Source: Pandoraea apista (GTDB taxonomy: Bacteria; Pseudomonadota; Gammaproteobacteria; Burkholderiales; Burkholderiaceae). From it: 64,000 nucleotides of DNA. Location: positions 2,356,001 through 2,420,000 of the forward strand of contig NZ_CP013481.2 of the NCBI RefSeq assembly GCF_001465595.2, in the 5' to 3' direction. The number at the start of each line of letters is the position of its first letter. Within the stretch, counting starts at the first letter, position 1. A program made the position numbers and the translations under genes. The notes under the pieces were generated by a model. The model saw only the letters and a program-made list of their open reading frames with translations, searched no databases and was not told the DNA's origin. Of the stretch, positions 1 through 64,000 are shown piece by piece.

Positions 1-61
1 GTGCCTTGTCTGCGTCGAGTTCGATACGAATGACGCCGTGATTGGTGTGCAGTTCAACCAT
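1..61 (-). CDS. ppiB: Cytoplasmic peptidyl-prolyl isomerase PpiB, N-terminal fragment
   Basis: Only the first 20 codons are inside the window; the gene runs off the left edge. The reading MVELHTNHGVIRIELDADKA is the typical opening beta-strand of small cytoplasmic cyclophilins, which catalyse proline cis-trans isomerisation during folding. An AAGGAAA ribosome site lies about 6 nt before the ATG at 61. It follows the exported cyclophilin on the same strand after a 44-nt gap, so the two are probably co-transcribed. No signal peptide is present, which separates it from its exported neighbour. Confidence 0.8.
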   Translation of the reverse strand, partial: MVELHTNHGVIRIELDADKA

Positions 62-105
62 GATGCTTTCCTTCTGATGAAAGGGTTCCGATGGGCCGGA
101 GGATT

Positions 106-702
106 TCAGCGCTTGACGACGCTGGCCGATTCGATCACGACCGGCGTGACCGGTACGTCCTGGTACATGCCCTTGCGGGTCGTGGCAACGCCCTTGATCT
201 TCTCGACCGTATCCATGCCGGACACCACCTTACCGAATACCGTGTAGCCGTAGCCGTCCGGGCTGGGGTAATCCAGTGACGCATTATCCTTCACATTGAT
301 GAAGAATTGCGCGGTCGCGGAGTTCGGGTTCGATGTCCGTGCCATGGCAATGGCGCCCGTCACGTTCTTCAGACCGTTTTGCGATTCGCTGGGAATCGGT
401 GCGCGCGTGGTCTTTTCGTTCATCTCGGGCGTGAAACCGCCGCCCTGAATCATGAAATTGCCAATGACACGGTGGAAGATCGTGCCGTTGTAAAAGCCAC
501 TATTGACGTATTGCAGAAAGTTCTCGACCGTCTTCGGGGCGGCCTTCGGGTTGAGTTCGACCACGAAGTTGCCGGCCGACGTCTTGAACTGCACCTGCGG
601 CTGGATGGTCTGTGCGAGCGCGGACAGGCTCGTGCCCGACAGGGCGGCCGCAGCGATCACGCTGCCGAGCAGCGCACGACGCAGGCGATTCGGAAAGGAC
701 AT
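106..702 (-). CDS. ppiA: Exported cyclophilin-type peptidyl-prolyl isomerase
   Basis: A 198-residue periplasmic cyclophilin that isomerises X-Pro bonds in exported proteins. A signal peptide covers about residues 1-31, with a basic start, a hydrophobic stretch and ALA-Q cleavage. The cyclophilin core follows: FHRVI (catalytic Arg), MIQGGGF, AMARTSNPNSATAQFFINV, and GKVVSGMDTVEKI near the end. I chose the ATG at 702 because it puts the signal peptide at the N-terminus; the frame stays open to 792 but the extra residues are not signal-like. It lies between a TPR protein and ppiB on the same strand, a likely three-gene unit. Confidence 0.9.
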   Translation of the reverse strand: MSFPNRLRRALLGSVIAAAALSGTSLSALAQTIQPQVQFKTSAGNFVVELNPKAAPKTVENFLQYVNSGFYNGTIFHRVIGNFMIQGGGFTPEMNEKTTRAPIPSESQNGLKNVTGAIAMARTSNPNSATAQFFINVKDNASLDYPSPDGYGYTVFGKVVSGMDTVEKIKGVATTRKGMYQDVPVTPVVIESASVVKR

Positions 703-754
703 GCGTGTCTCCGTATGCAATGGGAATTCGGTGCTAAGGAAGGCGCTAAGCGTC

Positions 755-1483
755 TTAGTTACCTGACTTGCCGACATTCTTGAGCGACGCATCGTCGCTG
801 GCCTTGGCCGGCGACGGCGTCTGGCTCACGGGCGCGGCGCGTTGCGGGGCAAGCATGTTCGACAGGATTTTCTCGCGGTTCGACACGCGTGCCGTCGGCG
901 AGAGCTTGAGTGCTTTCTGATACGCCTGTTGGGCCAGCTTGGCGTACACGTCGCCAAGGTTCGAGTAGGCGACGGCGAAACTCGGATTGTTGCGAATCGC
1001 ATTCTCGAGCGCGGCGCGTGCCTTGTCGTACTCTCCGGCCTGCGCGTACAGCGCCGCGAGGTTGTTGTACGGCTCGGGCAGTTCCGGGAAGTCTTGCGTG
1101 AGCGCGGTGAAGGCGTCGATGGCTTCCGCATTACGGCCCATTTCCATGAGCACGCGTCCGCGTGTGAAGCGCACCTGCGCGTCGCGCGGATATTGCTTGA
1201 GATGGGCGTCGATCTTCGTCAGCGCGTCGCTGAACTTGCCGGCCTCGACCAGTTTGTTGATGGCCGATTCGCTGGCTTGCTGAGGCGTTTGCAACTGGGC
1301 GGGCGGCGGCGGATCGATAATGGCCTGTGCACCGGCGGGCAGCGCAAACAACGTGCCCGCGAGGCCAAGGGTGGCGCCCGCGAGCGCCAGCGCACGGGCG
1401 CTGCGTGTGGCAGCGGCGACCGGGCGAAGTCGGGAGACAAGGCGCGTTGCGGGGGACAAAAGTGACCGGCTTCGTTGCGTCAT
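755..1483 (-). CDS. Exported tetratricopeptide-repeat protein
   Basis: A 242-residue protein. A long basic N-region (to about residue 30) and a hydrophobic segment ending ALPAGAQA indicate export to the periplasm. Residues about 75-190 form three or four TPR units (ALTKIDAHLKQYPRDAQVRF, AIDAFTALTQDFPELPEPYN, ARAALENAIRNNPSFAVAY), a protein-protein interaction scaffold. The C-terminus is polar and Ser/Ala/Pro-rich. It lies just upstream of the exported cyclophilin on the same strand, so a role in envelope protein assembly is possible but inferred only from position. The start at 1483 was preferred over 1516 because it shortens an already long N-region. Confidence 0.8.
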   Translation of the reverse strand: MTQRSRSLLSPATRLVSRLRPVAAATRSARALALAGATLGLAGTLFALPAGAQAIIDPPPPAQLQTPQQASESAINKLVEAGKFSDALTKIDAHLKQYPRDAQVRFTRGRVLMEMGRNAEAIDAFTALTQDFPELPEPYNNLAALYAQAGEYDKARAALENAIRNNPSFAVAYSNLGDVYAKLAQQAYQKALKLSPTARVSNREKILSNMLAPQRAAPVSQTPSPAKASDDASLKNVGKSGN

Positions 1484-1520
1484 AGTGGGTGCTTGGGATA
1501 CCTGAGAGGTGCGCAAGAGA

Positions 1521-1529
1521 TGCTATACT
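1521..1529 (+). promoter_or_regulatory. Extended -10 promoter, likely for cysS
   Basis: TGCTATACT contains a TATACT hexamer preceded by the TGn extension, which allows sigma-70 recognition without a good -35. No convincing -35 is seen 16-18 nt upstream. It lies in the 246-nt divergent region between the TPR gene and cysS, about 200 nt before the cysS start. Confidence 0.45.
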
Positions 1530-1729
1530 CGGCCGCATTCTAACAAAACACCTGCGCCCGGCCCGCGCCATTTCTCGTAGTGGCGGTGGATGCGGTTCGC
1601 AGGTTCGTTTTTTCTACCGCACGGCGCGCAGCCCGCCTCGCGATGTTGCTCTCGTCACAAAGTCCGTGACGTCCTTGAGAACATCGTCGCAGCGTCCGGC
1701 GCTGTTGCCGCCCGGTCAAGCGCTTATCT

Positions 1730-3133
1730 ATGGATTCACTCCGTGTCTACAACTCGCTAGCGCGAGACAAACAGCCGTTCGTACCCCTCGTTCCCGGCGA
1801 AGTCCGCATGTATGTCTGCGGTATGACGGTGTATGACTACTGTCACATCGGGCATGCGCGCGTGATGGTGGTTTTCGACATGGTGCAGCGTTGGCTGCGT
1901 ACGCTTGGGTACCAGGTGACCTACGTGCGCAACATTACCGATATCGACGACAAGATCATCAAGCGCGCCGTCGAGAACGGCGAGACGATGCGCGAGCTGA
2001 CGACGCGTTTCATCGCGGCAATGCACGAGGATGCCGACGCACTCGGCGTGCAGCGCCCCGATCACGAGCCGCGCGCGACCGACTTCATTCCGCAGATGGT
2101 CGACATGATCGGCACGTTGCAACGCAACGGTTACGCCTATCAGGCAGACGACGGCGACGTGAACTACGCTGTGCGCAAGTTCTCCGGTTACGGCCAGCTC
2201 TCGGGCAAGTCCATCGAGGATTTGCGCGCCGGCGAGCGCGTTGCCGCCAATACCGCGAAGCAGGACCCGCTCGATTTCGTGTTGTGGAAGCGCGCCAAAG
2301 AGACCGAGCCTGAGGAATCGAAGTGGGCCTCGCCCTGGGGCGCAGGCCGTCCGGGCTGGCATATCGAGTGCTCGGCGATGAGCTGCCAGTTGCTCGGGAA
2401 TCACTTCGATATTCACGGCGGCGGGGCCGACCTGCAATTTCCTCATCACGAGAACGAGATTGCGCAAAGCGAAGGCGCCACGGGCGAGACGTTCGTGAAT
2501 TACTGGATGCACAACGGCTTCGTGCGCGTGGACAACGAGAAGATGTCCAAGTCGCTCGGCAACTTCTTCACGATTCGTGAAGTGCTGGCGAAGTTCGATG
2601 CGGAAGTTGTGCGCTTTTTCATTTTGCGTGCCCAATACCGCAGCCCGCTCAACTACAGCGATGCGCATCTGGATGACGCGCGCGGCGGTCTCACACGCCT
2701 GTACACGGCGCTCAAGGACGCGGTGGGCGATGGTGCGCCGCTCGACTGGAACGAACCGTACGCGCAGCGCTTTGCTGCCGCAATGAACGACGACTTCAAT
2801 ACGCCGGTGGCGATTGCCGTGTTGTTCGAACTCGCCGGTGAGATCAACAAGCAGCGCGATCCGGTGCTCGTGCGCCAGTTGCAGGGGCTTGCCGGGACGC
2901 TTGGCTTGCTCGGGCGCGATCCGCAATCGTTCCTGCAAGGGGCGATGGGGGGCGACGAGGGGGGCGATAGCGACGCATTGCGTATCTCTGTCGAAGCGCG
3001 CATCGAGGCGCGTGCCCAAGCCAAGCGCGAACGCAATTTCGCCGAGGCCGATCGCATTCGTGCCGAACTGTTGGCCGAAGGTATCGTGCTGGAAGACCGT
3101 CCCGGAGGCGCCACCGAATGGCGTCGTGCCTGA
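1730..3133 (+). CDS. cysS: Cysteinyl-tRNA synthetase
   Basis: A 467-residue class I aminoacyl-tRNA synthetase that attaches cysteine to tRNA-Cys. Direct signatures are the zinc ligand Cys30 in [10 protein letters not shown], the HIGH box at residues 39-42, WHIECSAMS with another zinc Cys, the [15 protein letters not shown] block, and KMSKS at 271-275. The C-terminal helical anticodon-binding part carries [19 protein letters not shown]. Length matches the family. It is divergent from the ppi/TPR genes and followed after 24 nt by the glycosylase gene. Confidence 0.97.
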
Positions 3134-3157
3134 GCGCGGCGCATCGAGGCAAATCTC

Positions 3158-4294
3158 ATGGTGACTCGTAAATCCGCGGCCGCTAAGGTTGCGACCCAAT
3201 CCGCTGCGGCGAAGACGGTGCAGAAGGCGGCGAAACCCGCCAAATCGGCGACGCCGGCAGGCGAAGGGGCTCGCCGGGCGCCGGTCAAGGCGACCGGCGC
3301 CAGGACGACTGCCGTCAAGGCCGGTGGCAAGACCGGCGCCGCCAAGACGGCGGAAAAAACGGTGAAGGCCGGGGCCGCTCGCAAGGTCGCGCCGACAGCG
3401 GCGTCGAAGGTGGCGCAAAAGGCTGCGCAGAAAGCGGCGCCGAAGACCGGGGCGAAGGTCGCGCGCAAGGCGCCGGCGAAGGCGAAGGCCGCTTCGCCCT
3501 CCACGTCCTCCACGACCGCCAAGTCGGCGACCTCGGCCGCTGCGACCTCGCGTCGCCTCATCGCCAAGCGCGACGGCGAGACGCGTATCGTCACGCCGGA
3601 GATCGAGCGCATCGATCACGAGATCGTCGAGCAGGTCGTGACCGGTGTTGTGCCGTTGCCGGTGGCGGCGGGGGCAACGCGCCCCGGCTTCTGGGACCAG
3701 GCCTGTGCCGATCTGATGAAGCGCGATCGTATTCTCAAGAAGCTGATTCCGCAGTTCGGCCCGGCACATCTGACCGGCCGCGGCGAACCGTTCGTCACGC
3801 TCGCGCGATCGATCGTTGGTCAGCAAATCTCCGTGAAAGCGGCGCAGGCCGTGTGGGACCGGGTGGTCGCCATCTGTCCGAAGCTCACGCCGGCACAGTT
3901 CATCAAGGCCGGGCATGACGCGCTCGCCGGTTGCGGGCTCTCGCGCCGCAAGGCCGAGTACATTCTCGATCTGGCTACGCACTTCAAATCGGGGGCGCTC
4001 CACGTCGACGCCTGGGCAAGCATGGACGACGAGGCCGTTATCGCCGAGTTGACCGGCATTCGCGGCATCGGTCGCTGGACGGCCGAAATGTTCCTGATGT
4101 TCAACCTGATGCGCCCCGACGTACTGCCGCTCGACGACGTCGGGCTGATCAACGCCATCAGCGTCAACTATTTCAGCGGCGAGCCCGTCACGCGCAGTGA
4201 AGCGCGGGAAGTGGCCGCCAATTGGGAGCCCTGGCGCTCCGTCGCCACCTGGTACATGTGGCGCAGTCTCGAACCGGTGCCGGTGGAATACTGA
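3158..4294 (+). CDS. HhH-GPD DNA glycosylase (AlkA-like) with Lys/Ala-rich histone-like tail
   Basis: A 378-residue protein. Residues from about 170 form an HhH-GPD base-excision domain that removes alkylated purines: FVTLARSIVGQQISVKAAQ, the helix-hairpin-helix LTGIRGIGRWTAEMF, and LPLDD with the expected catalytic aspartate at residue 327. Residues about 1-130 are almost entirely Lys, Ala, Thr, Pro and Ser in repeats such as KAAKPAKSATPA and KVAQKAAQKAAPK, like histone-H1-type tails. That tail should be disordered and strongly basic and may hold the enzyme on DNA. Without the tail the length (about 210 residues) fits single-domain bacterial glycosylases. It sits between cysS and accA. Confidence 0.88.
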   Translation: MVTRKSAAAKVATQSAAAKTVQKAAKPAKSATPAGEGARRAPVKATGARTTAVKAGGKTGAAKTAEKTVKAGAARKVAPTAASKVAQKAAQKAAPKTGAKVARKAPAKAKAASPSTSSTTAKSATSAAATSRRLIAKRDGETRIVTPEIERIDHEIVEQVVTGVVPLPVAAGATRPGFWDQACADLMKRDRILKKLIPQFGPAHLTGRGEPFVTLARSIVGQQISVKAAQAVWDRVVAICPKLTPAQFIKAGHDALAGCGLSRRKAEYILDLATHFKSGALHVDAWASMDDEAVIAELTGIRGIGRWTAEMFLMFNLMRPDVLPLDDVGLINAISVNYFSGEPVTRSEAREVAANWEPWRSVATWYMWRSLEPVPVEY

Positions 4295-4311
4295 TTGTTC
4301 CGCCGAGGACG

Positions 4312-4317
4312 TATAAT
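4312..4317 (+). promoter_or_regulatory. Perfect TATAAT -10 element, likely for accA
   Basis: TATAAT lies 18 nt after the glycosylase stop codon and 132 nt before the accA start. No strong -35 lies 16-18 nt upstream, so strength and exact use are uncertain. Confidence 0.4.
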
Positions 4318-4448
4318 CCGCGTCCAATCCGTCTCATCCAGTAATTATTGACGGCTATTGCGGGTCGGGTGGCAATGAAAGTTGTCTATCTCGACCGGGT
4401 AGACGTTGCCGGCGGTACAATACGCTGCCGCATTTCCGGGGAAACCGG

Positions 4449-5417
4449 ATGAAGAACACCTTTTTGGATTTTGAACAGCCGATCGCCGAACTCGAAGCGA
4501 AGATTGAAGAGCTGCGCTTCGTGCAGGACGATTCAGCCGTCGACATTTCCGAAGAGATCGAGCGCCTCTCGAAGAAGAGCCAGCAGCTCACCAAGGACAT
4601 CTACACGAACCTGTCTCCTTGGCAGGTTTCGCAAATTTCGCGTCATCCGCAGCGTCCCTACACGCTCGACTATGTTCGCGACATCTTTACCGACTTCCAC
4701 GAGTTGCACGGCGATCGCAACTTCTCGGACGATCACGCCATCGTGGGTGGCATGGCCCGTTTCAATGGTCAGGCCTGCATGGTGATTGGTCACCAGAAGG
4801 GTCGCGACACGAAGGAACGCGCGCTGCGCAACTTCGGCATGCCGCGCCCCGAGGGGTATCGCAAGGCCATGCGCCTGATGAAGCTTGCCGAGAAATTCGG
4901 TTTGCCCGTCTTCACGTTCGTCGACACGCCAGGCGCGTATCCGGGGATCGACGCCGAAGAGCGTGGTCAGTCGGAAGCCATCGGTCACAACCTGTACGTG
5001 ATGGCCGAACTCAAGACGCCGATTATCACCACGATCATCGGTGAAGGCGGTTCGGGCGGTGCGCTGGCGGTTGCCGTGGCCGATACGGTCATGATGCTGC
5101 AGTTCTCGACGTACTCGGTGATTTCGCCGGAAGGCTGCGCGTCGATTCTGTGGAAGAGTGCCGCGAAGGCGCCCGAAGCTGCCGAAGCGCTCGGTCTGAC
5201 GGCGCATCGCCTGAAGGCGCTGGGCTTGATCGACAAGATCGTCAACGAGCCGTTGGGCGGTGCGCATCGCGACCCGCTCGGCATGGCCGGCATGCTCAAG
5301 CGTGCGCTGGCCGACTCGCTGCGCCAGTTCCAGGGCATCAGCCACAAGGAGCTGCTCGAACGCCGCTTCGAGCGCCTGATGAGCTATGGCAAATTCAAGG
5401 AAGCCGGCGCGAAGTAA
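4449..5417 (+). CDS. accA: Acetyl-CoA carboxylase carboxyltransferase subunit alpha
   Basis: A 322-residue subunit that, with AccD, transfers the carboxyl group from biotin-BCCP to acetyl-CoA, the first step of fatty-acid synthesis. The start [20 protein letters not shown], the RPYTLDYV segment, the crotonase-fold stretch [20 protein letters not shown], the oxyanion-loop [12 protein letters not shown] and the C-terminal MSYGKFKE are family hallmarks. Length is typical. A GGGGAAA ribosome site precedes the ATG. tilS follows 34 nt downstream. Confidence 0.97.
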
Positions 5418-5451
5418 TGCGTCCGTTATCGCGTCATCGCCCGTTGTGGCG

Positions 5452-7002
5452 ATGACGCCGAATCCGATGCCTCATCACGATTCTTCTGCTGCCGCGCTCG
5501 CATCTGCCCGATGCGACGCGGCAGTTGCACATGTGGACGTCGCTTTGCGTCTGGCGCTGGCGGCGCACGTCACAGACGTCGGCCCCGGCAATGCATCGGC
5601 ACTGGCTCCCTTTGCCCTCGCACTGAGCGGCGGGCTCGATTCGATGGTGCTGCTCGATGCGCTGGCGCACTGGGTTCAGACGCGTCGCGAAGCGGGTGAG
5701 CCGGTCGCGCAGCCGTTGGCCATCCACATTCATCACGGATTGTCCGAACGCGCTGACGAGTGGCTTGTCGTATGCGAGCGCGAGGCCCGTTTGCGTGGCT
5801 TCGTCTTCGAAGCGCAGCGAGTGAATGTGCCGCGCGACGCGCGTCAGGGTGTCGAGGGCGCGGCACGCGCCGCACGCTACGAAGCGCTCGCCGCAATGTG
5901 CAGCGCGCATGGCGTGAGATGGCTGCTGACCGCGCATCACGCGAACGATCAGGCGGAGACAGTGCTGCTGCAAATGTTGCGCGGCGCGGGCTTGCCCGGC
6001 GTGGCGGCCATGGCGGTGGAGGGCACATTGCCCGCGGTGGGCGGCAATATCGCCAACGTCGGCGAGCCTTGCCGGCCGCGCCTGCTGCGCCCGCTGCTCG
6101 ACATCACGCGCGAGACGATGCGTGCTTACGCCAATGCGCGTTCGCTATCGTGGGTCGAGGATCCGTCCAACGACGATCGGCACTACCTGCGTAACGCGTT
6201 GCGTCACGATGTCATGCCCGCCATCGCGGCGCATGTGCCTGCGTATCGGGAGACCCTGGCGCGGTTCGCAAGGCATGCCGCGCAGGCGCAATCGCTGCTC
6301 GATCAGCTCGCGCAAAGCGATTTCGAGATGGCGTGCTCGACATCTGCCGCCGGAGACGAGCGTTTGCAGCGCAGCCGTTTGCAGGCGCTGGATTCGTCGC
6401 GTCTCGCGAACCTTCTGCGCTATTGGACCGCCCGCCGGGGATTCGCCATGCCGACGGAGGCGCGGCTCGATGAGTGGGTGCGGCAGATTCGCGATGCGCA
6501 GGCGGACGCCTCGCTCGAGTTACCGCACGGCGACGCCGTCTTGCGGTTGTATCGCGACGAACTGCAATGGACCGCGCGCTACGGCATGGCCAGCGCGGAT
6601 GACGCTGGCGACGGAGACGGCGGGGCTTCCGAAGACGTATTGCGATGGGCGGGCCACCGGGAATGGCCGTTGCCGCAATGGCAGGGGAGCATTGTGTTCA
6701 CGCCGGTCGCCGACGGCGAGTCTGCCGAGGGCTCGATCGACGAACGCGTGTTGCGCGCCCGCCCTCTCGTGGCGAGGTCGCGTGCGGGCGGCGAACGGTG
6801 GCGCGAGCATGCTGCGGGGCATTCGCGTTCGCTCAAGCACTGGTATCAAAGCCGTGGGGTTGCGGCGTGGCTGCGGCATGTGCCGATCGTCTGGCAGGGG
6901 GAGGAAATCGTCTTCGTCCCGCGTCTGGGCATTGACGGTGCGGCACAAAGTGACGAAAGCACTGGCATGCGCTGGCGAATGATGTGGCGCGACGAAGCGT
7001 AG
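5452..7002 (+). CDS. tilS: tRNA(Ile)-lysidine synthase
   Basis: A 516-residue N-type ATP pyrophosphatase that converts C34 of tRNA-Ile(CAU) to lysidine, so that AUA is read as isoleucine. The PP-loop SGGLDS is at residues 59-64. HIHHGLSERADEW and LLTAHHANDQAETVLLQMLRGAGLPG follow, then SWVEDPSNDD and RNALRH. The C-terminal third (LKHWYQSRGVAAWLR, IVWQGEEIVFVPRLGID) is the substrate-binding TilS_C domain. Start is uncertain: ATG at 5452 or 5467, both after the accA stop. The frame remains open back into accA. Confidence 0.93.
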   Translation: MTPNPMPHHDSSAAALASARCDAAVAHVDVALRLALAAHVTDVGPGNASALAPFALALSGGLDSMVLLDALAHWVQTRREAGEPVAQPLAIHIHHGLSERADEWLVVCEREARLRGFVFEAQRVNVPRDARQGVEGAARAARYEALAAMCSAHGVRWLLTAHHANDQAETVLLQMLRGAGLPGVAAMAVEGTLPAVGGNIANVGEPCRPRLLRPLLDITRETMRAYANARSLSWVEDPSNDDRHYLRNALRHDVMPAIAAHVPAYRETLARFARHAAQAQSLLDQLAQSDFEMACSTSAAGDERLQRSRLQALDSSRLANLLRYWTARRGFAMPTEARLDEWVRQIRDAQADASLELPHGDAVLRLYRDELQWTARYGMASADDAGDGDGGASEDVLRWAGHREWPLPQWQGSIVFTPVADGESAEGSIDERVLRARPLVARSRAGGERWREHAAGHSRSLKHWYQSRGVAAWLRHVPIVWQGEEIVFVPRLGIDGAAQSDESTGMRWRMMWRDEA

Positions 7003-7199
7003 CCGGCGAAAAACAGCATAATCTGCTGCCGGATGCGGCATGTCGCGGCAATGGCAGCGCAATCTGCGCCAAACTGGCTCAGGCGCGATACATTCGTGCG
7101 ATAATCAAAAGTTCCGCGAATCGAAACGTCATCGGTGCCCCTCCACGGGTATCTGCGCAGGATTCATAAACGGTTTTAAATCAATGTGTTAGCAATGTT

Positions 7200-8450
7200 A
7201 TGGCTCTGATCGTACACAAATACGGCGGCACGTCGATGGGCTCGGTGGAGCGCATCAAGAATGTCGCCAAGCGCGTGGCCAAGTGGCATAAGGCCGGTCA
7301 CAAGATGGTGGTGGTGCCGTCGGCAATGTCCGGCGAGACCAATCGTCTGCTGGGTCTGGCGAAAGAAATTTCGGCCCACCCGGATCCGCGCGAACTCGAC
7401 GCCATTGCCGCCACGGGCGAGCAGGTGAGCGTTGGCCTGCTGGCGATGGCGCTTAAAGAAGCGGGTGTCGACGCCGTGAGCTACGCCGGCTGGCAAGTAC
7501 CGATCAAGACAGACAGCGCTTTCACGAAAGCCCGTATTTCGGAAATCGACGATACGCGCGTGATGGCCGATCTCAACGCGGGCCGCGTGGTCGTCATTAC
7601 CGGTTTCCAGGGGATCGATCCGAACGGCAACGTGACGACGCTGGGGCGGGGTGGCTCGGACACCTCGGCGGTGGCAGTCGCTGCCGCACTGAAGGCCGAC
7701 GAGTGCCTGATCTACACCGATGTCGATGGCGTCTACACGACCGACCCGCGCGTGGTGGACGAAGCACGCCGACTCGACAAGGTCACTTTCGAAGAGATGC
7801 TGGAAATGGCCAGCCTCGGCTCGAAGGTCCTGCAGATCCGCTCGGTGGAGTTTGCCGGCAAGTACCAGGTCAAGACTCGTGTGCTTTCGAGCCTGACCGA
7901 TCCGATGATTGCGCTCGACGAAGAAGCGCGCTCGGGCACGCTGATTACTTTTGAGGAAGACGAACAAATGGAAAAGGCCATCATCTCGGGTATCGCATTC
8001 CAGCGCGACGAGGCCAAGATCACCGTGCGCGGCGTGCCGGACCGTCCGGGCATCGCGTATCAGATCCTCGGCCCGATCGCCGACGCGAACATCGATGTCG
8101 ACATGATCATCCAGAACCTGAGCGTGGAAGGGAAGACCGACTTCACGTTCACCGTGCCGCGCGGCGACTATCAACGCGCCATGACGCTGCTGCAAAGCGA
8201 TGTGCAGGGCCACATCGGCGCTGCCGAAGTCGTGGGCGACCCGAAGGTGTCGAAGGTGTCGATCGTCGGCGTGGGTATGCGCTCGCACGTCGGCATCGCC
8301 AGCAAGGCGTTCCGCACGCTCTCGGAAGAGGGCATCAACATTCAGCTCATCTCGACCTCGGAGATCAAGATCTCCGTGCTGATCGACGAAAAGTACATGG
8401 AGCTGGCGGTACGCGCGCTGCACAAGGCATTCGAACTCGATCAGGCGTAA
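7200..8450 (+). CDS. lysC: Aspartate kinase
   Basis: A 416-residue enzyme that phosphorylates aspartate, the entry to lysine, threonine, methionine and diaminopimelate synthesis. The kinase domain begins with [15 protein letters not shown] and contains [11 protein letters not shown] and [13 protein letters not shown]. Two C-terminal ACT domains begin around residue 265 ([31 protein letters not shown]) and mediate feedback control. Length fits the lysine/threonine-regulated type found across Burkholderiales. The 197 nt before it hold no leader peptide or riboswitch that I can see; a GATAAT -10-like box lies near 7100. Confidence 0.96.
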
Positions 8451-8606
8451 GCGATCATCGATCGAGTCGAAATATCGCGTCGCGTGTTTGCGTAGGGCAT
8501 GCGGCGCGTAGCGCGAAATTCGCGCTGAGATGCGGGGAAAACTCCCCGAACGTGTCGAGTGCATGACACCTGCGCAAAAAAAGTTGGATTTTGATGCGCA
8601 TAATAT

Positions 8607-8635
8607 TTGACGGCATCGAGAACAGTAGGTAATAT
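8607..8635 (+). promoter_or_regulatory. Sigma-70 promoter for tRNA-Ser
   Basis: TTGACG (8607-8612), a 17-nt spacer and TAATAT (8630-8635). Transcription would start near 8642, giving a short leader before the tRNA at 8679. Confidence 0.75.
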
Positions 8636-8678
8636 CACGCCTTCGTTACATCACCTCCCTGATGTGACGACAAGTTTG

Positions 8679-8772
8679 GGAGACGTGGCCGAGAGGTCGA
8701 AGGCACTCCCCTGCTAAGGGAGCATCTGGGCCAAAACCTGGATCGAGGGTTCGAATCCCTCCGTCTCCGCCA
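8679..8772 (+). tRNA. tRNA-Ser(GCT)
   Basis: A complete class II tRNA with a long variable arm. The acceptor stem pairs GGAGACG with CGTCTCC, followed by discriminator G and an encoded CCA. The anticodon stem CTCCC/GGGAG encloses CTGCTAA, with anticodon GCT at 8713-8715 reading AGC/AGU serine codons. The T arm is GAGGG-TTCGAAT-CCCTC. It is flanked by a good promoter and a strong terminator, so it is an independent transcription unit. Confidence 0.97.
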
Positions 8773-8790
8773 AGTCGCCTTGGCGGAACA

Positions 8791-8825
8791 CCCCCGGCTC
8801 TTCGCGGAGAGCCGGGGGTTTTTTC
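8791..8825 (+). terminator. Intrinsic terminator of tRNA-Ser
   Basis: A 10-bp perfect GC-rich stem (CCCCCGGCTC/GAGCCGGGGG) with an 8-nt loop, followed by TTTTTTC. Confidence 0.92.
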
Positions 8826-8893
8826 TTTCCCGAGTTCGCGCGTTGGCGATACCTTGCGCGTCGATACCATCTCTTCTTCGAGCGAGGACAACG

Positions 8894-9235
8894 ATGTCGA
8901 TCATCACCACCGATTCCGGCCTGCAATACGACGATCTGCAAGTGGGCGACGGCACCGAAGCCACGCCGGGCAAGACCGTCACCGTTCACTACACGGGTTG
9001 GCTGACCGACGGCAAGAAATTCGATTCCAGCAAAGACCGTAACGACCCGTTCGCCTTCGTGCTCGGCGGCGGCATGGTCATTCGCGGTTGGGACGAGGGC
9101 GTTGCCGGCATGAAGGTCGGCGGCAAGCGCAAGCTGGTCATTCCGCCCGAACTGGGCTACGGCGCACGCGGCGCCGGCGGCGTGATTCCGCCCAACGCAA
9201 CGCTGGTCTTCGAGGTCGAACTGTTGGACGTCTGA
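8894..9235 (+). CDS. FKBP-type peptidyl-prolyl isomerase
   Basis: A 113-residue single-domain FKBP, cytoplasmic since no signal peptide is visible. It isomerises prolyl bonds. Signatures are [56 protein letters not shown] and [14 protein letters not shown], which form the FK506-binding pocket and beta-sheet. The ATG at 8894 opens the conserved [14 protein letters not shown]. The frame is open further upstream, but that part overlaps the tRNA terminator. It is monocistronic with its own downstream terminator. Confidence 0.95.
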
Positions 9236-9278
9236 ACGATCGAATGCCGTAACGAAAACGGCATCGTCGATCCCACAG

Positions 9279-9317
9279 ACACCCCCGGTGCCTCGCAGGC
9301 ACCGGGGGTGTTGTCTT
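9279..9317 (+). terminator. Intrinsic terminator after the FKBP gene
   Basis: A perfect 15-bp stem (arms 9279-9293 and 9297-9311) with a 3-nt CGC loop, followed by TGTCTTTTC. Its first T-tract lies before the MFS gene. Confidence 0.9.
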
Positions 9318-9368
9318 TTCCGTGGGTCATCGTCACGAGCGTTGACCTCACAAAGGAGCCTTTACGAG

Positions 9369-10595
9369 GTGTCTCACTCAGTAACGTCGGTTTCCAGATT
9401 CTGGTTTCCCTTCTCGCTTGTGCTCTTCGAGTTCGCCGTCTACATCTCGAACGACATGATCATGCCCGGCATGCCGCTGGTCACGCGTGAGTTCGGTGCG
9501 TCGGCGGACATGACCACGCTGGCGCTCACCGCTGCCATGCTCGGCAACGCCAGCCTGCAATGGCTGCTCGGACCGCTGGCCGATCGTTTCGGACGCCGTC
9601 GCGTGCTGCTCTCGGGGCTCGCGATGTTCGTCATGGCGTGTCTTGCCATGCACTACGTGCAGACCATGCCGCAATTCATCGTGCTGCGTTTCCTTCAGGG
9701 CATGGGCTGCTGTTTCGTGCTGACGGTGGGATATCCGACCGTGCATGAAGCGTTCGAAGAGAAGACGGCGGTTCGCGTCATGGCGCTCATGGCGAATGTC
9801 TCGTTGCTCTCGCCGCTCTTCGGGCCGCTGGCGGGCGCTGCGGTAGTGTCGTACTGGCCGTGGCGCAGTATCTTCTGGCTGATCGCCATCGTGGCCGTGT
9901 TCTCGTTCATCGGGCTGTATCGCACCATGCCGGAACTCTCTCGGCATGACCGGGGCGCGCTGAACGCGAAACAACTCTGGGCGGGCTACAAGCTGCCGCT
10001 CTCGAGCGCCCGCTTCTGGCGGGGTGCGGTGCTCACGGGGATTGCCGTCACGCCGCTGCTTACGTGGATCGCACTCGGTCCTGTGTTCCTGATCGAGCGC
10101 GCCGGACTGTCGCAGATGCAGTATGCCGTGCTGCAAGTGCCGGTATTCGCCGCGTTGATTCTCGGCAATGTGCTACTCGCCCGTCAGGTCGGCCGATGGT
10201 CCAACGGCCGATTGCTTGCGACGGGCGTGGCTGCCATGCTGATCGGTGCGGCGGTATCGCTGATCGGCACGGCGATTCTGGCGCCGGGGTACCCGGCGTT
10301 GCTCATCGGCACGTCGCTGCACGCGTTCGGCATGGGCATGTGCTACGGCGTCGTCTATCGGCAGTCGCTGTTCGCGGTGGACAGCCCGAATCGCGCAACG
10401 GTCGCGGGCATGCTGAGCATGATCACCATCGTTGTCGCGGTGGCGGTGATCGAGGCAATGAAGGTGGCGTATCTCCATTTCGGGGATGCTGCGCTTGGTA
10501 TTGGCGCGATGATGGCCGCGGCGCTCGTCGCTGTGCTCGCTGCGAACTTCGTGCCGCCGCCCGCGCAGGACGCCCTGGCGCAACCGGGACGCTAG
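9369..10595 (+). CDS. MdfA-family MFS multidrug/cation antiporter
   Basis: A 408-residue major facilitator with about 12 membrane segments. The first helix carries LFEFAVYISNDMIMPGMP, closely matching the MdfA subfamily, including the membrane-embedded Glu used for cation and drug recognition. LLGPLADRFGRRRVLL is the loop 2-3 signature, and LRFLQGMGCCFVLTVGYPTV with ALMANVSLLSPLFGPLAG is the antiporter motif region. I chose the GTG at 9369 because AAAGGAG (9352-9358) lies 10 nt before it; the open frame extends to 9288 through the preceding terminator. The inferred role is proton-coupled export of cationic or neutral drugs. Confidence 0.88.
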   Translation: MSHSVTSVSRFWFPFSLVLFEFAVYISNDMIMPGMPLVTREFGASADMTTLALTAAMLGNASLQWLLGPLADRFGRRRVLLSGLAMFVMACLAMHYVQTMPQFIVLRFLQGMGCCFVLTVGYPTVHEAFEEKTAVRVMALMANVSLLSPLFGPLAGAAVVSYWPWRSIFWLIAIVAVFSFIGLYRTMPELSRHDRGALNAKQLWAGYKLPLSSARFWRGAVLTGIAVTPLLTWIALGPVFLIERAGLSQMQYAVLQVPVFAALILGNVLLARQVGRWSNGRLLATGVAAMLIGAAVSLIGTAILAPGYPALLIGTSLHAFGMGMCYGVVYRQSLFAVDSPNRATVAGMLSMITIVVAVAVIEAMKVAYLHFGDAALGIGAMMAAALVAVLAANFVPPPAQDALAQPGR

Positions 10596-10616
10596 CCGTC
10601 TGCCGGGCATGAAATG

Positions 10617-10651
10617 AAAAACGCCAGCGGAACGTTCGCTGGCGTTTTTTT
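10617..10651. terminator. Bidirectional terminator between convergent genes
   Basis: The stem ACGCCAGCG/CGCTGGCGT (10621-10629/10637-10645) is preceded by AAAA and followed by TTTTTT, so it can end both the MFS transcript and the LpxO-like transcript. Confidence 0.88.
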
Positions 10652-10663
10652 ATGTGCGGTGTC

Positions 10664-11599
10664 TCAGCCGTGTGCGCGTTCGTCGGTGACGGCTTCGCGA
10701 CGATGCACTTCCGCGTGCGAGCCGTGTGCTACCGGATCAGCCTCGGGCGCATTGGCCGCCAGCGTGCCCGCAGCGTTTTGAGTCGTTGCGGTGGGTGCGG
10801 CGTAGTAGTCGCGCTCCCACTTCTCGTGATTGGTCTTCGCTTGCTGCAATTCCGGTGTGAGCGGGGCGAAGGCCAGCAGCAGCTTGTTGAGCCAGGACAC
10901 CGGGACTTTGCAGGGGCGCTCGAAGTCGACGAACAGCACCACACGGGTTTCGTCGGTGTCGTTGTGGACTTGATGCGGGTACGCGTCGTCGAAGATCACC
11001 GCGCGATTCGCCTGCCAGACATAGCGCTGGCCATCGACTTCGATCCAGCAGTGCTCACGCTGGCGCGGCACCTTCAGCGCGAGGTGCAGGCGCAGCACGC
11101 CGTTGTACGGGCCGCGATGCAGCGGGATCTGCTTGCCGGGCGAGAGGATGGAGAAGAACGCCGTGCGCAACCCGGGAATGCCTTCGAGGGCGCGCGCCGT
11201 GGCCGGACAGCGGGCGAGATTTCGCTCGGCACGCATGCCGTAGCCGAGAAACACGAAGGTCTGCCACTGATGGTCTTGCGTGATGGTGGCGACGTCGGGC
11301 GAGATCTCGTGAAATGCGGGCAGACGCCCCGGGGTGGCCAGCACGGCTTCGAGCTCTTTGGCGATCGCCGGCGCTTGCGCTTCGAGGGCATCGACCCAGG
11401 GGAACTGAGCGTTATCGAAGATGGGCTTGTCGCCGACCAGCGAGCCGTGAGCGATGCGGCGTTGTGCGGATTCAACACACTGAAAGAAAAATTTGGCGAG
11501 CCAGCGGGGAAGAGTACGGTTGGGGTTCTGCACGGGCGATCGTGTAGCACTCAACGTCGGCCTCCAGGGCGGAAATGAGGGAACCGGGCCGGCGGGCAT
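10664..11599 (-). CDS. Aspartyl/asparaginyl beta-hydroxylase-fold dioxygenase, LpxO-like
   Basis: A 311-residue protein with the Fe(II)/2-oxoglutarate aspartyl/asparaginyl hydroxylase fold. In order it carries CPATARALEGIPG, AFFSILSPGKQIPLHRGPYN (first iron His), GVLRLHLALKVP, FDDAYPHQVHNDTDETRVVL (second His) and DFERPC. This order matches LpxO, which 2-hydroxylates the secondary acyl chain of lipid A, but I cannot exclude a protein or peptide hydroxylase. The ATG at 11599 is provisional; a GTG at 11533 would remove a Pro-rich start that looks unconserved. It is divergent from the yej operon. Confidence 0.8.
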   Translation of the reverse strand: MPAGPVPSFPPWRPTLSATRSPVQNPNRTLPRWLAKFFFQCVESAQRRIAHGSLVGDKPIFDNAQFPWVDALEAQAPAIAKELEAVLATPGRLPAFHEISPDVATITQDHQWQTFVFLGYGMRAERNLARCPATARALEGIPGLRTAFFSILSPGKQIPLHRGPYNGVLRLHLALKVPRQREHCWIEVDGQRYVWQANRAVIFDDAYPHQVHNDTDETRVVLFVDFERPCKVPVSWLNKLLLAFAPLTPELQQAKTNHEKWERDYYAAPTATTQNAAGTLAANAPEADPVAHGSHAEVHRREAVTDERAHG

Positions 11600-11804
11600 G
11601 TGTCTTTCAGTGCGGTGAACGCCGGGCTTTTGGGTACAATTGTCGCGCGGTCCGGCCGTGCCGCCAAGCCTCATGCGGGAAATGTGCGTGGCGGTGTGGT
11701 TACGAGACGTTACCAGATGTCGCGGCCAAGCGAAGGGGGAGGGCCGGCGGCGTCCCGGCCCCGGCAGGCAGTCAGGCGTTTGCGCCGACCAACACAGGAG
11801 ACGC

Positions 11805-13895
11805 ATGAAAGCGCGCACAACACGGCATCCACACACCACGCGGAGTTCGCTTCGCGGCTTCGTGTTTTCTCTGGCTTCCAAGGCGTTTCCGACGTCGCGC
11901 GCTTGTCTCGATGTGTCATCTGCCGCCGCCTCGTGCGCCCGCACCGAGCGCTTGCGCGACCGCCCCGGCAGGGTTTGTCGCCGGTGGCGTGCGCTGACAT
12001 GGGTTCCGATGCTCTTGACGGGCCTTCTGCTGGCGCCCATGGCGCATGCCAAGTACGCTATCGCGCAATACGGTGAGCCCAAGTATCCGGAGGGATTCAC
12101 GCACTTCGACTACGTCAATCCGGACGCGCCGCGTGGCGGCACGCTAACATTGGCCAATCCCGATCGTCGCACCAGCTTCGACAAATTCAACCCGTTCACG
12201 CTGCGTGGCACGTCGCCGCCGGGCGTGGCCGGTCTCATGTTCGAGACGCTCGGCATTGGCAGCGCGGATGAACCGGCGACCGTCTACGGCCTGCTCGCCG
12301 ACGATATCGCCGTGGCTGCCGATGGCGCCTCGGTCACGTTCCACATCAATCCGGCGGCACGTTTCAACAACGGCGACGCGGTCAGCGCGCAGGACGTCAA
12401 GTACTCCTTCGATACCCTGATGAGTCCGCAGGCGGCACCGGGCTTCAAGGTCATGCTCTCTGACGTGAAGGGGGTGACGGTTCTTGACAACCGCCGCGTG
12501 CGCTTCGACTTTCGACGCGTGAGTCCCGACCTGCCGCTGCTCGTGGCCTCGGTGCCGGTCTTCTCGCCGAAGTGGGGCGTGGGAGCCGATGGCAAACGCA
12601 AGGCGTTCGATGCGCTGACGTTCGAGACGCCGGTGGCGAGTGGCCCCTATCTGATCGAGTCGTACGACGGCGGCCGGCGTATCACCTTCCGGCGCGATCC
12701 GAAGTACTGGGGGAATCATCTCCCGGTGCGGCGCGGCACCTATAACTTCGATCGCATCGTCTACAAACTGTACTCCGACGACATCGTGCGGCTCGAAGGC
12801 TTCAAGGCGGGCGAGTTCGACGCGATCACCGAGTATCGTGCGCGAAGCTGGGTGCGCAGTTACGTGGGCAAGCGTTTCCGCGACGGCGAACTGATCAAGC
12901 GTGAGTTCGTCCACCACAATGCGGCCGGCATGCAAGGGTTCATTCTGAACCTGCGGCGCGACATGTTCCGCGACGTGCGCGTGCGCCGCGCGCTCGATCT
13001 CGCGCTCGACTACCAGTGGCTCAACCGGCAACTGTTCTACAACCAGTATCAGCGCATCTACAGCTATTTCACCAACGGCGATCTCGCGGCGCGCGGCATG
13101 CCTAGCGCGGCAGAGTTGAAGCTGCTCGAGCCGCTGCGCAACAAGCTCGATCCGGCAGTGTTCGGGCCGATGGTCGTGCAGCCGACGACTACGCCGCCCG
13201 CGAGCCTGCGCGAGAATCTGCGCGAGGCGCGGGCGTTGTTGGCGCAAGCCGGATGGACCTATCGCGACGGTGCGTTGCGTAACGCGAAGGGCGAGCCGTT
13301 CGTGTTCGAGTTTCTCGACGACGGCGGTTCGATGGGACCGGTCGCGTCCGCTTACGCGCGTAATCTCGCGAAGCTCGGCATCACGCTGAACTTCCGCACG
13401 AGTGATTTTGCGTTGTATCAGAAGCGCATCGAGACGTTCGACTTCGACATGATTTCGCTGCGCTATCCCGATTCGCAGATTCCGGGCACCGAATTGATCG
13501 ACCGGTTCGGCAGTCAGTCGGCCAATGTGGAAGGCTCGGATAACGTCATCGGTCTCAAAGACCCCGCCGTCGATGCCCTGCTGACTGCGCTGGTACGCGC
13601 GCATACCTACGAGGATCTCGTGGCCTCGGCGCGCGCGCTCGATCGCGTGCTGATGCACGGCTACTACATCGTGCCGCACTGGTTCTCGTCGACGCATCGC
13701 ATGGCGTACCAGCAATATCTGCGCTTCCCGGAAACACTGCCGCTGTACTACACCGCAGAGGGCTGGCTCGTGTCGATGTGGTGGGATTCGCGTGCGGGGC
13801 AGGGCAAGGCGGCTACGACGGGTGGGGCGACATCACAGGCATCCCCGGCATCCCCGTTGGCCGGCGCATCTGCTGCGTCTGCGGTATCCCGATAG
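11805..13895 (+). CDS. yejA: Periplasmic peptide-binding protein of a YejABEF-type ABC importer
   Basis: A 696-residue extracellular solute-binding protein family 5 member. The mature region begins KYAIAQYGEPKYPEGFTHFD, followed by YVNPDAPRGGTLTLANPDRR, both typical of YejA. FNNGDAVSAQDVKYSFDTLM, FRRDPKYWGNHLPV and the C-terminal YIVPHWFSSTHRMAYQQYL follow. AGGAG at 11796-11800 supports the ATG at 11805. That start leaves about 70 residues, rich in Arg, Ser and Cys, before the hydrophobic signal segment WVPMLLTGLLLAPMAHA, which is unusual. It heads a four-gene peptide importer operon. Confidence 0.92.
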   Translation: MKARTTRHPHTTRSSLRGFVFSLASKAFPTSRACLDVSSAAASCARTERLRDRPGRVCRRWRALTWVPMLLTGLLLAPMAHAKYAIAQYGEPKYPEGFTHFDYVNPDAPRGGTLTLANPDRRTSFDKFNPFTLRGTSPPGVAGLMFETLGIGSADEPATVYGLLADDIAVAADGASVTFHINPAARFNNGDAVSAQDVKYSFDTLMSPQAAPGFKVMLSDVKGVTVLDNRRVRFDFRRVSPDLPLLVASVPVFSPKWGVGADGKRKAFDALTFETPVASGPYLIESYDGGRRITFRRDPKYWGNHLPVRRGTYNFDRIVYKLYSDDIVRLEGFKAGEFDAITEYRARSWVRSYVGKRFRDGELIKREFVHHNAAGMQGFILNLRRDMFRDVRVRRALDLALDYQWLNRQLFYNQYQRIYSYFTNGDLAARGMPSAAELKLLEPLRNKLDPAVFGPMVVQPTTTPPASLRENLREARALLAQAGWTYRDGALRNAKGEPFVFEFLDDGGSMGPVASAYARNLAKLGITLNFRTSDFALYQKRIETFDFDMISLRYPDSQIPGTELIDRFGSQSANVEGSDNVIGLKDPAVDALLTALVRAHTYEDLVASARALDRVLMHGYYIVPHWFSSTHRMAYQQYLRFPETLPLYYTAEGWLVSMWWDSRAGQGKAATTGGATSQASPASPLAGASAASAVSR

Positions 13896-13939
13896 ATTCT
13901 CCCTGAGCGCCAGGTACCGACAGGAGCTGTTCCCCAACC

Positions 13940-14995
13940 ATGTGGTCCTACATACTCAAACGTCTGCTGATCATGATCCCGACGTTGCTCGGCGTGATCA
14001 CGCTCACCTTCGTCGTTATTCAATTCGTGCCGGGTGGGCCGGTCGAGCAGGTGATGCTCGAACTCAAGGGCCGGGGTGGTGGCGGTGAGGCGAGCGGTGG
14101 CGGAGGCGGTAGCGATTATCGCGGACGCCGCGGTATCGACGCGCAGCAGCTCGCACAGATCAAGGCGCTCTACGGCTTCGACAAGACCCCGGCGGAGCGC
14201 TACTGGCTGATGCTCAAACGCTTCGCGAAATTCGATCTCGGCGAGAGTTACTTCCGTCATCAGAGCGTGTGGTCGTTGATTGTCTCGAAGCTGCCGGTAT
14301 CGATTTCTCTCGGGCTATGGACGTTTTTCCTCACATACCTGATATCGGTGCCGTTGGGCATTGCCAAGGCGGTACGCAACGGGTCCCGTTTCGACACGCT
14401 CACGAGTCTGGTCGTGCTCGTGGGCTATGCGATTCCGGGCTTCGTGCTCGGGGTGTTGCTGCTGGTGCTCTTCGGCGGTGGCACGTTCTGGCAGGTGTTC
14501 CCGTTGCGCGAGCTTGTCTCCGATAACTGGAGCGATTTGTCGTGGCCGGCAAAGATTACCGATTATCTGTGGCACATCACGCTGCCGGTGACGGCGTCGG
14601 TCGTTGGCAGTTTCGCGGTAATCACCATGCTCACGAAGAATGCCTTCCTCGACGAAATTCGCCGGCAGTATGTGCTGACGGCGCGCGCCAAAGGGCTCTC
14701 CGAGCGCAAGGTACTGTTCAAGCATGTCTTTCGTAACGCGTTGATTCCGCTGATTACCGGTTTCCCGGCGGCCTTCATCGGTGCGTTCTTCGCCGGGTCT
14801 TTGCTGATCGAGACGCTGTTCTCGCTCGACGGTCTCGGTCGCCTGTCGTACGAATCGGTGCAGCGTCGCGACTATCCGGTCGTGCTCGGCTCGCTGTATC
14901 TGTTCACGCTCATCGGCTTGCTCACCAAGCTCATCTCCGACCTGTGCTACGTGCTGGTCGACCCGCGCATTCAATTCGATCGAGTGGAGCACTGA
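13940..14995 (+). CDS. yejB: Peptide ABC transporter permease
   Basis: A 351-residue inner-membrane permease. The N-terminus MWSYILKRLLIMIPTLLGVI is the first membrane helix of DppB/OppB-type subunits. A glycine-rich periplasmic insertion (about residues 48-62) follows, and then the transport core with the EAA-like loop (LTARAKGLSERKVLFKHVFR) that contacts the ATPase. The end, DLCYVLVDPRIQFD, is typical. It is the second gene of yejABEF, 44 nt after yejA and 1 nt before yejE. Confidence 0.94.
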   Translation: MWSYILKRLLIMIPTLLGVITLTFVVIQFVPGGPVEQVMLELKGRGGGGEASGGGGGSDYRGRRGIDAQQLAQIKALYGFDKTPAERYWLMLKRFAKFDLGESYFRHQSVWSLIVSKLPVSISLGLWTFFLTYLISVPLGIAKAVRNGSRFDTLTSLVVLVGYAIPGFVLGVLLLVLFGGGTFWQVFPLRELVSDNWSDLSWPAKITDYLWHITLPVTASVVGSFAVITMLTKNAFLDEIRRQYVLTARAKGLSERKVLFKHVFRNALIPLITGFPAAFIGAFFAGSLLIETLFSLDGLGRLSYESVQRRDYPVVLGSLYLFTLIGLLTKLISDLCYVLVDPRIQFDRVEH

Positions 14996-14996
14996 C

Positions 14997-16103
14997 GTGA
15001 CCCGATCCGCCACGCCATCGCCACGCCCATCGCCGTTCGCCTCATCGCCCGCGCCATCGCGCGCGCCGCGCTGGCGTGTGTGGCGGCGCTTTCGCAGCCA
15101 TCGCATGGGTTATTGGAGCCTCATCGCGTTTGTTGTGCTGTTCGGCATCAGCCTGTTTGCCGAAGTCATCGCCAACGACAAGCCGTGGGTCGTTCGCTAC
15201 GAAGGGCAATGGTATTTCCCGCTCGTGAAGACGTACCCCGAATCGACCTTCGGCGGCGACTTCCCGACACCGACCGATTACCTCGACCCGTTCATCGAGG
15301 GGCGGATTCGCTCGGGCGAGAACTTCGCGATCTACCCGCCAGTGCGCTATAGCTACGACACCATCAACTATTTTGCGAAGGTGCCCAATCCTGCGCCCCC
15401 GTCCTCGGAGAACTGGCTGGGTACGGACGATCGCGGGCGAGACGTCTTCTCTCGGCTGCTCTACGGGTTCCGGCTCTCGGTGATCTTCGCGCTGGCGTTG
15501 ACTGTCTCGGGTACCTTGCTTGGGGTGCTGGCCGGTGCCGTGCAGGGCTTTTACGGCGGGCGCATCGATCTGACGCTGCAACGCCTGATCGAAATCTGGG
15601 GATCGCTGCCCGAGCTGTATCTGCTCATCATTTTTGCGTCGATCTTCGAGCCGCACCTCTGGCTGCTCTTCGTGCTGCTCTCGCTGTTCGGCTGGATCGG
15701 CTTGTCCGACTACGTGCGGGCCGAGTTTCTGCGCAATCGTCAGCTCGATTACGTGCGCGCGGCGCGGGCGATGGGATTATCGAACTGGCAGATCATCCGG
15801 CGTCACGTGCTGCCCAACAGCATGACGCCCGTCATCACGTTTCTGCCGTTCCGCATGAGCGGGGCGATTCTGGCGCTCACGAGTCTCGACTTTCTCGGAC
15901 TCGGTGTGCCGCCACCCACGCCAAGCCTTGGCGAACTTCTCAACCAGGGCAAGGCAAATCTCGACGCGTGGTGGATTTCGCTGGCCACATTCGTGGTGCT
16001 GGTGCTCACGCTGTTGTTGCTCACGTTCATGGGAGACGCTTTACGCAACGCGCTGGATACGCGCGTTGCAGACAAGCAGGCTGCGGCCGGGGGGGCAATG
16101 TGA
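14997..16103 (+). CDS. yejE: Peptide ABC transporter permease
   Basis: A 368-residue permease starting at a GTG one base after the yejB stop, so probably translationally coupled. The first 30 residues are Ser/Pro/Arg-rich, then RFRSHRMGYWSLIAFVVLFG enters the membrane. NWLGTDDRGRDVFSRLLYGF and the EAA loop RAARAMGLSNWQIIRRHVLP are DppC/YejE signatures. The large periplasmic loop after helix 1 (YEGQWYFPLVKTYPESTFGG) is characteristic of YejE. Its end overlaps the yejF start (ATGTGA). Confidence 0.94.
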   Translation: MTRSATPSPRPSPFASSPAPSRAPRWRVWRRFRSHRMGYWSLIAFVVLFGISLFAEVIANDKPWVVRYEGQWYFPLVKTYPESTFGGDFPTPTDYLDPFIEGRIRSGENFAIYPPVRYSYDTINYFAKVPNPAPPSSENWLGTDDRGRDVFSRLLYGFRLSVIFALALTVSGTLLGVLAGAVQGFYGGRIDLTLQRLIEIWGSLPELYLLIIFASIFEPHLWLLFVLLSLFGWIGLSDYVRAEFLRNRQLDYVRAARAMGLSNWQIIRRHVLPNSMTPVITFLPFRMSGAILALTSLDFLGLGVPPPTPSLGELLNQGKANLDAWWISLATFVVLVLTLLLLTFMGDALRNALDTRVADKQAAAGGAM

Positions 16104-17695
16104 GCGGGCCGCTTCTCAGTATCGAAAACCTGTCGGTGCGCTTCGGCGACACCGACGCGGTGAAGGACATCAGCCTGGCCATCGAGCGGGGCGAGCGCGT
16201 CGCGCTGGTCGGTGAGTCGGGCTCGGGCAAGAGCGTGACGGCACTGGCCATTCTGCGCCTGTTGCAGGACGCCCAGATTCGCGGACGCATCCTGCTCGAC
16301 GGCGTGGACCTGGCGTCGCTGAGCGAGCGCGCCATGCGCGGCGTACGCGGCAACGACGTTGCCATGATCTTCCAGGAGCCGATGACCGCGCTCAATCCGC
16401 TCTATCCGATTGGCGAGCAGATCGCGGAGGCGCTCGAGTTGCACGAGGGACTTTCTTCCCGAGATGCCAGGACGCGTGCGGTGGAGTTGCTGCGCCGTAC
16501 CGGCATTCCCGAGCCGGAACGCCGCGTGTCGCACTTCCCGCATGAGCTGTCCGGCGGCCAGCGCCAGCGCGCCATGATTGCGATGGCGCTCGCGTGCCGT
16601 CCCAAGTTGCTGCTGGCAGACGAGCCGACCACGGCGCTCGATGTGACCATTCGTACACAGATCATCGAGCTGCTGCTCGAACTGCAACGCGACGCCGCCG
16701 AAAAGCGCGGTATGGCGGTGCTGCTCATTACGCACGATCTGAATCTGGTGCGGCGGTTCGCCCAACGCGTTGCGGTGATGGAAAAGGGCGTCCTCGTAGA
16801 GTGCGCCGATACGGAGACGCTCTTCGCGAATCCGCAGCATCCGTATACGAAGAAGCTCATCGATAGCCGTCCGCAACGTGAGATTCACCCCGTGCTGCCG
16901 ATTGCGCCGGTGTTGCTCGAAGCGCGGGGCGTCACGGTGGATTACCCGACCGCACAGCCGGGGATGCGTGGCTGGTTCCGCCGCGGGCGGTTCCGGGCGG
17001 TGCATCCGGTCGATCTGGCCGTGCGTCAGGGGGAGACGCTCGGCGTGGTGGGTGAGTCGGGCTCGGGCAAGACGACGCTTGCCATGGCGTTGCTCGGGCT
17101 TCAGCACGCAAGCGCCGGGCAAATCGAGTTTCAGGGCGAACCACTTTCGTCCTATCGGGGTGCCGCGCAACGCACCTTGCGCTCACGCATGCAGATCGTG
17201 TTTCAGGACCCGTTTGGTTCGCTGTCGCCGCGCATGACCATCGAGGAGATTGTGGGGGAGGGGCTTGCCCTGCATCGTCCGGAGCAGACAGAGGACGAAC
17301 GGCGCGCCCGTGTGGCGGACGTGTTGCGCGAAGTGGGGATCGATGCTCGTGCCATGTCGCGCTATCCGCACGAGTTCTCGGGCGGTCAACGGCAGCGGAT
17401 TGCGATTGCGCGCGCGCTTGTCGTCGATCCGCAAATTCTTGTGCTCGACGAGCCGACCAGCGCGCTCGACGTCTCGATTCAGCAGCAGGTGCTCCATTTG
17501 CTTGCGCAATTGCAGATCAAGTACAACCTGAGCTACCTCTTCATCAGTCACGATCTGGCGGTCATGCGTGCCATGGCGCACCGTGTTCTGGTGTTCAAGG
17601 ATGGGCATCTCGTGGAGCAGGGGGATACGGAGTCGGTATTTTTTGAGCCACAAAACGAGTACACCCGGGAATTGGTCGCGGCGGCCATGTTATAG
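16100..17695 (+). CDS. yejF: Peptide ABC transporter, fused double ATP-binding subunit
   Basis: A 531-residue protein with two complete ABC ATPase domains, which together power the YejBE pore. The Walker A motifs are GESGSGKS (N-half) and GESGSGKT (C-half). The signature motifs are LSGGQRQRAMIA and FSGGQRQRIAIA. The Walker B regions are LLLADEPTTALD and ILVLDEPTSALD. The GTG at 16100 overlaps the yejE stop. The usual family length is about 530 residues. Confidence 0.94.
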   Translation: MSGPLLSIENLSVRFGDTDAVKDISLAIERGERVALVGESGSGKSVTALAILRLLQDAQIRGRILLDGVDLASLSERAMRGVRGNDVAMIFQEPMTALNPLYPIGEQIAEALELHEGLSSRDARTRAVELLRRTGIPEPERRVSHFPHELSGGQRQRAMIAMALACRPKLLLADEPTTALDVTIRTQIIELLLELQRDAAEKRGMAVLLITHDLNLVRRFAQRVAVMEKGVLVECADTETLFANPQHPYTKKLIDSRPQREIHPVLPIAPVLLEARGVTVDYPTAQPGMRGWFRRGRFRAVHPVDLAVRQGETLGVVGESGSGKTTLAMALLGLQHASAGQIEFQGEPLSSYRGAAQRTLRSRMQIVFQDPFGSLSPRMTIEEIVGEGLALHRPEQTEDERRARVADVLREVGIDARAMSRYPHEFSGGQRQRIAIARALVVDPQILVLDEPTSALDVSIQQQVLHLLAQLQIKYNLSYLFISHDLAVMRAMAHRVLVFKDGHLVEQGDTESVFFEPQNEYTRELVAAAML

Positions 17696-18004
17696 GGCCG
17701 TGACGGGGCGATGAAACGTCACATAACGTCGCGCAACATCGGCTAAATCGCAAAGGCTTGATTGGTAATGAAAATTTTCTGATTGTGCTGATTGTTTTTT
17801 TCTATTACCTTTTGACATCATGTGACGTTCACATTACTATCGCGTACCAATTAAGTTGAATATTCAACGAGTTAACAGGTCAGTTCAGACGACAATTCCG
17901 GTGGTGTCTCGCCGGACGTGACTCGAAGATGTTCGACATCGCAGCATCCTGTTGCACCTGACGAGCTACTCATCGGCCATCCGACACACTCAACCCGGCG
18001 ACCA
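17696..18004. other. AT-rich 309-nt intergenic region upstream of the NlpC/P60 gene
   Basis: This region is clearly more AT-rich than its surroundings. It contains the ACGTCACAT word at 17716-17724, its exact reverse complement at 17820-17828, and a strong promoter (separate entry). No open frame in it looks coding. Confidence 0.7.
17812..17840 (+). promoter_or_regulatory. Sigma-70 promoter with a palindromic operator in the spacer
   Basis: A perfect TTGACA (17812-17817), a 17-nt spacer and TACTAT (17835-17840). The spacer holds the inverted repeat ATGTGACGTTCACAT (17820-17834). A protein bound there would block polymerase, so repression is likely. Transcription would begin near 17847 and give a leader of about 155 nt. 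Confidence 0.72.
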
Positions 18005-18697
18005 ATGCAGACGACGACCCCTTCGCGCACCCGCAAGACACTCCTTCTCGCGTTCACTGCCGCAGGCCTCGTCACCGCCTCGTTGACGGCGAAGGCTGAC
18101 GATTACAACAATGGTCCGAGCCCCGCTGCCCGTGCCGCCGCCGCCATTCAGGCTAGCAACACTTCCCAAAATGCTACGAGCAACGTCACCGATGCCCCGC
18201 AGGCGGCGGTCGAAGAGTCGCGCGTGCAACGTGCACAGAAACTGCTCTCGAACGTTACCGACAAGGCGTCGGACGTCGTACTTGGCGCGCTGAATTACAT
18301 TGGCGTTCGCTATAAGTACGGTGGCAATACGCCGGATAGCGGTCTGGATTGCAGCGGTTTCGTGCGCTACGTGTTCCAGGACACGCTCAATTTCATGCTG
18401 CCGCGCCGCTCGGAAGAAATGAGTCAGGTGGGTGAACGCATTGCCAAGACCGATCTGAAGCCGGGCGATCTGGTGTTCTTCAACACGATGCGCCGCAGCT
18501 TCTCGCACGTCGGTATCTATATTGGCGGCGACAAGTTCGTGCACGCCCCGGCCACCGGCGGCAAGATCCGCGTGGAAGACCTGCGCGAGTCGTACTGGTC
18601 CGCGCGCTATAACGGTGCCCGCCGTGTCGAAACGCTCAAGGCGAGTGCAGAACTCACGCGTGTCGAGCAGCTCTTCAAGAACGACCATCCGATGTAA
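18005..18697 (+). CDS. Exported NlpC/P60 cell-wall peptidase
   Basis: A 230-residue protein with a signal peptide (basic start, LLLAFTAAGLVTASLTAKA). A low-complexity linker follows, then a C-terminal NlpC/P60 domain from about residue 95. The catalytic Cys is in LDCSGFVRYVF, the catalytic His in SFSHVGIYIGG, and FVHAPATGGKIRVED supplies the third polar position. PRRSEEMSQVG and DLKPGDLVFF are also family motifs. Such enzymes cut peptidoglycan stem peptides, usually D-Glu-mDAP bonds. It is monocistronic, with a regulated-looking promoter and its own terminator. Confidence 0.92.
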   Translation: MQTTTPSRTRKTLLLAFTAAGLVTASLTAKADDYNNGPSPAARAAAAIQASNTSQNATSNVTDAPQAAVEESRVQRAQKLLSNVTDKASDVVLGALNYIGVRYKYGGNTPDSGLDCSGFVRYVFQDTLNFMLPRRSEEMSQVGERIAKTDLKPGDLVFFNTMRRSFSHVGIYIGGDKFVHAPATGGKIRVEDLRESYWSARYNGARRVETLKASAELTRVEQLFKNDHPM

Positions 18698-18750
18698 GTC
18701 GCGATGTCGGCCTGTCCCACCGATTCGGCGGGCGGCGACGCGAACGAAAA

Positions 18751-18778
18751 AGCCGCCCACTTGGGCGGCTTTTCTTTT
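18751..18778. terminator. Intrinsic terminator after the NlpC/P60 gene
   Basis: AGCCGCCC-ACTT-GGGCGGCT is preceded by GAAAA and followed by TTTCTTTT. It can act in both directions between the convergent NlpC/P60 and patatin genes. Confidence 0.85.
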
Positions 18779-18924
18779 GGCGTGTCTATTGGTCTATTGA
18801 ATGGAGGGCGGCGATGGTGCCGGCGCGGGGCGGTGGGCTTGCCTGCCGCCGGGCTAGACGTGGCGAGCCCTCTTTCCCGATTGAGGGCGAGAGCGGCTGC
18901 CTCGGCGCGATTCTCGGCAATACG

Positions 18925-19971
18925 TCAGCGCGAGGCCTGCGGCACGCCACGCGTGGCGTCTGTCTGCGCATCGGCTAACTTACGCTGAATTTCCGGCCAC
19001 ATTTTCGCCACGGCTTCCTCGCCGGCCAGAATGGCGCGATTGCGGCCCTGAAAGTCAGAGGCGGCCATCTTTGCCAGCGACGGACGGATCACCACGTCCG
19101 CATTCTTCTCCAGTTCATACTGCTTGATCGACTGACCCATGATCGTGAACGTCTGCATAAGGATGTCGAACTGGCCCTGCGTGGCTTGTGCCGTCGGATT
19201 GGCGGAGATGTCGACCGCGATCACGAAGTCGGCGCCCATCTGGCGGGCGTACTCGGCCGGTACGGGGGCAACGAGGCCGCCGTCGACATAATCGCGCGAG
19301 CCGATGTGTACGGGTTCGAACACGCCCGGCACGCTGCTCGAGGCGCGTACGGCCTGGCCGGTATTGCCGCGACGGAACAGGATCGGTGCGCCGCTCTGCA
19401 AGTCGGTGGCCACAATGCCTAACTGACGCGGCATCTGTTCGATCGGACGATCCTTGAGGATCTTGTTGACGTAGGACTGTAGCGCCTCGCCGCGCAACAT
19501 GCCGCGCGAACGGAAGGGCATTGTCCAGTCGCTGATCGACGCTTCATCCATCGTCGAGGCGAGACGATTGAGCTGGAAGCCGTTCAAGCCGGAAGCGTAC
19601 ATGGCGCCAACGACGCTGCCCGCGCTGGTGCCGACCACGATGTCCGCATGGATACCACGGGCTTCCAGTGCTTTGATCACCCCCACATGGGCGAAGCCAC
19701 GGGCCGCGCCGCCGCCGAGTGCCAGACCGATCTTGAGCGGTCGCACGATTTTGGGCGGGGCGATGGGGGCGGCCGGAGCGGTTGGCGTTTGTGCGACCGA
19801 CGGCGCGGGGCTGACGGGCGTAGCAGGGGCATTGCCCTGCGAGACGACCGGCGGTGCGCTAGCGCACCCGGCGAGCACGGTGGCCACCACGAGGGCGCTC
19901 AGGGTTGTACGCGGGGAGGTGACGGCCCGGCGGCACACCGAGTCGGATGCGAGGGGAGTAGAAGGCGACAT
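18925..19971 (-). CDS. Patatin-like phospholipase lipoprotein (RssA type)
   Basis: A 348-residue protein with a lipoprotein signal: lipobox LAGC at Cys36, then a Pro/Ala/Val-rich linker. The patatin domain starts at KIGLALGGGAARGFAHVGVI (oxyanion glycine motif), followed by GTSAGSVVGA with the nucleophile Ser and DGGLVAPVP with the catalytic Asp. A serine-aspartate lipid acyl hydrolase anchored in the envelope is predicted; the substrate is unknown. Start choice is open: ATG at 19971, or TTG at 20034 with GGAG seven bases upstream. Confidence 0.87.
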   Translation of the reverse strand: MSPSTPLASDSVCRRAVTSPRTTLSALVVATVLAGCASAPPVVSQGNAPATPVSPAPSVAQTPTAPAAPIAPPKIVRPLKIGLALGGGAARGFAHVGVIKALEARGIHADIVVGTSAGSVVGAMYASGLNGFQLNRLASTMDEASISDWTMPFRSRGMLRGEALQSYVNKILKDRPIEQMPRQLGIVATDLQSGAPILFRRGNTGQAVRASSSVPGVFEPVHIGSRDYVDGGLVAPVPAEYARQMGADFVIAVDISANPTAQATQGQFDILMQTFTIMGQSIKQYELEKNADVVIRPSLAKMAASDFQGRNRAILAGEEAVAKMWPEIQRKLADAQTDATRGVPQASR

Positions 19972-20397
19972 GGTGGGGGCGCTGTCGGCGCTCGGCGTGA
20001 GCGCGTGGCGCAGAATTTGAATCAAGGACAACAAGGGGAAACTCCGGCAAGGCAGGACTGACGCTCGCAGTGCCGTTGATCGTTAGGATGGGAGGCTGCT
20101 GCGGCGCGCGTCGACGCGCAATTTTACGGCGATTGGAGCGGTGCGGGCGCAATTCAGTTCACTTTTCGAGGGGGATCTCGATGTGAGGGGACTTGTCATG
20201 GAACCTTTTCTATCGTTGCCCGTCTTATCAGCCGCAACACGCATGTCACATCGAGATTTGCCGGTGCCTCGACGCTCGAATCGCGGCATGTCCCGCCCGC
20301 CGCATGGAACGTCGCTTCCTCTCGCCGCGCATCGCTTCGCATCCCACGTATCGCCGAAGATCCAGCTTCTCTATTCTCGATAGTGAATATTGAAACC

Positions 20398-20416
20398 AAT
20401 GAGAATGGGAATCATT
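20398..20416 (+). promoter_or_regulatory. Fur-box-like operator
   Basis: AATGAGAATGGGAATCATT retains the outer ATGAGAAT and GAATCATT halves expected of a ferric-uptake-regulator site. It adjoins the -35 element of the promoter for an iron-binding protein, consistent with repression under iron-replete conditions. The centre is imperfect. Confidence 0.6.
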
Positions 20417-20444
20417 TGTGTTTATGGGTGTTTTTCATTATGCT
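20416..20444 (+). promoter_or_regulatory. Promoter of the iron-binding protein gene
   Basis: TTGTGT (20416-20421), a 17-nt spacer and TATGCT (20439-20444), about 40 nt before the start codon. It adjoins and partly overlaps the Fur-like box. Confidence 0.5.
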
Positions 20445-20483
20445 GTTCCTCTCTACGAAACTGCGACTGCGGGGGAATGGCCC

Positions 20484-21539
20484 ATGAAGACGAAGACGAT
20501 CGGTAAATTGGCGCGACTGACGGTGCTCGGCACCACGATGGCGGCGGCGTTCGGTGCACACGCGGACACCAACGGCGTGCTGAATCTATACTCGGCGCGT
20601 CACTATCAGACCGACGAGCAGCTTTTCGGCACGTTCACCAAGCAGACTGGCATCAAGATCAATCGTATCGAAGCGGACGACGCGGCATTGCTGGAACGCC
20701 TGAAGAGCGAGGGCGCCAAGAGCCCGGCAGACGTCATTCTGATGGTCGACGCAGCACGTCTGGCGAAAGCCGACGAAGCAGGACTGTTCCAGCCGACCAA
20801 ATCGGCCACGCTCGATGCCCGCATTCCGGCCAAGCTGCACGCCGCGAGCACCAAGGCGGGCACGGACTGGTACGGCTTTTCGACGCGCGCCCGCGTGATC
20901 GTCTACAACAAGGACAAGGTCGACCCGAAGACGGTGCAAACGTACACTTCGCTCGCCGATCCGTCGCACAAGGGGCAGGTCTGCACACGCTCAGGCTCGC
21001 ATCCGTACATGCTCTCGCTGGTCGGCGCACTGATCGCCCGTGAAGGCGCTCAGGCAACGCAGAAGTGGGCCGAAGGCATGGTGGCGAACTTTGCCCGCGC
21101 GCCGCGCGGTGGCGACACCGATCAGATCAAGGCCGTGGCGACCGGCGAGTGCGGTGTGGCACTGGCGAACTCTTACTATTACGTGCGCATGGCGCGCTCG
21201 GACAAACCGGAAGATAAGGCCCTGATGTCGAAGGTCGGCTTCATCTGGCCGGATCAGGCGGGCAAGGGCACTCATGTGAACGTGGCGGGCGCCGGCGTTG
21301 CCAAGCATGCCCCGAACCAAGCCAACGCCGTGAAATTCCTCGAGTATCTGGCGAGCGATGAAGCACAACAGTACTTTGCGAACGGTAACAACGAGTGGCC
21401 AGCCGTAACGACGACCAAGGTCGACAACCCGGCGCTCGCCGCGTTGGGCGATTTCAAGGCGGAAGACGTGCCCATCGGCGTGATCGCAAAGAATCTGCCG
21501 GAAGCACAACGTATTCTGGATCGGGCCGGCTATAAGTAA
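20484..21539 (+). CDS. Fe(3+) ABC transporter substrate-binding protein
   Basis: A 351-residue periplasmic binding protein of the FbpA/FutA type. The signal peptide ends AAAFGAHA-D. The mature start GVLNLYSARHYQTDEQLF, then FTKQTGIKINRIEADDAALL, WYGFSTRARVIVYNKDKV and VALANSYYYVRMAR are typical; the last supplies the adjacent tyrosines that bind ferric iron. The gene stands alone: no permease or ATPase is beside it. GGGGGAA precedes the ATG at 20484. The upstream Fur-like site fits an iron-starvation protein. Confidence 0.9.
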   Translation: MKTKTIGKLARLTVLGTTMAAAFGAHADTNGVLNLYSARHYQTDEQLFGTFTKQTGIKINRIEADDAALLERLKSEGAKSPADVILMVDAARLAKADEAGLFQPTKSATLDARIPAKLHAASTKAGTDWYGFSTRARVIVYNKDKVDPKTVQTYTSLADPSHKGQVCTRSGSHPYMLSLVGALIAREGAQATQKWAEGMVANFARAPRGGDTDQIKAVATGECGVALANSYYYVRMARSDKPEDKALMSKVGFIWPDQAGKGTHVNVAGAGVAKHAPNQANAVKFLEYLASDEAQQYFANGNNEWPAVTTTKVDNPALAALGDFKAEDVPIGVIAKNLPEAQRILDRAGYK

Positions 21540-21608
21540 GCGGGGGCGGGCGGCTGCCTTTTGAATCTATGCCGCCCTCCGTACGCAGCCCTCCATACGC
21601 CATCCTCC

Positions 21609-21681
21609 AGACGGATCGGCGCCCCTTTCCGCCTCTCAGACATAAACCCAACTCGCTGCAGAAAGGGGCGCCGATCCGTCT
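21609..21681. repeat. Perfect 21-bp inverted repeat with 31-nt loop
   Basis: The left arm 21609-21629 is the exact reverse complement of the right arm 21661-21681. It lies between convergent genes and has no T-tract. Just upstream, around 21573-21613, a CCTCC-x-TACGC-like unit recurs two to three times imperfectly. It may be an extragenic palindromic element or a small non-autonomous element remnant. Confidence 0.85.
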
Positions 21682-21788
21682 CCGCTCGTTGGGTTGCGGC
21701 CGGGTGCGACAGCACCGGGAAGCACTCGGATCACTGATCTGCCCCCTCCGTTCCCGGTTGGACGCCTGTCCAACTGGTGGCGACCTCC

Positions 21789-22802
21789 TCAGTCGACCTC
21801 TTCCTCTGCCTCTTCGCCCGGCTGATACATGTGGTAATCGCCCGTCGCGTAAACACCTTTGTAGGGCGTGGGCGACTCGTCTTCATGATCGACGGGGTGC
21901 GTTTCGACAATGCGCAGCGATTCGCGGACTTGCGGCGGCTCGCATTCGGCAATCAAGCGCAACGCCTCGGCTTCATCGTCGGCCACGACATCGTAGGTGG
22001 TGACGAACTCGGGCGCGGGACCGTCCGGATCTTCGTCTTCCAACGGCTCATACCATTGGCCCTCTACGATCAGATGCATCGCACGCGCGGTGTCCGACTG
22101 AGCGTCGCGCGCGGCACGCAGCGCCCACAGGGCAGCGTCGCTCCACTTGTACAGTTGGACGGCTTCCAGCGCAGAGGCGAGCGCCTTGTCGTTCTCACCC
22201 GTCTGTTTGTAGGCAAGCGACAACTCGGCAACGACGTCGGCCATCGAAACATGACTGCCTTCGTCATCAGCCTCCTGCTTGTGCAGTGCCTCGTATGTCG
22301 TAATGGCAGCCTTCGGTTCACCTTGCGCATTGAAAAGATGCATGCGCAGGGCGATGGCGTTTTCGATGAAGGCGCGACCGGCCTGTGCCAGATGCGGGCT
22401 TTCCAGCACGCGATCGAGACGCGTCTGCGCAGACGCGAAGTCGCCATGACGGGCCAGAGCGTTGGCGTGGTTGAAGTCGACAATCACGAGGTCTTCGTCC
22501 GGCGCGCAGTTGCCTGCGGCCTCGTACGCCTCGACGGCGGCAGGGAAGCGCCCGAGATCGGAGCGGTAATTGCCGAGCAATTGCCAAAGCAGCCAGACGC
22601 CCGGCGCATGGGCAACGCCAGCTTCCAGCACGGCCACCGCCTGTTCCATTTCGTCCATGTCGGCGTAGGCCATTGCCTGCACCTCATAGGCGCCCGAGTA
22701 CTGCATTGACTCGAGCCGTTTGCCGATTTCCAGGGCCGACTCGGGATCGCCGGCTTCCAGGTGGGCAAAGGCTTCGGCCATCAATTCGTCTTGCTCGGAC
22801 AT
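21789..22802 (-). CDS. Cytoplasmic TPR-rich protein with acidic C-terminus
   Basis: A 337-residue protein without a signal peptide. Helical repeats of TPR type run from about residue 5 to 240 (LMAEAFAHLEAGDPESALEI, AVAVLEAGVAHAPGVWLLWQ, ALASALEAVQLYKWSDAALW). The last 80 residues are acidic and end GEEAEEEVD. AAGGAG lies 8 nt before the ATG at 22802. I do not recognise a specific function; it is likely a protein-interaction scaffold. It lies downstream of rho on the same strand but is separated by a terminator. Confidence 0.82.
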   Translation of the reverse strand: MSEQDELMAEAFAHLEAGDPESALEIGKRLESMQYSGAYEVQAMAYADMDEMEQAVAVLEAGVAHAPGVWLLWQLLGNYRSDLGRFPAAVEAYEAAGNCAPDEDLVIVDFNHANALARHGDFASAQTRLDRVLESPHLAQAGRAFIENAIALRMHLFNAQGEPKAAITTYEALHKQEADDEGSHVSMADVVAELSLAYKQTGENDKALASALEAVQLYKWSDAALWALRAARDAQSDTARAMHLIVEGQWYEPLEDEDPDGPAPEFVTTYDVVADDEAEALRLIAECEPPQVRESLRIVETHPVDHEDESPTPYKGVYATGDYHMYQPGEEAEEEVD

Positions 22803-22975
22803 TGCAATTTCTCCTTCGGGAACAGCTTTGGGGGAGGCGTGCCGGCGGCCAGCGCGCGGCATCGTCCCATCATATAACAGTCATCGTGACAGCTCGAACC
22901 GCACCGGCTTGAGGTGCGATGGTGCTGAAACGGGCGGTAAGCAGGGGAGTGGGCGCTGAGAATGCGCCGTAAAGA

Positions 22976-23003
22976 AAAAGCCGCGACATTCGCCGCGGCT
23001 TTT
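22976..23003 (-). terminator. Intrinsic terminator of rho
   Basis: AAAAGCCGCG/CGCGGCTTTT with an 8-nt loop. On the minus strand it is followed by a T-rich run (CTTTTTCTTT), 22 nt after the rho stop codon. Confidence 0.82.
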
Positions 23004-23025
23004 CGCTTGATGCACCGGGACGGAA

Positions 23026-24288
23026 TCAGCCGCCGCGGCGCATCAGGTCGAAGAACTCTGCGTTGTTCTTCGTCTGCTTGATCTTGCCAAGCAGGAATTC
23101 CATGGCTTCAGCCTCGTCCATGTCGTAGATGAGCTTGCGCAGCACCCAGATCTTCTGGAGGATTTCCGGCTTGATGAGCAGTTCTTCGCGGCGCGTGCCC
23201 GACTTGTTCAGGTTGATCGACGGGTAGACGCGCTTTTCCGCAAGGCGGCGCTCAAGGTGCACTTCCATGTTGCCCGTGCCCTTGAATTCTTCATAGATCA
23301 CGTCGTCCATGCGGCTGCCAGTCTCGATCAGCGCCGTGGCGATGATGGTGAGCGAGCCGCCTTCCTCGACGTTACGCGCCGCGCCGAAGAAGCGCTTCGG
23401 GCGTTGCAATGCATTGGCGTCGACACCGCCGGTGAGCACTTTGCCCGATGCCGGAATCACGGTGTTGTAGGCGCGAGCCAGACGCGTAATCGAGTCGAGC
23501 AGAATGATCACGTCTTGCTTCATTTCGATCAGGCGCTTGGCCTTCTCGATCACCATTTCGGCAACCTGGACGTGACGTGTAGCCGGTTCGTCGAACGTTG
23601 AAGCGATCACTTCGCCCTTCACCGAACGCTGCATTTCGGTCACTTCTTCCGGGCGCTCGTCGATGAGCAGCACGAAAAGCTTGGCTTCCGGATGGTTGGT
23701 GGCAATGGCGTGAGCGATGTGTTGCAGCATCACGGTCTTGCCCGACTTCGGCGAGGCCACGAGCAGACCGCGCTGACCCTTGCCGATCGGGGCAATCATG
23801 TCGATGATGCGGCCCGTCACGTTCTCTTCACCTCGAATGTCGCGCTCGAGCAGCAGCGGCTTGTTCGGGTGCAGCGGCGTGAGGTTCTCGAACATGATCT
23901 TATGTTTCGAGGCCTCGGGCGGGTGGTCGTTGACCTTGTCGACCTTCACGAGCGCGAAATAACGCTCGCCGTCCTTCGGTGTGCGCACTTCCCCTTCGAT
24001 CGTATCTCCGGTATGCAGGTTGAAACGACGGATCTGCGACGGGCTGATATAGATATCGTCCGTGCTGGCCAGATACGACGTCTCGGGCGAGCGCAGGAAA
24101 CCGAAGCCATCCGGCAGCACCTCGAGCGTACCGTCGCCATAGATCGTTTCGCCGGTCTTAGCGCGCTTCTTCAGAATGGCGAACATCAGCTCCTGCTTGC
24201 GAAGGCGGTTGGCGTTCTCGATCTCGAGGCCATTCGCCATTTCAAGCAGTTCGGAGACGTGCTGGGACTTTAGTTCGGATAAATGCAT
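23026..24288 (-). CDS. rho: Transcription termination factor Rho
   Basis: A 420-residue hexameric RNA helicase that ends transcription at unstructured C-rich RNA. The Rho N-terminal fold [18 protein letters not shown] is followed by the cold-shock-like RNA-binding domain ([20 protein letters not shown]). The ATPase core has Walker [16 protein letters not shown], the Walker B stretch [17 protein letters not shown], and the Q- and R-loop segments. Family length is about 419. The ATG at 24288 matches the conserved start; a TTG at 24315 is also in frame. No Shine-Dalgarno is obvious. Confidence 0.97.
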
Positions 24289-24477
24289 ACGGAGGTGCCG
24301 TCCGTTGGACGACAAGTGAAGGATCAGGGAAAAAAGATGAGCGAACGCTCGAAGAACTTTGGGATGCTTTTCGCCGGATTATATAGCAAGCAGCGCGGGG
24401 CGCAAGCGCTGTGCCCATTGTTGGGCACCGGGGTGTCGCACAGTGACGACAAAGGCCCCGGCTGCCCTTGGCTCAGA

Positions 24478-24804
24478 TTACAGATGCTGGTCGAGGAATG
24501 CGGTCAGTTGACCCTTGGCCAGCGCGCCGACCTTCTGGCCAGCAACAGCGCCATTCTTGAACAGGATCAGCGTCGGGATACCGCGAATGCCGAACTTGGT
24601 CGGCGTCGCCTGGTTGTCATCGACGTTCATCTTGGCGATCTGCACTTTGTCGCCATATTCCTTGGCCACGTCTTCCAGGATCGGGGCGATCATCTTGCAC
24701 GGACCGCACCATTCTGCCCAGAAATCGAGAAGGACCGGCTTGTCGGAATTCAAAACGTCCGCGTCGAAGCTGGCGTCGGAGATGTGCTTGATTTGTTCGC
24801 TCAT
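24478..24804 (-). CDS. trxA: Thioredoxin
   Basis: A 108-residue cytoplasmic thioredoxin that reduces protein disulfides and supplies electrons to ribonucleotide reductase and other enzymes. The redox motif WCGPC is at residues 32-36, the buried Asp is in LLDFWAEW, and the cis-proline is in [12 protein letters not shown]. Length is exactly typical. It lies upstream of rho on the same strand, the conserved trxA-rho pair of many proteobacteria. Confidence 0.97.
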
Positions 24805-25058
24805 GAGTAAAGTTGCCTCGTCTGACTATTCGGAAACGACCGGCGAAAATGGCTCGCTTTCACCGACGCTGGAGATGCCACCCGGTATTTCCAGGCGTCC
24901 ATTCTCCATATGGAGGCTGCAATCGCGTGCTTCAATAGCGGGCGCCAATGCAGTTTGTGCCCATCTTAGCGGAAATCGCAAACGCTTGCGCGCAGTGCCT
25001 CACGTGCCGCGACACCGCCAGCGGGCTCTCGTATATGACCCCTTCGCGGAAATTGCGC
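24805..25058. other. Intergenic region between trxA and ffs
   Basis: About 250 nt between divergent genes. Apart from the ffs promoter at its right end I see no convincing coding frame or structured element. Confidence 0.5.
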
Positions 25059-25087
25059 TTCTGTTGACGCGTCGACTCTGGTAGAAT
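25059..25087 (+). promoter_or_regulatory. Promoter of the SRP RNA
   Basis: TAGAAT (25082-25087) lies 6 nt before the predicted RNA 5' end, with a weak TTCTGT 17 nt upstream. The -10 is a good match and its position suits the RNA start. Confidence 0.5.
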
Positions 25088-25092
25088 TCTTT

Positions 25093-25185
25093 CCTGACGG
25101 GCCTCCTCGCATGGTGGCGCGGCCAATCTGGTCAGGTCGGGAACGAAGCAGCCACAGCCGTTTTCTACCAGTGCCGAGGGTCAGG
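25093..25185 (+). ncRNA. ffs: Small signal recognition particle RNA (4.5S type)
   Basis: The conserved apical domain is present: GGTCAGGTC-GGGAACGAAGCAGCC, the Ffh-binding symmetric and asymmetric loops capped by a GGAA-type tetraloop region, with ACCAGTGCCGAGGGTC on the 3' side. The ends CCTGAC and GTCAGG pair. About 93 nt, the usual length for this short form. It works with Ffh and FtsY to target membrane proteins. Its position just upstream of dnaX is shared by other proteobacteria. Ends are approximate. Confidence 0.92.
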
Positions 25186-25496
25186 CTCGTCACCTACCTC
25201 TTTGTTTTATCGATGTTCTCCGCGCATTCTGCGCAAATTTCCCGCTCGCTTGAAACCGTCATTTGCCGTCGCCATTTCGATGGGGCGTGACGCCATTACC
25301 ATGCTCTGCGTACGCTCACCGGCGATGGGGGCGAGTGTTGATTCCCCGCGTATCGCGTGGACCGGATGCGCTTGGTAGAATCGCGCAACATTTTTTTCTA
25401 TCGCGCCGATAGCCTGCCGGAACTGACGGGCTTCAGACGCCTGATCGGGCGTTGACTTCGGTGCGGAAGCCCACCGCCGAACTGTTACAATTTGGC
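25186..25496. other. Intergenic region between ffs and dnaX
   Basis: About 310 nt. The sequence after the SRP RNA is T-rich (CTCTTTGTTTTATCG) and may end its transcript. A promoter for dnaX must lie here, but I cannot choose one with confidence. Confidence 0.4.
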
Positions 25497-27389
25497 ATGA
25501 CCTATCAAGTACTCGCGCGCAAATGGCGCCCCAAAGGCTTCTCGACCCTGGTGGGCCAGGAGCATGTCGTGCGTGCGTTGACGCACGCGCTCGAGCAACA
25601 GCGTCTGCATCACGCGTATTTGTTTACCGGCACGCGCGGCGTTGGCAAGACCACGCTATCGCGCATTCTGGCCAAGGCGCTCAATTGCGAGACGGGGATC
25701 ACGGCGCAGCCGTGCGGCGTTTGCAAGGCCTGTCGCGCCATCGACGAAGGGCGTTTCGTCGATTACGTGGAAATGGACGCGGCGTCGAATCGCGGTGTCG
25801 ACGAGATGACGTCGCTGCTTGAGAAGGCCGTCTACGCACCGGCGGATGCGCGCTTCAAGGTCTATATGATCGACGAAGTGCACATGCTCACGGGCCACGC
25901 GTTCAACGCGATGCTCAAGACGCTGGAAGAGCCGCCCGCGCATGTCAAATTCATTCTCGCGACGACCGATCCGCAAAAGATCCCGGTCACCGTACTTTCC
26001 CGCTGCCTGCAATTCAATCTGAAGCAGATGCCGGCGGGACACATCGTGTCGCATCTCACGAACATTCTCGGCGAAGAAGGCATCGAGAGCGAGCCGCAGG
26101 CGTTGCGTCTGCTCGCCAAGGCGGCTGGCGGCAGCATGCGCGACGCCTTGTCGCTCACCGATCAGGCCATTGCGTACGCGGCGGGGCCGCTAAGCGAGAC
26201 TGCCGTGCGCGGCATGCTCGGCGCGATCGATCAGAGCGTGCTGGTGCGTCTGCTCGATGCCCTGAAGGACGAGTCTCGCACCGACCTGCTGGCCGTCGCC
26301 GACGAGATGGCCGAGCGCAGTTTCTCGTTTGCCGCCGGATTGCAGGATCTGGGCAGCTTGCTGCACAAAATTGCATTGGCACAATACGCGCCGCAAGCGG
26401 TTTCCGACGACTGGCCCGAAGCGGCGGACGTACGCCGTCTGGCGGAGGCGCTGTCACCCGAGGCTGTCCAGCTCTATTACCAGATCGCCACACGTGCACG
26501 CGGCGAACTTGGCCTGGCGCCCGACGAATACACCGGTTTTTCGATGGCTTTGCTGCGCATGGCCGCGTTCACCCCGTTGCTCGCAGGCGGCACGCTTGCC
26601 GAGCCGCCAACGCCGCAAGCGACGGGTGCCGCGCGCGCCTTGGCACCTGCCGCCGCGCCGTCGCGGGCGCCGATGTCGGAACCGTCGCGTGCCGCTGCGC
26701 CACCTGCGGCTACGCCGGCGCAGCCCGAGGTGCGTCGCGCCCCGGCAGCCCGTACTAGCGCGCCGACCGACGGTGCGCCGATGTCACCTGCCCGCGCCGC
26801 ACTCGCCGCGCTCAATGCTGGGCGGAAGGGCACGGCAGGGCGCGCCGGGAGCGGTGCCGCCAGTGCGAACCGTGGCAGCGCGTCGCGTGCCTCGGACGAT
26901 GCGCCGGCCGGTGCCGATCCAGAGCCCGAGCCTGCCGGATCGGCCGCGCCTGCACCAGCGCCTGCCGCGCCGCCGAGAGCGTGTGTCTATCGTGAAGCCG
27001 ATGGCGTCGCGCCAGTCTTTACCGGCGAATGGCCGGCATTGGCTGCCGAACTTCCGGCACGCGGCCTCGCCCAGCAACTGGCGTTTCAAAGCGAGCTGAC
27101 GGAAGTGGCGGGGCGCGCGTTGCATTTGCGCGTGCCGTTGCGTCAACTGGCCGACGCGGCCACCACCGACAAGCTGCGTCAGGTGCTCTCCGAGCACTTG
27201 GGCGTCGAGGTGCAGTTACAAGTCGAACTGGGCCAGGTCGGCACGACGGCAGCGTCGCTTGCCGCGGAAGCGGCGGCGGCGCGTCAACGGGCGGCGGAAC
27301 AGGCGATTGCCGACGATCCGCTCGTGCGTGAATTGATCGACGAATTCGACGCGCAGATCCTGCCGGGCAGCATTCGCCCGGTACAATAA
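25497..27389 (+). CDS. dnaX: DNA polymerase III subunit tau (DnaX)
   Basis: A 630-residue clamp-loader ATPase that assembles the sliding clamp and links polymerases at the fork. The start MTYQVLARKWRPKGFSTLVG is family-specific. Walker A GTRGVGKTT (about 45-53), zinc cysteines 64, 73, 76 and 79, DEVHMLTGHAFNAMLKTLEE (Walker B) and the SRC motif (TVLSRCLQF) follow. A Pro/Ala-rich linker of about 150 residues leads to a C-terminal tau domain. I see no A-rich slippery sequence, so a frameshifted gamma form is not evident. Confidence 0.95.
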   Translation: MTYQVLARKWRPKGFSTLVGQEHVVRALTHALEQQRLHHAYLFTGTRGVGKTTLSRILAKALNCETGITAQPCGVCKACRAIDEGRFVDYVEMDAASNRGVDEMTSLLEKAVYAPADARFKVYMIDEVHMLTGHAFNAMLKTLEEPPAHVKFILATTDPQKIPVTVLSRCLQFNLKQMPAGHIVSHLTNILGEEGIESEPQALRLLAKAAGGSMRDALSLTDQAIAYAAGPLSETAVRGMLGAIDQSVLVRLLDALKDESRTDLLAVADEMAERSFSFAAGLQDLGSLLHKIALAQYAPQAVSDDWPEAADVRRLAEALSPEAVQLYYQIATRARGELGLAPDEYTGFSMALLRMAAFTPLLAGGTLAEPPTPQATGAARALAPAAAPSRAPMSEPSRAAAPPAATPAQPEVRRAPAARTSAPTDGAPMSPARAALAALNAGRKGTAGRAGSGAASANRGSASRASDDAPAGADPEPEPAGSAAPAPAPAAPPRACVYREADGVAPVFTGEWPALAAELPARGLAQQLAFQSELTEVAGRALHLRVPLRQLADAATTDKLRQVLSEHLGVEVQLQVELGQVGTTAASLAAEAAAARQRAAEQAIADDPLVRELIDEFDAQILPGSIRPVQ

Positions 27390-27491
27390 GCAAATTCGCT
27401 ATCGCGAAACGGCACGGGGTTTTCGAATTTTTCTCCCAAACGCGCGTTACATACGCTGCACGCCCCTCATACGATTTACTCAGGAGTCAAG

Positions 27492-27818
27492 ATGCTGAAA
27501 GGAAACATCGCGGGTCTGATGAAACAGGCTCAGCAAATGCAGGAAAACATGAAGAAGGCGCAGGAGCAGCTGGCCCAGATCGAAGTCGAGGGTCAGTCGG
27601 GCGCCGGGCTGGTCAAGGTGGTGATGACGTGCAAGAACGATGTGCGTCGCGTGACCATCGATCCGAGCCTGCTGGCAGACGACAAGGACATGCTCGAGGA
27701 TCTGGTGGCGGCTGCGTTCAACGACGCCGTTCGCAAGGCCGAAGCCACCGCGCAGGAAAAGATGGGCGGGCTGACCGCTGGTCTGCCGCTGCCGCCGGGC
27801 TTCAAGATGCCGTTCTGA
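27492..27818 (+). CDS. ybaB: YbaB/EbfC nucleoid-associated protein
   Basis: A 108-residue small dimeric DNA-binding protein. [20 protein letters not shown] is the usual long helix, followed by [20 protein letters not shown] and the C-terminal [12 protein letters not shown]. The dnaX-ybaB-recR order is conserved in proteobacteria. Function is nucleoid association, probably linked to recombination repair. AGGAGT precedes the start. Confidence 0.96.
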
Positions 27819-27852
27819 GCATCGCTCGCCAGTTTCAAGAGAAATACGACGC

Positions 27853-28449
27853 ATGCCCCAGCTCTCGAGCCTGCAAGAACTCGTCGACGCCCTGCGCGCG
27901 TTGCCGGGTGTCGGTCCGAAGTCGGCCCAACGCATTGCTTATCACCTGCTGCAACGCGACCGCAAAGGCGCAGTGCGCCTGGGTGAGGCGCTGGTGCATG
28001 CCTCCGAGCAGATTCGCCATTGTGCGCGCTGCAACACATTTTCCGAAGTCGAAATCTGCGAGACGTGCCTCGATCCCGAGCGCGATACGAGCTTGTTGTG
28101 CGTGGTGGAAACGCCCGCCGACCAGAACATGCTCGAGCAGACGATGACCTTCAAGGGACTGTATTTCGTGCTCATGGGCCATCTCTCGCCGCTCGATGGC
28201 GTGGGGCCGGGTGAGATACATTTCGAGCAATTGATCCGCCGCGCCACCGACGGAGTGGTCAGGGAAGTGGTGCTTGCCACCAACTTCACCAACGAAGGCG
28301 AAGCCACCGCTCACTACCTCGGACAAATGCTCAAGGCCCGCGGCCTGCGCGTGAGCCGACTGGCGCGAGGCGTGCCCGTCGGAGGCGAGTTGGAGTACGT
28401 AGACGCCGGCACGATTGCCCGCGCAGTCCTCGACCGGCATACGCTCTGA
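27853..28449 (+). CDS. recR: Recombination mediator RecR
   Basis: A 198-residue protein that acts with RecO/RecF to load RecA at gaps. The helix-hairpin-helix [20 protein letters not shown] is at the N-terminus. The zinc finger cysteines are at residues 57, 60, 69 and 72. The Toprim segment includes [15 protein letters not shown] and [17 protein letters not shown]. Length is exactly typical. It lies 34 nt after ybaB in the dnaX-ybaB-recR operon. Confidence 0.97.
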
Positions 28450-28699
28450 GCATGACGCGCAAGTGACGATGTCCGCACTTGCGCGTAGGTACTGCTACTA
28501 CTCATCCAATCGGATTAGCTGTTTTTCGCTATACCTGCGCATTCCCTCGTCTTCTAGACTGAACCTGCCGACTTGAGGACCCAATAGCAGGGGAAACCTT
28601 ATAACTCTCAAGAGGCGTGGGGCCGTATACCTGTGATGCAGATCCGGTCGAAGACCAAAAATACTGCATGCAGGCACTGCTTAGGCAGGGAGTTAAGGT

Positions 28700-30058
28700 A
28701 TGGCTAACGATACCGGGCGCACCCTGATTTATGCCTCCCGAAAGCATAACGATGGCTTGCTGTCGTTTTTGGGGGAGCAAGGCTGGCAAGTCATGCCGGC
28801 CAAGAGCGCCAGCGACGTCGGTCGCATTCTGAACCCGGGGGTCACCAGCGCAGCACTCATTGACCTGGCGAGCGGTTATAGCGACCGCGAGATGGGCGCA
28901 TTCGAGTCCTGCATGCAACCTGCCACGGTTGGCTGGGTTGCGGCCACAAATCCCGAGCAACTTGCGACAACCGCGATTCGCCGGTTGATTCGCGATTACT
29001 GCTTCGACTACGTCAACGTTCCGTGCACAAACGATCAGCTCGCGCATTCGATCGGTCATGCGTGGGGCATGGCGTCGCTCTCGGAAGTGCCGACCTTCAC
29101 GCCCCAAGTCGGTGGCGATCAGGAAATGGTCGGAACGTGCGAGGCGATGCAGCAACTTTTCCGCACCATCCGCAAGGTCGCCAATACCGACGCACCGGTG
29201 TTCATCTCGGGCGAGTCGGGCACGGGCAAGGAACTGACGGCGGTGGCAATTCACGAGCGTTCGATGCGTGCGAAAGGGCCATTCGTGGCGATCAATTGCG
29301 GAGCGATTCCTCCGCACCTGATGCAGTCCGAACTATTCGGCTACGAGCGCGGCGCTTTCACCGGCGCGAATGCCCGTAAGATCGGACGCGTGGAAGCCGC
29401 CAACGGCGGCACGCTGCTGCTCGACGAAATCGGCGATCTGCCGTTCGAGAGCCAGGCGAGCCTGCTGCGTTTCCTTCAGCAGGGCGCTATTGAGCGTCTG
29501 GGCGGTCACGAGGTCATTCCGGTCAACGTGCGCATCATCTCCGCGACGCACGTGGATCTGGAGGAAGCTGTCAAGGAAGGCCGTTTCCGCATGGATCTCT
29601 ACCATCGCCTGTGTGTGCTGCGCGTGGAGGAACCGCCGCTGCGCGCGCGCGGACAAGATATCGAGATTCTCGCGCACCACGTGCTCCAACGCTTCAAAGG
29701 CGATAACCATCGCAAGATCCGCGGCTTCACGCAATGCGCGGTGCAGGCGATGTACGAATACCACTGGCCGGGTAACGTTCGCGAGCTGATCAATCGCGTG
29801 CGCCGCGCCATCGTCATGGCCGACAGCCGCACAATCTCAGCCAAGGATCTCGACTTGCTGCCGTGGGTGCCGACATTGGCACGCACGCTGGAAGAAATTC
29901 GCGCGGAGGCCGAACGAACGGCCATCGAGCAAGCACTGCTGCGTCACTGTCACCGGTTGACGGATGTGGCCGCAGAGCTGGGTATTTCACGCATTACCCT
30001 CTATCGGCTCATGTGCCGGTACGGATTGCGTGGTGACGAGTCGGGCGTGCCGGCCTGA
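28700..30058 (+). CDS. Sigma-54 activator (VpsR-like bEBP) beside the amyloid locus
   Basis: A 452-residue bacterial enhancer-binding protein. Residues about 1-125 form a receiver-like domain of the type seen in VpsR relatives, with Asp55 in ALIDLAS at the usual phospho-site. The AAA+ core has Walker A GESGTGKE (171-178), the sigma-54-contact loop GAFTGA (218-223), Walker B GGTLLLDEIGD and the arginine-finger region RFRMDLYHR. A Fis-type helix-turn-helix ends the protein (LTDVAAELGISRITLYRLMC). It probably drives the -24/-12 promoter at 30754 and hence the amyloid operon. VpsR itself responds to cyclic di-GMP; whether this one does is inference. Confidence 0.9.
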   Translation: MANDTGRTLIYASRKHNDGLLSFLGEQGWQVMPAKSASDVGRILNPGVTSAALIDLASGYSDREMGAFESCMQPATVGWVAATNPEQLATTAIRRLIRDYCFDYVNVPCTNDQLAHSIGHAWGMASLSEVPTFTPQVGGDQEMVGTCEAMQQLFRTIRKVANTDAPVFISGESGTGKELTAVAIHERSMRAKGPFVAINCGAIPPHLMQSELFGYERGAFTGANARKIGRVEAANGGTLLLDEIGDLPFESQASLLRFLQQGAIERLGGHEVIPVNVRIISATHVDLEEAVKEGRFRMDLYHRLCVLRVEEPPLRARGQDIEILAHHVLQRFKGDNHRKIRGFTQCAVQAMYEYHWPGNVRELINRVRRAIVMADSRTISAKDLDLLPWVPTLARTLEEIRAEAERTAIEQALLRHCHRLTDVAAELGISRITLYRLMCRYGLRGDESGVPA

Positions 30059-30079
30059 TATCTTCTGGCGAAGAGAGAG

Positions 30080-30117
30080 CGGCCGTCCTGTGATGAACAG
30101 GGCGGTCGTTTCTTTTT
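30080..30117 (+). terminator. Terminator after the sigma-54 activator gene
   Basis: CGGCCGTCCTG and CAGGGCGGTCG pair with G-T or mismatch at two positions around a 7-nt loop; a TTTCTTTTT run follows. Confidence 0.72.
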
Positions 30118-30481
30118 GGCCTCCTGACGATCGTCATGTCGATATGCCGGAATCGACGTAATTCACCAATGACGGCCCCGCTGCCGTCGCCAATCGAGAA
30201 TGCTGCCATCGCCAATAAAGACGGGCGATTCGGGCGTTTTCAGCGATGTTCCTGCCACCCTTTTCCCATACGCATTGCGTTGTCTCGCATTTCGAGTGAA
30301 CGCGTCCCGCGACGTTACCCGTGCCGGATGGCGATGGCGCATCGCGCGCTTCTCAAGTTCGCCCCGCCGCCATGTTTCTGGCTGTCGCCGCGCGGTAAAA
30401 AGCGGTACCAAGGGTTGTCCCGCGAACACATCAAAGATGAAACATCCGGCACGCCGCCCAGCGTCGTGCAGCGCGTGGCGC

Positions 30482-30543
30482 CATGTGACACCGCTGTGGC
30501 GATTTTCGGGAGACAAGCAAATTCGCCGCAAATCTGTCACATG
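30482..30543. repeat. Spaced inverted repeat, candidate enhancer site
   Basis: CATGTGACA (30482-30490) and TGTCACATG (30535-30543) are exact reverse complements 44 nt apart, about 210-270 nt upstream of the -24 element. The position suits an activator-binding enhancer for a sigma-54 promoter, but this is inference. Confidence 0.5.
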
Positions 30544-30753
30544 AAACCCTTGTAAATCAGGCGTCTTCGGCATACGTCGCTACTCGCGCCGATATCGTTC
30601 GCAGTTCGGAATGTTTGTGCATCGCGCGATTTCGCCGTCATCCGCGGCCAGACGCAGTCCACGTATCAATGCTGAAACGTTTTCACACACATGTCCTCGC
30701 ATGCCCACTGCTAGGAAAAATTAACGCCAATGATTTCAAACACTTAAGGTCGG

Positions 30754-30769
30754 TGGCACGGAAGTCGCT
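30754..30769 (+). promoter_or_regulatory. Sigma-54 (-24/-12) promoter of the amyloid operon
   Basis: TGGCACGGAAGTCGCT matches the TGGCACGN4TTGCW consensus with one substitution (T to C next to the -12 GC). GG (30755-30756) and GC (30767-30768) have the obligatory 10-nt separation. Transcription would start near 30780, just before AAGGAGG (30784-30790) and the ATG at 30799. The adjacent gene encodes a GAFTGA-type activator. Confidence 0.85.
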
Positions 30770-30798
30770 TTATTCAGTCGGGCAAGGAGGGCATAGCG

Positions 30799-31335
30799 AT
30801 GCGAATTCTCACCAACGAAATGCAGTACCGCGTACGACAAGGCGTCAGCGCACTGAGCGCAGCCATCGTCGTGACGCTCGGTCTGTGTGCCGTGCCGGCG
30901 CAAGCACAGGATGTCTCGCGCTCGCCGCTCATGCACCTCGCGATGCTGACCGGTTCGATGATGCCGGCATCGTTTGGCACGACGGCACTGCCGGTAACGT
31001 CGATCTCCGACGCCGATGCCAGCGTCCTGCCGCCGGTAGCCGCACAGGCCCCGGCAGACGAAACCCCCGCCATTGCGAACCGCGACGAGGGTAACGGCGC
31101 CAGCGACTCAGGCATGCCGCTCGCGGCCCGTATCGACGACGAACAACTCGGAAGCCAGCGCGGCCGCAATCTGCAGGGCGGCGCGATGGTCAAGTCACCC
31201 GGAATGGCGCTCGCCAACGGCGTTACGTTGTGGGACGAACTGCCTGGCGCCGTGACGCCGACGCCGCGTCCGCAACAACTGTCGAACGGCGTGAACAACC
31301 TCCAGGTGACGCGTGTGACTTACACGACGCGGTGA
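30799..31335 (+). CDS. Exported protein of unknown function with ANxVxLWDE motif, first gene of the amyloid operon
   Basis: A 178-residue protein. A signal peptide occupies about residues 1-36, ending VPAQAQ. The mature part has no recognised domain. Residues 112-128 (IDDEQLGSQRGRNLQGG) resemble double-glycine leader motifs, and residues 139-147 read ANGVTLWDE. The C-terminus (NLQVTRVTYTTR) is short and polar. A strong AAGGAGG lies 8 nt before the ATG. The position matches that of fapA in Pseudomonas operons, but I cannot show homology. A second protein with the same LWDE motif is encoded at 37255-37710. Confidence 0.8.
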   Translation: MRILTNEMQYRVRQGVSALSAAIVVTLGLCAVPAQAQDVSRSPLMHLAMLTGSMMPASFGTTALPVTSISDADASVLPPVAAQAPADETPAIANRDEGNGASDSGMPLAARIDDEQLGSQRGRNLQGGAMVKSPGMALANGVTLWDELPGAVTPTPRPQQLSNGVNNLQVTRVTYTTR

Positions 31336-31340
31336 ACAAG

Positions 31341-31853
31341 ATGACCCCACTCTCCATGACGCATGCCGGAAGTCTGCTCGCCACGATGATCGTGGCGCTG
31401 ACCCCGGCGATGCTGCCCGGCCATGCCCATGCCGAACCGGCCACGCCGGGCGACATCGTGGTCGAGCGCGACATCGGCCCGGAGATCGCGTATCGCGGTC
31501 TGCCGCGCGTCGAGAATCCCATCGCCGTCTCGGTGCCGGCTTTCCCGACGGGGCCGTTCAACACCGCCATGGGGGCCGTCAATCAGGTCACCGATGGTGA
31601 GTTGACCGGCCGCGGCAATGCGGGCCTCGTGACGGGTGCAGTGCAGTCGGGCATCAACCCGGTGATGGGGGTACTCGTAGGCAATGCCCGGGGCGGTAAC
31701 GCGCTGAATACCTCGAACGGCGTCGGTGGCGGATTTGGCGCCGGGGCGGGCGGTGGCGGCGGCATCGGCAGCATCGGCACGCTCGTGCCGTCGGTGATCG
31801 GCTCGGCGCTGGCACCGCTCACCAGTATTGGTGCGGCAGGAGCGGCGAAATGA
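31341..31853 (+). CDS. Exported glycine-rich protein of the amyloid operon
   Basis: A 170-residue protein with a signal peptide (to about residue 32, GHAHAEP). IAYRGLPRVENPIAVSVPAF is followed by Gly/Asn/Ala-rich sequence containing AVNQVTDGELTGRGNAG and a poly-glycine tract (GAGAGGGGGIGS, about 135-146). No known domain is seen; it may be a minor fibre component or chaperone. It lies 5 nt after the first operon gene. Start is uncertain: ATG 31341, ATG 31356, or GTG 31332 overlapping the preceding stop. Its stop overlaps the next start (ATGA). Confidence 0.75.
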   Translation: MTPLSMTHAGSLLATMIVALTPAMLPGHAHAEPATPGDIVVERDIGPEIAYRGLPRVENPIAVSVPAFPTGPFNTAMGAVNQVTDGELTGRGNAGLVTGAVQSGINPVMGVLVGNARGGNALNTSNGVGGGFGAGAGGGGGIGSIGTLVPSVIGSALAPLTSIGAAGAAK

Positions 31854-32500
31854 GCGCACATCGTGGGTGGCGTGGCGCGCAGCGCGCCCTTCCTCTGGCG
31901 GTAGCGGCTTTGCTGGCGGCGTTCGCCGGCGTGTCGTCGGCACAGGATGTGTGGATCACGAACGGCGAACTCACAGGCACTCACGCGACTATCGAGAGCG
32001 GTGTGGCGGTAGGCGTGACGGGGGCGCTGGGCGTGAATCAGGCGGCCGGGGTCAATAACGCGCAGGCCAACAGCGCAGTGATCGCGAACGGCGGCGGGTT
32101 GACGGTCGGCGCGTCGAGCACCAATCAACAAGCCCTCGTCACGTCGACGACCGGCGCGGCCAGCGCCGCAATTCAAGGCAACGCATTTTCAGGCACCTCG
32201 GGGCTGACGCAAGTCAACCAGGCGAGCGGTGCCGGCAATCTTCAACGCAACGCGACCGTCATTGTGACCGGCGATGCGTCTGGAGTGGCGAGCGTATCGG
32301 ATACGGCACTATCCGCTGCGATCTCCAAGGGTGGCCCGGCTGGGCGCGACAACCTCAACGATCACTTCCGCACGGCGTCGATTTCCGGTGACGCCTTCCG
32401 CGGTGCGAGCGGTGTGGTGCAAGTCAACCAGTCGGCTGGGATAGGCAATGTAACCGCAAATGTTTTTGTGCTCCGTCCCCCGGCGGGCACATCTTTTTAA
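31850..32500 (+). CDS. fapB: FapB-like minor amyloid subunit
   Basis: A 216-residue exported protein with a signal peptide to about residue 32 (AGVSSAQ). It carries three repeat units whose cores are GVNQAAGVNNAQAN, QVNQASGAGNLQRN and QVNQSAGIGNVTAN, starting near residues 61, 121 and 191. The pattern xVNQxxGxxNxxxN, with Asn/Gln ladders, is that of Fap fibre repeats. The linkers are Ser/Thr/Ala-rich. It is translationally coupled to the preceding gene. By order and repeat content it corresponds to FapB, the likely nucleator, though a second structural subunit is possible. Confidence 0.7.
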   Translation: MSAHRGWRGAQRALPLAVAALLAAFAGVSSAQDVWITNGELTGTHATIESGVAVGVTGALGVNQAAGVNNAQANSAVIANGGGLTVGASSTNQQALVTSTTGAASAAIQGNAFSGTSGLTQVNQASGAGNLQRNATVIVTGDASGVASVSDTALSAAISKGGPAGRDNLNDHFRTASISGDAFRGASGVVQVNQSAGIGNVTANVFVLRPPAGTSF

Positions 32501-32530
32501 CTGGGTAACTCTCTCGTCAAGGAGATGGTC

Positions 32531-33910
32531 ATGAAAACGAAAGCAATTGCAGCGGCTGCACTGCTGGTAGCAACGGGTAGCGCCCTGGCGTCGCCCAATC
32601 ACCAGCAATATAGCTTCTCGTTCATCGGCAACGAGACCAACGTTCTGAACCTGGTCGGCATTTTCGGTCTGGTCGGCATTCGCGGTTGCGTCACGGTGGA
32701 TAACACTGGCAACGCGGTCGTGCAAAGCAATCAGAGCGTAGACGTACATGGTGTGAATCTGAAGGGTCCGCTGCTTGGCACGTACACGACGGGCAAGGTG
32801 ACGTACGGCGTTGATTCGAAGACCACGACGGTGTCGAATCAAGGCAGTGCTTACCTGATCGGCGGTTCGACGACCACGCACTACGACAATTCCACGTCGT
32901 GGGTAAACGCCAGCGCGAACGGCCACCTGAACACGAGTCAGTCGTTCCAGGCGGGTGCCGGTTATGTGGCAGGGCAGTCCAGCTCGGGTTCGGGCGGCTT
33001 CATCGCAGGTGGCGGGTATCAATACTCGAACATCGCTGGCGGTGGAGGCATCATCGGTGGTGGCGTACTTCCGCTGCCGGGCGGTTTTGCACTGTATGGC
33101 GGCTACCTTGTCGGTAACTTCGGTGCTGGTCAGGGCTCGGCCTGGGGCGGTTATGCCTATGGCCAGCAATCGCAGCAGGCTGCAGGGTTCCTGGCGGCAG
33201 GCTTCCTGAACACGCAGAAGAGCTTCGATGCGGCGTTCCATGCGGTCCTGAACCACGGCAGTGCATCGATCGAGAGTAATTCGATCGCGGCAGGCGCATT
33301 GTGGGGCTTCCAGGATACGTACATGAAGTCCACCACGTGGGAAAAGGGTGCGCTCACGCTCCACGTCAACACCTCGACATTGCAGACGATGGGCGCAACG
33401 CTCGGTAGTGGCGCGCTGGCTAACGCCAACGGCAACATCGGCGTGAACGTGGCAGCAGGTGCCGACAACGCGCAGGCCAACAACGTCGCGATCGCTTCGC
33501 TCAACGCTCAGCCGGTGTATGCCTCGGCACAGGTGTTCGCGAACCAGTCGTCGAAGGGCTCGGCCAGCATCTCGCAGTTCTATGTCAACTCCAGCGTGGG
33601 TGATGGTGCCCTCGCCGGTGCGACCGGGAATGTGGGTGTGAACGTGGCGTCGGGTGTGGGCAACGTGCAGCAAAATGGTCTGGCCGCCGCAGTCTCGCAA
33701 GGCGGAACCGGCTGGTTCAAGGGCGGTGCAGCCAACTCGACGGCACAAACCGACCAAACGGCAAGCATGAAGGCCTCGGGCGACTTCATCGCCAACGCAT
33801 CGCTGGGCAATGGCGCACTCGCCTGGGCTAGCGGTAACGTCGGTGTGAACGTGGCTTCGGGTATCGGCAACGTGCAGGCCAACAGCCTCGCCATCTCGGC
33901 AATCAAGTGA
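32531..33910 (+). CDS. fapC: FapC-like major amyloid subunit with Gly/Tyr-rich N-terminal half
   Basis: A 459-residue exported protein (signal to about residue 21, ATGSALAS). Residues about 125-240 are rich in Gly, Tyr, Ser and Gln (GGGGIIGGGVLPLPGGFALY, AWGGYAYGQQSQQAAGFLAA). Three repeats at the C-terminus, near residues 291, 356 and 425, share GN[IV]GVNVA[AS]GxxNxQxN, the Fap fibre motif. There is one Cys, near residue 54 (RGCVTV). AAGGAG lies 6 nt before the ATG at 32531, making it preferable to the ATG at 32525. A strong terminator follows at once. The N-terminal half is not what I would expect of FapC. Confidence 0.78.
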   Translation: MKTKAIAAAALLVATGSALASPNHQQYSFSFIGNETNVLNLVGIFGLVGIRGCVTVDNTGNAVVQSNQSVDVHGVNLKGPLLGTYTTGKVTYGVDSKTTTVSNQGSAYLIGGSTTTHYDNSTSWVNASANGHLNTSQSFQAGAGYVAGQSSSGSGGFIAGGGYQYSNIAGGGGIIGGGVLPLPGGFALYGGYLVGNFGAGQGSAWGGYAYGQQSQQAAGFLAAGFLNTQKSFDAAFHAVLNHGSASIESNSIAAGALWGFQDTYMKSTTWEKGALTLHVNTSTLQTMGATLGSGALANANGNIGVNVAAGADNAQANNVAIASLNAQPVYASAQVFANQSSKGSASISQFYVNSSVGDGALAGATGNVGVNVASGVGNVQQNGLAAAVSQGGTGWFKGGAANSTAQTDQTASMKASGDFIANASLGNGALAWASGNVGVNVASGIGNVQANSLAISAIK

Positions 33911-33917
33911 TGTCGCT

Positions 33918-33949
33918 AACCGGTCCGGGAATTCCCGGACCGGTTTTTT
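33918..33949 (+). terminator. Perfect-palindrome terminator inside the amyloid operon
   Basis: A 28-nt perfect palindrome centred on GAATTC (33918-33945) runs directly into TTTTTTC and ends 13 nt before the next start codon. It should stop most transcripts after the FapC-like gene and let a fraction through to fapD-E. Confidence 0.9.
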
Positions 33950-33962
33950 CATGAGGTGTGTC

Positions 33963-34673
33963 ATGAATGATGCGCGTCGTGCCGCGGTAAGGATCGCTAC
34001 AGTTTGCGCTCTGGCGTGCGCAAGCGTGGCCGGGCACGCGCAGTATGCATCGGTGAATCTCGAGTCTTCGACTGGTGTACCGGCGGTCAAGAAGATGCGG
34101 TCGTTCAAATCGATGCACTACGTGAATCTGGTCCAGCAGGAATACGACTTCAGTTGTGGATCGGCAGCCTTGGCAACCCTGCTGCGTTATGGCTACGGGA
34201 TCGATATTCCCGAGCCGGAAATGATCCAGAAAATGATGGTGTTTTCCAATCCGGAAACGGTCATCAAGAATGGCTTCTCGATGCTCGACATGAAGAAATT
34301 CGTGGAGACGCTTGGACTCGAGGGCCGCGGTTTCAAAGTTGACGTGAACGCGCTTTACGACCTGAAGATCCCGGTCATCGCGCTGATCGACGTCAACGGC
34401 TATCAACATTTCGTGGTCATCAAGGCAGCGAAGGACGGGCGCGTGTTCGTGTCTGATCCGGCGCTCGGCAATCGCATCATCGAGCAAGCCGATTTTGCCA
34501 AGCAGTGGAACGGCTTGGTGCTGGCGGTCATCGGCAAGCCGTTTATGGAGGATTCACCGCTGCTCAAAGGAAACGAATCCCTGGCGGCCAAGCTGCGCGA
34601 CAGCGCGCTGGCGACCGGGACGTCACCGACCCCGATGGTGGATTTCGGCATCATCCGGGCGGACCTGTTTTGA
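33963..34673 (+). CDS. fapD: C39-family peptidase of the amyloid locus (FapD-like)
   Basis: A 236-residue protein with a signal peptide (to about residue 26, VAGHAQ), so the protease domain is periplasmic. The C39 motif QEYDFSCGSAALATLLRY contains catalytic Cys65; His149 in YQHFVVIKA and Asp165 in VSDPALGN complete the triad. There is no ABC-transporter part, unlike bacteriocin exporters; this matches FapD, which is needed for Fap export. GAGG lies 6 nt before ATG 33963; ATG 33951 is an alternative. Substrates are presumably fibre subunits or small operon proteins. Confidence 0.88.
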   Translation: MNDARRAAVRIATVCALACASVAGHAQYASVNLESSTGVPAVKKMRSFKSMHYVNLVQQEYDFSCGSAALATLLRYGYGIDIPEPEMIQKMMVFSNPETVIKNGFSMLDMKKFVETLGLEGRGFKVDVNALYDLKIPVIALIDVNGYQHFVVIKAAKDGRVFVSDPALGNRIIEQADFAKQWNGLVLAVIGKPFMEDSPLLKGNESLAAKLRDSALATGTSPTPMVDFGIIRADLF

Positions 34674-34685
34674 GATCAGACCATC

Positions 34686-35447
34686 ATGAACCGATATGTT
34701 CCGATGCTGGCAATCCCGCTGTTCGCGAGCGCGTTGCCGGCACTCGCGTCGAGCGTGGTGCCCGCAACATGGACGCCAGTGAGCGATGAAGTGCTCTCTC
34801 ACGCGACAGGCAAATACGCGCAACAAAACATGATCACGGGCTTCCAGCTCGTAATGCAATCGCAATGGCAAATGCCGACCGGTGCGAGCCTCGCCGCCAC
34901 CGGTGTGCTTGGCGTCAGTCAAGGGAGTTCCGGCGTGCAGGTGCAGACGGGGGCGGCGACGGGCATCATTCCCGGCCTCGTGAATGCGACCACGCCGCTT
35001 ACGCTGAGTGTTTCGGGGGCGGGGAGCGTACTCGTGAATGGCGTCGCGCAGATTACGCAGGTTGCGGGTGATGCAAACAATGCGCTGAATAAAGCCACAA
35101 TTCAGTTCGGCCCTGGGATATCGATCGCCACGCTGGTACCGGTCAGCGGGCAGGGCGCGAGCAATTCGCAGACAACGGTGGGTAATTTGAGTGCGAGCGT
35201 GGCCATTACGTCCGCAGGCATGCAAATCGCGCTCAATACGCCGAATGGCAATCTCGGCCAGAGCGTGGCTGGCGGCGCCGGGGCGGCGATGAACCAGATC
35301 ATGCAGGTCGTGCAGGTCGCGGGTAACGCGCAGCAGGTCATGAACACGATGCAGTTGAACCTGCAAACGAGCCCGCTCACCTCGAATGCGCTGCGTCAGG
35401 TGGGAATTCAGAACGCCATGGCGAACATGATCGCCGTGCGTCGATGA
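34686..35447 (+). CDS. fapE: FapE-like minor fibre component
   Basis: A 253-residue exported protein (signal to about residue 22, ALPALAS). The mature part is rich in Gln, Asn, Ala and Val with no Cys. The stretches INPGxxNAT-like GIIPGLVNATTPLTLSVSG, MQIALNTPNGNLGQSVAG and MNQIMQVVQVAGNAQQVMNT resemble FapE-type subunits. It follows fapD after 12 nt. Assignment rests on position and composition; a different matrix protein is possible. Confidence 0.68.
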   Translation: MNRYVPMLAIPLFASALPALASSVVPATWTPVSDEVLSHATGKYAQQNMITGFQLVMQSQWQMPTGASLAATGVLGVSQGSSGVQVQTGAATGIIPGLVNATTPLTLSVSGAGSVLVNGVAQITQVAGDANNALNKATIQFGPGISIATLVPVSGQGASNSQTTVGNLSASVAITSAGMQIALNTPNGNLGQSVAGGAGAAMNQIMQVVQVAGNAQQVMNTMQLNLQTSPLTSNALRQVGIQNAMANMIAVRR

Positions 35448-35752
35448 AGTGAAGGGCAAGTGAAGTCACGGCGTCGTGCTGTGCACGCACGGTACGACGC
35501 CACCAACAGTATCCGGCACTCAAGTAACGCCGGGTACGATGAAAACTAGAATGTGGGGCGTCGCCGCTGCGGTAATTGCGGCGCACAAGAAGGTGATGCC
35601 GGCAGGGCCCGTGCAATGACCTATCGAGGTGGATGGCAACGGGTTTCGCACGCATTACCCCGCAGTCGAGCAGCAAGGACAACGTTGTAGGTAATACGTG
35701 TTTTGTTGGATTGCGCGCGGACGCCCGTCCGCACCTTTACCCGGGGGGGATC
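35448..35752. other. Intergenic region upstream of the porin gene
   Basis: 305 nt holding a stem-loop (GGCGTCGT at 35470-35477 with ACGACGCC at 35494-35501, 16-nt loop, no T-tract) and a possible second -24/-12 promoter near 35600. The frame of the porin is open back to 35633 but without signal features. Confidence 0.55.
35599..35615 (+). promoter_or_regulatory. Possible second sigma-54 promoter, upstream of fapF
   Basis: CCGGCAGGGCCCGTGCA keeps the GG-N10-GC geometry (GG 35601-35602, GC 35613-35614) and the TGCA end, but has C for T in the -24 box and G for T in the -12 box. A transcript would start near 35626 with a 127-nt leader. Confidence 0.4.
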
Positions 35753-37084
35753 ATGAACACTCACCGCTTTTTTCCCGTTGCCGCTATTCCGTTGGGGGTA
35801 CTGCTTTTCACGCTATCGGCCCAGGCTCAGGAGCATACGAACCCATCGCCGGACGACCGTCTGCAAATGTTGATGGACATGGTCGACCGGCAGCAGCGGG
35901 AAATTTCTTCTCTGAAACAGCGCCTCACCGACATTGAGATGGCGCAACGCGGTCGTGGACTGACCGCATGGGACACTGCGCAGATTGCGCAGGTCTCACC
36001 CGGCGACGGTTCTGCCGCTGGCTCTGCAGGGACACCCGGCGGCGGCGCCGCCGGTGCTGCGGGTCCAACGAGCGCCGCGCCGATCGGTGAGACGCAGCAG
36101 ATGCAAAAGAGCGAGAGCGAATCGCAGCGCACCCCGGCCGAAGAAGCCGTGGTGCAGGCGCAGCACGCGCCGCTGTTTGATCGCAAGCTCACGATCGATG
36201 CCGGTATCAGTTACAGCTACTACGACCGACGCCAGCTCGTGTTGAGCGGCTTCCTTGCGCTCGACGCCATTTTCCTCGGTCAATTGAACCTCGGCGAGAC
36301 CAAAGCCAACGTGTGGACGTTCGACGTCAACACACGCTACGGCATCAGCGACCGGATGAGCGTGGCGTTCGACGTGCCGTACCTCTACCGCAATTCGGAC
36401 TTCATTTCGGGCGGGGTGGGCGGCGCAGCGTCATCGATCAGCGACATCAGCAAGAACTCGGCAAATATCGGCGACGTGAATGCGTCTCTGTACTACCAAA
36501 TCGTCAAGGAGAACGCGAACTGGCCCGATATCGTGGCGTCGTTCCGCGTGACCGCGCCAACCGGTACTTCGCCGTTCGGTATCAAGCTCGGTACGCCCGA
36601 TCCGACCAACAACAACCTGACGACGCCTTCGCGTCTGCCGACGGGGAACGGGATCTGGGCGTTCACGGCCGGCCTGTCGTTCCTGCGCACTTACGATCCG
36701 ATCGTGTTGTTCGCGAATGTGGCCTATACGTACAACGTGGCTCGCTCGTTCGACGATATCTCGACCATCGAAGGCACGACGCAACCCGCGAAGGTCAAGT
36801 TGGGCGACATCGTTCAGGTGGGCGCGGGGATGGCGTTGGCGCTCAACGACAAGACTGCGTTGTCGATCTCGTACTCGACGGCGATCTCTCGTGCGACGAA
36901 AACGGCTACGCCGGGTGGCCCGTGGACCACCGTGGCGGGCAGTACGACGAACGCGGCATCGCTCAACTTCGGTATCAATTACGCGATCAACAAGCATTGG
37001 ACCGTTAACGGTTACGTCAACGCCGGCATGTCGCCGGATGCGCCGAACTATGTGATCGGTCTGCGCTTCCCGTACACGTTCTGA
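35753..37084 (+). CDS. fapF: FapF-like outer-membrane export porin
   Basis: A 443-residue protein. The signal ends TLSAQAQ near residue 26. A heptad-like helix follows (DDRLQMLMDMVDRQQREISS, about 35-65), suiting the trimeric coiled coil of FapF. A Gly/Ala-rich linker then leads to a beta-barrel of alternating strands from about residue 145 (LTIDAGISYSYYDRRQLVLS) to the end. The terminal GLRFPYTF, closing with Phe, is a BAM recognition signal. GGGGGGGAT precedes ATG 35753. FapF forms the pore through which Fap subunits leave the cell. Confidence 0.85.
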   Translation: MNTHRFFPVAAIPLGVLLFTLSAQAQEHTNPSPDDRLQMLMDMVDRQQREISSLKQRLTDIEMAQRGRGLTAWDTAQIAQVSPGDGSAAGSAGTPGGGAAGAAGPTSAAPIGETQQMQKSESESQRTPAEEAVVQAQHAPLFDRKLTIDAGISYSYYDRRQLVLSGFLALDAIFLGQLNLGETKANVWTFDVNTRYGISDRMSVAFDVPYLYRNSDFISGGVGGAASSISDISKNSANIGDVNASLYYQIVKENANWPDIVASFRVTAPTGTSPFGIKLGTPDPTNNNLTTPSRLPTGNGIWAFTAGLSFLRTYDPIVLFANVAYTYNVARSFDDISTIEGTTQPAKVKLGDIVQVGAGMALALNDKTALSISYSTAISRATKTATPGGPWTTVAGSTTNAASLNFGINYAINKHWTVNGYVNAGMSPDAPNYVIGLRFPYTF

Positions 37085-37254
37085 TCGCGCGTGCGGCGCG
37101 TAGTCTGGCAGGACAAGGCAGGGCAAAAGCGACCTGCGCGTCACCCGGATCGGTGGCGCGCAGCATCACTGGGGAAGGGAACGTGAGAGCGAGGTTGAAG
37201 ACGCGGCGGCGGTGTTTGCTGTGTCAGACCTGTCGGTGCTTTCCGTCCGGCGAC

Positions 37255-37710
37255 TCAGTGCGAAATGCCGGCGGGAAGGCGGCCGGCGCTGGCGTTGACT
37301 TTCAGGCTTGTCGTCTGCAATCCCGATGCCAGGGACGAGGGCGAGTTAGGAGAGTACGACGACATCGAGACGGCCGGCGCGGGTTGCCCCGGCAATCTCA
37401 TCGTTGCCTGAGTGGGTTTGGGTGCGGGCGCAGGCGGAATCACTTCGTCCCATAGACGAACGTTGTTGGCGACAGTGGTGGTTGTGTTTGTCGCATTGAC
37501 GGGCACGGCCGTGGCAGGCGCCACGCCGGACAGATTGGCGACGACACTGTGCTGAAAGTTCGCCGCGCGTGTGCTGGCGAGCAACGCGTCGCTTACGCTG
37601 GCAGACACTCCGGCGCCACCGGTAATGTCGGCCTGTGCGGCACTTGCAAAGCATGCAGCCGCCAGACAAAACATGGCACTGCGCGTCGTCTTGACGGTGA
37701 TTCTGATCAT
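37255..37710 (-). CDS. Exported protein of unknown function with ANxVxLWDE motif, right flank of the amyloid locus
   Basis: A 151-residue protein with a signal peptide (to about residue 27, ASAAQA). Residues 81-89 read ANNVRLWDE, followed by Pro-rich sequence (PPAPAPKPTQ), as in the first operon gene, where ANGVTLWDE is followed by a PTPRP stretch. No domain is recognised. GGGGGG precedes the ATG at 37710. It is convergent with fapF and divergent from the LuxR regulator, so it is probably a separately controlled accessory gene of the locus. Confidence 0.72.
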   Translation of the reverse strand: MIRITVKTTRSAMFCLAAACFASAAQADITGGAGVSASVSDALLASTRAANFQHSVVANLSGVAPATAVPVNATNTTTTVANNVRLWDEVIPPAPAPKPTQATMRLPGQPAPAVSMSSYSPNSPSSLASGLQTTSLKVNASAGRLPAGISH

Positions 37711-38106
37711 GGCGTGCCCCCCGGCCTCCGCGTGCTGTTCGCTCAGCACTGCTTGTATTCTATTGCGCGATTTGAGAAAGGAAAGGGGAAAAAGTAATAG
37801 CGGAATTTCCGAAATTTGAGTAAATAATTTACGCAGATTGCGGTTTGTCGCACGGAGGCAACAATGATAGGCGTCTCCTAGGCCGAGACGTGCCGTCATG
37901 CGGGCTTCGCGCGTAAACTGAGCCGAGAGCGAGGTGACGCCTGATGCGTAAAAGATGACGAATGCTGGAGGATTTCCTCGGTTTTCGTTACGGCGATGGG
38001 GATGATTGTTATTTCCCGGGCCGACAAACAAAGCATGCGACGGGCGTGACAAGAAAAAGCGGGGGACGGCGGCACGAAAGTGCTGACCGGAACGACAGGG
38101 GAAACC
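37711..38106. other. Divergent regulatory region with two small palindromes
   Basis: 396 nt between the LWDE gene and the LuxR gene. It contains CGGAATTTCCG (37801-37811) and GTAAATAATTTAC (37820-37832), both perfect inverted repeats about 20 nt apart centre to centre, in an AT-rich patch. On the minus strand a TAGAAT box lies in the stretch just upstream of the LWDE gene. Confidence 0.55.
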
Positions 38107-38832
38107 ATGCGTGTGCTGGTCGTGGGTGAGGCTGCTACCTGGCTGAGCGGCCTGCAAGTCGCGTTGCAGATCGAAGCGAACGCGACACCGCCGGTCTTGC
38201 GTCACGTCGACGATGTGAGCGTGCAAGACTGGGTTTGGTTGCGCGAATTGCCGTCGCGTCGCGCGCTCGTACTCGAAGAGTCCGTGGCCCGAACGCCTGC
38301 TGTCGACACCTTGTGTGCGATGGCGGCCGAATGCGTGCCGGCGGTACCCGTCATTGTCATCGGCGATGCGGGTTTTCCCGATGAGATCATTCGCTGGTTG
38401 CAGGCAGGCGTTGCCGCATGCCTGCCATGGCCGAGTTCGGTCGCACGAATTCGTTCGGTTTTCGACCTTGTGTTCGCGGGCGGCCGATTCGTGCCGGACG
38501 AGGCGCTCTCGGCGTTACTTGTCCTCTGGCGGCAGGAGGCCATGGGCGAGGCTTTGCCACTCTCGCGTCTGCCGGTATTTCCGCTGGGTGGCGACAAGGC
38601 GACACAACTGGCCGAGTCGGCGCTGCTCGGCATCTCTCAGCGGCAATACGAAATTCTCGCACTGCTATCGCGCGGTTTATCCATCAAAACAATCTGCCAG
38701 CAACTGGTGATTTCCGAGGGAACCGCCAAGACGCACGTGTCTGCCTTGTACCGCCGGCTTGGCGCGCGCAATCGCGGCGAGGCGATCTATATTGCGGCGC
38801 AGCGCGGCGCGCGTCATCTGTTCGAGACATGA
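38107..38832 (+). CDS. LuxR-family response regulator with degenerate receiver
   Basis: A 241-residue two-domain regulator. The N-terminal half follows a receiver fold (MRVLVVGEAATWLSGLQVAL; PVIVIGDAGFPDEIIRWLQA). The expected phospho-Asp position reads LVLEES (Glu57), the early acidic pair is missing and the usual Lys is Pro, so classical phosphorylation is unlikely. The C-terminal GerE-type helix-turn-helix is intact (SQRQYEILALLSRGLSIKTI, EGTAKTHVSALYRRLGARNR). It closes the amyloid locus and probably controls it or the divergent LWDE gene. Confidence 0.86.
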   Translation: MRVLVVGEAATWLSGLQVALQIEANATPPVLRHVDDVSVQDWVWLRELPSRRALVLEESVARTPAVDTLCAMAAECVPAVPVIVIGDAGFPDEIIRWLQAGVAACLPWPSSVARIRSVFDLVFAGGRFVPDEALSALLVLWRQEAMGEALPLSRLPVFPLGGDKATQLAESALLGISQRQYEILALLSRGLSIKTICQQLVISEGTAKTHVSALYRRLGARNRGEAIYIAAQRGARHLFET

Positions 38833-39044
38833 AGTCTTGCGGAATCTTCGGCGTGCCGGTGGATAGGACTTCGGCGCGACTTGATTCGGAACTTTCCGGG
38901 ATTCGCGGCGAGGTTATTGGCCGATAGTCCACTGTCGAATTACTATACGAACTTCATTTGCCACCCATTTGTACCGGCGCTACCCGCCGGTGGCGTCTCG
39001 AAGTCGACGGCGATGGCCATCGACGAGGCACAGGAGTCCACGCG

Positions 39045-40370
39045 TTGTCCAAGTCGTCCAAGCCGTTTGAATCCGCATCGCCGCAAGGTCCTGCCACGAC
39101 GTCTACGGCATCCGCTGCCGGACCGTCTTCCGAAACTTCCGCTTCGCCTTCCGCCAGTGGCGCCGGTTTGCCCACCCGGGGTGCCCTCGCAGGTGTGAAG
39201 GTTCTTGAACTCGGCACACTCATCGCCGGCCCGTTCGCCGCGCGCATGCTGGGCGAGTTCGGGGCCGAAGTCATCAAGATCGAAGATCCGCAGCACGGCG
39301 ATCCGCTGCGCAAGTGGCGCAAGTTGCATCCCGATGCCGGTGGCACGTCGCTCTGGTGGGCGGTGCAGGCTCGCAACAAAAAATCGGTGACGATCAATCT
39401 CAAGTCCCCCGAGGGGCAGGAGATTGTGCGCAAGCTCGCTGCGCAAGCCGACATCGTGGTCGAGAATTTCCGCCCGGGGCTGCTTGAGCGTTTCGGGTTG
39501 GGCTATGAGCAACTGTCGGCCGAGAATCCGGGACTTGTGATGGTGCGTCTGTCGGGGTATGGGCAGACGGGACCGTACCGTGACCGGCCCGGCTTCGGGG
39601 CGATTGCCGAGTCAATGGGCGGACTGCGTCATATCACGGGCTACCCGGATTTGCCGCCGCCACGCATCGGCATCTCCATCGGAGATTCCATCGCAGCGCT
39701 GCACGGCGTGATCGGCGCGATGATGGCGCTGCATCACCGCAATGTGAACGGCGGGCGAGGGCAGGTGGTCGATGTCGCGCTGTACGAGGCTGTATTTAAT
39801 CTGATGGAAAGCGTTGTACCGGAGTACAGCGTGGCCGGCATGGTGCGTGAGCGCACGGGGGCGTCGTTGCCCGGCATCGTGCCGTCGAATACCTATCCCT
39901 GTGCCGACGGCATGATTGTCGTCGGCGGCAACAGCGATCCGATCTTCAAGCGCCTGATGCACGCCATCGGGCGGTCCGATCTCGCTGAAGATCCCGCGCT
40001 TGCGCATAACGACGGCCGTGTGCCGCGCACGCAGGAAATCGACGAGGCGATCGGTCGCTGGACGCGTGAGCGCCCCATCGACGAGGCGCTCGCTGTGCTG
40101 CAGGGGGCCGATGTGCCAGCGAGCCGCATCTACACCGTTGCCGATATGTTCAAGGACCCGCAGTTCATCGCGCGTCAGATGATCCAGCGACACACGTTCC
40201 CGGACGGCACGCCTATCGAGTTGCCGAACGTCACGCCGAAGCTCTCGGAGACGCCGGGACAGACACAATGGCTCGGCCCGGAACTCGGTGCGCACACGGA
40301 CGAAGTGCTTGGGCAACTGGGTTATGATGCCGGGCAAATCAAAGCCCTGCGCGAGGGCGGCGTCATTTGA
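39045..40370 (+). CDS. CaiB/BaiF-family (class III) CoA-transferase
   Basis: A 441-residue enzyme moving CoA between carboxylic acids. After a Ser/Pro-rich N-terminal stretch the domain starts at LAGVKVLELGTLIAGPFAAR. GEFGAEVIKIEDPQHGDPLR, NKKSVTINLKSPEGQEIVRK and VVENFRPGLLERFGLGYEQL follow, with VRLSGYGQTGPYRDRPGFGA as the signature. The catalytic Asp is in the GISIGDSIAALHG region. I chose TTG 39045 because AGGAG (39032-39036) lies 8 nt before it and there is no in-frame ATG in front of the domain. The substrate is unknown; an importer operon follows. Confidence 0.88.
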   Translation: MSKSSKPFESASPQGPATTSTASAAGPSSETSASPSASGAGLPTRGALAGVKVLELGTLIAGPFAARMLGEFGAEVIKIEDPQHGDPLRKWRKLHPDAGGTSLWWAVQARNKKSVTINLKSPEGQEIVRKLAAQADIVVENFRPGLLERFGLGYEQLSAENPGLVMVRLSGYGQTGPYRDRPGFGAIAESMGGLRHITGYPDLPPPRIGISIGDSIAALHGVIGAMMALHHRNVNGGRGQVVDVALYEAVFNLMESVVPEYSVAGMVRERTGASLPGIVPSNTYPCADGMIVVGGNSDPIFKRLMHAIGRSDLAEDPALAHNDGRVPRTQEIDEAIGRWTRERPIDEALAVLQGADVPASRIYTVADMFKDPQFIARQMIQRHTFPDGTPIELPNVTPKLSETPGQTQWLGPELGAHTDEVLGQLGYDAGQIKALREGGVI

Positions 40371-40477
40371 ACCGACATGATCTTGCGCAGGAGCACGGGG
40401 CGCGGCGTTCGCCGTGATCCGTGAATACAAAGCACGTCAAATATAGAAAGAACGCTGCAACCAAGGAGACACACACC

Positions 40478-41509
40478 ATGCAAAGACGTCAGTTCGTCAC
40501 GGCACTGGCCGCCACCGGCCTGATCGGCGCGGGCATTCGCCCCGGCTTCGCTCAAGCCAAGCTCGAAAAGACCAAGATCGCGATTGCCGTCGGCGGCAAA
40601 AACCTCTTCTACTATCTGCCGCTCACGATTGCAGAACGTCTGAATTACTTCAAGGATGAAGGGCTCGACGTCGAGATCTCTGACTTCGCCGGTGGCTCGA
40701 AAGCATTGCAAGCCCTTGTCGGTGGTAGCGCCGACGTGGTGTCGGGCGCCTATGAGCACACGATTCTGTTGCAGGCGAAAAACCAGTACATCCGTGCGTT
40801 TGTCCTGCAGGGGCGTGCGCCGCAGATCGTCTTCGGTGTGTCGAACAAGACCCTGCCGAACTACAAGTCGTTGGCCGACCTGCGTGGTAAGAAAATCGGC
40901 GTGACCGCCCCGGGGTCGTCGACGAACATCATGGCGAACTTCGTGCTCGCCAAGGGCGGTGTCAAGCCCAATGAGGTGGCGTTCGTCGGTGTCGGCGCGT
41001 CGTCCGGTGCGCTCGCCGCGATTCGGTCAGGCAATATCGACGCCATCGTCAACCTCGATCCGGTCATTACCATGCTGGAACGCGACAAGGAGATCCGTGT
41101 GATCTCGGACACCCGCACGCTCAAGGAAACGGTGTCGGTGTTTGGCGGGAACATGCCGGCTGGGTGCCTGTACACGAACGAATCGTTCATTCAGAAGAAT
41201 CCGAATACCACTCAGGCGCTCACCAACGCCATGGTGCGTGCGCTGCGTTGGCTTCAGACGGCAGGGCCGTCGGACCTCATCAAGACGGTGCCCGACGCCT
41301 ATCTGTTGGGTGACCGCGCACTCTACCTGGACGCGTGGAGCCGCGTGAAGGAAGCCATTTCGCCGGACGGCCTGATTCCCGCCGATGGCCCGGCTACCGC
41401 GCTGCGCACGTTGCAGGCGTTCGATGAGACGGTCAAGGGTAAGTCGATCGACCTGTCGAAGACGTTCACCAACGAGTTCACGAAGAAGGCCGACGCCAAG
41501 TACAAATGA
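40478..41509 (+). CDS. ABC transporter substrate-binding protein, NMT1/SsuA-like
   Basis: A 343-residue periplasmic protein. The N-terminus MQRRQFVTALAATGLIGAGI is Tat-like in having RRxF but lacks a full twin-arginine context. LPLTIAERLNYFKDEGLDVE, ALVGGSADVVSGAYEHTILL and GKKIGVTAPGSSTNIMANFV are features of the nitrate/sulfonate/taurine and NMT1 families. AAGGAG precedes ATG 40478. It forms an operon with the overlapping ATPase and the permease. The ligand cannot be read from the sequence; proximity to the CoA-transferase hints at an organic acid. Confidence 0.88.
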   Translation: MQRRQFVTALAATGLIGAGIRPGFAQAKLEKTKIAIAVGGKNLFYYLPLTIAERLNYFKDEGLDVEISDFAGGSKALQALVGGSADVVSGAYEHTILLQAKNQYIRAFVLQGRAPQIVFGVSNKTLPNYKSLADLRGKKIGVTAPGSSTNIMANFVLAKGGVKPNEVAFVGVGASSGALAAIRSGNIDAIVNLDPVITMLERDKEIRVISDTRTLKETVSVFGGNMPAGCLYTNESFIQKNPNTTQALTNAMVRALRWLQTAGPSDLIKTVPDAYLLGDRALYLDAWSRVKEAISPDGLIPADGPATALRTLQAFDETVKGKSIDLSKTFTNEFTKKADAKYK

Positions 41510-42321
41510 TGACTGCGCCGGCTCTCAGTTTTGACAATATTTCGTGTACGTTCGTTGCGCGAGACGATCGTTCGAAGCGTTACACGGCGGTCGCCGAAAC
41601 ATCGCTCGACATTGCGCCGGGCGAGTTCGTCTCGGTCGTCGGCCCGACCGGGTGTGGCAAGTCGACGCTGCTCAATGTCGCTGCCGGCCTGCTGGCGCCG
41701 TCGTCCGGCACGGTCAAGGTGTTCGGCGAAACGCTCAAGGGTATCAATTCGCGCGCCGGCTATATGTTTCAGGCCGAAGCGTTGATGCCCTGGCGTAATG
41801 CGATCGACAACGTGACTGCGGGTCTCGAGTTTCGTGGCGTGACGCCCGAGGAGGCGTCGGCGCGTGGGAATGAGTGGCTCAAGCGCGTGGGGCTGGGCGG
41901 GTTCGGCGACCGATACCCGCATCAGCTCTCGGGCGGCATGCGCAAGCGTGTTGCCATGGCGCAGACGCTGATTCTCGATCCGGACATCATCTTGATGGAC
42001 GAACCGTTCTCTGCGCTCGATATCCAGACGCGTCAGCTCATGGAGAACGAGTTGCTCGAGTTATGGGCTGCCAAGCGCCGTGCGGTGCTCTTCATCACCC
42101 ACGATCTGGACGAGGCGATTGCGCTGTCTGACCGTGTCGTGGTGCTTGCCGCAGGGCCGGGCACGCACCCCATCGGGGAGTTTCGCATCGATCTGCCGCG
42201 TCCGCGAGATGTGGCGGAGATTCGGAATCATCCGCGCTTTACCGAATTGCATGCTCAGATTTGGGACGTGTTGCGCGAAGAAGTGCTCAAGGGCTATGCA
42301 CAACAGTTAAAGGCAGTCTGA
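41506..42321 (+). CDS. ABC transporter ATP-binding protein, SsuB/TauB-like
   Basis: A 271-residue ATPase with Walker A GPTGCGKST, signature LSGGMRKRVAMAQ, Walker B IILMDEPFSALD and the switch His in FITHDLDEAIAL. The ATG overlaps the stop of the binding-protein gene (ATGA), indicating translational coupling. AEALMPWRNAIDNV is typical of the nitrate/sulfonate/taurine group. Confidence 0.92.
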   Translation: MMTAPALSFDNISCTFVARDDRSKRYTAVAETSLDIAPGEFVSVVGPTGCGKSTLLNVAAGLLAPSSGTVKVFGETLKGINSRAGYMFQAEALMPWRNAIDNVTAGLEFRGVTPEEASARGNEWLKRVGLGGFGDRYPHQLSGGMRKRVAMAQTLILDPDIILMDEPFSALDIQTRQLMENELLELWAAKRRAVLFITHDLDEAIALSDRVVVLAAGPGTHPIGEFRIDLPRPRDVAEIRNHPRFTELHAQIWDVLREEVLKGYAQQLKAV

Positions 42322-42326
42322 TCGTC

Positions 42327-42440
42327 ATGTGCCAAATCGCAGGCTTTCTGATGGGCGTGTGCGGCTGGTTCGGCTGGCTGGACTGGATGGAATGGTTCAG
42401 TTTGCCAGATGAACTTGGCTTGTTCGATTGGCCCGTCTGA
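42327..42440 (+). CDS. Possible tryptophan-rich micro-ORF inside the ABC transporter operon
   Basis: A 37-residue frame, MCQIAGFLMGVCGWFGWLDW and onward, with five Trp residues, two Cys and an acidic middle, ending FDWPV. It begins 6 nt after the ATPase gene and fills most of the 161-nt gap before the permease. The upstream AAAGG is 13 nt away, which is too far to be a good ribosome site. It may be a chance frame through a TGG-rich stretch. Confidence 0.25.
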   Translation: MCQIAGFLMGVCGWFGWLDWMEWFSLPDELGLFDWPV

Positions 42441-42482
42441 GTTGCCCGATGGCTCGTCTGATATTCCCGGAATTCGTTCGTC

Positions 42483-43301
42483 ATGCGTAATCGTTCGATC
42501 ATGCGGCACTTGCGGTTGTGGCAGTGGCTGCTGCTGGTAGTGGGGTTTCTCGTCTGGTACGTGCTCACGAGCCCGACACTGTTGCCCGCGTTTTATTTCG
42601 ACAGCCCCGACAAGGCGGCTTTCTTCTTTGGGGAGCCGCAGAAGGTGCTGCTCCAGATCTGGCAATGGTTCGCCAGTGGGGAGATTTATCTTCATCTCGG
42701 CGTCACGCTGCTCGAGACGGTGCTCGCCTTCGCGATCGGTACCGTGTTCGGGTTGGCTGTGGGGCTGTGGCTGGCACTCTCGCCAAGCGCGGGCGCGCTG
42801 CTCGATCCTTACATCAAGGCAGCCAATTCGATGCCTCGCGTGATCCTGGCGCCGATCTTCGGCGTGTGGTTCGGGCTCGGCATCTGGTCGAAAGTCGCGC
42901 TGGGCGTGACGCTGGTGTTCTTCATCGTGTTCTTCAACGTCTATCAGGGCGTGAAGGAGGTGAGTCCGGTCGTGCTGGCAAATGCACGTATGCTGGGGGC
43001 GAATCAGCGCCAGTTGTTGCGGCGGGTGTATTTGCCGAGCGCCACCAGTTGGGTGTTCTCCAGTCTGCACAACTCGGTCGGGCTCGCGTTCGTTGGGGCT
43101 GTCGTCGGGGAATACCTCGGCTCGGCGCGCGGCGTGGGCTATCTGATTCTGCAAGCAGAAGGGACTTTCGACATCAACGCGGTCATTGCCGGGGTGCTGA
43201 TCCTGACAGCGTTCGCGCTAGTGCTCGATGGGCTTGTCGGTGTCGTTGAGCGGCGGTTGCTGGTCTGGCAGCCGCAAGCTGGAGAGACTGAGAAGATGTA
43301 A
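42483..43301 (+). CDS. ABC transporter permease, SsuC/TauC-like
   Basis: A 272-residue inner-membrane protein with about six helices. The core BPD_transp_1 segment contains the EAA loop ([20 protein letters not shown]) that contacts the ATPase, and [20 protein letters not shown] typical of this group. ATG 42483 or 42501 may be used. It completes the importer with the two genes before it, although the 161-nt gap is longer than usual within such an operon. Confidence 0.9.
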
Positions 43302-43501
43302 CCGTGAATCGGGTAGTTCGCCGGCGGCCATATTGCAGGATTGCTATCGGGCCGCCGGCGGCCGTGACCGATCGGCGGCAAATTCGTGGCAGGGCCCTGG
43401 CAATCTTGCCCGTGCCGTGCCCCGGCAGGGGCGCGATCGATACCCTCATGGCGTCGTCATGGCGTCATATCCGAGCACCTTTCCTCGGTTACAATTGCCG
43501 C

Positions 43502-44263
43502 ATGCGAATCCTGCTCAGCAACGACGATGGGTATCAGGCGCCAGGCCTGGCCGCGCTATATGAAGCGCTGGCACCGCTTGGCGACATTACCGTGGTGGCG
43601 CCCGAACAGAACTGTAGCGGTGCGTCCAATTCTCTGACCCTGCAACGACCGCTTTCGGTGTTCAAAGCGGGCAACGGTTTCACGTTCATCAACGGCACGC
43701 CGACCGACTGCGTGCATGTGGCGCTGACCGGGCTGCTCGACGAGCGGCCCGATATCGTTGTCTCCGGGATCAACAACGGTCAGAACATGGGCGAAGACAC
43801 GCTGTATTCCGGTACTGTAGCAGCGGCCACCGAAGGTTTCCTCTTCGGCATTCCCTCGTTCGCGTTCTCGCAGGTCAACAAAGGCTGGGACCATCTGGAA
43901 AGTGCCGCGCGCGTGGCGCGCGAGATTGTCGAACGCTATATGGAGCGTCCGCTGGGGCACCCCTTCCTTTTGAATGTCAATATCCCCAATTTGCCTTACG
44001 ACCGCCTGAAGGGCTCGCTTGCTACGCGTCTTGGGAAACGACACCAATCGCAACCGGTAATCCGTCAGGAAAATCCGCGAGGCGAAACGATTTACTGGAT
44101 CGGTCCGGCCGGCGATGCTCGCGATAGCAGCGAAGGCACCGATTTCCACGCCGTGGCGCACGATTACGTCTCGGTCACCCCCTTGCAACTGGATCTCACG
44201 CATACCGCACGACTTGGCGTCGTGCACGATTGGCTGGCCAGCGCAGGGGTGGCCCAACGATGA
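43502..44263 (+). CDS. surE: 5'/3'-nucleotidase SurE
   Basis: A 253-residue metal-dependent nucleoside monophosphatase. [15 protein letters not shown] carries the metal-binding Asp pair. [14 protein letters not shown] and [14 protein letters not shown] are the other conserved blocks, and [20 protein letters not shown] forms the active-site loop. The ATG at 43502 fits the family start exactly. It heads the surE-pcm-nlpD-rpoS stationary-phase cluster; its stop overlaps the pcm start. Confidence 0.96.
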
Positions 44264-45408
44264 CGACACCGCCGAAGCGCTTTCCTCTTCCTCTGGCCGA
44301 AGTGATGGCCCGCCGGCAGCGCAAGGCGCCGGTACTCGACAAGGCGTCGCGGGCGAGTCCTGCCGGTGCGCCGCCTGCGGCAATGACGCGGGGGGCGGCG
44401 CCAACGAGCCAAGGGAACGGAAAGACACCGGCAAACGGGAGTCCTTCCGCCACGACGCATAATAGTTTGCGAGCGGCGTCCACCCCTATGGCAGGGGCCT
44501 CGGCCCGGCCAGGCGGTGCACACACGCCACACGCAGTCGTGCCGAAAGGACTTGCCAGACCGGCGTCTGCGCCGCATGCTCAACCCGCGCCGCATACCGC
44601 GAAAAGCGTACCCCGGCCCACGGTCAAGGTGACCGGTACCGCTGGCATGCAAAAGGGCAGTGCGGCCGGGCCGAAGAGCACGGTGCGCAGTTCGACGCAC
44701 GGGAAGGTTTCGGCTGGCGGCACAGCGCGGGCTAACCTCTCGACCCTCGATCATTCGCCTGATGGCATCGGGCTGACGTCGGATCGGGTTCGGGCGCGAA
44801 TGGCTGAACGCGTGGCAGCGTCGGGCGTCAAACATCCGGGCGTGCTGGCGGCGCTGGCGACCGTGCCGCGTCATGGGTTCGTCGATGCAGCGCTCGCGAA
44901 TCAGGCCTATGAAGACGCCGCATTGCCGATCGGGCATGGACAGACGATTTCGAAGCCATCGGTCGTTGGGCGCATGATCGAGTTACTGCTCGCCGGCGGG
45001 CGTCCGCTGGAAAAGGTGCTGGAAATCGGCACGGGGTGTGGCTATCAGGCGGCAGTATTGTCATGCGTGGCGCGCGACGTGTATTCGATCGAGCGTGTTC
45101 GCCCGTTACATGAGCGGGCCAAAGCCAACCTGCGGCCCCTTCGGGTGCCCAATATTCGCTTGCATTACGGCGATGGGCGCTTGGGATTGCCCGCCGTTGC
45201 ACCTTTTGACGGCATCGTGATCGCCGCCGCCGGACTGGAAATTCCGGACGCGCTGATCGACCAGCTCGCCGTCGGTGCGCGTCTCGTCGCTCCGGTGGGC
45301 GGCGAGCAACAGATTTTGACCCTCATCGAGCGCATCGGCGCGCGTCAGTGGCGCGAGACGCAGCTTGATAGGGTGTTATTCGTCCCCTTAAAATCGGGCA
45401 TCATTTAA
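44260..45408 (+). CDS. pcm: Protein-L-isoaspartate O-methyltransferase with long N-terminal extension
   Basis: A 382-residue protein. From about residue 170 it is a standard [64 protein letters not shown], and the SAM-binding [16 protein letters not shown]. It methylates isoaspartyl residues to start repair of aged proteins. The first 165 residues are low-complexity Pro/Ala/Ser/Thr/Arg/Lys, unlike the usual 210-220-residue enzyme. ATG 44260 overlaps the surE stop. Confidence 0.93.
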
Positions 45409-45439
45409 GCCCGTCGGGCCTATTCTGCGGAGGATTTGA

Positions 45440-46276
45440 GTGAATTTGCGAGCGGGTTTCCAACAACGCGTCGCCAGTGTCCTGTTGCTGAGCATGCTGG
45501 CAGCGTGCGCATCGCGACAAGTCGGGGCGCCGGTCGTTGACCGTACCGTAGGCGGTACGACGACCGACAGCAATGTGCCGGGCTCAGCGCCCGTCGTTGA
45601 CAACACGCCGGTGCCGGCCGGATTTTATCGCGTCAAGCCGGGTGATCGCCTCTATCGCATCGCGCTGGAGAACGGTCAGAACTATCGCGACATTGCTCGC
45701 TGGAACAACATCCAGAACCCGGACCAGATTGAAGTCGGTCAGGTGCTGCGTGTGAAGCCGCCGGCAGGTGACACGGGTACGCCGTTGCCTGCACCGGTTG
45801 CGGGCACGCCGTCGTCTGCGAGCAACAATCCGGCATCGGTACCGCCGGTTGTCGTGCCACCTCCGGCCAGTTCATCCGCTTCGGCAGCACCGTCTGCCGT
45901 GTCGAGTGGCGAGTTGCAACTGTCGTGGCCGGCCAAGGGCAGCGTCGTGGGGCGTTTCGACGATTCGAAGAACAAGGGCCTGAATATTGCCGGTAACACT
46001 GGCGATCCCGTCTATGCGGCTGGCGCGGGTAAAGTGGTGTACTCGGGGGCGGGCCTGCGTGGCTACGGCAACCTAGTCATCATCAAGCACGATGCCACCT
46101 TCTTGACGGCGTATGCACACAACCGCACACTGTTGGTCAAGGAAGGCGACTCCGTTACGCGGGGTCAGAAAATTGCCGAAATGGGTAACTCGGATGCAGA
46201 ACGTGTCATGCTGCACTTCGAGGTACGCCGCGACGGCAAGCCTGTAGATCCGATGAAGTATTTGCCGCCTCAATAA
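45440..46276 (+). CDS. nlpD: NlpD-type lipoprotein, LysM and degenerate LytM domains
   Basis: A 278-residue outer-membrane lipoprotein. It starts at GTG 45440 with GGAGGA upstream. The lipobox is LSMLAAC (Cys23). The LysM domain covers about residues 60-105 (YRVKPGDRLYRIALENGQNY). The C-terminal LytM/M23 domain (KGLNIAGNTGDPVYAAGAGK onward) lacks the metal-binding His/Asp of active peptidases, as in NlpD, which activates cell-separation amidases instead of cutting the wall itself. It lies upstream of rpoS, whose promoter often lies inside nlpD. Confidence 0.94.
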   Translation: MNLRAGFQQRVASVLLLSMLAACASRQVGAPVVDRTVGGTTTDSNVPGSAPVVDNTPVPAGFYRVKPGDRLYRIALENGQNYRDIARWNNIQNPDQIEVGQVLRVKPPAGDTGTPLPAPVAGTPSSASNNPASVPPVVVPPPASSSASAAPSAVSSGELQLSWPAKGSVVGRFDDSKNKGLNIAGNTGDPVYAAGAGKVVYSGAGLRGYGNLVIIKHDATFLTAYAHNRTLLVKEGDSVTRGQKIAEMGNSDAERVMLHFEVRRDGKPVDPMKYLPPQ

Positions 46277-46291
46277 ACTAGGCAGGGTCGA

Positions 46292-47389
46292 ATGCTCAAG
46301 AGAAAGCGTCGTACTTCGCAAGAGGAAGACCTCGCTGCCCCGGAGAGCGATCAGGACGTTGACGATCGGCAATCCCGGCAGGACGAGGACGTGGACGACG
46401 CTTTCGACGAGCGCGAGGCGGAGGAGGATGACGCCTCGTCGCCCGACGCCGCCGAAGAGGGGGGCGGCACCGCCGCTACCGGCCGCAAGCGAAAATCTGC
46501 TGACGGCGACGACTTCGGCACAGTGCTGCAAGCCGAACTCACGGCCGATACCGTCCAGCACTATCTCAATCGCATCAGTGTCAAGCCGCTGCTGACCCCT
46601 GCGGAAGAACTCGATTACTCCACGCGCGCGCAGGCCGGCGAATTTGCCGCACGTCAGGTCATGATCGAGCGCAATCTGCGCCTCGTCGTCAGCATCGCCA
46701 AGGGCTATCTCAACCGCGGTGTGCCGTTGCTCGATCTGATCGAGGAGGGCAATCTGGGCCTGATGCATGCCATCGAGAAGTTCGACCCGGGCCGTGGTTT
46801 CCGCTTTTCTACGTATGCCACATGGTGGATTCGCCAGAGCATCGAACGCGCCATCATGAATCAGGCGCGCACGGTGCGTCTGCCGGTGCATGTCATTCGC
46901 GAACTCAATCAGGTGCTGCGCGCGAAGCGCCACCTGGAAAAGAGTGCCGCGTATGTCGATGGTGGCGAGCAGCGCGATGCGCGCATTGAGGATATTGCCG
47001 ATTTGACCGGCAAGACGCCTGAGGAGATTACCGACATCCTCGCGCTCAACGAGCATGTGGCGTCGCTCGATGCGCCGCTCGAAATCGATCCTGGCAGCAG
47101 CCTGCTCGACCTGCTTTCCGACGATCACAGTCAGGCACCCGAGCAAGAGGTGCAGCACCGGGAGCTGGAAGACCTCATGCGTCTGTGGCTTTCGCGACTG
47201 TCCACCAAGCATCGTTATGTTATCGAGCGCCGGTTCGGTCTCAATCGCGTGGAACCCGCCACGCTCGAGGAACTGGCCGACGAAATGGGACTGACCCGTG
47301 AGCGTGTGCGTCAGATCCAGCAAGAGGCGCTTGTCAAACTCAAGCGTTATTTCGCGTCGAACGGCGTACGTAAAGACGCCGTACTCTGA
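46292..47389 (+). CDS. rpoS: Stationary-phase sigma factor RpoS (sigma-38)
   Basis: A 365-residue group 2 sigma-70 factor. An acidic N-terminal region of about 85 residues ([20 protein letters not shown]) precedes region 1.2/2.1, then region 2.3-2.4 ([20 protein letters not shown]), region 3 and the region 4 helix-turn-helix ([20 protein letters not shown]). The surE-pcm-nlpD-rpoS order confirms identity. It directs starvation and general stress transcription. The acidic start is longer than in the 330-residue enterobacterial protein. Confidence 0.96.
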
Positions 47390-47490
47390 TGGGCGTCGGC
47401 AACTGATGCCATGCGCAGTGTTGAGTGCGAGCTGGCAGTAGTCCGATACAGTATTCCGACGCTCGCTGATCCTTTCTTCAGATTTTCATC

Positions 47491-48267
47491 ATGCCATCTC
47501 CCGTACTTGTCTTCGACATTGAAACGATTCCCGACGTTGACGGCCTGCGCAAGCTGGAACCCGCCTATGCCGGACTCTCTGACGATGCCGTTGCCGAAGC
47601 CGCCTTTGCGGCCCGTCGGGAAAAGGTGGGGCACGACTTCCTGCCGTTGCACCTGCATCGCGTCGCTGCGATCTCCTGTGTGTTCCGCGATCGCGACGGT
47701 TTTCGAGTGAAATCGCTCGGCACCCTCGACGATGGAGAGGGATCGCTCGTTTCCGGTTTCTATCGCACCATCGAAAAGTACGCGCCGCAGATCGTGTCAT
47801 GGAATGGCGGCGGATTCGATCTGCCGGTGTTGCATTACCGCGCGATGATTCACGGTATTGCCGCGCCGCGCTATTGGGACATGGGCGAGGACGATCGCGA
47901 GTTCAAGTGGAATAACTACATCAGCCGCTATCATCAGCGCCATCTGGATTTGATGGATTTGCTGGCGATGTATCAGGCGCGCGCGAATGCGCCACTCGAC
48001 GATCTGGCGAAGCTGTGCGGGTTTCCCGGCAAGCTCGGCATGGATGGCAGCAAGGTCTGGGAAGCTTATCGCGACGGCAAGCTCGAAGAGATTCGCAACT
48101 ATTGCGAAACGGACGTCGTGAATACCTATCTCGTCTACTGCCGCTACCAATTGATGCGGGGCGGTTTGCGTCAGGCGGAATACGATCAGGAAATCGAATT
48201 CGTGAAGCGCTCGCTCGAGCAGGAAGCGGCGCCACACTGGAAGGAGTACCTCGCCGCCTGGCGGTGA
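47491..48267 (+). CDS. DnaQ-fold 3'-5' exonuclease (DNA polymerase B-like exonuclease family)
   Basis: A 258-residue single-domain exonuclease. The Exo I motif is VFDIETIPDVDGL, Exo II is SWNGGGFDLPVLHYRAM, and Exo III is NYCETDVVNTYLVYCRYQLM. The region RHLDLMDLLAMYQARANAPL lies between them. This arrangement matches the predicted PolB-associated exonuclease family often found alone in beta- and gammaproteobacteria. The function is probably 3' trimming of DNA or RNA; the substrate is unproven. rlmD follows. Confidence 0.88.
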   Translation: MPSPVLVFDIETIPDVDGLRKLEPAYAGLSDDAVAEAAFAARREKVGHDFLPLHLHRVAAISCVFRDRDGFRVKSLGTLDDGEGSLVSGFYRTIEKYAPQIVSWNGGGFDLPVLHYRAMIHGIAAPRYWDMGEDDREFKWNNYISRYHQRHLDLMDLLAMYQARANAPLDDLAKLCGFPGKLGMDGSKVWEAYRDGKLEEIRNYCETDVVNTYLVYCRYQLMRGGLRQAEYDQEIEFVKRSLEQEAAPHWKEYLAAWR

Positions 48268-48377
48268 TTTTGTCCATTTGCGACAAATGAGGCGGCGCCG
48301 CCCGTACCGGTTGCTGCATCAGGGGCGGGCGAATCGATTAAAATGCCGGGTTTGCTGTCGCATATGAGAACAAAGAC

Positions 48378-49910
48378 GTGACCCGCTCCTCCCGAAACTC
48401 CTCGCGTAATCGGCCCGGCGCCGAGCCCGGCATCATCGATATCGAATCGCTCGACATGGAGGCGCGCGGCGTTGGCCGCACCGCGCCCGAGGGCGAGCCA
48501 GGTAGCCCGGAGTACAAGCCCGGTAAGGTGATTTTCGTCGAAGGTGCGCTGCCAGGCGAGCGCGTCACGTATCTCAGCTATCGGCGTAAGCCCAAGTTCG
48601 AACAGGCCGAAGCCGTCAACGTACTGCGCGCGAGCCCGATGCGTGCCAAGCCGCAATGCCCGCATTTCGGCAAATGTGGCGGGTGCTCGATGCAGCATCT
48701 TGAGCCGCGCGCGCAAATCGCGATCAAGCAACGCGTGCTGGAAGACAATTTGGCGCGTCTTGGCAAAGTGAAGGCCGAAGCCATGCTTCGCCCGATTCAG
48801 GGGCCGGACTGGGGATACCGATTCCGCGCACGTCTGACGGTGCGCTACGTGCCCAAGAAGGGCGGTGTTCTCATTGGTTTCCACGAGCGCAAGAGCAGCT
48901 ACGTGGCCGATATGGATTCTTGCGAAGTGCTGCCGCGCCATGTGTCGGACATGCTGGTGCCGCTGCGGCGACTGGTTGAGTCGCTGTCGATTCGCGAGCG
49001 TCTGCCCCAAATCGAGTTGGCCATCGGCGCAGACGTGACTGCGCTCGTGCTGCGTATTCTCGAGCCCCTCACGCCGGCGGACGAAGATATCCTGCGCGCA
49101 TTCGCTGACGCGAATCATGTGCAATTCTGGCTGCAAACGAAGGGGCCGGACACGGCTGTGCCGTTCTATCCGCTTGCGCCGGAGTTGCATTACACGCTCC
49201 CGGAATACCAGATTCGGATGCCGTTCAAGCCGACGGACTTCACTCAGGTCAATCATCAGATCAACCGGGTGCTCGTGCATCGGGCGCTGCGATTGCTGGC
49301 GCCGGAGGCGCATGAGCGCGTGCTGGATCTCTTCTGTGGTCTGGGTAACTTCACGTTGCCGCTGGCGCGTCGTGCAGGGACGGTCATGGGTATCGAAGGC
49401 AGCACAACGCTGACCGAGCGCGCGCTCGCCAATGCGCAGCGCAATGGTGTGGCGGACCGCACTGAATTCGCTTGCCGGAATCTGTTCGATATCACGCCGG
49501 ACGACATTCGTGCCCTGGGCGCTTTCGATCGTTACCTGATCGATCCGCCGCGCGAGGGTGCATTGGCGGTGTCGAAGGCGCTGGCGGAATTGGCGCAGCA
49601 GGGGTATGAAGGTCTGCCCAAACGTATCGTCTACGTTTCTTGCAGCCCCGCAACGCTCGCCCGAGATGCCGGATTGCTCGTGCACGAGGCGGGATATCGC
49701 CTGACGCTCGCGGGGGTGGTGAACATGTTCCCGCACACGTCACATGTCGAGTCGATGGCGGTATTCGAACATGAGAGCATCGGCCAGCCCTGGGTGCCGC
49801 GCGTGCGAGTCTCTGAATCTGGTGACACCGATGAGAATGAGGTGGACGAAGGCGTTGAGGCGGTTGCCGGGGCCGTGGATGGCGACGGCGTGATTCACGA
49901 AGGCGTTTGA
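48378..49910 (+). CDS. rlmD: 23S rRNA (uracil-1939-C5) methyltransferase RlmD
   Basis: A 510-residue protein. The N-terminal TRAM domain ([20 protein letters not shown]) binds [17 protein letters not shown] plus an upstream or downstream Cys form the iron-sulfur site. The SAM-dependent domain has [31 protein letters not shown] and the catalytic Cys in [13 protein letters not shown]. It starts at GTG 48378. The last 50 residues are acidic ([14 protein letters not shown]) and look like an unconserved tail. Confidence 0.93.
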
Positions 49911-50046
49911 CCGCTCGTGTGATAGGTGTCCGGCCGCCGACTTCGCAGACTAAGTGTGTTAGGGGGGCGGTTGGCTGGGGCGTCAAGTTGGATGCCCTGT
50001 GGTGGGGTGGAGACGAGACCATTCGACCAAGCGCCGCGTAAAGAAA

Positions 50047-50077
50047 AAGCCAGTCCCGAGGGACTGGCTTTTTTTAT
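50047..50077. terminator. Bidirectional terminator after rlmD
   Basis: AAGCCAGTCC-CGAG-GGACTGGCTT with A-rich sequence before and TTTTTT after, between convergent rlmD and the BAX-inhibitor gene. Confidence 0.9.
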
Positions 50078-50121
50078 GTCTGATGGCGGAAGCGGATGCC
50101 CGCGTCGCCTAGGCAGACGCG

Positions 50122-50823
50122 TTAGTTGCGGTTGCCGCCCAGCACGCCGAGGATGGCGAGCAGGTTGGTGAAGATGTTGTACAGGTCAAGGTAAATCGCG
50201 AGCGTTGCCGTGACATAGTTCGTCTCGCCGCCGTTCACGACACGCTGCACGTCGAACAGGATATATGCGGAGAAGATAGCAATGGCAAGCACCGAGACCG
50301 TCAACATCAGCGCCGGCAGTTGCAGCCAGATATTGGCAACCGAGGCCAACAGGATCACGAGCACGCCCATGAACAGCCATTTGCCTAGTCCGCTGAAGTC
50401 ACGCTTGCTGACCGTGGCGACGGTTGCCATCACGCCAAAAATCACGGCGGTTCCGCCGAACGCCAACATGATGAGCGATGCGCCGTTCGAGAACCCCAGC
50501 ACGAAGCTCAGCAGGCGCGTCAGCATCAGGCCCATGAAGAACGTGAAGCCCAGCAACAGCGCCACACCCACGCCGCTATTCTTGAAGCGCTCGATGGCAA
50601 ACATGAAGCCGAAAGCAATGGCGAGGAAAGCGATCACACTCACCATCGGGCTGCCGGCAAACAGCGAGAAGCCGTAATTCACGCCCAGCCAAGCCCCGGC
50701 AATCGTCGGCAGCATCGACAGGGCGAGCAGCCAGTACGTATTGCGCAGTACCTTGTTGCGCACTTGTACGGTCGTGGCGCCTTGCGTCCCGCCGTAGCCG
50801 AAACGTTGGAAATCCTGGTTCAT
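50122..50823 (-). CDS. BAX inhibitor-1 family membrane protein
   Basis: A 233-residue protein with seven predicted membrane helices. LRNTYWLLALSMLPTIAGAW opens the first helix, and the C-terminal AIYLDLYNIFTNLLAILG is the family signature with the conserved Asp. Related bacterial proteins include YbhL and YccA, the latter being a modulator of FtsH proteolysis. The hflK/hflC genes, whose products also bind FtsH, lie at the other end of the window, but no direct link is shown. Confidence 0.92.
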   Translation of the reverse strand: MNQDFQRFGYGGTQGATTVQVRNKVLRNTYWLLALSMLPTIAGAWLGVNYGFSLFAGSPMVSVIAFLAIAFGFMFAIERFKNSGVGVALLLGFTFFMGLMLTRLLSFVLGFSNGASLIMLAFGGTAVIFGVMATVATVSKRDFSGLGKWLFMGVLVILLASVANIWLQLPALMLTVSVLAIAIFSAYILFDVQRVVNGGETNYVTATLAIYLDLYNIFTNLLAILGVLGGNRN

Positions 50824-51230
50824 ATATTGTGTTCTCCGTGGTCGTTGTGCCCGCCGGCGGGGCCGGCAAGCGCCTCTTGACGCTTACGATGACCGGCGCT
50901 CGTTGCCGGTAAATCCCCGCAGCCGTTGGTCTGGCTTGTCGTCGAAGTCAAAGGATACCGAAAGACTCCCGGGAAAACGTTCAGACGATTCTCGAAATCT
51001 CGGGGCAAATGCCCGAATTTCAATGCGCTGAGACGTCTCCCGACCTTCCCATTTAGGTAAGGTGCCGGAATCACACCCTTTCGTCAACTTCCCGAAAAGC
51101 CGGATCGTCCCGGCCGTCCTGCGTTTGAGCGGTACGCGCACTGTAGGTTCCATCCCCATCATAACAGCCTTCGTGCTACAATTACGGGTTCATGTTGGTT
51201 ATATAACTGCTTAATTTTTTGGAGTTTTTC
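50824..51230. other. Intergenic region between the BAX-inhibitor gene and ndk
   Basis: 407 nt between divergent genes. A TACAAT box near 51176 and a TATATAAC stretch near 51200 could be -10 elements for ndk, but neither has a good -35. I see no coding frame or repeat. Confidence 0.5.
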
Positions 51231-51656
51231 ATGGCAGTCGAACGCACTTTGTCGATTATCAAGCCCGATGCCGTTGCCAAGAACGTGATCGGCCAGATTT
51301 ATAGCCGTTTCGAAGGCGCAGGCCTGAAGATCGCCGCTGCCAAGCTGGTGCATCTGTCGCGTGCTGAAGCCGAGCAGTTCTACAGCGTGCACAAGGAACG
51401 CCCGTTCTTCAAGGATCTGGTCGATTTCATGATCTCGGGTCCGGTCATGATTCAAGTGCTCGAAGGCGAAAACGCCATCGCGAAGAACCGCGAACTGATG
51501 GGCGCCACCGATCCGAAGAAGGCTGAGAAGGGCACGATCCGCGCCGATTTCGCCGACAGCATCGACGCAAACGCCGTGCATGGTTCGGACGCCGCCGAAA
51601 CGGCTGCTGCCGAAGTGTCGTTCTTCTTCGCCGGTCTGAACGTCTACTCGCGTTAA
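51231..51656 (+). CDS. ndk: Nucleoside diphosphate kinase
   Basis: A 141-residue enzyme equalising NTP and dNTP pools by phospho-histidine transfer. [20 protein letters not shown] is the conserved start. The catalytic His is in [12 protein letters not shown], and [17 protein letters not shown] binds nucleotide. GGAG lies 6 nt before ATG 51231. Length is typical. Confidence 0.97.
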
Positions 51657-51715
51657 TACGCGTTTAGCCGCTCAATCGCAGGAAGATACCGAAGGGATGT
51701 TGACGGACCAAGGCC

Positions 51716-52837
51716 ATGACCAACCTTACGAATCTGCTTGATTACGATCCGGACGGTCTGGCCGCCTATTGCGGCACGCTCGGTGAGAAGCCGTTCCGTG
51801 CGCGCCAGCTCCAGCGCTGGATTCACCAGATGGGTGCTGCCGATTTCGACGGCATGACCGATCTCGCCAAGTCGCTGCGCGAGAAGTTGCACACGCGTGC
51901 GACCATCGCTGCGCCGGCGGCCATCACCGACCATGTGTCGACCGATGGCACGCGCAAGTGGCTGCTGGACGTGGGCAACGGCAATGCCGTCGAGACCGTC
52001 TACATTCCCGAGGAGACGCGTGGCACGCTTTGCGTTTCATCGCAGGCGGGCTGCGCCGTCAACTGCCGGTTCTGTTCGACCGGTAAGCAGGGTTTCTCGC
52101 GCAATTTGTCGCTGGGCGAAATCATCGGTCAATTGTGGATGGCCGAATTCGCATTGCGTCGCGACCTTGGGCGTGAGGGCAAGAACGAGCGTGTCATCAC
52201 CAACGTGGTGATGATGGGCATGGGCGAGCCGTTGCTCAACTTCGAGAATGTCGTGGGTGCCATGCGCCTGATGCTCGACGATAACGCCTACGGGCTGTCG
52301 CGTCGTCGTGTCACGCTGTCGACCTCCGGTGTTGTGCCAATGATGGACCGCCTGGGGCAGGAGTTGCCTGTGGCGCTGGCCGTCTCGCTACATGCGCCGA
52401 ACGACGCCCTGCGCGATGTGCTCGTGCCGCTTAATAAGAAGTATCCGTTACGCGAACTGATGGGCGCGTGCGAGCGTTACCTTGAAGTGGCGCCGCGCGA
52501 TTTCATCACGTTCGAGTACTGCATGCTCGACGGTGTGAACGACACCGAGGCGCATGCGCGCGAGCTTGTCGCACTGACCCGCGACGTGCCGTGCAAATTC
52601 AATCTGATCCCGTTCAATCCGTTTCCCGAATCCGGCCTGTTGCGCTCGAAAGATCCGCAGATCAAGCGATTTGCGCAAATTCTGCTCGACGCGGGGCTCG
52701 TGACGACCGTTCGCAAGACGCGTGGCGACGACATCGATGCCGCCTGTGGTCAGCTGGCCGGCGAGGTGCAAGATCGCACGCGGCTTGCGCAGCGCGGCAA
52801 ATTCGGGAAAATCGCGGTCGAGGTGCGTACCGTATGA
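51716..52837 (+). CDS. rlmN: Dual-specificity 23S rRNA/tRNA (adenine-C2) methyltransferase RlmN
   Basis: A 373-residue radical-SAM enzyme methylating A2503 of 23S rRNA and A37 of some tRNAs. The cluster motif CAVNCRFC, the radical-SAM stretches [13 protein letters not shown] and [17 protein letters not shown], and [14 protein letters not shown] are clear. The catalytic second Cys is in [14 protein letters not shown]. It lies 59 nt after ndk, followed by rodZ, as in many proteobacteria. Confidence 0.96.
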
Positions 52838-53098
52838 GGTTGCGCATGGGCGGGCGAGGACCGTGGCGAGGGCCGTCGGCCCCGCACGCGCCGTGCCGCT
52901 CGTCGGATCAGTCTCGCACTACAGCATTCCTTGCGCGAGGCGCGTTTCGTGCCTCGCGCGATTCCGTCAGTTCTTCGCTGAACCGTTCGATGCGCCGAGC
53001 AGATCTTCACGCCGCGCGCACGGGGGGTGAGGCAGTGAAACTGTCGCCAGCATATCCTCAGCCGCTGCGGGTGGCTGCTTACGAACGGGGGCGTATCG

Positions 53099-54169
53099 AT
53101 GGATAACCAGAATCAGGCGGATGCAGGCGGGCAAGCCGGGGCCGAGGGCCAGGCATTGCCGCAGAGCGCGACCGCCGGATGGGCTGAGCTTGGGGCGCAG
53201 GTGGGTGCGCAACTGGCTGCATTGCGCGAGAAGCGCGGCATGTCGATCGAAGATGTGTCGGCGCGCCTGAAAGTCTCGGTGCTAAAGCTCAAGCGTCTTG
53301 AAGCCGGCGAGTGGAATGCCTTGCCGGAAATGCCGTTTATTCAGGGTGTCGTGCGCAGCTATGCGCGCATGCTCGGCGCCGATCCGGAACCGATGATCGA
53401 GCCGCTGCGCCGTTTTGGCCGCGCCGCTCCCATCGACATTCCGCAACCCCAGACGGGGCAGCCGAGTATTCCGAAGAGCCCGGTGCGCTTCCGCTCGCCG
53501 GTCGCTGCGTCGCAAGCCAAGTGGCCTTGGGCACTGGCCGCGCTCGTTGTGATCGCTGGTGCCGCCTGGTACTTCGGCAATGCCCACAAGCCGAGTCGTG
53601 GTTCGATCGAACCGGCAGAACTGGCCAGCGCTACGTCGGCACAGGGCGCGACAGACGCTGCCGAGCCGGCGAGTCAGCCGGTCGTGGCCGACGTCAATGG
53701 CACGCCGCCGGGGGCCGATGGTGCCAATGCCGTGAACAACGGCAATACGGAAGGTACGGTCAATAGCGCGTCAGCCAGTACTGCTGCCGCGGGCGCGGGG
53801 CTCATTGCTGCCGCCGATCCGACCCATGTGGTCGCCGGGCTGGCGGGCGCCAGCGCGGCCGCTGCGCCGGTCGTCGCGCCGTCGCCGAAGCCGGCCGACG
53901 CCAAGGCGTCCAGCGTGGGCGTGCCGGGTAATGGCAAGATTGCGTTGCGTCTGAAGTCGGATAGCTGGGTCGAAGTGCGTTCGAAGGACGGCAAAGTGCT
54001 GTTCTCCCAGTTGATGCGCGCAGGTGCCGAACAGGAAATTACGGGCGATGCGCCGCTCAAGATCGTTGTGGGTAACGTCGCGGGCGTCGAGTCGCTGGAA
54101 TTCAACGGTCAACCGGTCGAGATCAAGTCCCGCAATGCGGGCAACGTGGCGCGTCTGACGCTCCAGTAA
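53099..54169 (+). CDS. rodZ: Cell-shape protein RodZ
   Basis: A 356-residue membrane protein that links MreB to the wall synthesis machinery. A cytoplasmic helix-turn-helix (LREKRGMSIEDVSARLKVSV, residues about 40-105) is followed by one membrane helix (WPWALAALVVIAGAAWYF, about 142-159). A long Ala/Ser/Gly-rich periplasmic linker precedes a DUF4115 domain (LRLKSDSWVEVRSKDGKVLF). It sits between rlmN and ispG, the conserved position. The 261-nt gap before it shows no other gene. Confidence 0.93.
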   Translation: MDNQNQADAGGQAGAEGQALPQSATAGWAELGAQVGAQLAALREKRGMSIEDVSARLKVSVLKLKRLEAGEWNALPEMPFIQGVVRSYARMLGADPEPMIEPLRRFGRAAPIDIPQPQTGQPSIPKSPVRFRSPVAASQAKWPWALAALVVIAGAAWYFGNAHKPSRGSIEPAELASATSAQGATDAAEPASQPVVADVNGTPPGADGANAVNNGNTEGTVNSASASTAAAGAGLIAAADPTHVVAGLAGASAAAAPVVAPSPKPADAKASSVGVPGNGKIALRLKSDSWVEVRSKDGKVLFSQLMRAGAEQEITGDAPLKIVVGNVAGVESLEFNGQPVEIKSRNAGNVARLTLQ

Positions 54170-54187
54170 GACCGAAAGAGGGTAATC

Positions 54188-55468
54188 ATGGCTTCTGTAG
54201 AATGCATGCCGATCATCGGCGGTCCGGCACCCCGCCGTCAGTCGCGTAAGGTCGCGATTCGCTGGGGCGGCCAGCTCGTGACGGTCGGTGGCGACTCGCC
54301 GATTCGCGTGCAATCGATGACCAATACCGATACGGAAGACGTCATCGGTACGGCCATTCAGGTCAAGGAACTGGCGCAAGCCGGTTCCGAGCTGGTCCGT
54401 ATCACCGTGAATACGCCGGAAGCGGCCGCCGCCGTGCCGGCGATCCGCGATCAACTCGATCGCATGGGCGTGATGGTGCCGCTCGTTGGCGACTTTCACT
54501 ACAACGGCCATAAGCTGCTTGCGGACTATCCGGATTGCGCCGAAGCACTGTCGAAGTACCGCATCAACCCGGGTAACGTCGGGCAAGGTGCAAAGCGCGA
54601 TACGCAGTTCGCGCAAATGATCGAAATGGCGGTCAAGTACGACAAGCCGGTTCGTATCGGCGTGAACTGGGGCAGCCTGGATCAGTCGCTGCTCGCACGC
54701 ATCATGGACGAGAATGCCGCCCGTGCCACGCCGTGGGACGCGCAGAGCGTGATGTACGAAGCGCTCATCACGTCGGCGCTGGAATCGGCTGAACTGGCCC
54801 AGCGCGTTGGGCTGCCGGCCGACAAGATCCTGCTTTCCTGCAAGGTGAGCGCGGTGCAGGATTTGATCGCCGTCTATCGCGAGTTGGCCAAACGTTGCGA
54901 CTACGCGTTGCATCTGGGGCTGACCGAAGCCGGCATGGGGTCGAAGGGCATTGTGGCATCGACGGCCGCGCTGTCGGTGCTGTTGCAAGAAGGCATTGGC
55001 GACACGATCCGTATTTCGCTGACGCCGGAACCGGGTGGCGCGCGTACGGCCGAAGTTGTGGTGGCGCAGGAAATCCTGCAAACGATGGGCCTGCGCGCAT
55101 TTGCGCCGATGGTCATCGCCTGCCCGGGTTGCGGCCGTACCACGAGTACCGTGTTTCAGGAGCTTGCCTCGAGTATTCAGACATATCTGCGTGAACAAAT
55201 GCCGGTATGGAAGGCTCAATATCCGGGCGTCGAAAACATGAACGTCGCGGTGATGGGTTGCATCGTGAATGGCCCGGGGGAATCGAAGCACGCGAATATC
55301 GGCATCAGCTTGCCGGGTTCGGGCGAATCGCCGGCGGCGCCGGTCTTCGTCGATGGTGAAAAGGTGCGTACGCTGCGCGGCGATCATATCGCCGAAGAGT
55401 TCCAGCAGATCGTCGACGAGTACGTGAAGACGCGTTACGGTCAGGCCGAAGGGGCGGTTGCCGCGTAA
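54188..55468 (+). CDS. ispG: 4-hydroxy-3-methylbut-2-en-1-yl diphosphate synthase IspG
   Basis: A 426-residue iron-sulfur enzyme of the MEP isoprenoid pathway, converting MEcPP to [20 protein letters not shown] opens the TIM barrel; [20 protein letters not shown] follows. Cluster cysteines lie in [14 protein letters not shown] and [11 protein letters not shown]. Length around 420-430 is typical of proteobacterial forms with a central insert. It is 18 nt after rodZ and 23 nt before hisS. Confidence 0.97.
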
Positions 55469-55491
55469 GCAGGCAGGACACACAAGAGAAT

Positions 55492-56868
55492 ATGACTGAC
55501 GCAAAGAAGAAGCGCCCCGCCAAACTGGCCGGGGTCAAAGGCATGAACGACATTCTTCCGCAGGAGGAAGCCCTGTGGGAGTTCTTCGAGGAATCGGTGC
55601 GCGCTATGTTGCGTGCGTACGGTTATCAGCAGATCCGTACGCCGATTCTCGAACATACGCAATTGTTCACGCGCGGTATCGGCGAAGTGACCGACATCGT
55701 CGAGAAGGAGATGTACAGCTTCACCGATGCTCTGAACGGCGAGCAACTGACGATGCGCCCCGAGGGGACCGCGGCCGCCGTTCGCGCAACGCTCGAGCAC
55801 AACCTGCTGTACAGCGGGCCGAAGCGCCTGTGGTACTTCGGTCCGATGTTCCGCCACGAGAAACCGCAGCGCGGCCGCTATCGCCAATTCCACCAGGTGG
55901 GCGTTGAAGCGCTGGGCCTTGCCGGTCCGGATGCGGATGTGGAAATCATCCTGATGTGCCAGCGCCTGTGGGACGATCTCGGGCTGACGGGCATTCATCT
56001 GCAATTGAACTCGCTGGGGCAGGGCGAAGAGCGTGCACGCCATCGTGCCGATCTCATCGCCTATCTCGAGAAGCACGTTGACCTGCTCGATGAAGACGGC
56101 AAGCGCCGTCTCTATACGAACCCGCTGCGCGTACTCGATACGAAGAACCCGGCGATGCAGGAGATGGTCGAAGGGGCGCCGAAGCTCATCGACTACCTCG
56201 GAGAGGATTCGATCAGGCATTTCGAAGGCGTGCAGTCGCTGCTCAAAGCGAACAACATTCCGTTCACGATCAATCCGCGTCTGGTGCGCGGGCTCGATTA
56301 CTACAATCTGACCGTGTTCGAATGGGTGACCGACAAGCTGGGTGCGCAAGGTACGGTCGCCGGTGGCGGCCGGTACGATCCGCTCGTCGAGCAACTTGGA
56401 GGTGACGCCACGCCGGCATGCGGTTGGGCCATGGGCGTTGAGCGCATTCTCGAATTGCTGCGCGAAGACGACCTCGTGCCGCAGGCCGAAGGCGCCGACG
56501 TCTATGTCGTGCACCAGGGCGAAGCAGCTGTTGCTCCTGCGCTGGTTGCGGCCGAGCGCATGCGCGACGCCGGGCTGAACGTCGTGTTCCATTGCAGCCC
56601 GGACGGCAAGGGCAGCAGCTTCAAGTCGCAAATGAAGCGCGCAGACGCAAGTGGTGCGAACTTCGCCGTGATCATCGGCGAAAACGAAGTGGCTTCGGGC
56701 ACTGCCGTGGTCAAGCATCTGCGTGCCGCCGACCAGGCGAACAACCAGACCAGCGTGGCGTTTGACGGCCTCGCAGAGCATCTGATCGACGCAATCGTCG
56801 CCAGTGCCGACGAAAGCGTGAACGAAAGCCTGGCCGATGTCGGCGCGGGTAACGAAACCCTTCATTAA
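55492..56868 (+). CDS. hisS: Histidyl-tRNA synthetase
   Basis: A 458-residue class II synthetase. [20 protein letters not shown] is the conserved start; [20 protein letters not shown] and [20 protein letters not shown] form motif 2; [15 protein letters not shown] is histidine-binding; [12 protein letters not shown] is motif 3. The C-terminal HGTP domain has an acidic tail longer than usual. Confidence 0.96.
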
Positions 56869-56900
56869 TCGAAGACGCCAGACACGGAGAGCACCGGCGA

Positions 56901-57530
56901 ATGAGCAGCTATCACGAGGAACAGGAACAGATCGAGAACGTAAAGGCCTGGTGGAAGCAGTACGGCAATTACGTTATCTGGACGCTGGTCGTCATCATGC
57001 TGGCCTATGGTGGCTGGAACCTTTGGCGCTATTACGATCGCAAGCAGACGGTCGAGGCGGGCGTGCTGTACGGCGAGCTTGAGAATGCCATCGACGCGAA
57101 GGACAAGGCAAAGGTTGCCCGTATCGCGTCGGACATGGAAAGCAAGTTCAGCGGCACGCCGTACGCGCAGATGACGGCGCTGCTTGCCGCCAAGTCGCTC
57201 GCGGACGCGGGGGATGCCGCGGGTTCGAAGGCGCAGTTGCAGTGGGCGGTGTCGAACGCGAAGGACGACGAGTACAAGCAACTGGCCAAACTGCGTCTGG
57301 CCGGCGTGCTGCTCGACGAGAAGGCGTATGACGAAGCGCTTAAGCTGCTCGACAATCCGCCTGCGTCGTATGCCGGCCTGTTCGCCGACCGTCGTGGCGA
57401 CGTGCTGGTCGCGCAGAGCAAGGTGGCCGATGCGCGTACCGCGTACAAGCTGGCGCTCGAAAAGCTCGACAAGCAGGATTCGGGCATGCGTCAGTTCGTT
57501 CAGTTCAAGCTCGACGCGCTGGGGGCCTGA
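56901..57530 (+). CDS. yfgM: YfgM family ancillary SecYEG/periplasmic chaperone-network protein
   Basis: A 209-residue protein. MSSYHEEQEQIENVKAWWKQ is the cytoplasmic start, one membrane helix follows (YVIWTLVVIMLAYGGWNLW, about 22-40), then a periplasmic TPR-like domain (AYDEALKLLDNPPASYAGLF). YfgM links the translocon to periplasmic chaperones. The hisS-yfgM-bamB-der order is the conserved one. Confidence 0.92.
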   Translation: MSSYHEEQEQIENVKAWWKQYGNYVIWTLVVIMLAYGGWNLWRYYDRKQTVEAGVLYGELENAIDAKDKAKVARIASDMESKFSGTPYAQMTALLAAKSLADAGDAAGSKAQLQWAVSNAKDDEYKQLAKLRLAGVLLDEKAYDEALKLLDNPPASYAGLFADRRGDVLVAQSKVADARTAYKLALEKLDKQDSGMRQFVQFKLDALGA

Positions 57531-57586
57531 CGCGCGTCGGCACTCCGTTGGCAAGTATTACCCTTCCATAACGCATAACCGGGTAC

Positions 57587-58810
57587 ATGATGATCCTTAA
57601 CGACTTCCGTCGATCGATGCCGCAAACGATGGCCATGTCACAGTCCGTGCCGGCGTCGACACGCCGTGGCATTTTCAAGCGCGCAGGCAGTGTTGTGCTG
57701 ACGCTGGCGGTGCTGGGTACGCTGGGGGGATGCGGAATTTTCGGCAGCAAGCCGGCGCACGAGCCGACGCCGCTCACGGAGATCAAGCAGGCGCTGACCG
57801 TCAAGCAGATCTGGACGGCAAGCGTTGGCAAGGCCGGCGCTTACAGCTTTGCACCGGTCGCGGTGGGCAATGCCGTGTTCGCCGCAGGCGCCAACGGCAG
57901 CATCGTGCGCGTGGACGCGGACACGGGGGCCTCGACATGGTCGGCCAAGGCGGATACGAACATTACCGCCGGCCCGGGCAGCGATGGCGAGACGACTGTC
58001 GTTGCGACCCACAAGGGTGACGTGATCGCGTTCGATCACGACGGCAAAGAAGCGTGGAAGGCCAACGCCGGAAGCGAAGTGCTGACGGCACCGCTGGTGG
58101 GCCGTGGGATCGTTGTCGTGCGCGCGATCAACAATCGCGTGACGGCGTTCGATTCGGGCACCGGGGCGGTGCGTTGGTCGTACTCGCAACCGACGTCGAC
58201 GCTCACGCTGCGTACCGGCACGGGGATGACGTTCGTTGGCGACCGTGCTGTGGTGACGGGTTTCCCGGGCGGCAAGCTGGTGGCGCTCGATGCGAATACC
58301 GGCAACCCGCTGTGGATCACGCCGCTGTCGTTCCCGAAGGGTGTGACGGAAGTGGAGCGTGTGAACGACGTGACCGGCTCGCCGGTCGTGTTCGGGCGTC
58401 AGGTGTGCGGTGCGACGTTCCAGGGCCGTGTGGGGTGTGCCGATGTGCAGACCGGCAATGGCCTGTGGGCTCGCGATTTCTCGTCGCCGAACGGCGTGAC
58501 GCAGGATGAGCGTGTGGTGGCGGCGGTGAATACCGACGGCGCTGTGTACGCATTCAACGCTGCCGATGGCAGTACACTGTGGCAGAACGACAAGCTCAAG
58601 TACCGCGACCTGTCGGCGCCGTTGGCGCTCGGCCGCGTGGTGGTAGTGGGCGACAAGCAGGGCTATCTGCATTTCCTGTCGCGTGACAACGGTGAGCTTC
58701 TGGCTCGTGTCAAGCTGAGCGGTGCGATCAGTGCGCAACCGATCCTTGCCGGCCAGACATTGGTTGTGCAAACGCGCGACGGCAACATCTACGGCTTCCG
58801 TCCGGAATAA
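57587..58810 (+). CDS. bamB: Outer-membrane assembly lipoprotein BamB
   Basis: A 407-residue lipoprotein of the BAM complex. The lipobox GTLGGC precedes GIFGSKPAHEP. An eight-bladed PQQ-type beta-propeller follows with repeats such as VDADTGASTWSAKADTNI, FDHDGKEAWKANAGSEV and LDANTGNPLWITPLS. The start is uncertain: ATG 57587, 57590, 57617 or 57629; the later ones give a more usual signal peptide. It lies between yfgM and der. Confidence 0.93.
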   Translation: MMILNDFRRSMPQTMAMSQSVPASTRRGIFKRAGSVVLTLAVLGTLGGCGIFGSKPAHEPTPLTEIKQALTVKQIWTASVGKAGAYSFAPVAVGNAVFAAGANGSIVRVDADTGASTWSAKADTNITAGPGSDGETTVVATHKGDVIAFDHDGKEAWKANAGSEVLTAPLVGRGIVVVRAINNRVTAFDSGTGAVRWSYSQPTSTLTLRTGTGMTFVGDRAVVTGFPGGKLVALDANTGNPLWITPLSFPKGVTEVERVNDVTGSPVVFGRQVCGATFQGRVGCADVQTGNGLWARDFSSPNGVTQDERVVAAVNTDGAVYAFNAADGSTLWQNDKLKYRDLSAPLALGRVVVVGDKQGYLHFLSRDNGELLARVKLSGAISAQPILAGQTLVVQTRDGNIYGFRPE

Positions 58811-58888
58811 CCGGTTACCGGCAGCACCCGGGCATTTTCCGGGAACGGCCGGCAGCGCGCCGGCCGTCTTCGTTTTTAGGGCTTATTC

Positions 58889-60226
58889 ATGAAACCCGTG
58901 ATCGCGCTCGTAGGGCGCCCCAACGTCGGCAAATCGACGCTATTCAACCGTTTGACCCGCTCGCGCGACGCGCTCGTCGCCGACATGCCCGGGCTCACGC
59001 GCGACCGTCACTATGGCGAGGGGCGCGTTGGCGAGCATCCGTACTTGCTGATCGATACCGGTGGCTTCGAACCCGTTGCCAAGGAAGGCATCTTCCACGA
59101 AATGGCCAAGCAGACGCGCCAGGCCGTGGTCGAGGCCGACGTAGTGATCTATATCGTGGACGGGCGCCAGGGTCTCACGCCGCACGACCAGATCATTGCC
59201 GACTATCTGCGCAAGACGGGGCGCAAGATCATGCTCGTGGTCAATAAGGCCGAGGGCATGAAGTATTCGTCGGTCGCGAACGAATTCTACGAACTCGGTC
59301 TGGGCGACCCGCTCGCGATCTCGGCCGCGCACGGCGATGGTGTAAAGGAAGTCATCGACGAAGCCATCGCACCGTTCTATGCGAACGAAGACGAGAACGA
59401 CGACGACAAGCAGAACGACGGACGGGTGAAGATCGCCATCGTGGGGCGTCCGAACGTTGGGAAATCGACGTTGGTCAACACGCTCCTCGGTGAAGAGCGC
59501 GTGATTGCTTTCGACATGCCGGGTACCACGCGCGATTCGATCCATATCGAGTTCGAGCGTCAGGGGCGCAACTATACGTTGATCGACACGGCTGGTTTGC
59601 GCCGTCGCGGCAAGGTATTCGAGGCCGTCGAGAAGTTTTCGGTGGTGAAAACGCTGCAATCGATCGCCGACGCGAACGTCGTGATCCTCATGCTCGATGC
59701 GCGTCAGGACATCTCGGATCAAGACGCACATATCGCTGGTTTCATCGTCGAATCGGGGCGTGCACTGGTCGTTGGCGTGAACAAGTGGGATGGACTGGAC
59801 GAGTACACCCGTGAGCAGACCAAGCAGGAATTGGAGCGAAAGCTCAAGTTCCTCTCCTTTGCGAACTTTCACTTTGTTTCGGCCGCGAAGGCGACAGGCA
59901 TTGGCCCGTTGATGCGTTCGGTGGACGAGGCGTATGCGGCGGCCATGAGCAAATTGCCGACGCCGAAGCTCACGAAGGCCCTCATCGAGGCGGTGGAGCA
60001 CCAGCAACCGCGCCGTTCGGGGTTCTCCCGTCCGAAGCTGCGCTACGCACACCAAGGGGGCTCGAACCCGCCGATCATCGTCATTCACGGGAATAGTCTC
60101 GATGGTGTAACCGATACATATCGCCGTTACCTCGAGAACCGTTTCCGCGAAACTTTTAAGTTGAAGGGCACTCCATTACGCATAGAGTTCCGGAACAGCG
60201 CGAACCCTTACGCCAAGGGCGAGTGA
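58889..60226 (+). CDS. der: Ribosome-assembly GTPase Der (EngA)
   Basis: A 445-residue protein with two tandem GTPase domains. The first has [16 protein letters not shown] and NKAEG; the second has GRPNVGKST again, DTAGLRRRG and NKWDG. A C-terminal KH-like domain follows ([38 protein letters not shown]). It is required for 50S subunit maturation. Confidence 0.97.
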
Positions 60227-60352
60227 AAGCCAGTCCAGGGCGGGGTTTTGCTGGCGACGCTAGCAAAATCAGCTATAGTGTGGAAGTCAGGGTGGGAAGC
60301 GCGCACATGCCCTGGCTTACGGTCATTTGCTAAAAATACAATGGAGTAACTT

Positions 60353-60589
60353 ATGAGCAACAAAGGGCAACTTTTACAAGACCCGTTTCTGAACGCCTTG
60401 CGTAAGGAGCATGTTCCCGTCTCGATCTATCTGGTCAACGGTATCAAGCTGCAGGGAAACATCGAGTCGTTTGACCAGTATGTCGTCCTGCTGCGCAACA
60501 CGGTCACCCAAATGGTCTATAAGCATGCCATTTCGACGGTCGTACCTGCGCGTCCGGTGAATTTCCATCCGGAAGCCGAGCAGTCCTGA
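60353..60589 (+). CDS. hfq: RNA chaperone Hfq
   Basis: A 78-residue hexameric Sm-like protein pairing small RNAs with messages. [20 protein letters not shown], the Sm1 core ([20 protein letters not shown]) and Sm2 ([10 protein letters not shown]) are standard. GGAG lies 7 nt before the ATG. The order der-hfq-hflX-hflK-hflC is a known cluster. A short hairpin follows. Confidence 0.98.
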
Positions 60590-60597
60590 TTCAGGCT

Positions 60598-60636
60598 CGC
60601 CCGACCGGGTGTCTCTCCGGCCGGGCGAATTTCTCT
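60598..60636 (+). terminator. Hairpin between hfq and hflX, possible attenuator
   Basis: CGCCCGACCGG (60598-60608) pairs with CCGGCCGGGCG (60617-60627) except at one position, followed by AATTTCTCTT. The weak T-run suggests partial termination after hfq. Confidence 0.55.
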
Positions 60637-60652
60637 TCCCCATCGCCCGCAC

Positions 60653-61858
60653 TTGTCCAACAGCCCCAATACCCATCCCCAGCGTAGCTTGACGATCAAC
60701 GCCGCGCTCGTCGGCATCGATTTCGGTAAACTCGATTTCGAAGCCAGCCTCCAGGAACTCGACCTTCTGACGCAATCCGCAGGCGCCACGCCTGTCGTGA
60801 CCATTACCGGTCGCCGTCACAGTCCTGATGCAAAGCTCTTCATCGGCAGTGGTAAAGCCGAAGAACTGCGTCTCGCCATCGAAGAGTACGACGTCGAACT
60901 GGTGATTTTCAATCATGCGCTGACACCCGGTCAGCAGCGTAACCTCGAACACCTGTTGCAGCGTCGTGTGGTCGACCGTACCAGCCTGATCCTCGATATC
61001 TTTGCCCAACGCGCGAAGAGTCATGAGGGCAAGCTGCAGGTTGAACTCGCACAACTGCGGTACCTGTCCACGCGCCTGGTGCGCGCCTGGACTCACTTGG
61101 AACGTCAGAAGGGCGGTATCGGCTTGCGTGGACCGGGTGAAACGCAGTTGGAAACCGACCGCCGTCTGCTTGGCGATCGTGTGAAGTCGCTGGAAGGCCG
61201 CCTCCAGAAACTTCAGCGCCAGCACGACACGCAACGTCGCGCGCGTCAGCGCAGCGGTACCGTGTCGATTTCTCTGGTGGGCTATACAAATGCGGGCAAA
61301 TCCACGCTGTTCAACGCGGTGACGAAGGCGAATGCCTACGCCGCAGATCAGCTCTTTGCCACGCTCGATACCACGTCCCGCCGCGTTTATCTTGGCGATG
61401 TCGGGAACATCGTGCTGTCTGATACTGTCGGATTCATCCGCGAGCTGCCGCACCAGTTGGTTGCGGCATTCCGGGCGACGCTTGAGGAGACGGTACACGC
61501 CGACATGCTGCTGCATGTGGTGGATGCCTCGAGTCAGGTGCGTCAGGAGCAGATGGCCGAGGTCAACGCCGTTTTGGCGGAAATCGATGCGGCCGACATC
61601 CCGCAGATTATCGTCTGGAACAAGATCGACGCGGTGCCGGAACTGGCCGCACAAGGGCCGAGAATCGAGCGGGATGAAGCCGGGCGCGTTGCGCGGGTCT
61701 TTTTGAGCGCGCGTACCGGCCAGGGCCTCGACCTGCTGCGTGAGGCCATTAGCGAGGCGGTTGTGGCCGGCACTGCTGGGTTACAATCGCAGATCGAAGC
61801 GCCCGATGTCCGGCTCATCGACCGTTGGGGCGATGTGCCGCGCGCAGAAGACAGATAA
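60653..61858 (+). CDS. hflX: Ribosome-associated GTPase HflX
   Basis: A 401-residue GTPase that splits stalled ribosomes. The N-terminal domain contains LLTQSAGATPVVTITGRRHS and FNHALTPGQQRNLEHLLQRR. A long basic helix and GGIGLRGPGETQLETDRRLL come next. The G-domain has SLVGYTNAGKSTLF, DTVGFIRELPHQLV and VWNKIDAVPE. No ATG precedes the conserved region; TTG 60653 (or TTG 60689) must serve, which implies low translation initiation. Confidence 0.93.
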   Translation: MSNSPNTHPQRSLTINAALVGIDFGKLDFEASLQELDLLTQSAGATPVVTITGRRHSPDAKLFIGSGKAEELRLAIEEYDVELVIFNHALTPGQQRNLEHLLQRRVVDRTSLILDIFAQRAKSHEGKLQVELAQLRYLSTRLVRAWTHLERQKGGIGLRGPGETQLETDRRLLGDRVKSLEGRLQKLQRQHDTQRRARQRSGTVSISLVGYTNAGKSTLFNAVTKANAYAADQLFATLDTTSRRVYLGDVGNIVLSDTVGFIRELPHQLVAAFRATLEETVHADMLLHVVDASSQVRQEQMAEVNAVLAEIDAADIPQIIVWNKIDAVPELAAQGPRIERDEAGRVARVFLSARTGQGLDLLREAISEAVVAGTAGLQSQIEAPDVRLIDRWGDVPRAEDR

Positions 61859-62097
61859 CACGAGACGTCACGCCGCGAAGGGTGGCTGCCACGGGGAATA
61901 CCGGCAGCGCAGCTCAACGCGGGTGACGAACTGGCAAGAGACCAGACGGAGGCCGGGCAAGGCCGCCGATCGGCACACCAGAGATTCGGGAACTACGCGC
62001 GATCCGGCAGCATGCGCGCTCCGAAGTGAGGCGCGCCGGTCGCAACGCCAAGACCGCTTCAGTCACCACGCTTCTACCTATGCTTCCAAGAGCTTTG

Positions 62098-63441
62098 ATG
62101 CGACGAGTTGGCTTGATTTTCTCCCTGAACGACCCGCGCTGGGGGCGGGACGGCGGCGGCGATACGCCGTCCGGCAATCAGGAACCGAACCGCCCCGACC
62201 GCGCGAACAATCCGAATCCGCAAGATCAGAAGGAGCCGCAGCGCGGCCCGCAAGGCCCGCAGCAGGAGGGGCCGCCCGATCTCGACGAGCTGTGGCGCGA
62301 TTTCAATCGGCGTCTTAACCGTATCTTCGGCCGCAAGGGCGGCGGAGGCGGTAATAACAATGGCGGCTCGAGTAATTTTTCCGGCGGCTCGCGCGGATCA
62401 AGCATTGGCGTTGGCGTTGTCATTGCGCTGGCGTTTCTGATCTGGCTGGCCACGGGCATCTTCATCGTCCAGGAAGGCCAGGTCGGTGTCGTTACGCAAT
62501 TCGGCAAATACAAGTACACGACGACTTCGGGTATCCAATGGCGTTTGCCGTACCCGTTCCAGTCCGTTGAGATCGTGAACATGTCGCAGATCCGTTCGGT
62601 CGAAATCGGCCGCTCGAATACGATTCGCGATACCGATCTGAAGGACTCGTCGATGCTCACGGGCGATGAGAATATTATCGACGTGCGTTTTGCCGTGCAG
62701 TACCGCATCAAGGATGCCACCGAGTTCCTGTTCAATAACGTGGATGCCGAATCGTCGGTGAATCTGGCCGCGCAAACTGCGGTTCGCGAGATCGTCGGCA
62801 AGAGCAAGATGGATTTCGTGCTCTACGCCGGCCGTGAAGAAATCGCCAATGAACTGGTCACCTCGATCCAGCGCATTCTGGACGACTACAAGACCGGCAT
62901 TCTGGTCACCAGTGTGACCATGCAAAGCGTGCAGCCGCCTGAGCAGGTGCAGGCCGCGTTCGACGACGCCGTGAAGGCCGGTCAGGATCTGGAGCGCGCG
63001 AAGAATGAAGCGCAGGCTTATGCCAATAACGTGATTCCGCGTGCCAAGGGTACGGCGTCGCGTCTGACGGAAGAGGCTGCCGGCTACAAGGCGCGCGTTG
63101 TATCGCAGGCGCAGGGCGACGCCGATCGCTTCAAATTGGTGCAGGAAGCCTATGCCAAGGCGCCGGGTGTCATCCGCGAACGGATGTACCTCGACACAAT
63201 GCAGCAGATCTACTCGCGTACCACGAAGATCATGGTGGATTCGAAGAACAACAGTCTGTTGTACCTGCCGTTGGACAAGATCATGGAGCGTACACGCAGT
63301 GGCGACGCGTCGTTGCCGGCGCCGGCCTCCGGTGCGGCAGCGAACGCGGCCACAGGATCGTCTGCTGCAGATGACAGCACGGATGCCGACCATGATCGAT
63401 CGCGCGCGGCATTGCGCAACCGCGACCGCGATTCACGCTAA
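62098..63441 (+). CDS. hflK: FtsH-protease modulator HflK
   Basis: A 447-residue SPFH/prohibitin-family membrane protein, forming with HflC a cage around FtsH. The N-terminal region is Gly/Pro/Asn/Gln-rich (SLNDPRWGRDGGGDTPSGNQ). A membrane helix follows (IGVGVVIALAFLIWLATGIF), then the periplasmic SPFH domain (EGQVGVVTQFGKYKYTTTSG) and a coiled region (AKNEAQAYANNVIPRAKGTA). Start is uncertain: ATG 62098 has a weak AAGAG; ATG 62080 is also in frame. Confidence 0.92.
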   Translation: MRRVGLIFSLNDPRWGRDGGGDTPSGNQEPNRPDRANNPNPQDQKEPQRGPQGPQQEGPPDLDELWRDFNRRLNRIFGRKGGGGGNNNGGSSNFSGGSRGSSIGVGVVIALAFLIWLATGIFIVQEGQVGVVTQFGKYKYTTTSGIQWRLPYPFQSVEIVNMSQIRSVEIGRSNTIRDTDLKDSSMLTGDENIIDVRFAVQYRIKDATEFLFNNVDAESSVNLAAQTAVREIVGKSKMDFVLYAGREEIANELVTSIQRILDDYKTGILVTSVTMQSVQPPEQVQAAFDDAVKAGQDLERAKNEAQAYANNVIPRAKGTASRLTEEAAGYKARVVSQAQGDADRFKLVQEAYAKAPGVIRERMYLDTMQQIYSRTTKIMVDSKNNSLLYLPLDKIMERTRSGDASLPAPASGAAANAATGSSAADDSTDADHDRSRAALRNRDRDSR

Positions 63442-63453
63442 GGGGATAAGCGC

Positions 63454-64000
63454 ATGAACCGTATTGGAACTGTAATTGTTGCGCTGATCGTTTTGTTGAT
63501 CGTGCTTGCCTCGACCATGTTCGTGGTGGATCAGCGCCGTTTTGCCGTGGTGTTCTCGCTGGGCGAGATTCGCGACGTGTATAGCCAGCCTGGGTTGAAA
63601 TTCAAGTTGCCGCCGCCGCTCCAGACGGTGTTGTATCTGGACAAGCGCATCATGACCATCGATAACCCCGAGCCGGAGCGCTTTATCACGGCTGAGAAGA
63701 AGAACCTGATCGTCGATTCGTATGTGAAGTGGCGCATCGTCGACCCGCGTAAGTTCTACGTGAGCTTCAAGGGGGAGAGCCGTCTGGCTCAGGATCGTCT
63801 GACGCAGCAGATTCGCTCGGCGCTTCAGGAGGCGTTCACCAAGCGCACGGTGACGGAAGTGGTGTCGTCGCAGCGCGAGCAGGTGATGCAGTGGGTCAAG
63901 CAGAAGGTCGGCGAAGACGCGGCGCAGGTCGGCATCGAGATTGTCGACGTGCGGATGCGTCGCGTGGATCTGGCCGCTGGCATTAGCGATTCGGTATATA
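63454..64000 (+). CDS. hflC: FtsH-protease modulator HflC, N-terminal part
   Basis: The gene begins 12 nt after hflK with AGGGGAT upstream of ATG 63454 and runs off the right edge (182 codons visible). MNRIGTVIVALIVLLIVLAS is the membrane anchor; VDQRRFAVVFSLGEIRDVYS and PGLKFKLPPPLQTVLYLDKR are SPFH-domain sequences of HflC. It forms a hetero-oligomer with HflK around FtsH. Confidence 0.95.
   Translation, partial: MNRIGTVIVALIVLLIVLASTMFVVDQRRFAVVFSLGEIRDVYSQPGLKFKLPPPLQTVLYLDKRIMTIDNPEPERFITAEKKNLIVDSYVKWRIVDPRKFYVSFKGESRLAQDRLTQQIRSALQEAFTKRTVTEVVSSQREQVMQWVKQKVGEDAAQVGIEIVDVRMRRVDLAAGISDSVY

Follow-up and report, generated by a model that had tools for sequence, protein, structure and literature searches.

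The window, a stretch of 64,000 nucleotides from Pandoraea apista, carries at positions 28700-38832 a Pandoraea locus for Fap amyloid that is complete and in which a gene for a sigma-54 activator is followed by fapX, fapABCDEF, a convergent gene for an exported protein (fapX2) and a gene for a LuxR regulator (Table 1). All of these genes are open and follow the order given in a preliminary description of this DNA, and its identification of a Fap-type locus was borne out by matches of six proteins to the NCBIfam Fap models and of FapF and FapC to solved structures. The gene order is the fapABCDEF order of Fap systems, as judged from the NCBIfam models and same-genus loci. Furthermore, the block recR-EBP-X-fapABCDEF-acc(-)-luxR was present in all 18 same-genus loci fetched (L031-L048), and the arrangement is thus not due to chance. 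The NCBIfam scores of all six Fap proteins lie below the curated equivalog cut-offs. We read this as distance from the models' own clade rather than as exclusion from Fap, because the FapE, FapF and FapD models exceeded their cut-offs in none of the sampled genomes (0/299, 0/369 and 0/299, respectively). Signal peptides across the locus were judged by eye, and the system is predicted to form amyloid fibres.

Table 1. Genes and sequence features of the Pandoraea Fap locus (positions in the window; values after model names are E-values).
Feature	Position	Strand	Remarks
VpsR-domain sigma-54 activator (EBP), fap-adjacent	28700..30058	+	PF20161 (VpsR) 9.2e-22; PF00158 4.4e-69; Fis-type HTH
Terminator-like hairpin after activator gene	30077..30111	+	15 pairs, T-rich tail
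Sigma-54 -24/-12 promoter (candidate), TGGCACG-GAAG-TCGCT	30754..30769	+	29 nt before fapX
fapX	30799..31335	+	exported 178-aa protein, predicted disordered; first gene behind -24/-12 promoter
C39-leader-like motif in FapX, IDDEQLGSQRGR	31132..31167	+	residues 112-123; leader register
LWDE core of FapX	31228..31239	+	residues 144-147; invariant in alignments A3, A5
fapA	31341..31853	+	chaperone-type; NF058617 2.7e-7; start set at MTPLS, uncertain
fapB	31850..32500	+	three repeats; NF058557 4.2e-24
fapC	32525..33910	+	three C-terminal repeats, long N-terminal extension; NF058558 1.4e-17
Terminator-like hairpin, fapC-fapD gap	33918..33945	+	12 bp; equivalents in other loci
fapD	33951..34673	+	exported C39 peptidase; NF058616 2.7e-60
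fapE	34686..35447	+	NF058559 1.2e-15
C39-leader-like motif in FapE, VSDEVLSHATGK	34779..34814	+	residues 32-43; leader register
fapF	35753..37084	+	outer-membrane transporter; NF058560 1.3e-110
fapX2	37255..37710	-	exported FapX paralogue, convergent to fapF; profile-profile E 3.5e-7, probability 93
LuxR-type regulator	38107..38832	+	divergent from fapX2; PF00196 9.7e-13

In a PDB sequence search, the barrel of FapF matched the solved FapF 5o65 (1.1e-78), in agreement with the porin proposed earlier, and residues 283-458 of FapC matched the solved FapC 9nqd (2.3e-13); the fapF gene probably starts at 35753. FapB and FapC carry the usual three imperfect repeats each, so in this respect the subunit architecture, called different in the preliminary description, is not new. 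FapD is, as had been recognized, a stand-alone C39 peptidase with an intact triad (C69, H153 and D169 all present) and a signal peptide discernible by eye, and it matched the C39 domains of bacteriocin ABC transporters in the PDB search (best 1.3e-8). Of the two exported proteins first taken as novel, FapX indeed has no Pfam or NCBIfam family match; the other is FapA. The divergent LuxR gene of the supposed regulator-accessory pair was confirmed, and the accessory protein turned out to be a paralogue of FapX.

Pfam matches support the presence of both dedicated regulators. At least one activator-model match at E<1e-100 was found in each of the 68 FapX/FapD loci, and the LuxR model matched 20 ORFs among the loci scanned: a single ORF in the window, in each of L031-L048 and in L099. 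The candidate promoter ahead of fapX agrees with the sigma-54 consensus at 11 of 12 positions, a score equalled in none of 200 shuffles. A sigma-54-like site is also present at X genes of other Burkholderiaceae (66 of 68 loci, in addition to the window), and two promoter-like scores of 9-10 were obtained for fapX paralogue genes. We infer that sigma-54 and the adjacent VpsR-type activator would switch on a seven-gene operon, fapX-fapABCDEF. The hairpin after the activator gene is weak by itself, because a scan for terminator-like hairpins returned 10 sites, compared with 10.2 in shuffles; the hairpin between fapC and fapD recurs in equivalent form at 17 of 17 loci (the window and L031-L046) and is different in L047 and L048.

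FapX represents a family new to the libraries searched, which heads Fap operons well beyond Pandoraea. A first search returned 38 homologues, the named ones all from Pandoraea, as were the named ones among the 47 homologues of fapX2. The wider family, built through alignments A3, A5 and A6, yielded 297 matches, and those named among the 120 matches listed belong to Paraburkholderia, Trinickia and Burkholderia. The soil strain Paraburkholderia xenovorans LB400 has a FapX (locus L272). In the family sample, FapX was detected in 79 of 90 FapD-positive genomes, compared with 3 of 209 other genomes, and was not found in the remaining 11 FapD-positive ones. Of 16 distant FapF-positive genomes, 7 also have FapX and, outside the family, all 10 class-sample matches adjoin relatives of FapB, FapD or FapF. 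Of 68 loci, 66 have the gene upstream of fapA in the same orientation. Neither the LWDE pattern nor the model revealed a FapX at the Fap loci of three genera (g19, g21 and g40), and a diverged form is possible there. AlphaFold2 assigned FapX no fold (mean pLDDT 48). No description of FapX or of a FapD leader motif was found in the open-access literature searched. Thus, the earlier impression of an undescribed system is retained for FapX; it does not extend to the occurrence of Fap in Pandoraea, already named as a carrier in the accessible part of one report (PMC6173800), to a fap-adjacent sigma-54 activator, published as BrfA (PMC9207406 and PMC13101488, accessible parts), to the repeats or to FapA.

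FapX and FapE share a motif resembling double-glycine leaders, the consensus of which is L-12, E/V-8, L-7 and G-2. The strict and relaxed patterns used for counting were drawn up after viewing the sequences. The strict motif is carried by FapE at 38 of 39 loci and by 5 of 40 FapF proteins, in the latter at the boundary between coiled coil and linker; it is absent from FapA (0/29), FapB (0/35), FapC (0/38) and FapD (0/39). The relaxed motif, with its Gly, is present in 68 of 68 FapX proteins (19 + 49). Counting fapX2, it was found in all 83 LWDE proteins encoded at FapD loci (68 FapX and 15 fapX2; 1.3 expected from shuffles) and in 3 of 48 LWDE proteins from loci lacking FapD (0.5 expected). 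All 75 FapX proteins at FapD loci of a named set, which overlaps the main sample in species, retain the motif, and it persists at three named FapD-less loci (L253, L273 and L274). The aliphatic residue at -12, Leu/Met at -7 and Gly at -2 are thus found in FapE (38/39, strict) and FapX (68/68, relaxed), and 13 of 15 fapX2 proteins have Ala at -2. The motif ends in GG in 34 of 49 non-Pandoraea FapX proteins; in the window it ends in GR (FapX) and GK (FapE), that is, with Arg and Lys instead of the Gly/Ala at -1 of C39 leaders. Within a locus, FapE and FapX mostly share the residue class at -4 (L119 deviates); given the non-independence of related loci, this agreement is no more than suggestive. 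Generic leader models gave no significant match on 10 FapX relatives (Pfam and NCBIfam), on 10 FapE proteins (Pfam) or on 6 FapE and 4 FapX proteins (NCBIfam), the best score being that of TIGR03898 on one FapE (E 0.91). The FapE motif stretch of L105 matched a designed protein alone in the PDB (E 0.036).

Loci without fap genes provide a natural experiment that can show which features require the Fap machinery. At these loci, an orphan relative of FapX, X', adjoins the activator gene and keeps the signal peptide (by eye) and LWDE, and 46 of 48 rows have a sigma-54-like site; the repeat-like end of its tail is lost. Orphan X' is under purifying selection, with dN/dS of 0.12 around LWDE and 0.41 overall (n=21). 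It lies by thyA and folA (gene names read from sequences, synteny from three loci). Identification of the neighbouring activator as BerB was rejected: berB (BCAM1342) lies next to the bep cluster, and the orphan is located by thyA/folA. FapD, FapE and FapF are mostly lost together, and they are jointly absent at the orphan loci. Because these proteins mostly vanish together, any one of the three could be what the motif depends on.

Fap secretion requires the activity of FapD, the target of which is in question. According to the accessible part of one study (PMC5557850), the catalytic Cys of FapD is required for secretion of FapC, the target is unclear, the Fap proteins do not carry canonical C39 sites, N-terminal processing is complete in FapE but in no other Fap protein and the FapF linker is possibly processed. 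In that study, FapE peptides were absent from the first ~70 residues, so a cut further in is also possible. According to the accessible part of another report, the N-terminus of FapE and the periplasmic part of FapF are 'thought' to be the target (PMC12822426). From the sequences, we consider FapX and FapE to be candidate substrates of FapD. Sec would carry all Fap proteins into the periplasm, where stand-alone FapD would recognize the leader-type motif, which in FapE follows the signal peptide and in FapX lies mid-protein. The cut would release FapE in its mature form, together with a peptide of ~55 residues from the FapX C-terminus, comprising LWDE and a tail resembling half a Fap repeat, which may help export via FapF or anchor or cap the FapB/FapC fibre. 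We give this scheme as a whole, sigma-54-driven expression of fapX-fapABCDEF included, slightly better than even odds (about 0.55). More tentative, and in its entirety rather doubtful, is a broader reading, in which FapX would be an overlooked seventh Fap component, a periplasmic propeptide cut by FapD, with the LWDE peptide gating FapF or capping the fibre; the motif would be a general FapD code common to FapE and some FapF linkers, and the peptide would have persisted after fap loss in Burkholderia relatives as an exported factor in its own right, under sigma-54 control. The shared motif would provide an exact, testable FapD site, and FapX is a further conserved component, one that HMM surveys based on the six genes would miss.

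FapX might instead be no protease substrate at all. Its D-x-x-L...RG motif and the FapE counterpart would then be docking sites for another Fap component, either the periplasmic coiled coil of FapF or FapA, and FapX itself would be a disordered chaperone like FapA. The predicted disorder of FapX, a property described for FapA (PMC12822426, accessible part), is consistent with docking, as is the joint absence of FapF, FapD and FapE at orphan loci. However, the motif holds the C39 leader register, often with GG in FapX, and its strictest carrier, FapE, is the protein reported in the accessible part of PMC5557850 to be N-terminally processed; we regard docking as unlikely, if worth serious consideration. 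Another possibility is that FapX belongs first of all to the activator regulon and works without Fap, having been recruited to the fap genes where these exist. The features retained by orphan X' (signal peptide, sigma-54-like site and constrained LWDE) would fit such a role, but the class-sample matches outside the family all adjoin Fap relatives and the orphan tail has lost its repeat-like end, and we consider this role improbable.

Finally, the locus could be an ordinary fapABCDEF operon with an incidental upstream ORF, the motif reflecting chance or low-complexity resemblance. Fap is already known in Pandoraea (PMC6173800, accessible part) and 11 of 90 FapD-positive genomes gave no FapX match, as this explanation would allow. 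The observed conservation argues against this: the motif is present in 83 of 83 proteins rather than the 1.3 expected, the promoter-like site and gene position are conserved and selection is purifying, which makes an incidental ORF very improbable.

Compared with known systems, the Pandoraea locus resembles Pseudomonas fapABCDEF in the order of the six genes, the three repeats of FapB and FapC, the FapF barrel and the stand-alone C39 peptidase. It differs in the extra first gene, fapX, and in Pandoraea also fapX2 (none of the loci read is known as Pseudomonas), in a FapC that exceeds the solved ones by ~200 aa, in the LuxR gene and in matches that all lie below the curated NCBIfam cut-offs. 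The FilB/FilC models (NCBIfam 'putative pilus system') rank second for FapD (5e-37) and FapF (1.3e-12), with far weaker scores than those of the Fap models. The motif shares the register of C39 bacteriocin leaders, but FapX and FapE are Sec-exported, carry it inside the protein or after the signal peptide and often have K/R/T at -1, and FapD, unlike the bacteriocin peptidases, would act in the periplasm without an ABC transporter. As for regulation, the locus resembles, judging from the accessible descriptions, that of BrfA, the c-di-GMP-responsive sigma-54 activator of Pseudomonas fluorescens PF07 (PMC9207406, PMC13101488), in having a sigma-54 activator beside fap and a -24/-12 promoter ahead of the first fap gene, whereas the Pandoraea activator is encoded upstream of fap on the same strand.

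Profile searches, one of the tests by which the preliminary description's reading of a Fap-type functional amyloid locus could have failed, did not refute that reading: NCBIfam models matched all six Fap proteins, strongly for FapF and FapD and weakly for FapA, with none of the six reaching the curated cut-offs. Within 28700-38832, the + strand carries, in order, genes for a VpsR-domain sigma-54 activator, FapX, FapA, FapB, FapC, FapD, FapE and FapF. Sequence matches to solved structures were used in place of fold prediction for the subunits and the barrel: in a PDB sequence search, FapF matched 5o65 (1.1e-78) and residues 283-458 of FapC matched 9nqd (2.3e-13) and 9u4u (2.5e-13), while FapD matched C39 domains among PDB sequences. 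FapB and FapC contain three repeats apiece, and FapC has a long N-terminal extension, as do Paraburkholderia-type loci, judged by protein length. By a simple pattern, the FapC-like proteins of two comparison loci, L109 (761 aa) and L120 (634 aa), contain 9 and 8 half-repeats, and those of other loci 0-3. The hairpin between fapC and fapD has an equivalent at 17 of 17 loci (the window and the same-genus loci L031-L046), L047 and L048 being without the same one; it might reduce expression of fapDEF compared with that of the subunit genes.

Features of the Fap locus with their positions in the window
Feature	Position	Strand	Remark
-24/-12 site TGGCACGGAAGTCGCT	30754-30769		ends 29 nt 5' of fapX
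fapX	30799-31335	+	exported protein, 178 aa
Perfect 12-bp terminator-like hairpin with T4	33918-33945	+	between fapC and fapD
fapF	35753-37084	+	
Exported protein, 151 aa	within 28700-38832	-	after FapF
LuxR-type regulator	within 28700-38832		last gene

FapX had no match in Pfam or NCBIfam, and its named homologues, like those of the 151-aa exported protein, were all from Pandoraea in two protein searches, on which basis the window is assigned to that genus. At Paraburkholderia-type Fap loci, an exported protein in the FapX position has the same C-terminal layout, namely a D-x-x-L...RG motif, V-T-L-W-D-E about 32 residues past the motif start and a tail of about 31 residues; named organisms with FapX include P. 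xenovorans LB400, Trinickia and Pararobbsia. Distant families also show the layout at their Fap loci (L050, L105, L106, L107, L115, L117 and L119), where the tails often terminate in GxNNxQxN-like residues, reminiscent by eye of the FapB/FapC repeat end. A model of the motif-to-tail part of FapX matched 127 of the 299 genomes in the family sample. With strong matches set at E below 1e-15 and Fap-type FapD at E of at most 1e-50, 79 of the 82 strong matches fell among the 90 FapD-bearing genomes and 3 (G076, G225 and G248) among the other 209 (Fisher p 6e-56, with related genomes counted as if independent). The class sample yielded matches in 11 of 369 genomes, the window's own included; they cover 7 of the 16 further genomes in which FapF matches at E<1e-60, and all 10 non-own matches adjoin relatives of FapB, FapD or FapF. 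Across the 68 loci retrieved from the 79 FapX/FapD genomes (the remainder being Pandoraea, window included), FapX precedes fapA, both on one strand, at 66; at the other two the called fapA ORF overlaps it, which we read as an over-long fapA start. FapX is predicted to be disordered (mean pLDDT 48), as expected of an export substrate or chaperone.

Double-glycine leaders cut by C39 peptidases have the form LSxxELxxIxGG. In 39 aligned FapE proteins, a block past the signal peptide (e.g. LSDEELGGLRGRY or VDDDVLAHQTGKY) is in register with this consensus. Our patterns were drawn up after the sequences had been inspected, with shuffling as the sole control. The strict form, [LIVMA]x[DES]xx[LM]xxx[RT]G[KR], matches 38 of 39 FapE (68 of 73 in the named set). 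It also matches 5 of 40 FapF, where it lies at the coiled-coil end, and is absent from FapA (0/29), FapB (0/35), FapC (0/38) and FapD (0/39). In the N-terminal part of the window's FapF, the coiled-coil end, LTDIEMAQRGRG, resembles the motif but is one residue short. All 68 FapX at FapD-bearing loci have, mid-protein, a relaxed version, [LIVM]x[DEN]xx[LM]xxx[RTSNHQ]G; it closes with GR in each of the 19 Pandoraea proteins and with GG in 34 of the 49 from outside that genus. In the window the -1 residue of the motif is R or K. With Gly or Ala allowed at -2, the relaxed form fits all 15 FapX paralogues (fapX2), two of which keep the Gly.

Among family-sample proteins with the LWDE core, the motif is kept by 83 of 83 where the locus has FapD, versus 3 of 48 where FapD was not detected, two of the three lying on short contigs of the fragmented assembly G248 and one in G076; here too, counts taken over related genomes are not independent. 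Genome G228 carries one of each, an intact FapX at its Fap locus (L094) and a motif-less orphan, here X', at L140. Gene-by-gene reading of three orphan loci (L134, L137 and L139) gave the activator, X' and folA, and thyA precedes the activator where ORF calls permit; Fap-bearing loci have the orders thyA-activator-X-fap-activator-folA (L098) and activator-X-fap-folA (L084). It thus looks as if the fap genes were lost and X' left behind, and since loci of either kind occur within each of three genera (g27, g36 and g41), several losses are suggested. The orphans, sampled through the LWDE part and hence restricted to proteins retaining it, are not plainly dead, with a dN/dS of 0.41 overall and 0.12 near LWDE (n=21, about 108 aa). 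The named set shares species with the family sample; there the motif is retained by 75 of 75 FapX that have FapD at the locus and by three of the four that lack it, L253 (where another fap gene is present), L273 and L274. The fourth, L286, is degraded, and at L265 an LWDE ORF was not found. The three keepers count against a strict motif-FapD rule and may reflect recent loss. As FapD, FapE and FapF mostly disappear together, this comparison ties the motif to the Fap machinery rather than to FapD alone. Four loci (L121, L122, L149 and L150) have FapD- and FapF-like genes and a sigma-54 activator with an incomplete fap set, possibly a sister secretion system; L149 and L150 additionally encode an LWDE protein bearing a leader-like motif.

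PMC5557850 reports that FapC secretion depends on the active-site Cys of FapD, that complete N-terminal processing was seen in FapE alone and that the FapF linker is possibly processed, and describes the FapD target as unclear; FapE and FapF are again given as presumed targets in PMC12822426. The motif fits these presumed targets and would add FapX as a third. In the mechanism we propose, FapD would cut FapE at the motif, freeing mature FapE, and cut FapX likewise, which would free a peptide of about 55 residues.

A -24/-12-like site scoring 9-11 of 12 is present near the called X start in the window and at 66 of 68 Fap loci (not L091 and L162), as well as in 46 of 48 orphan rows (missing at L219 and the paralogue row L222), these totals being manual row counts; in shuffled controls score-9 sites were not rare, reaching 13% in some rows. 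Two of 15 paralogue rows score 9-10, at -183 and -298, and the others 5-8. On these counts, fapX probably heads an operon driven by sigma-54. Two activator-model matches at E<1e-100 occur at 47 of the 68 FapX/FapD loci (among them L091, L093, L095-L098 and L100) and one at 21; at L098 one activator is upstream of the operon and one downstream. Searching the loci set with a LuxR model gave 20 ORFs, located in the window, L031-L048 and L099; as far as seen, this regulator and the 151-aa exported protein are specific to Pandoraea.

Fap operons are recorded in Burkholderia, Ralstonia and others in PMC3792158, and PMC6173800 lists Pandoraea among Fap carriers. For P. fluorescens, published work describes BrfA, a c-di-GMP-responsive sigma-54 activator adjoining fap, and a -24/-12 promoter of fapA-E. 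By that description, the BrfA system and the window both have a sigma-54 activator adjoining fap. With BrfA and the promoter already published, dedicated regulation of fap is not new in kind.
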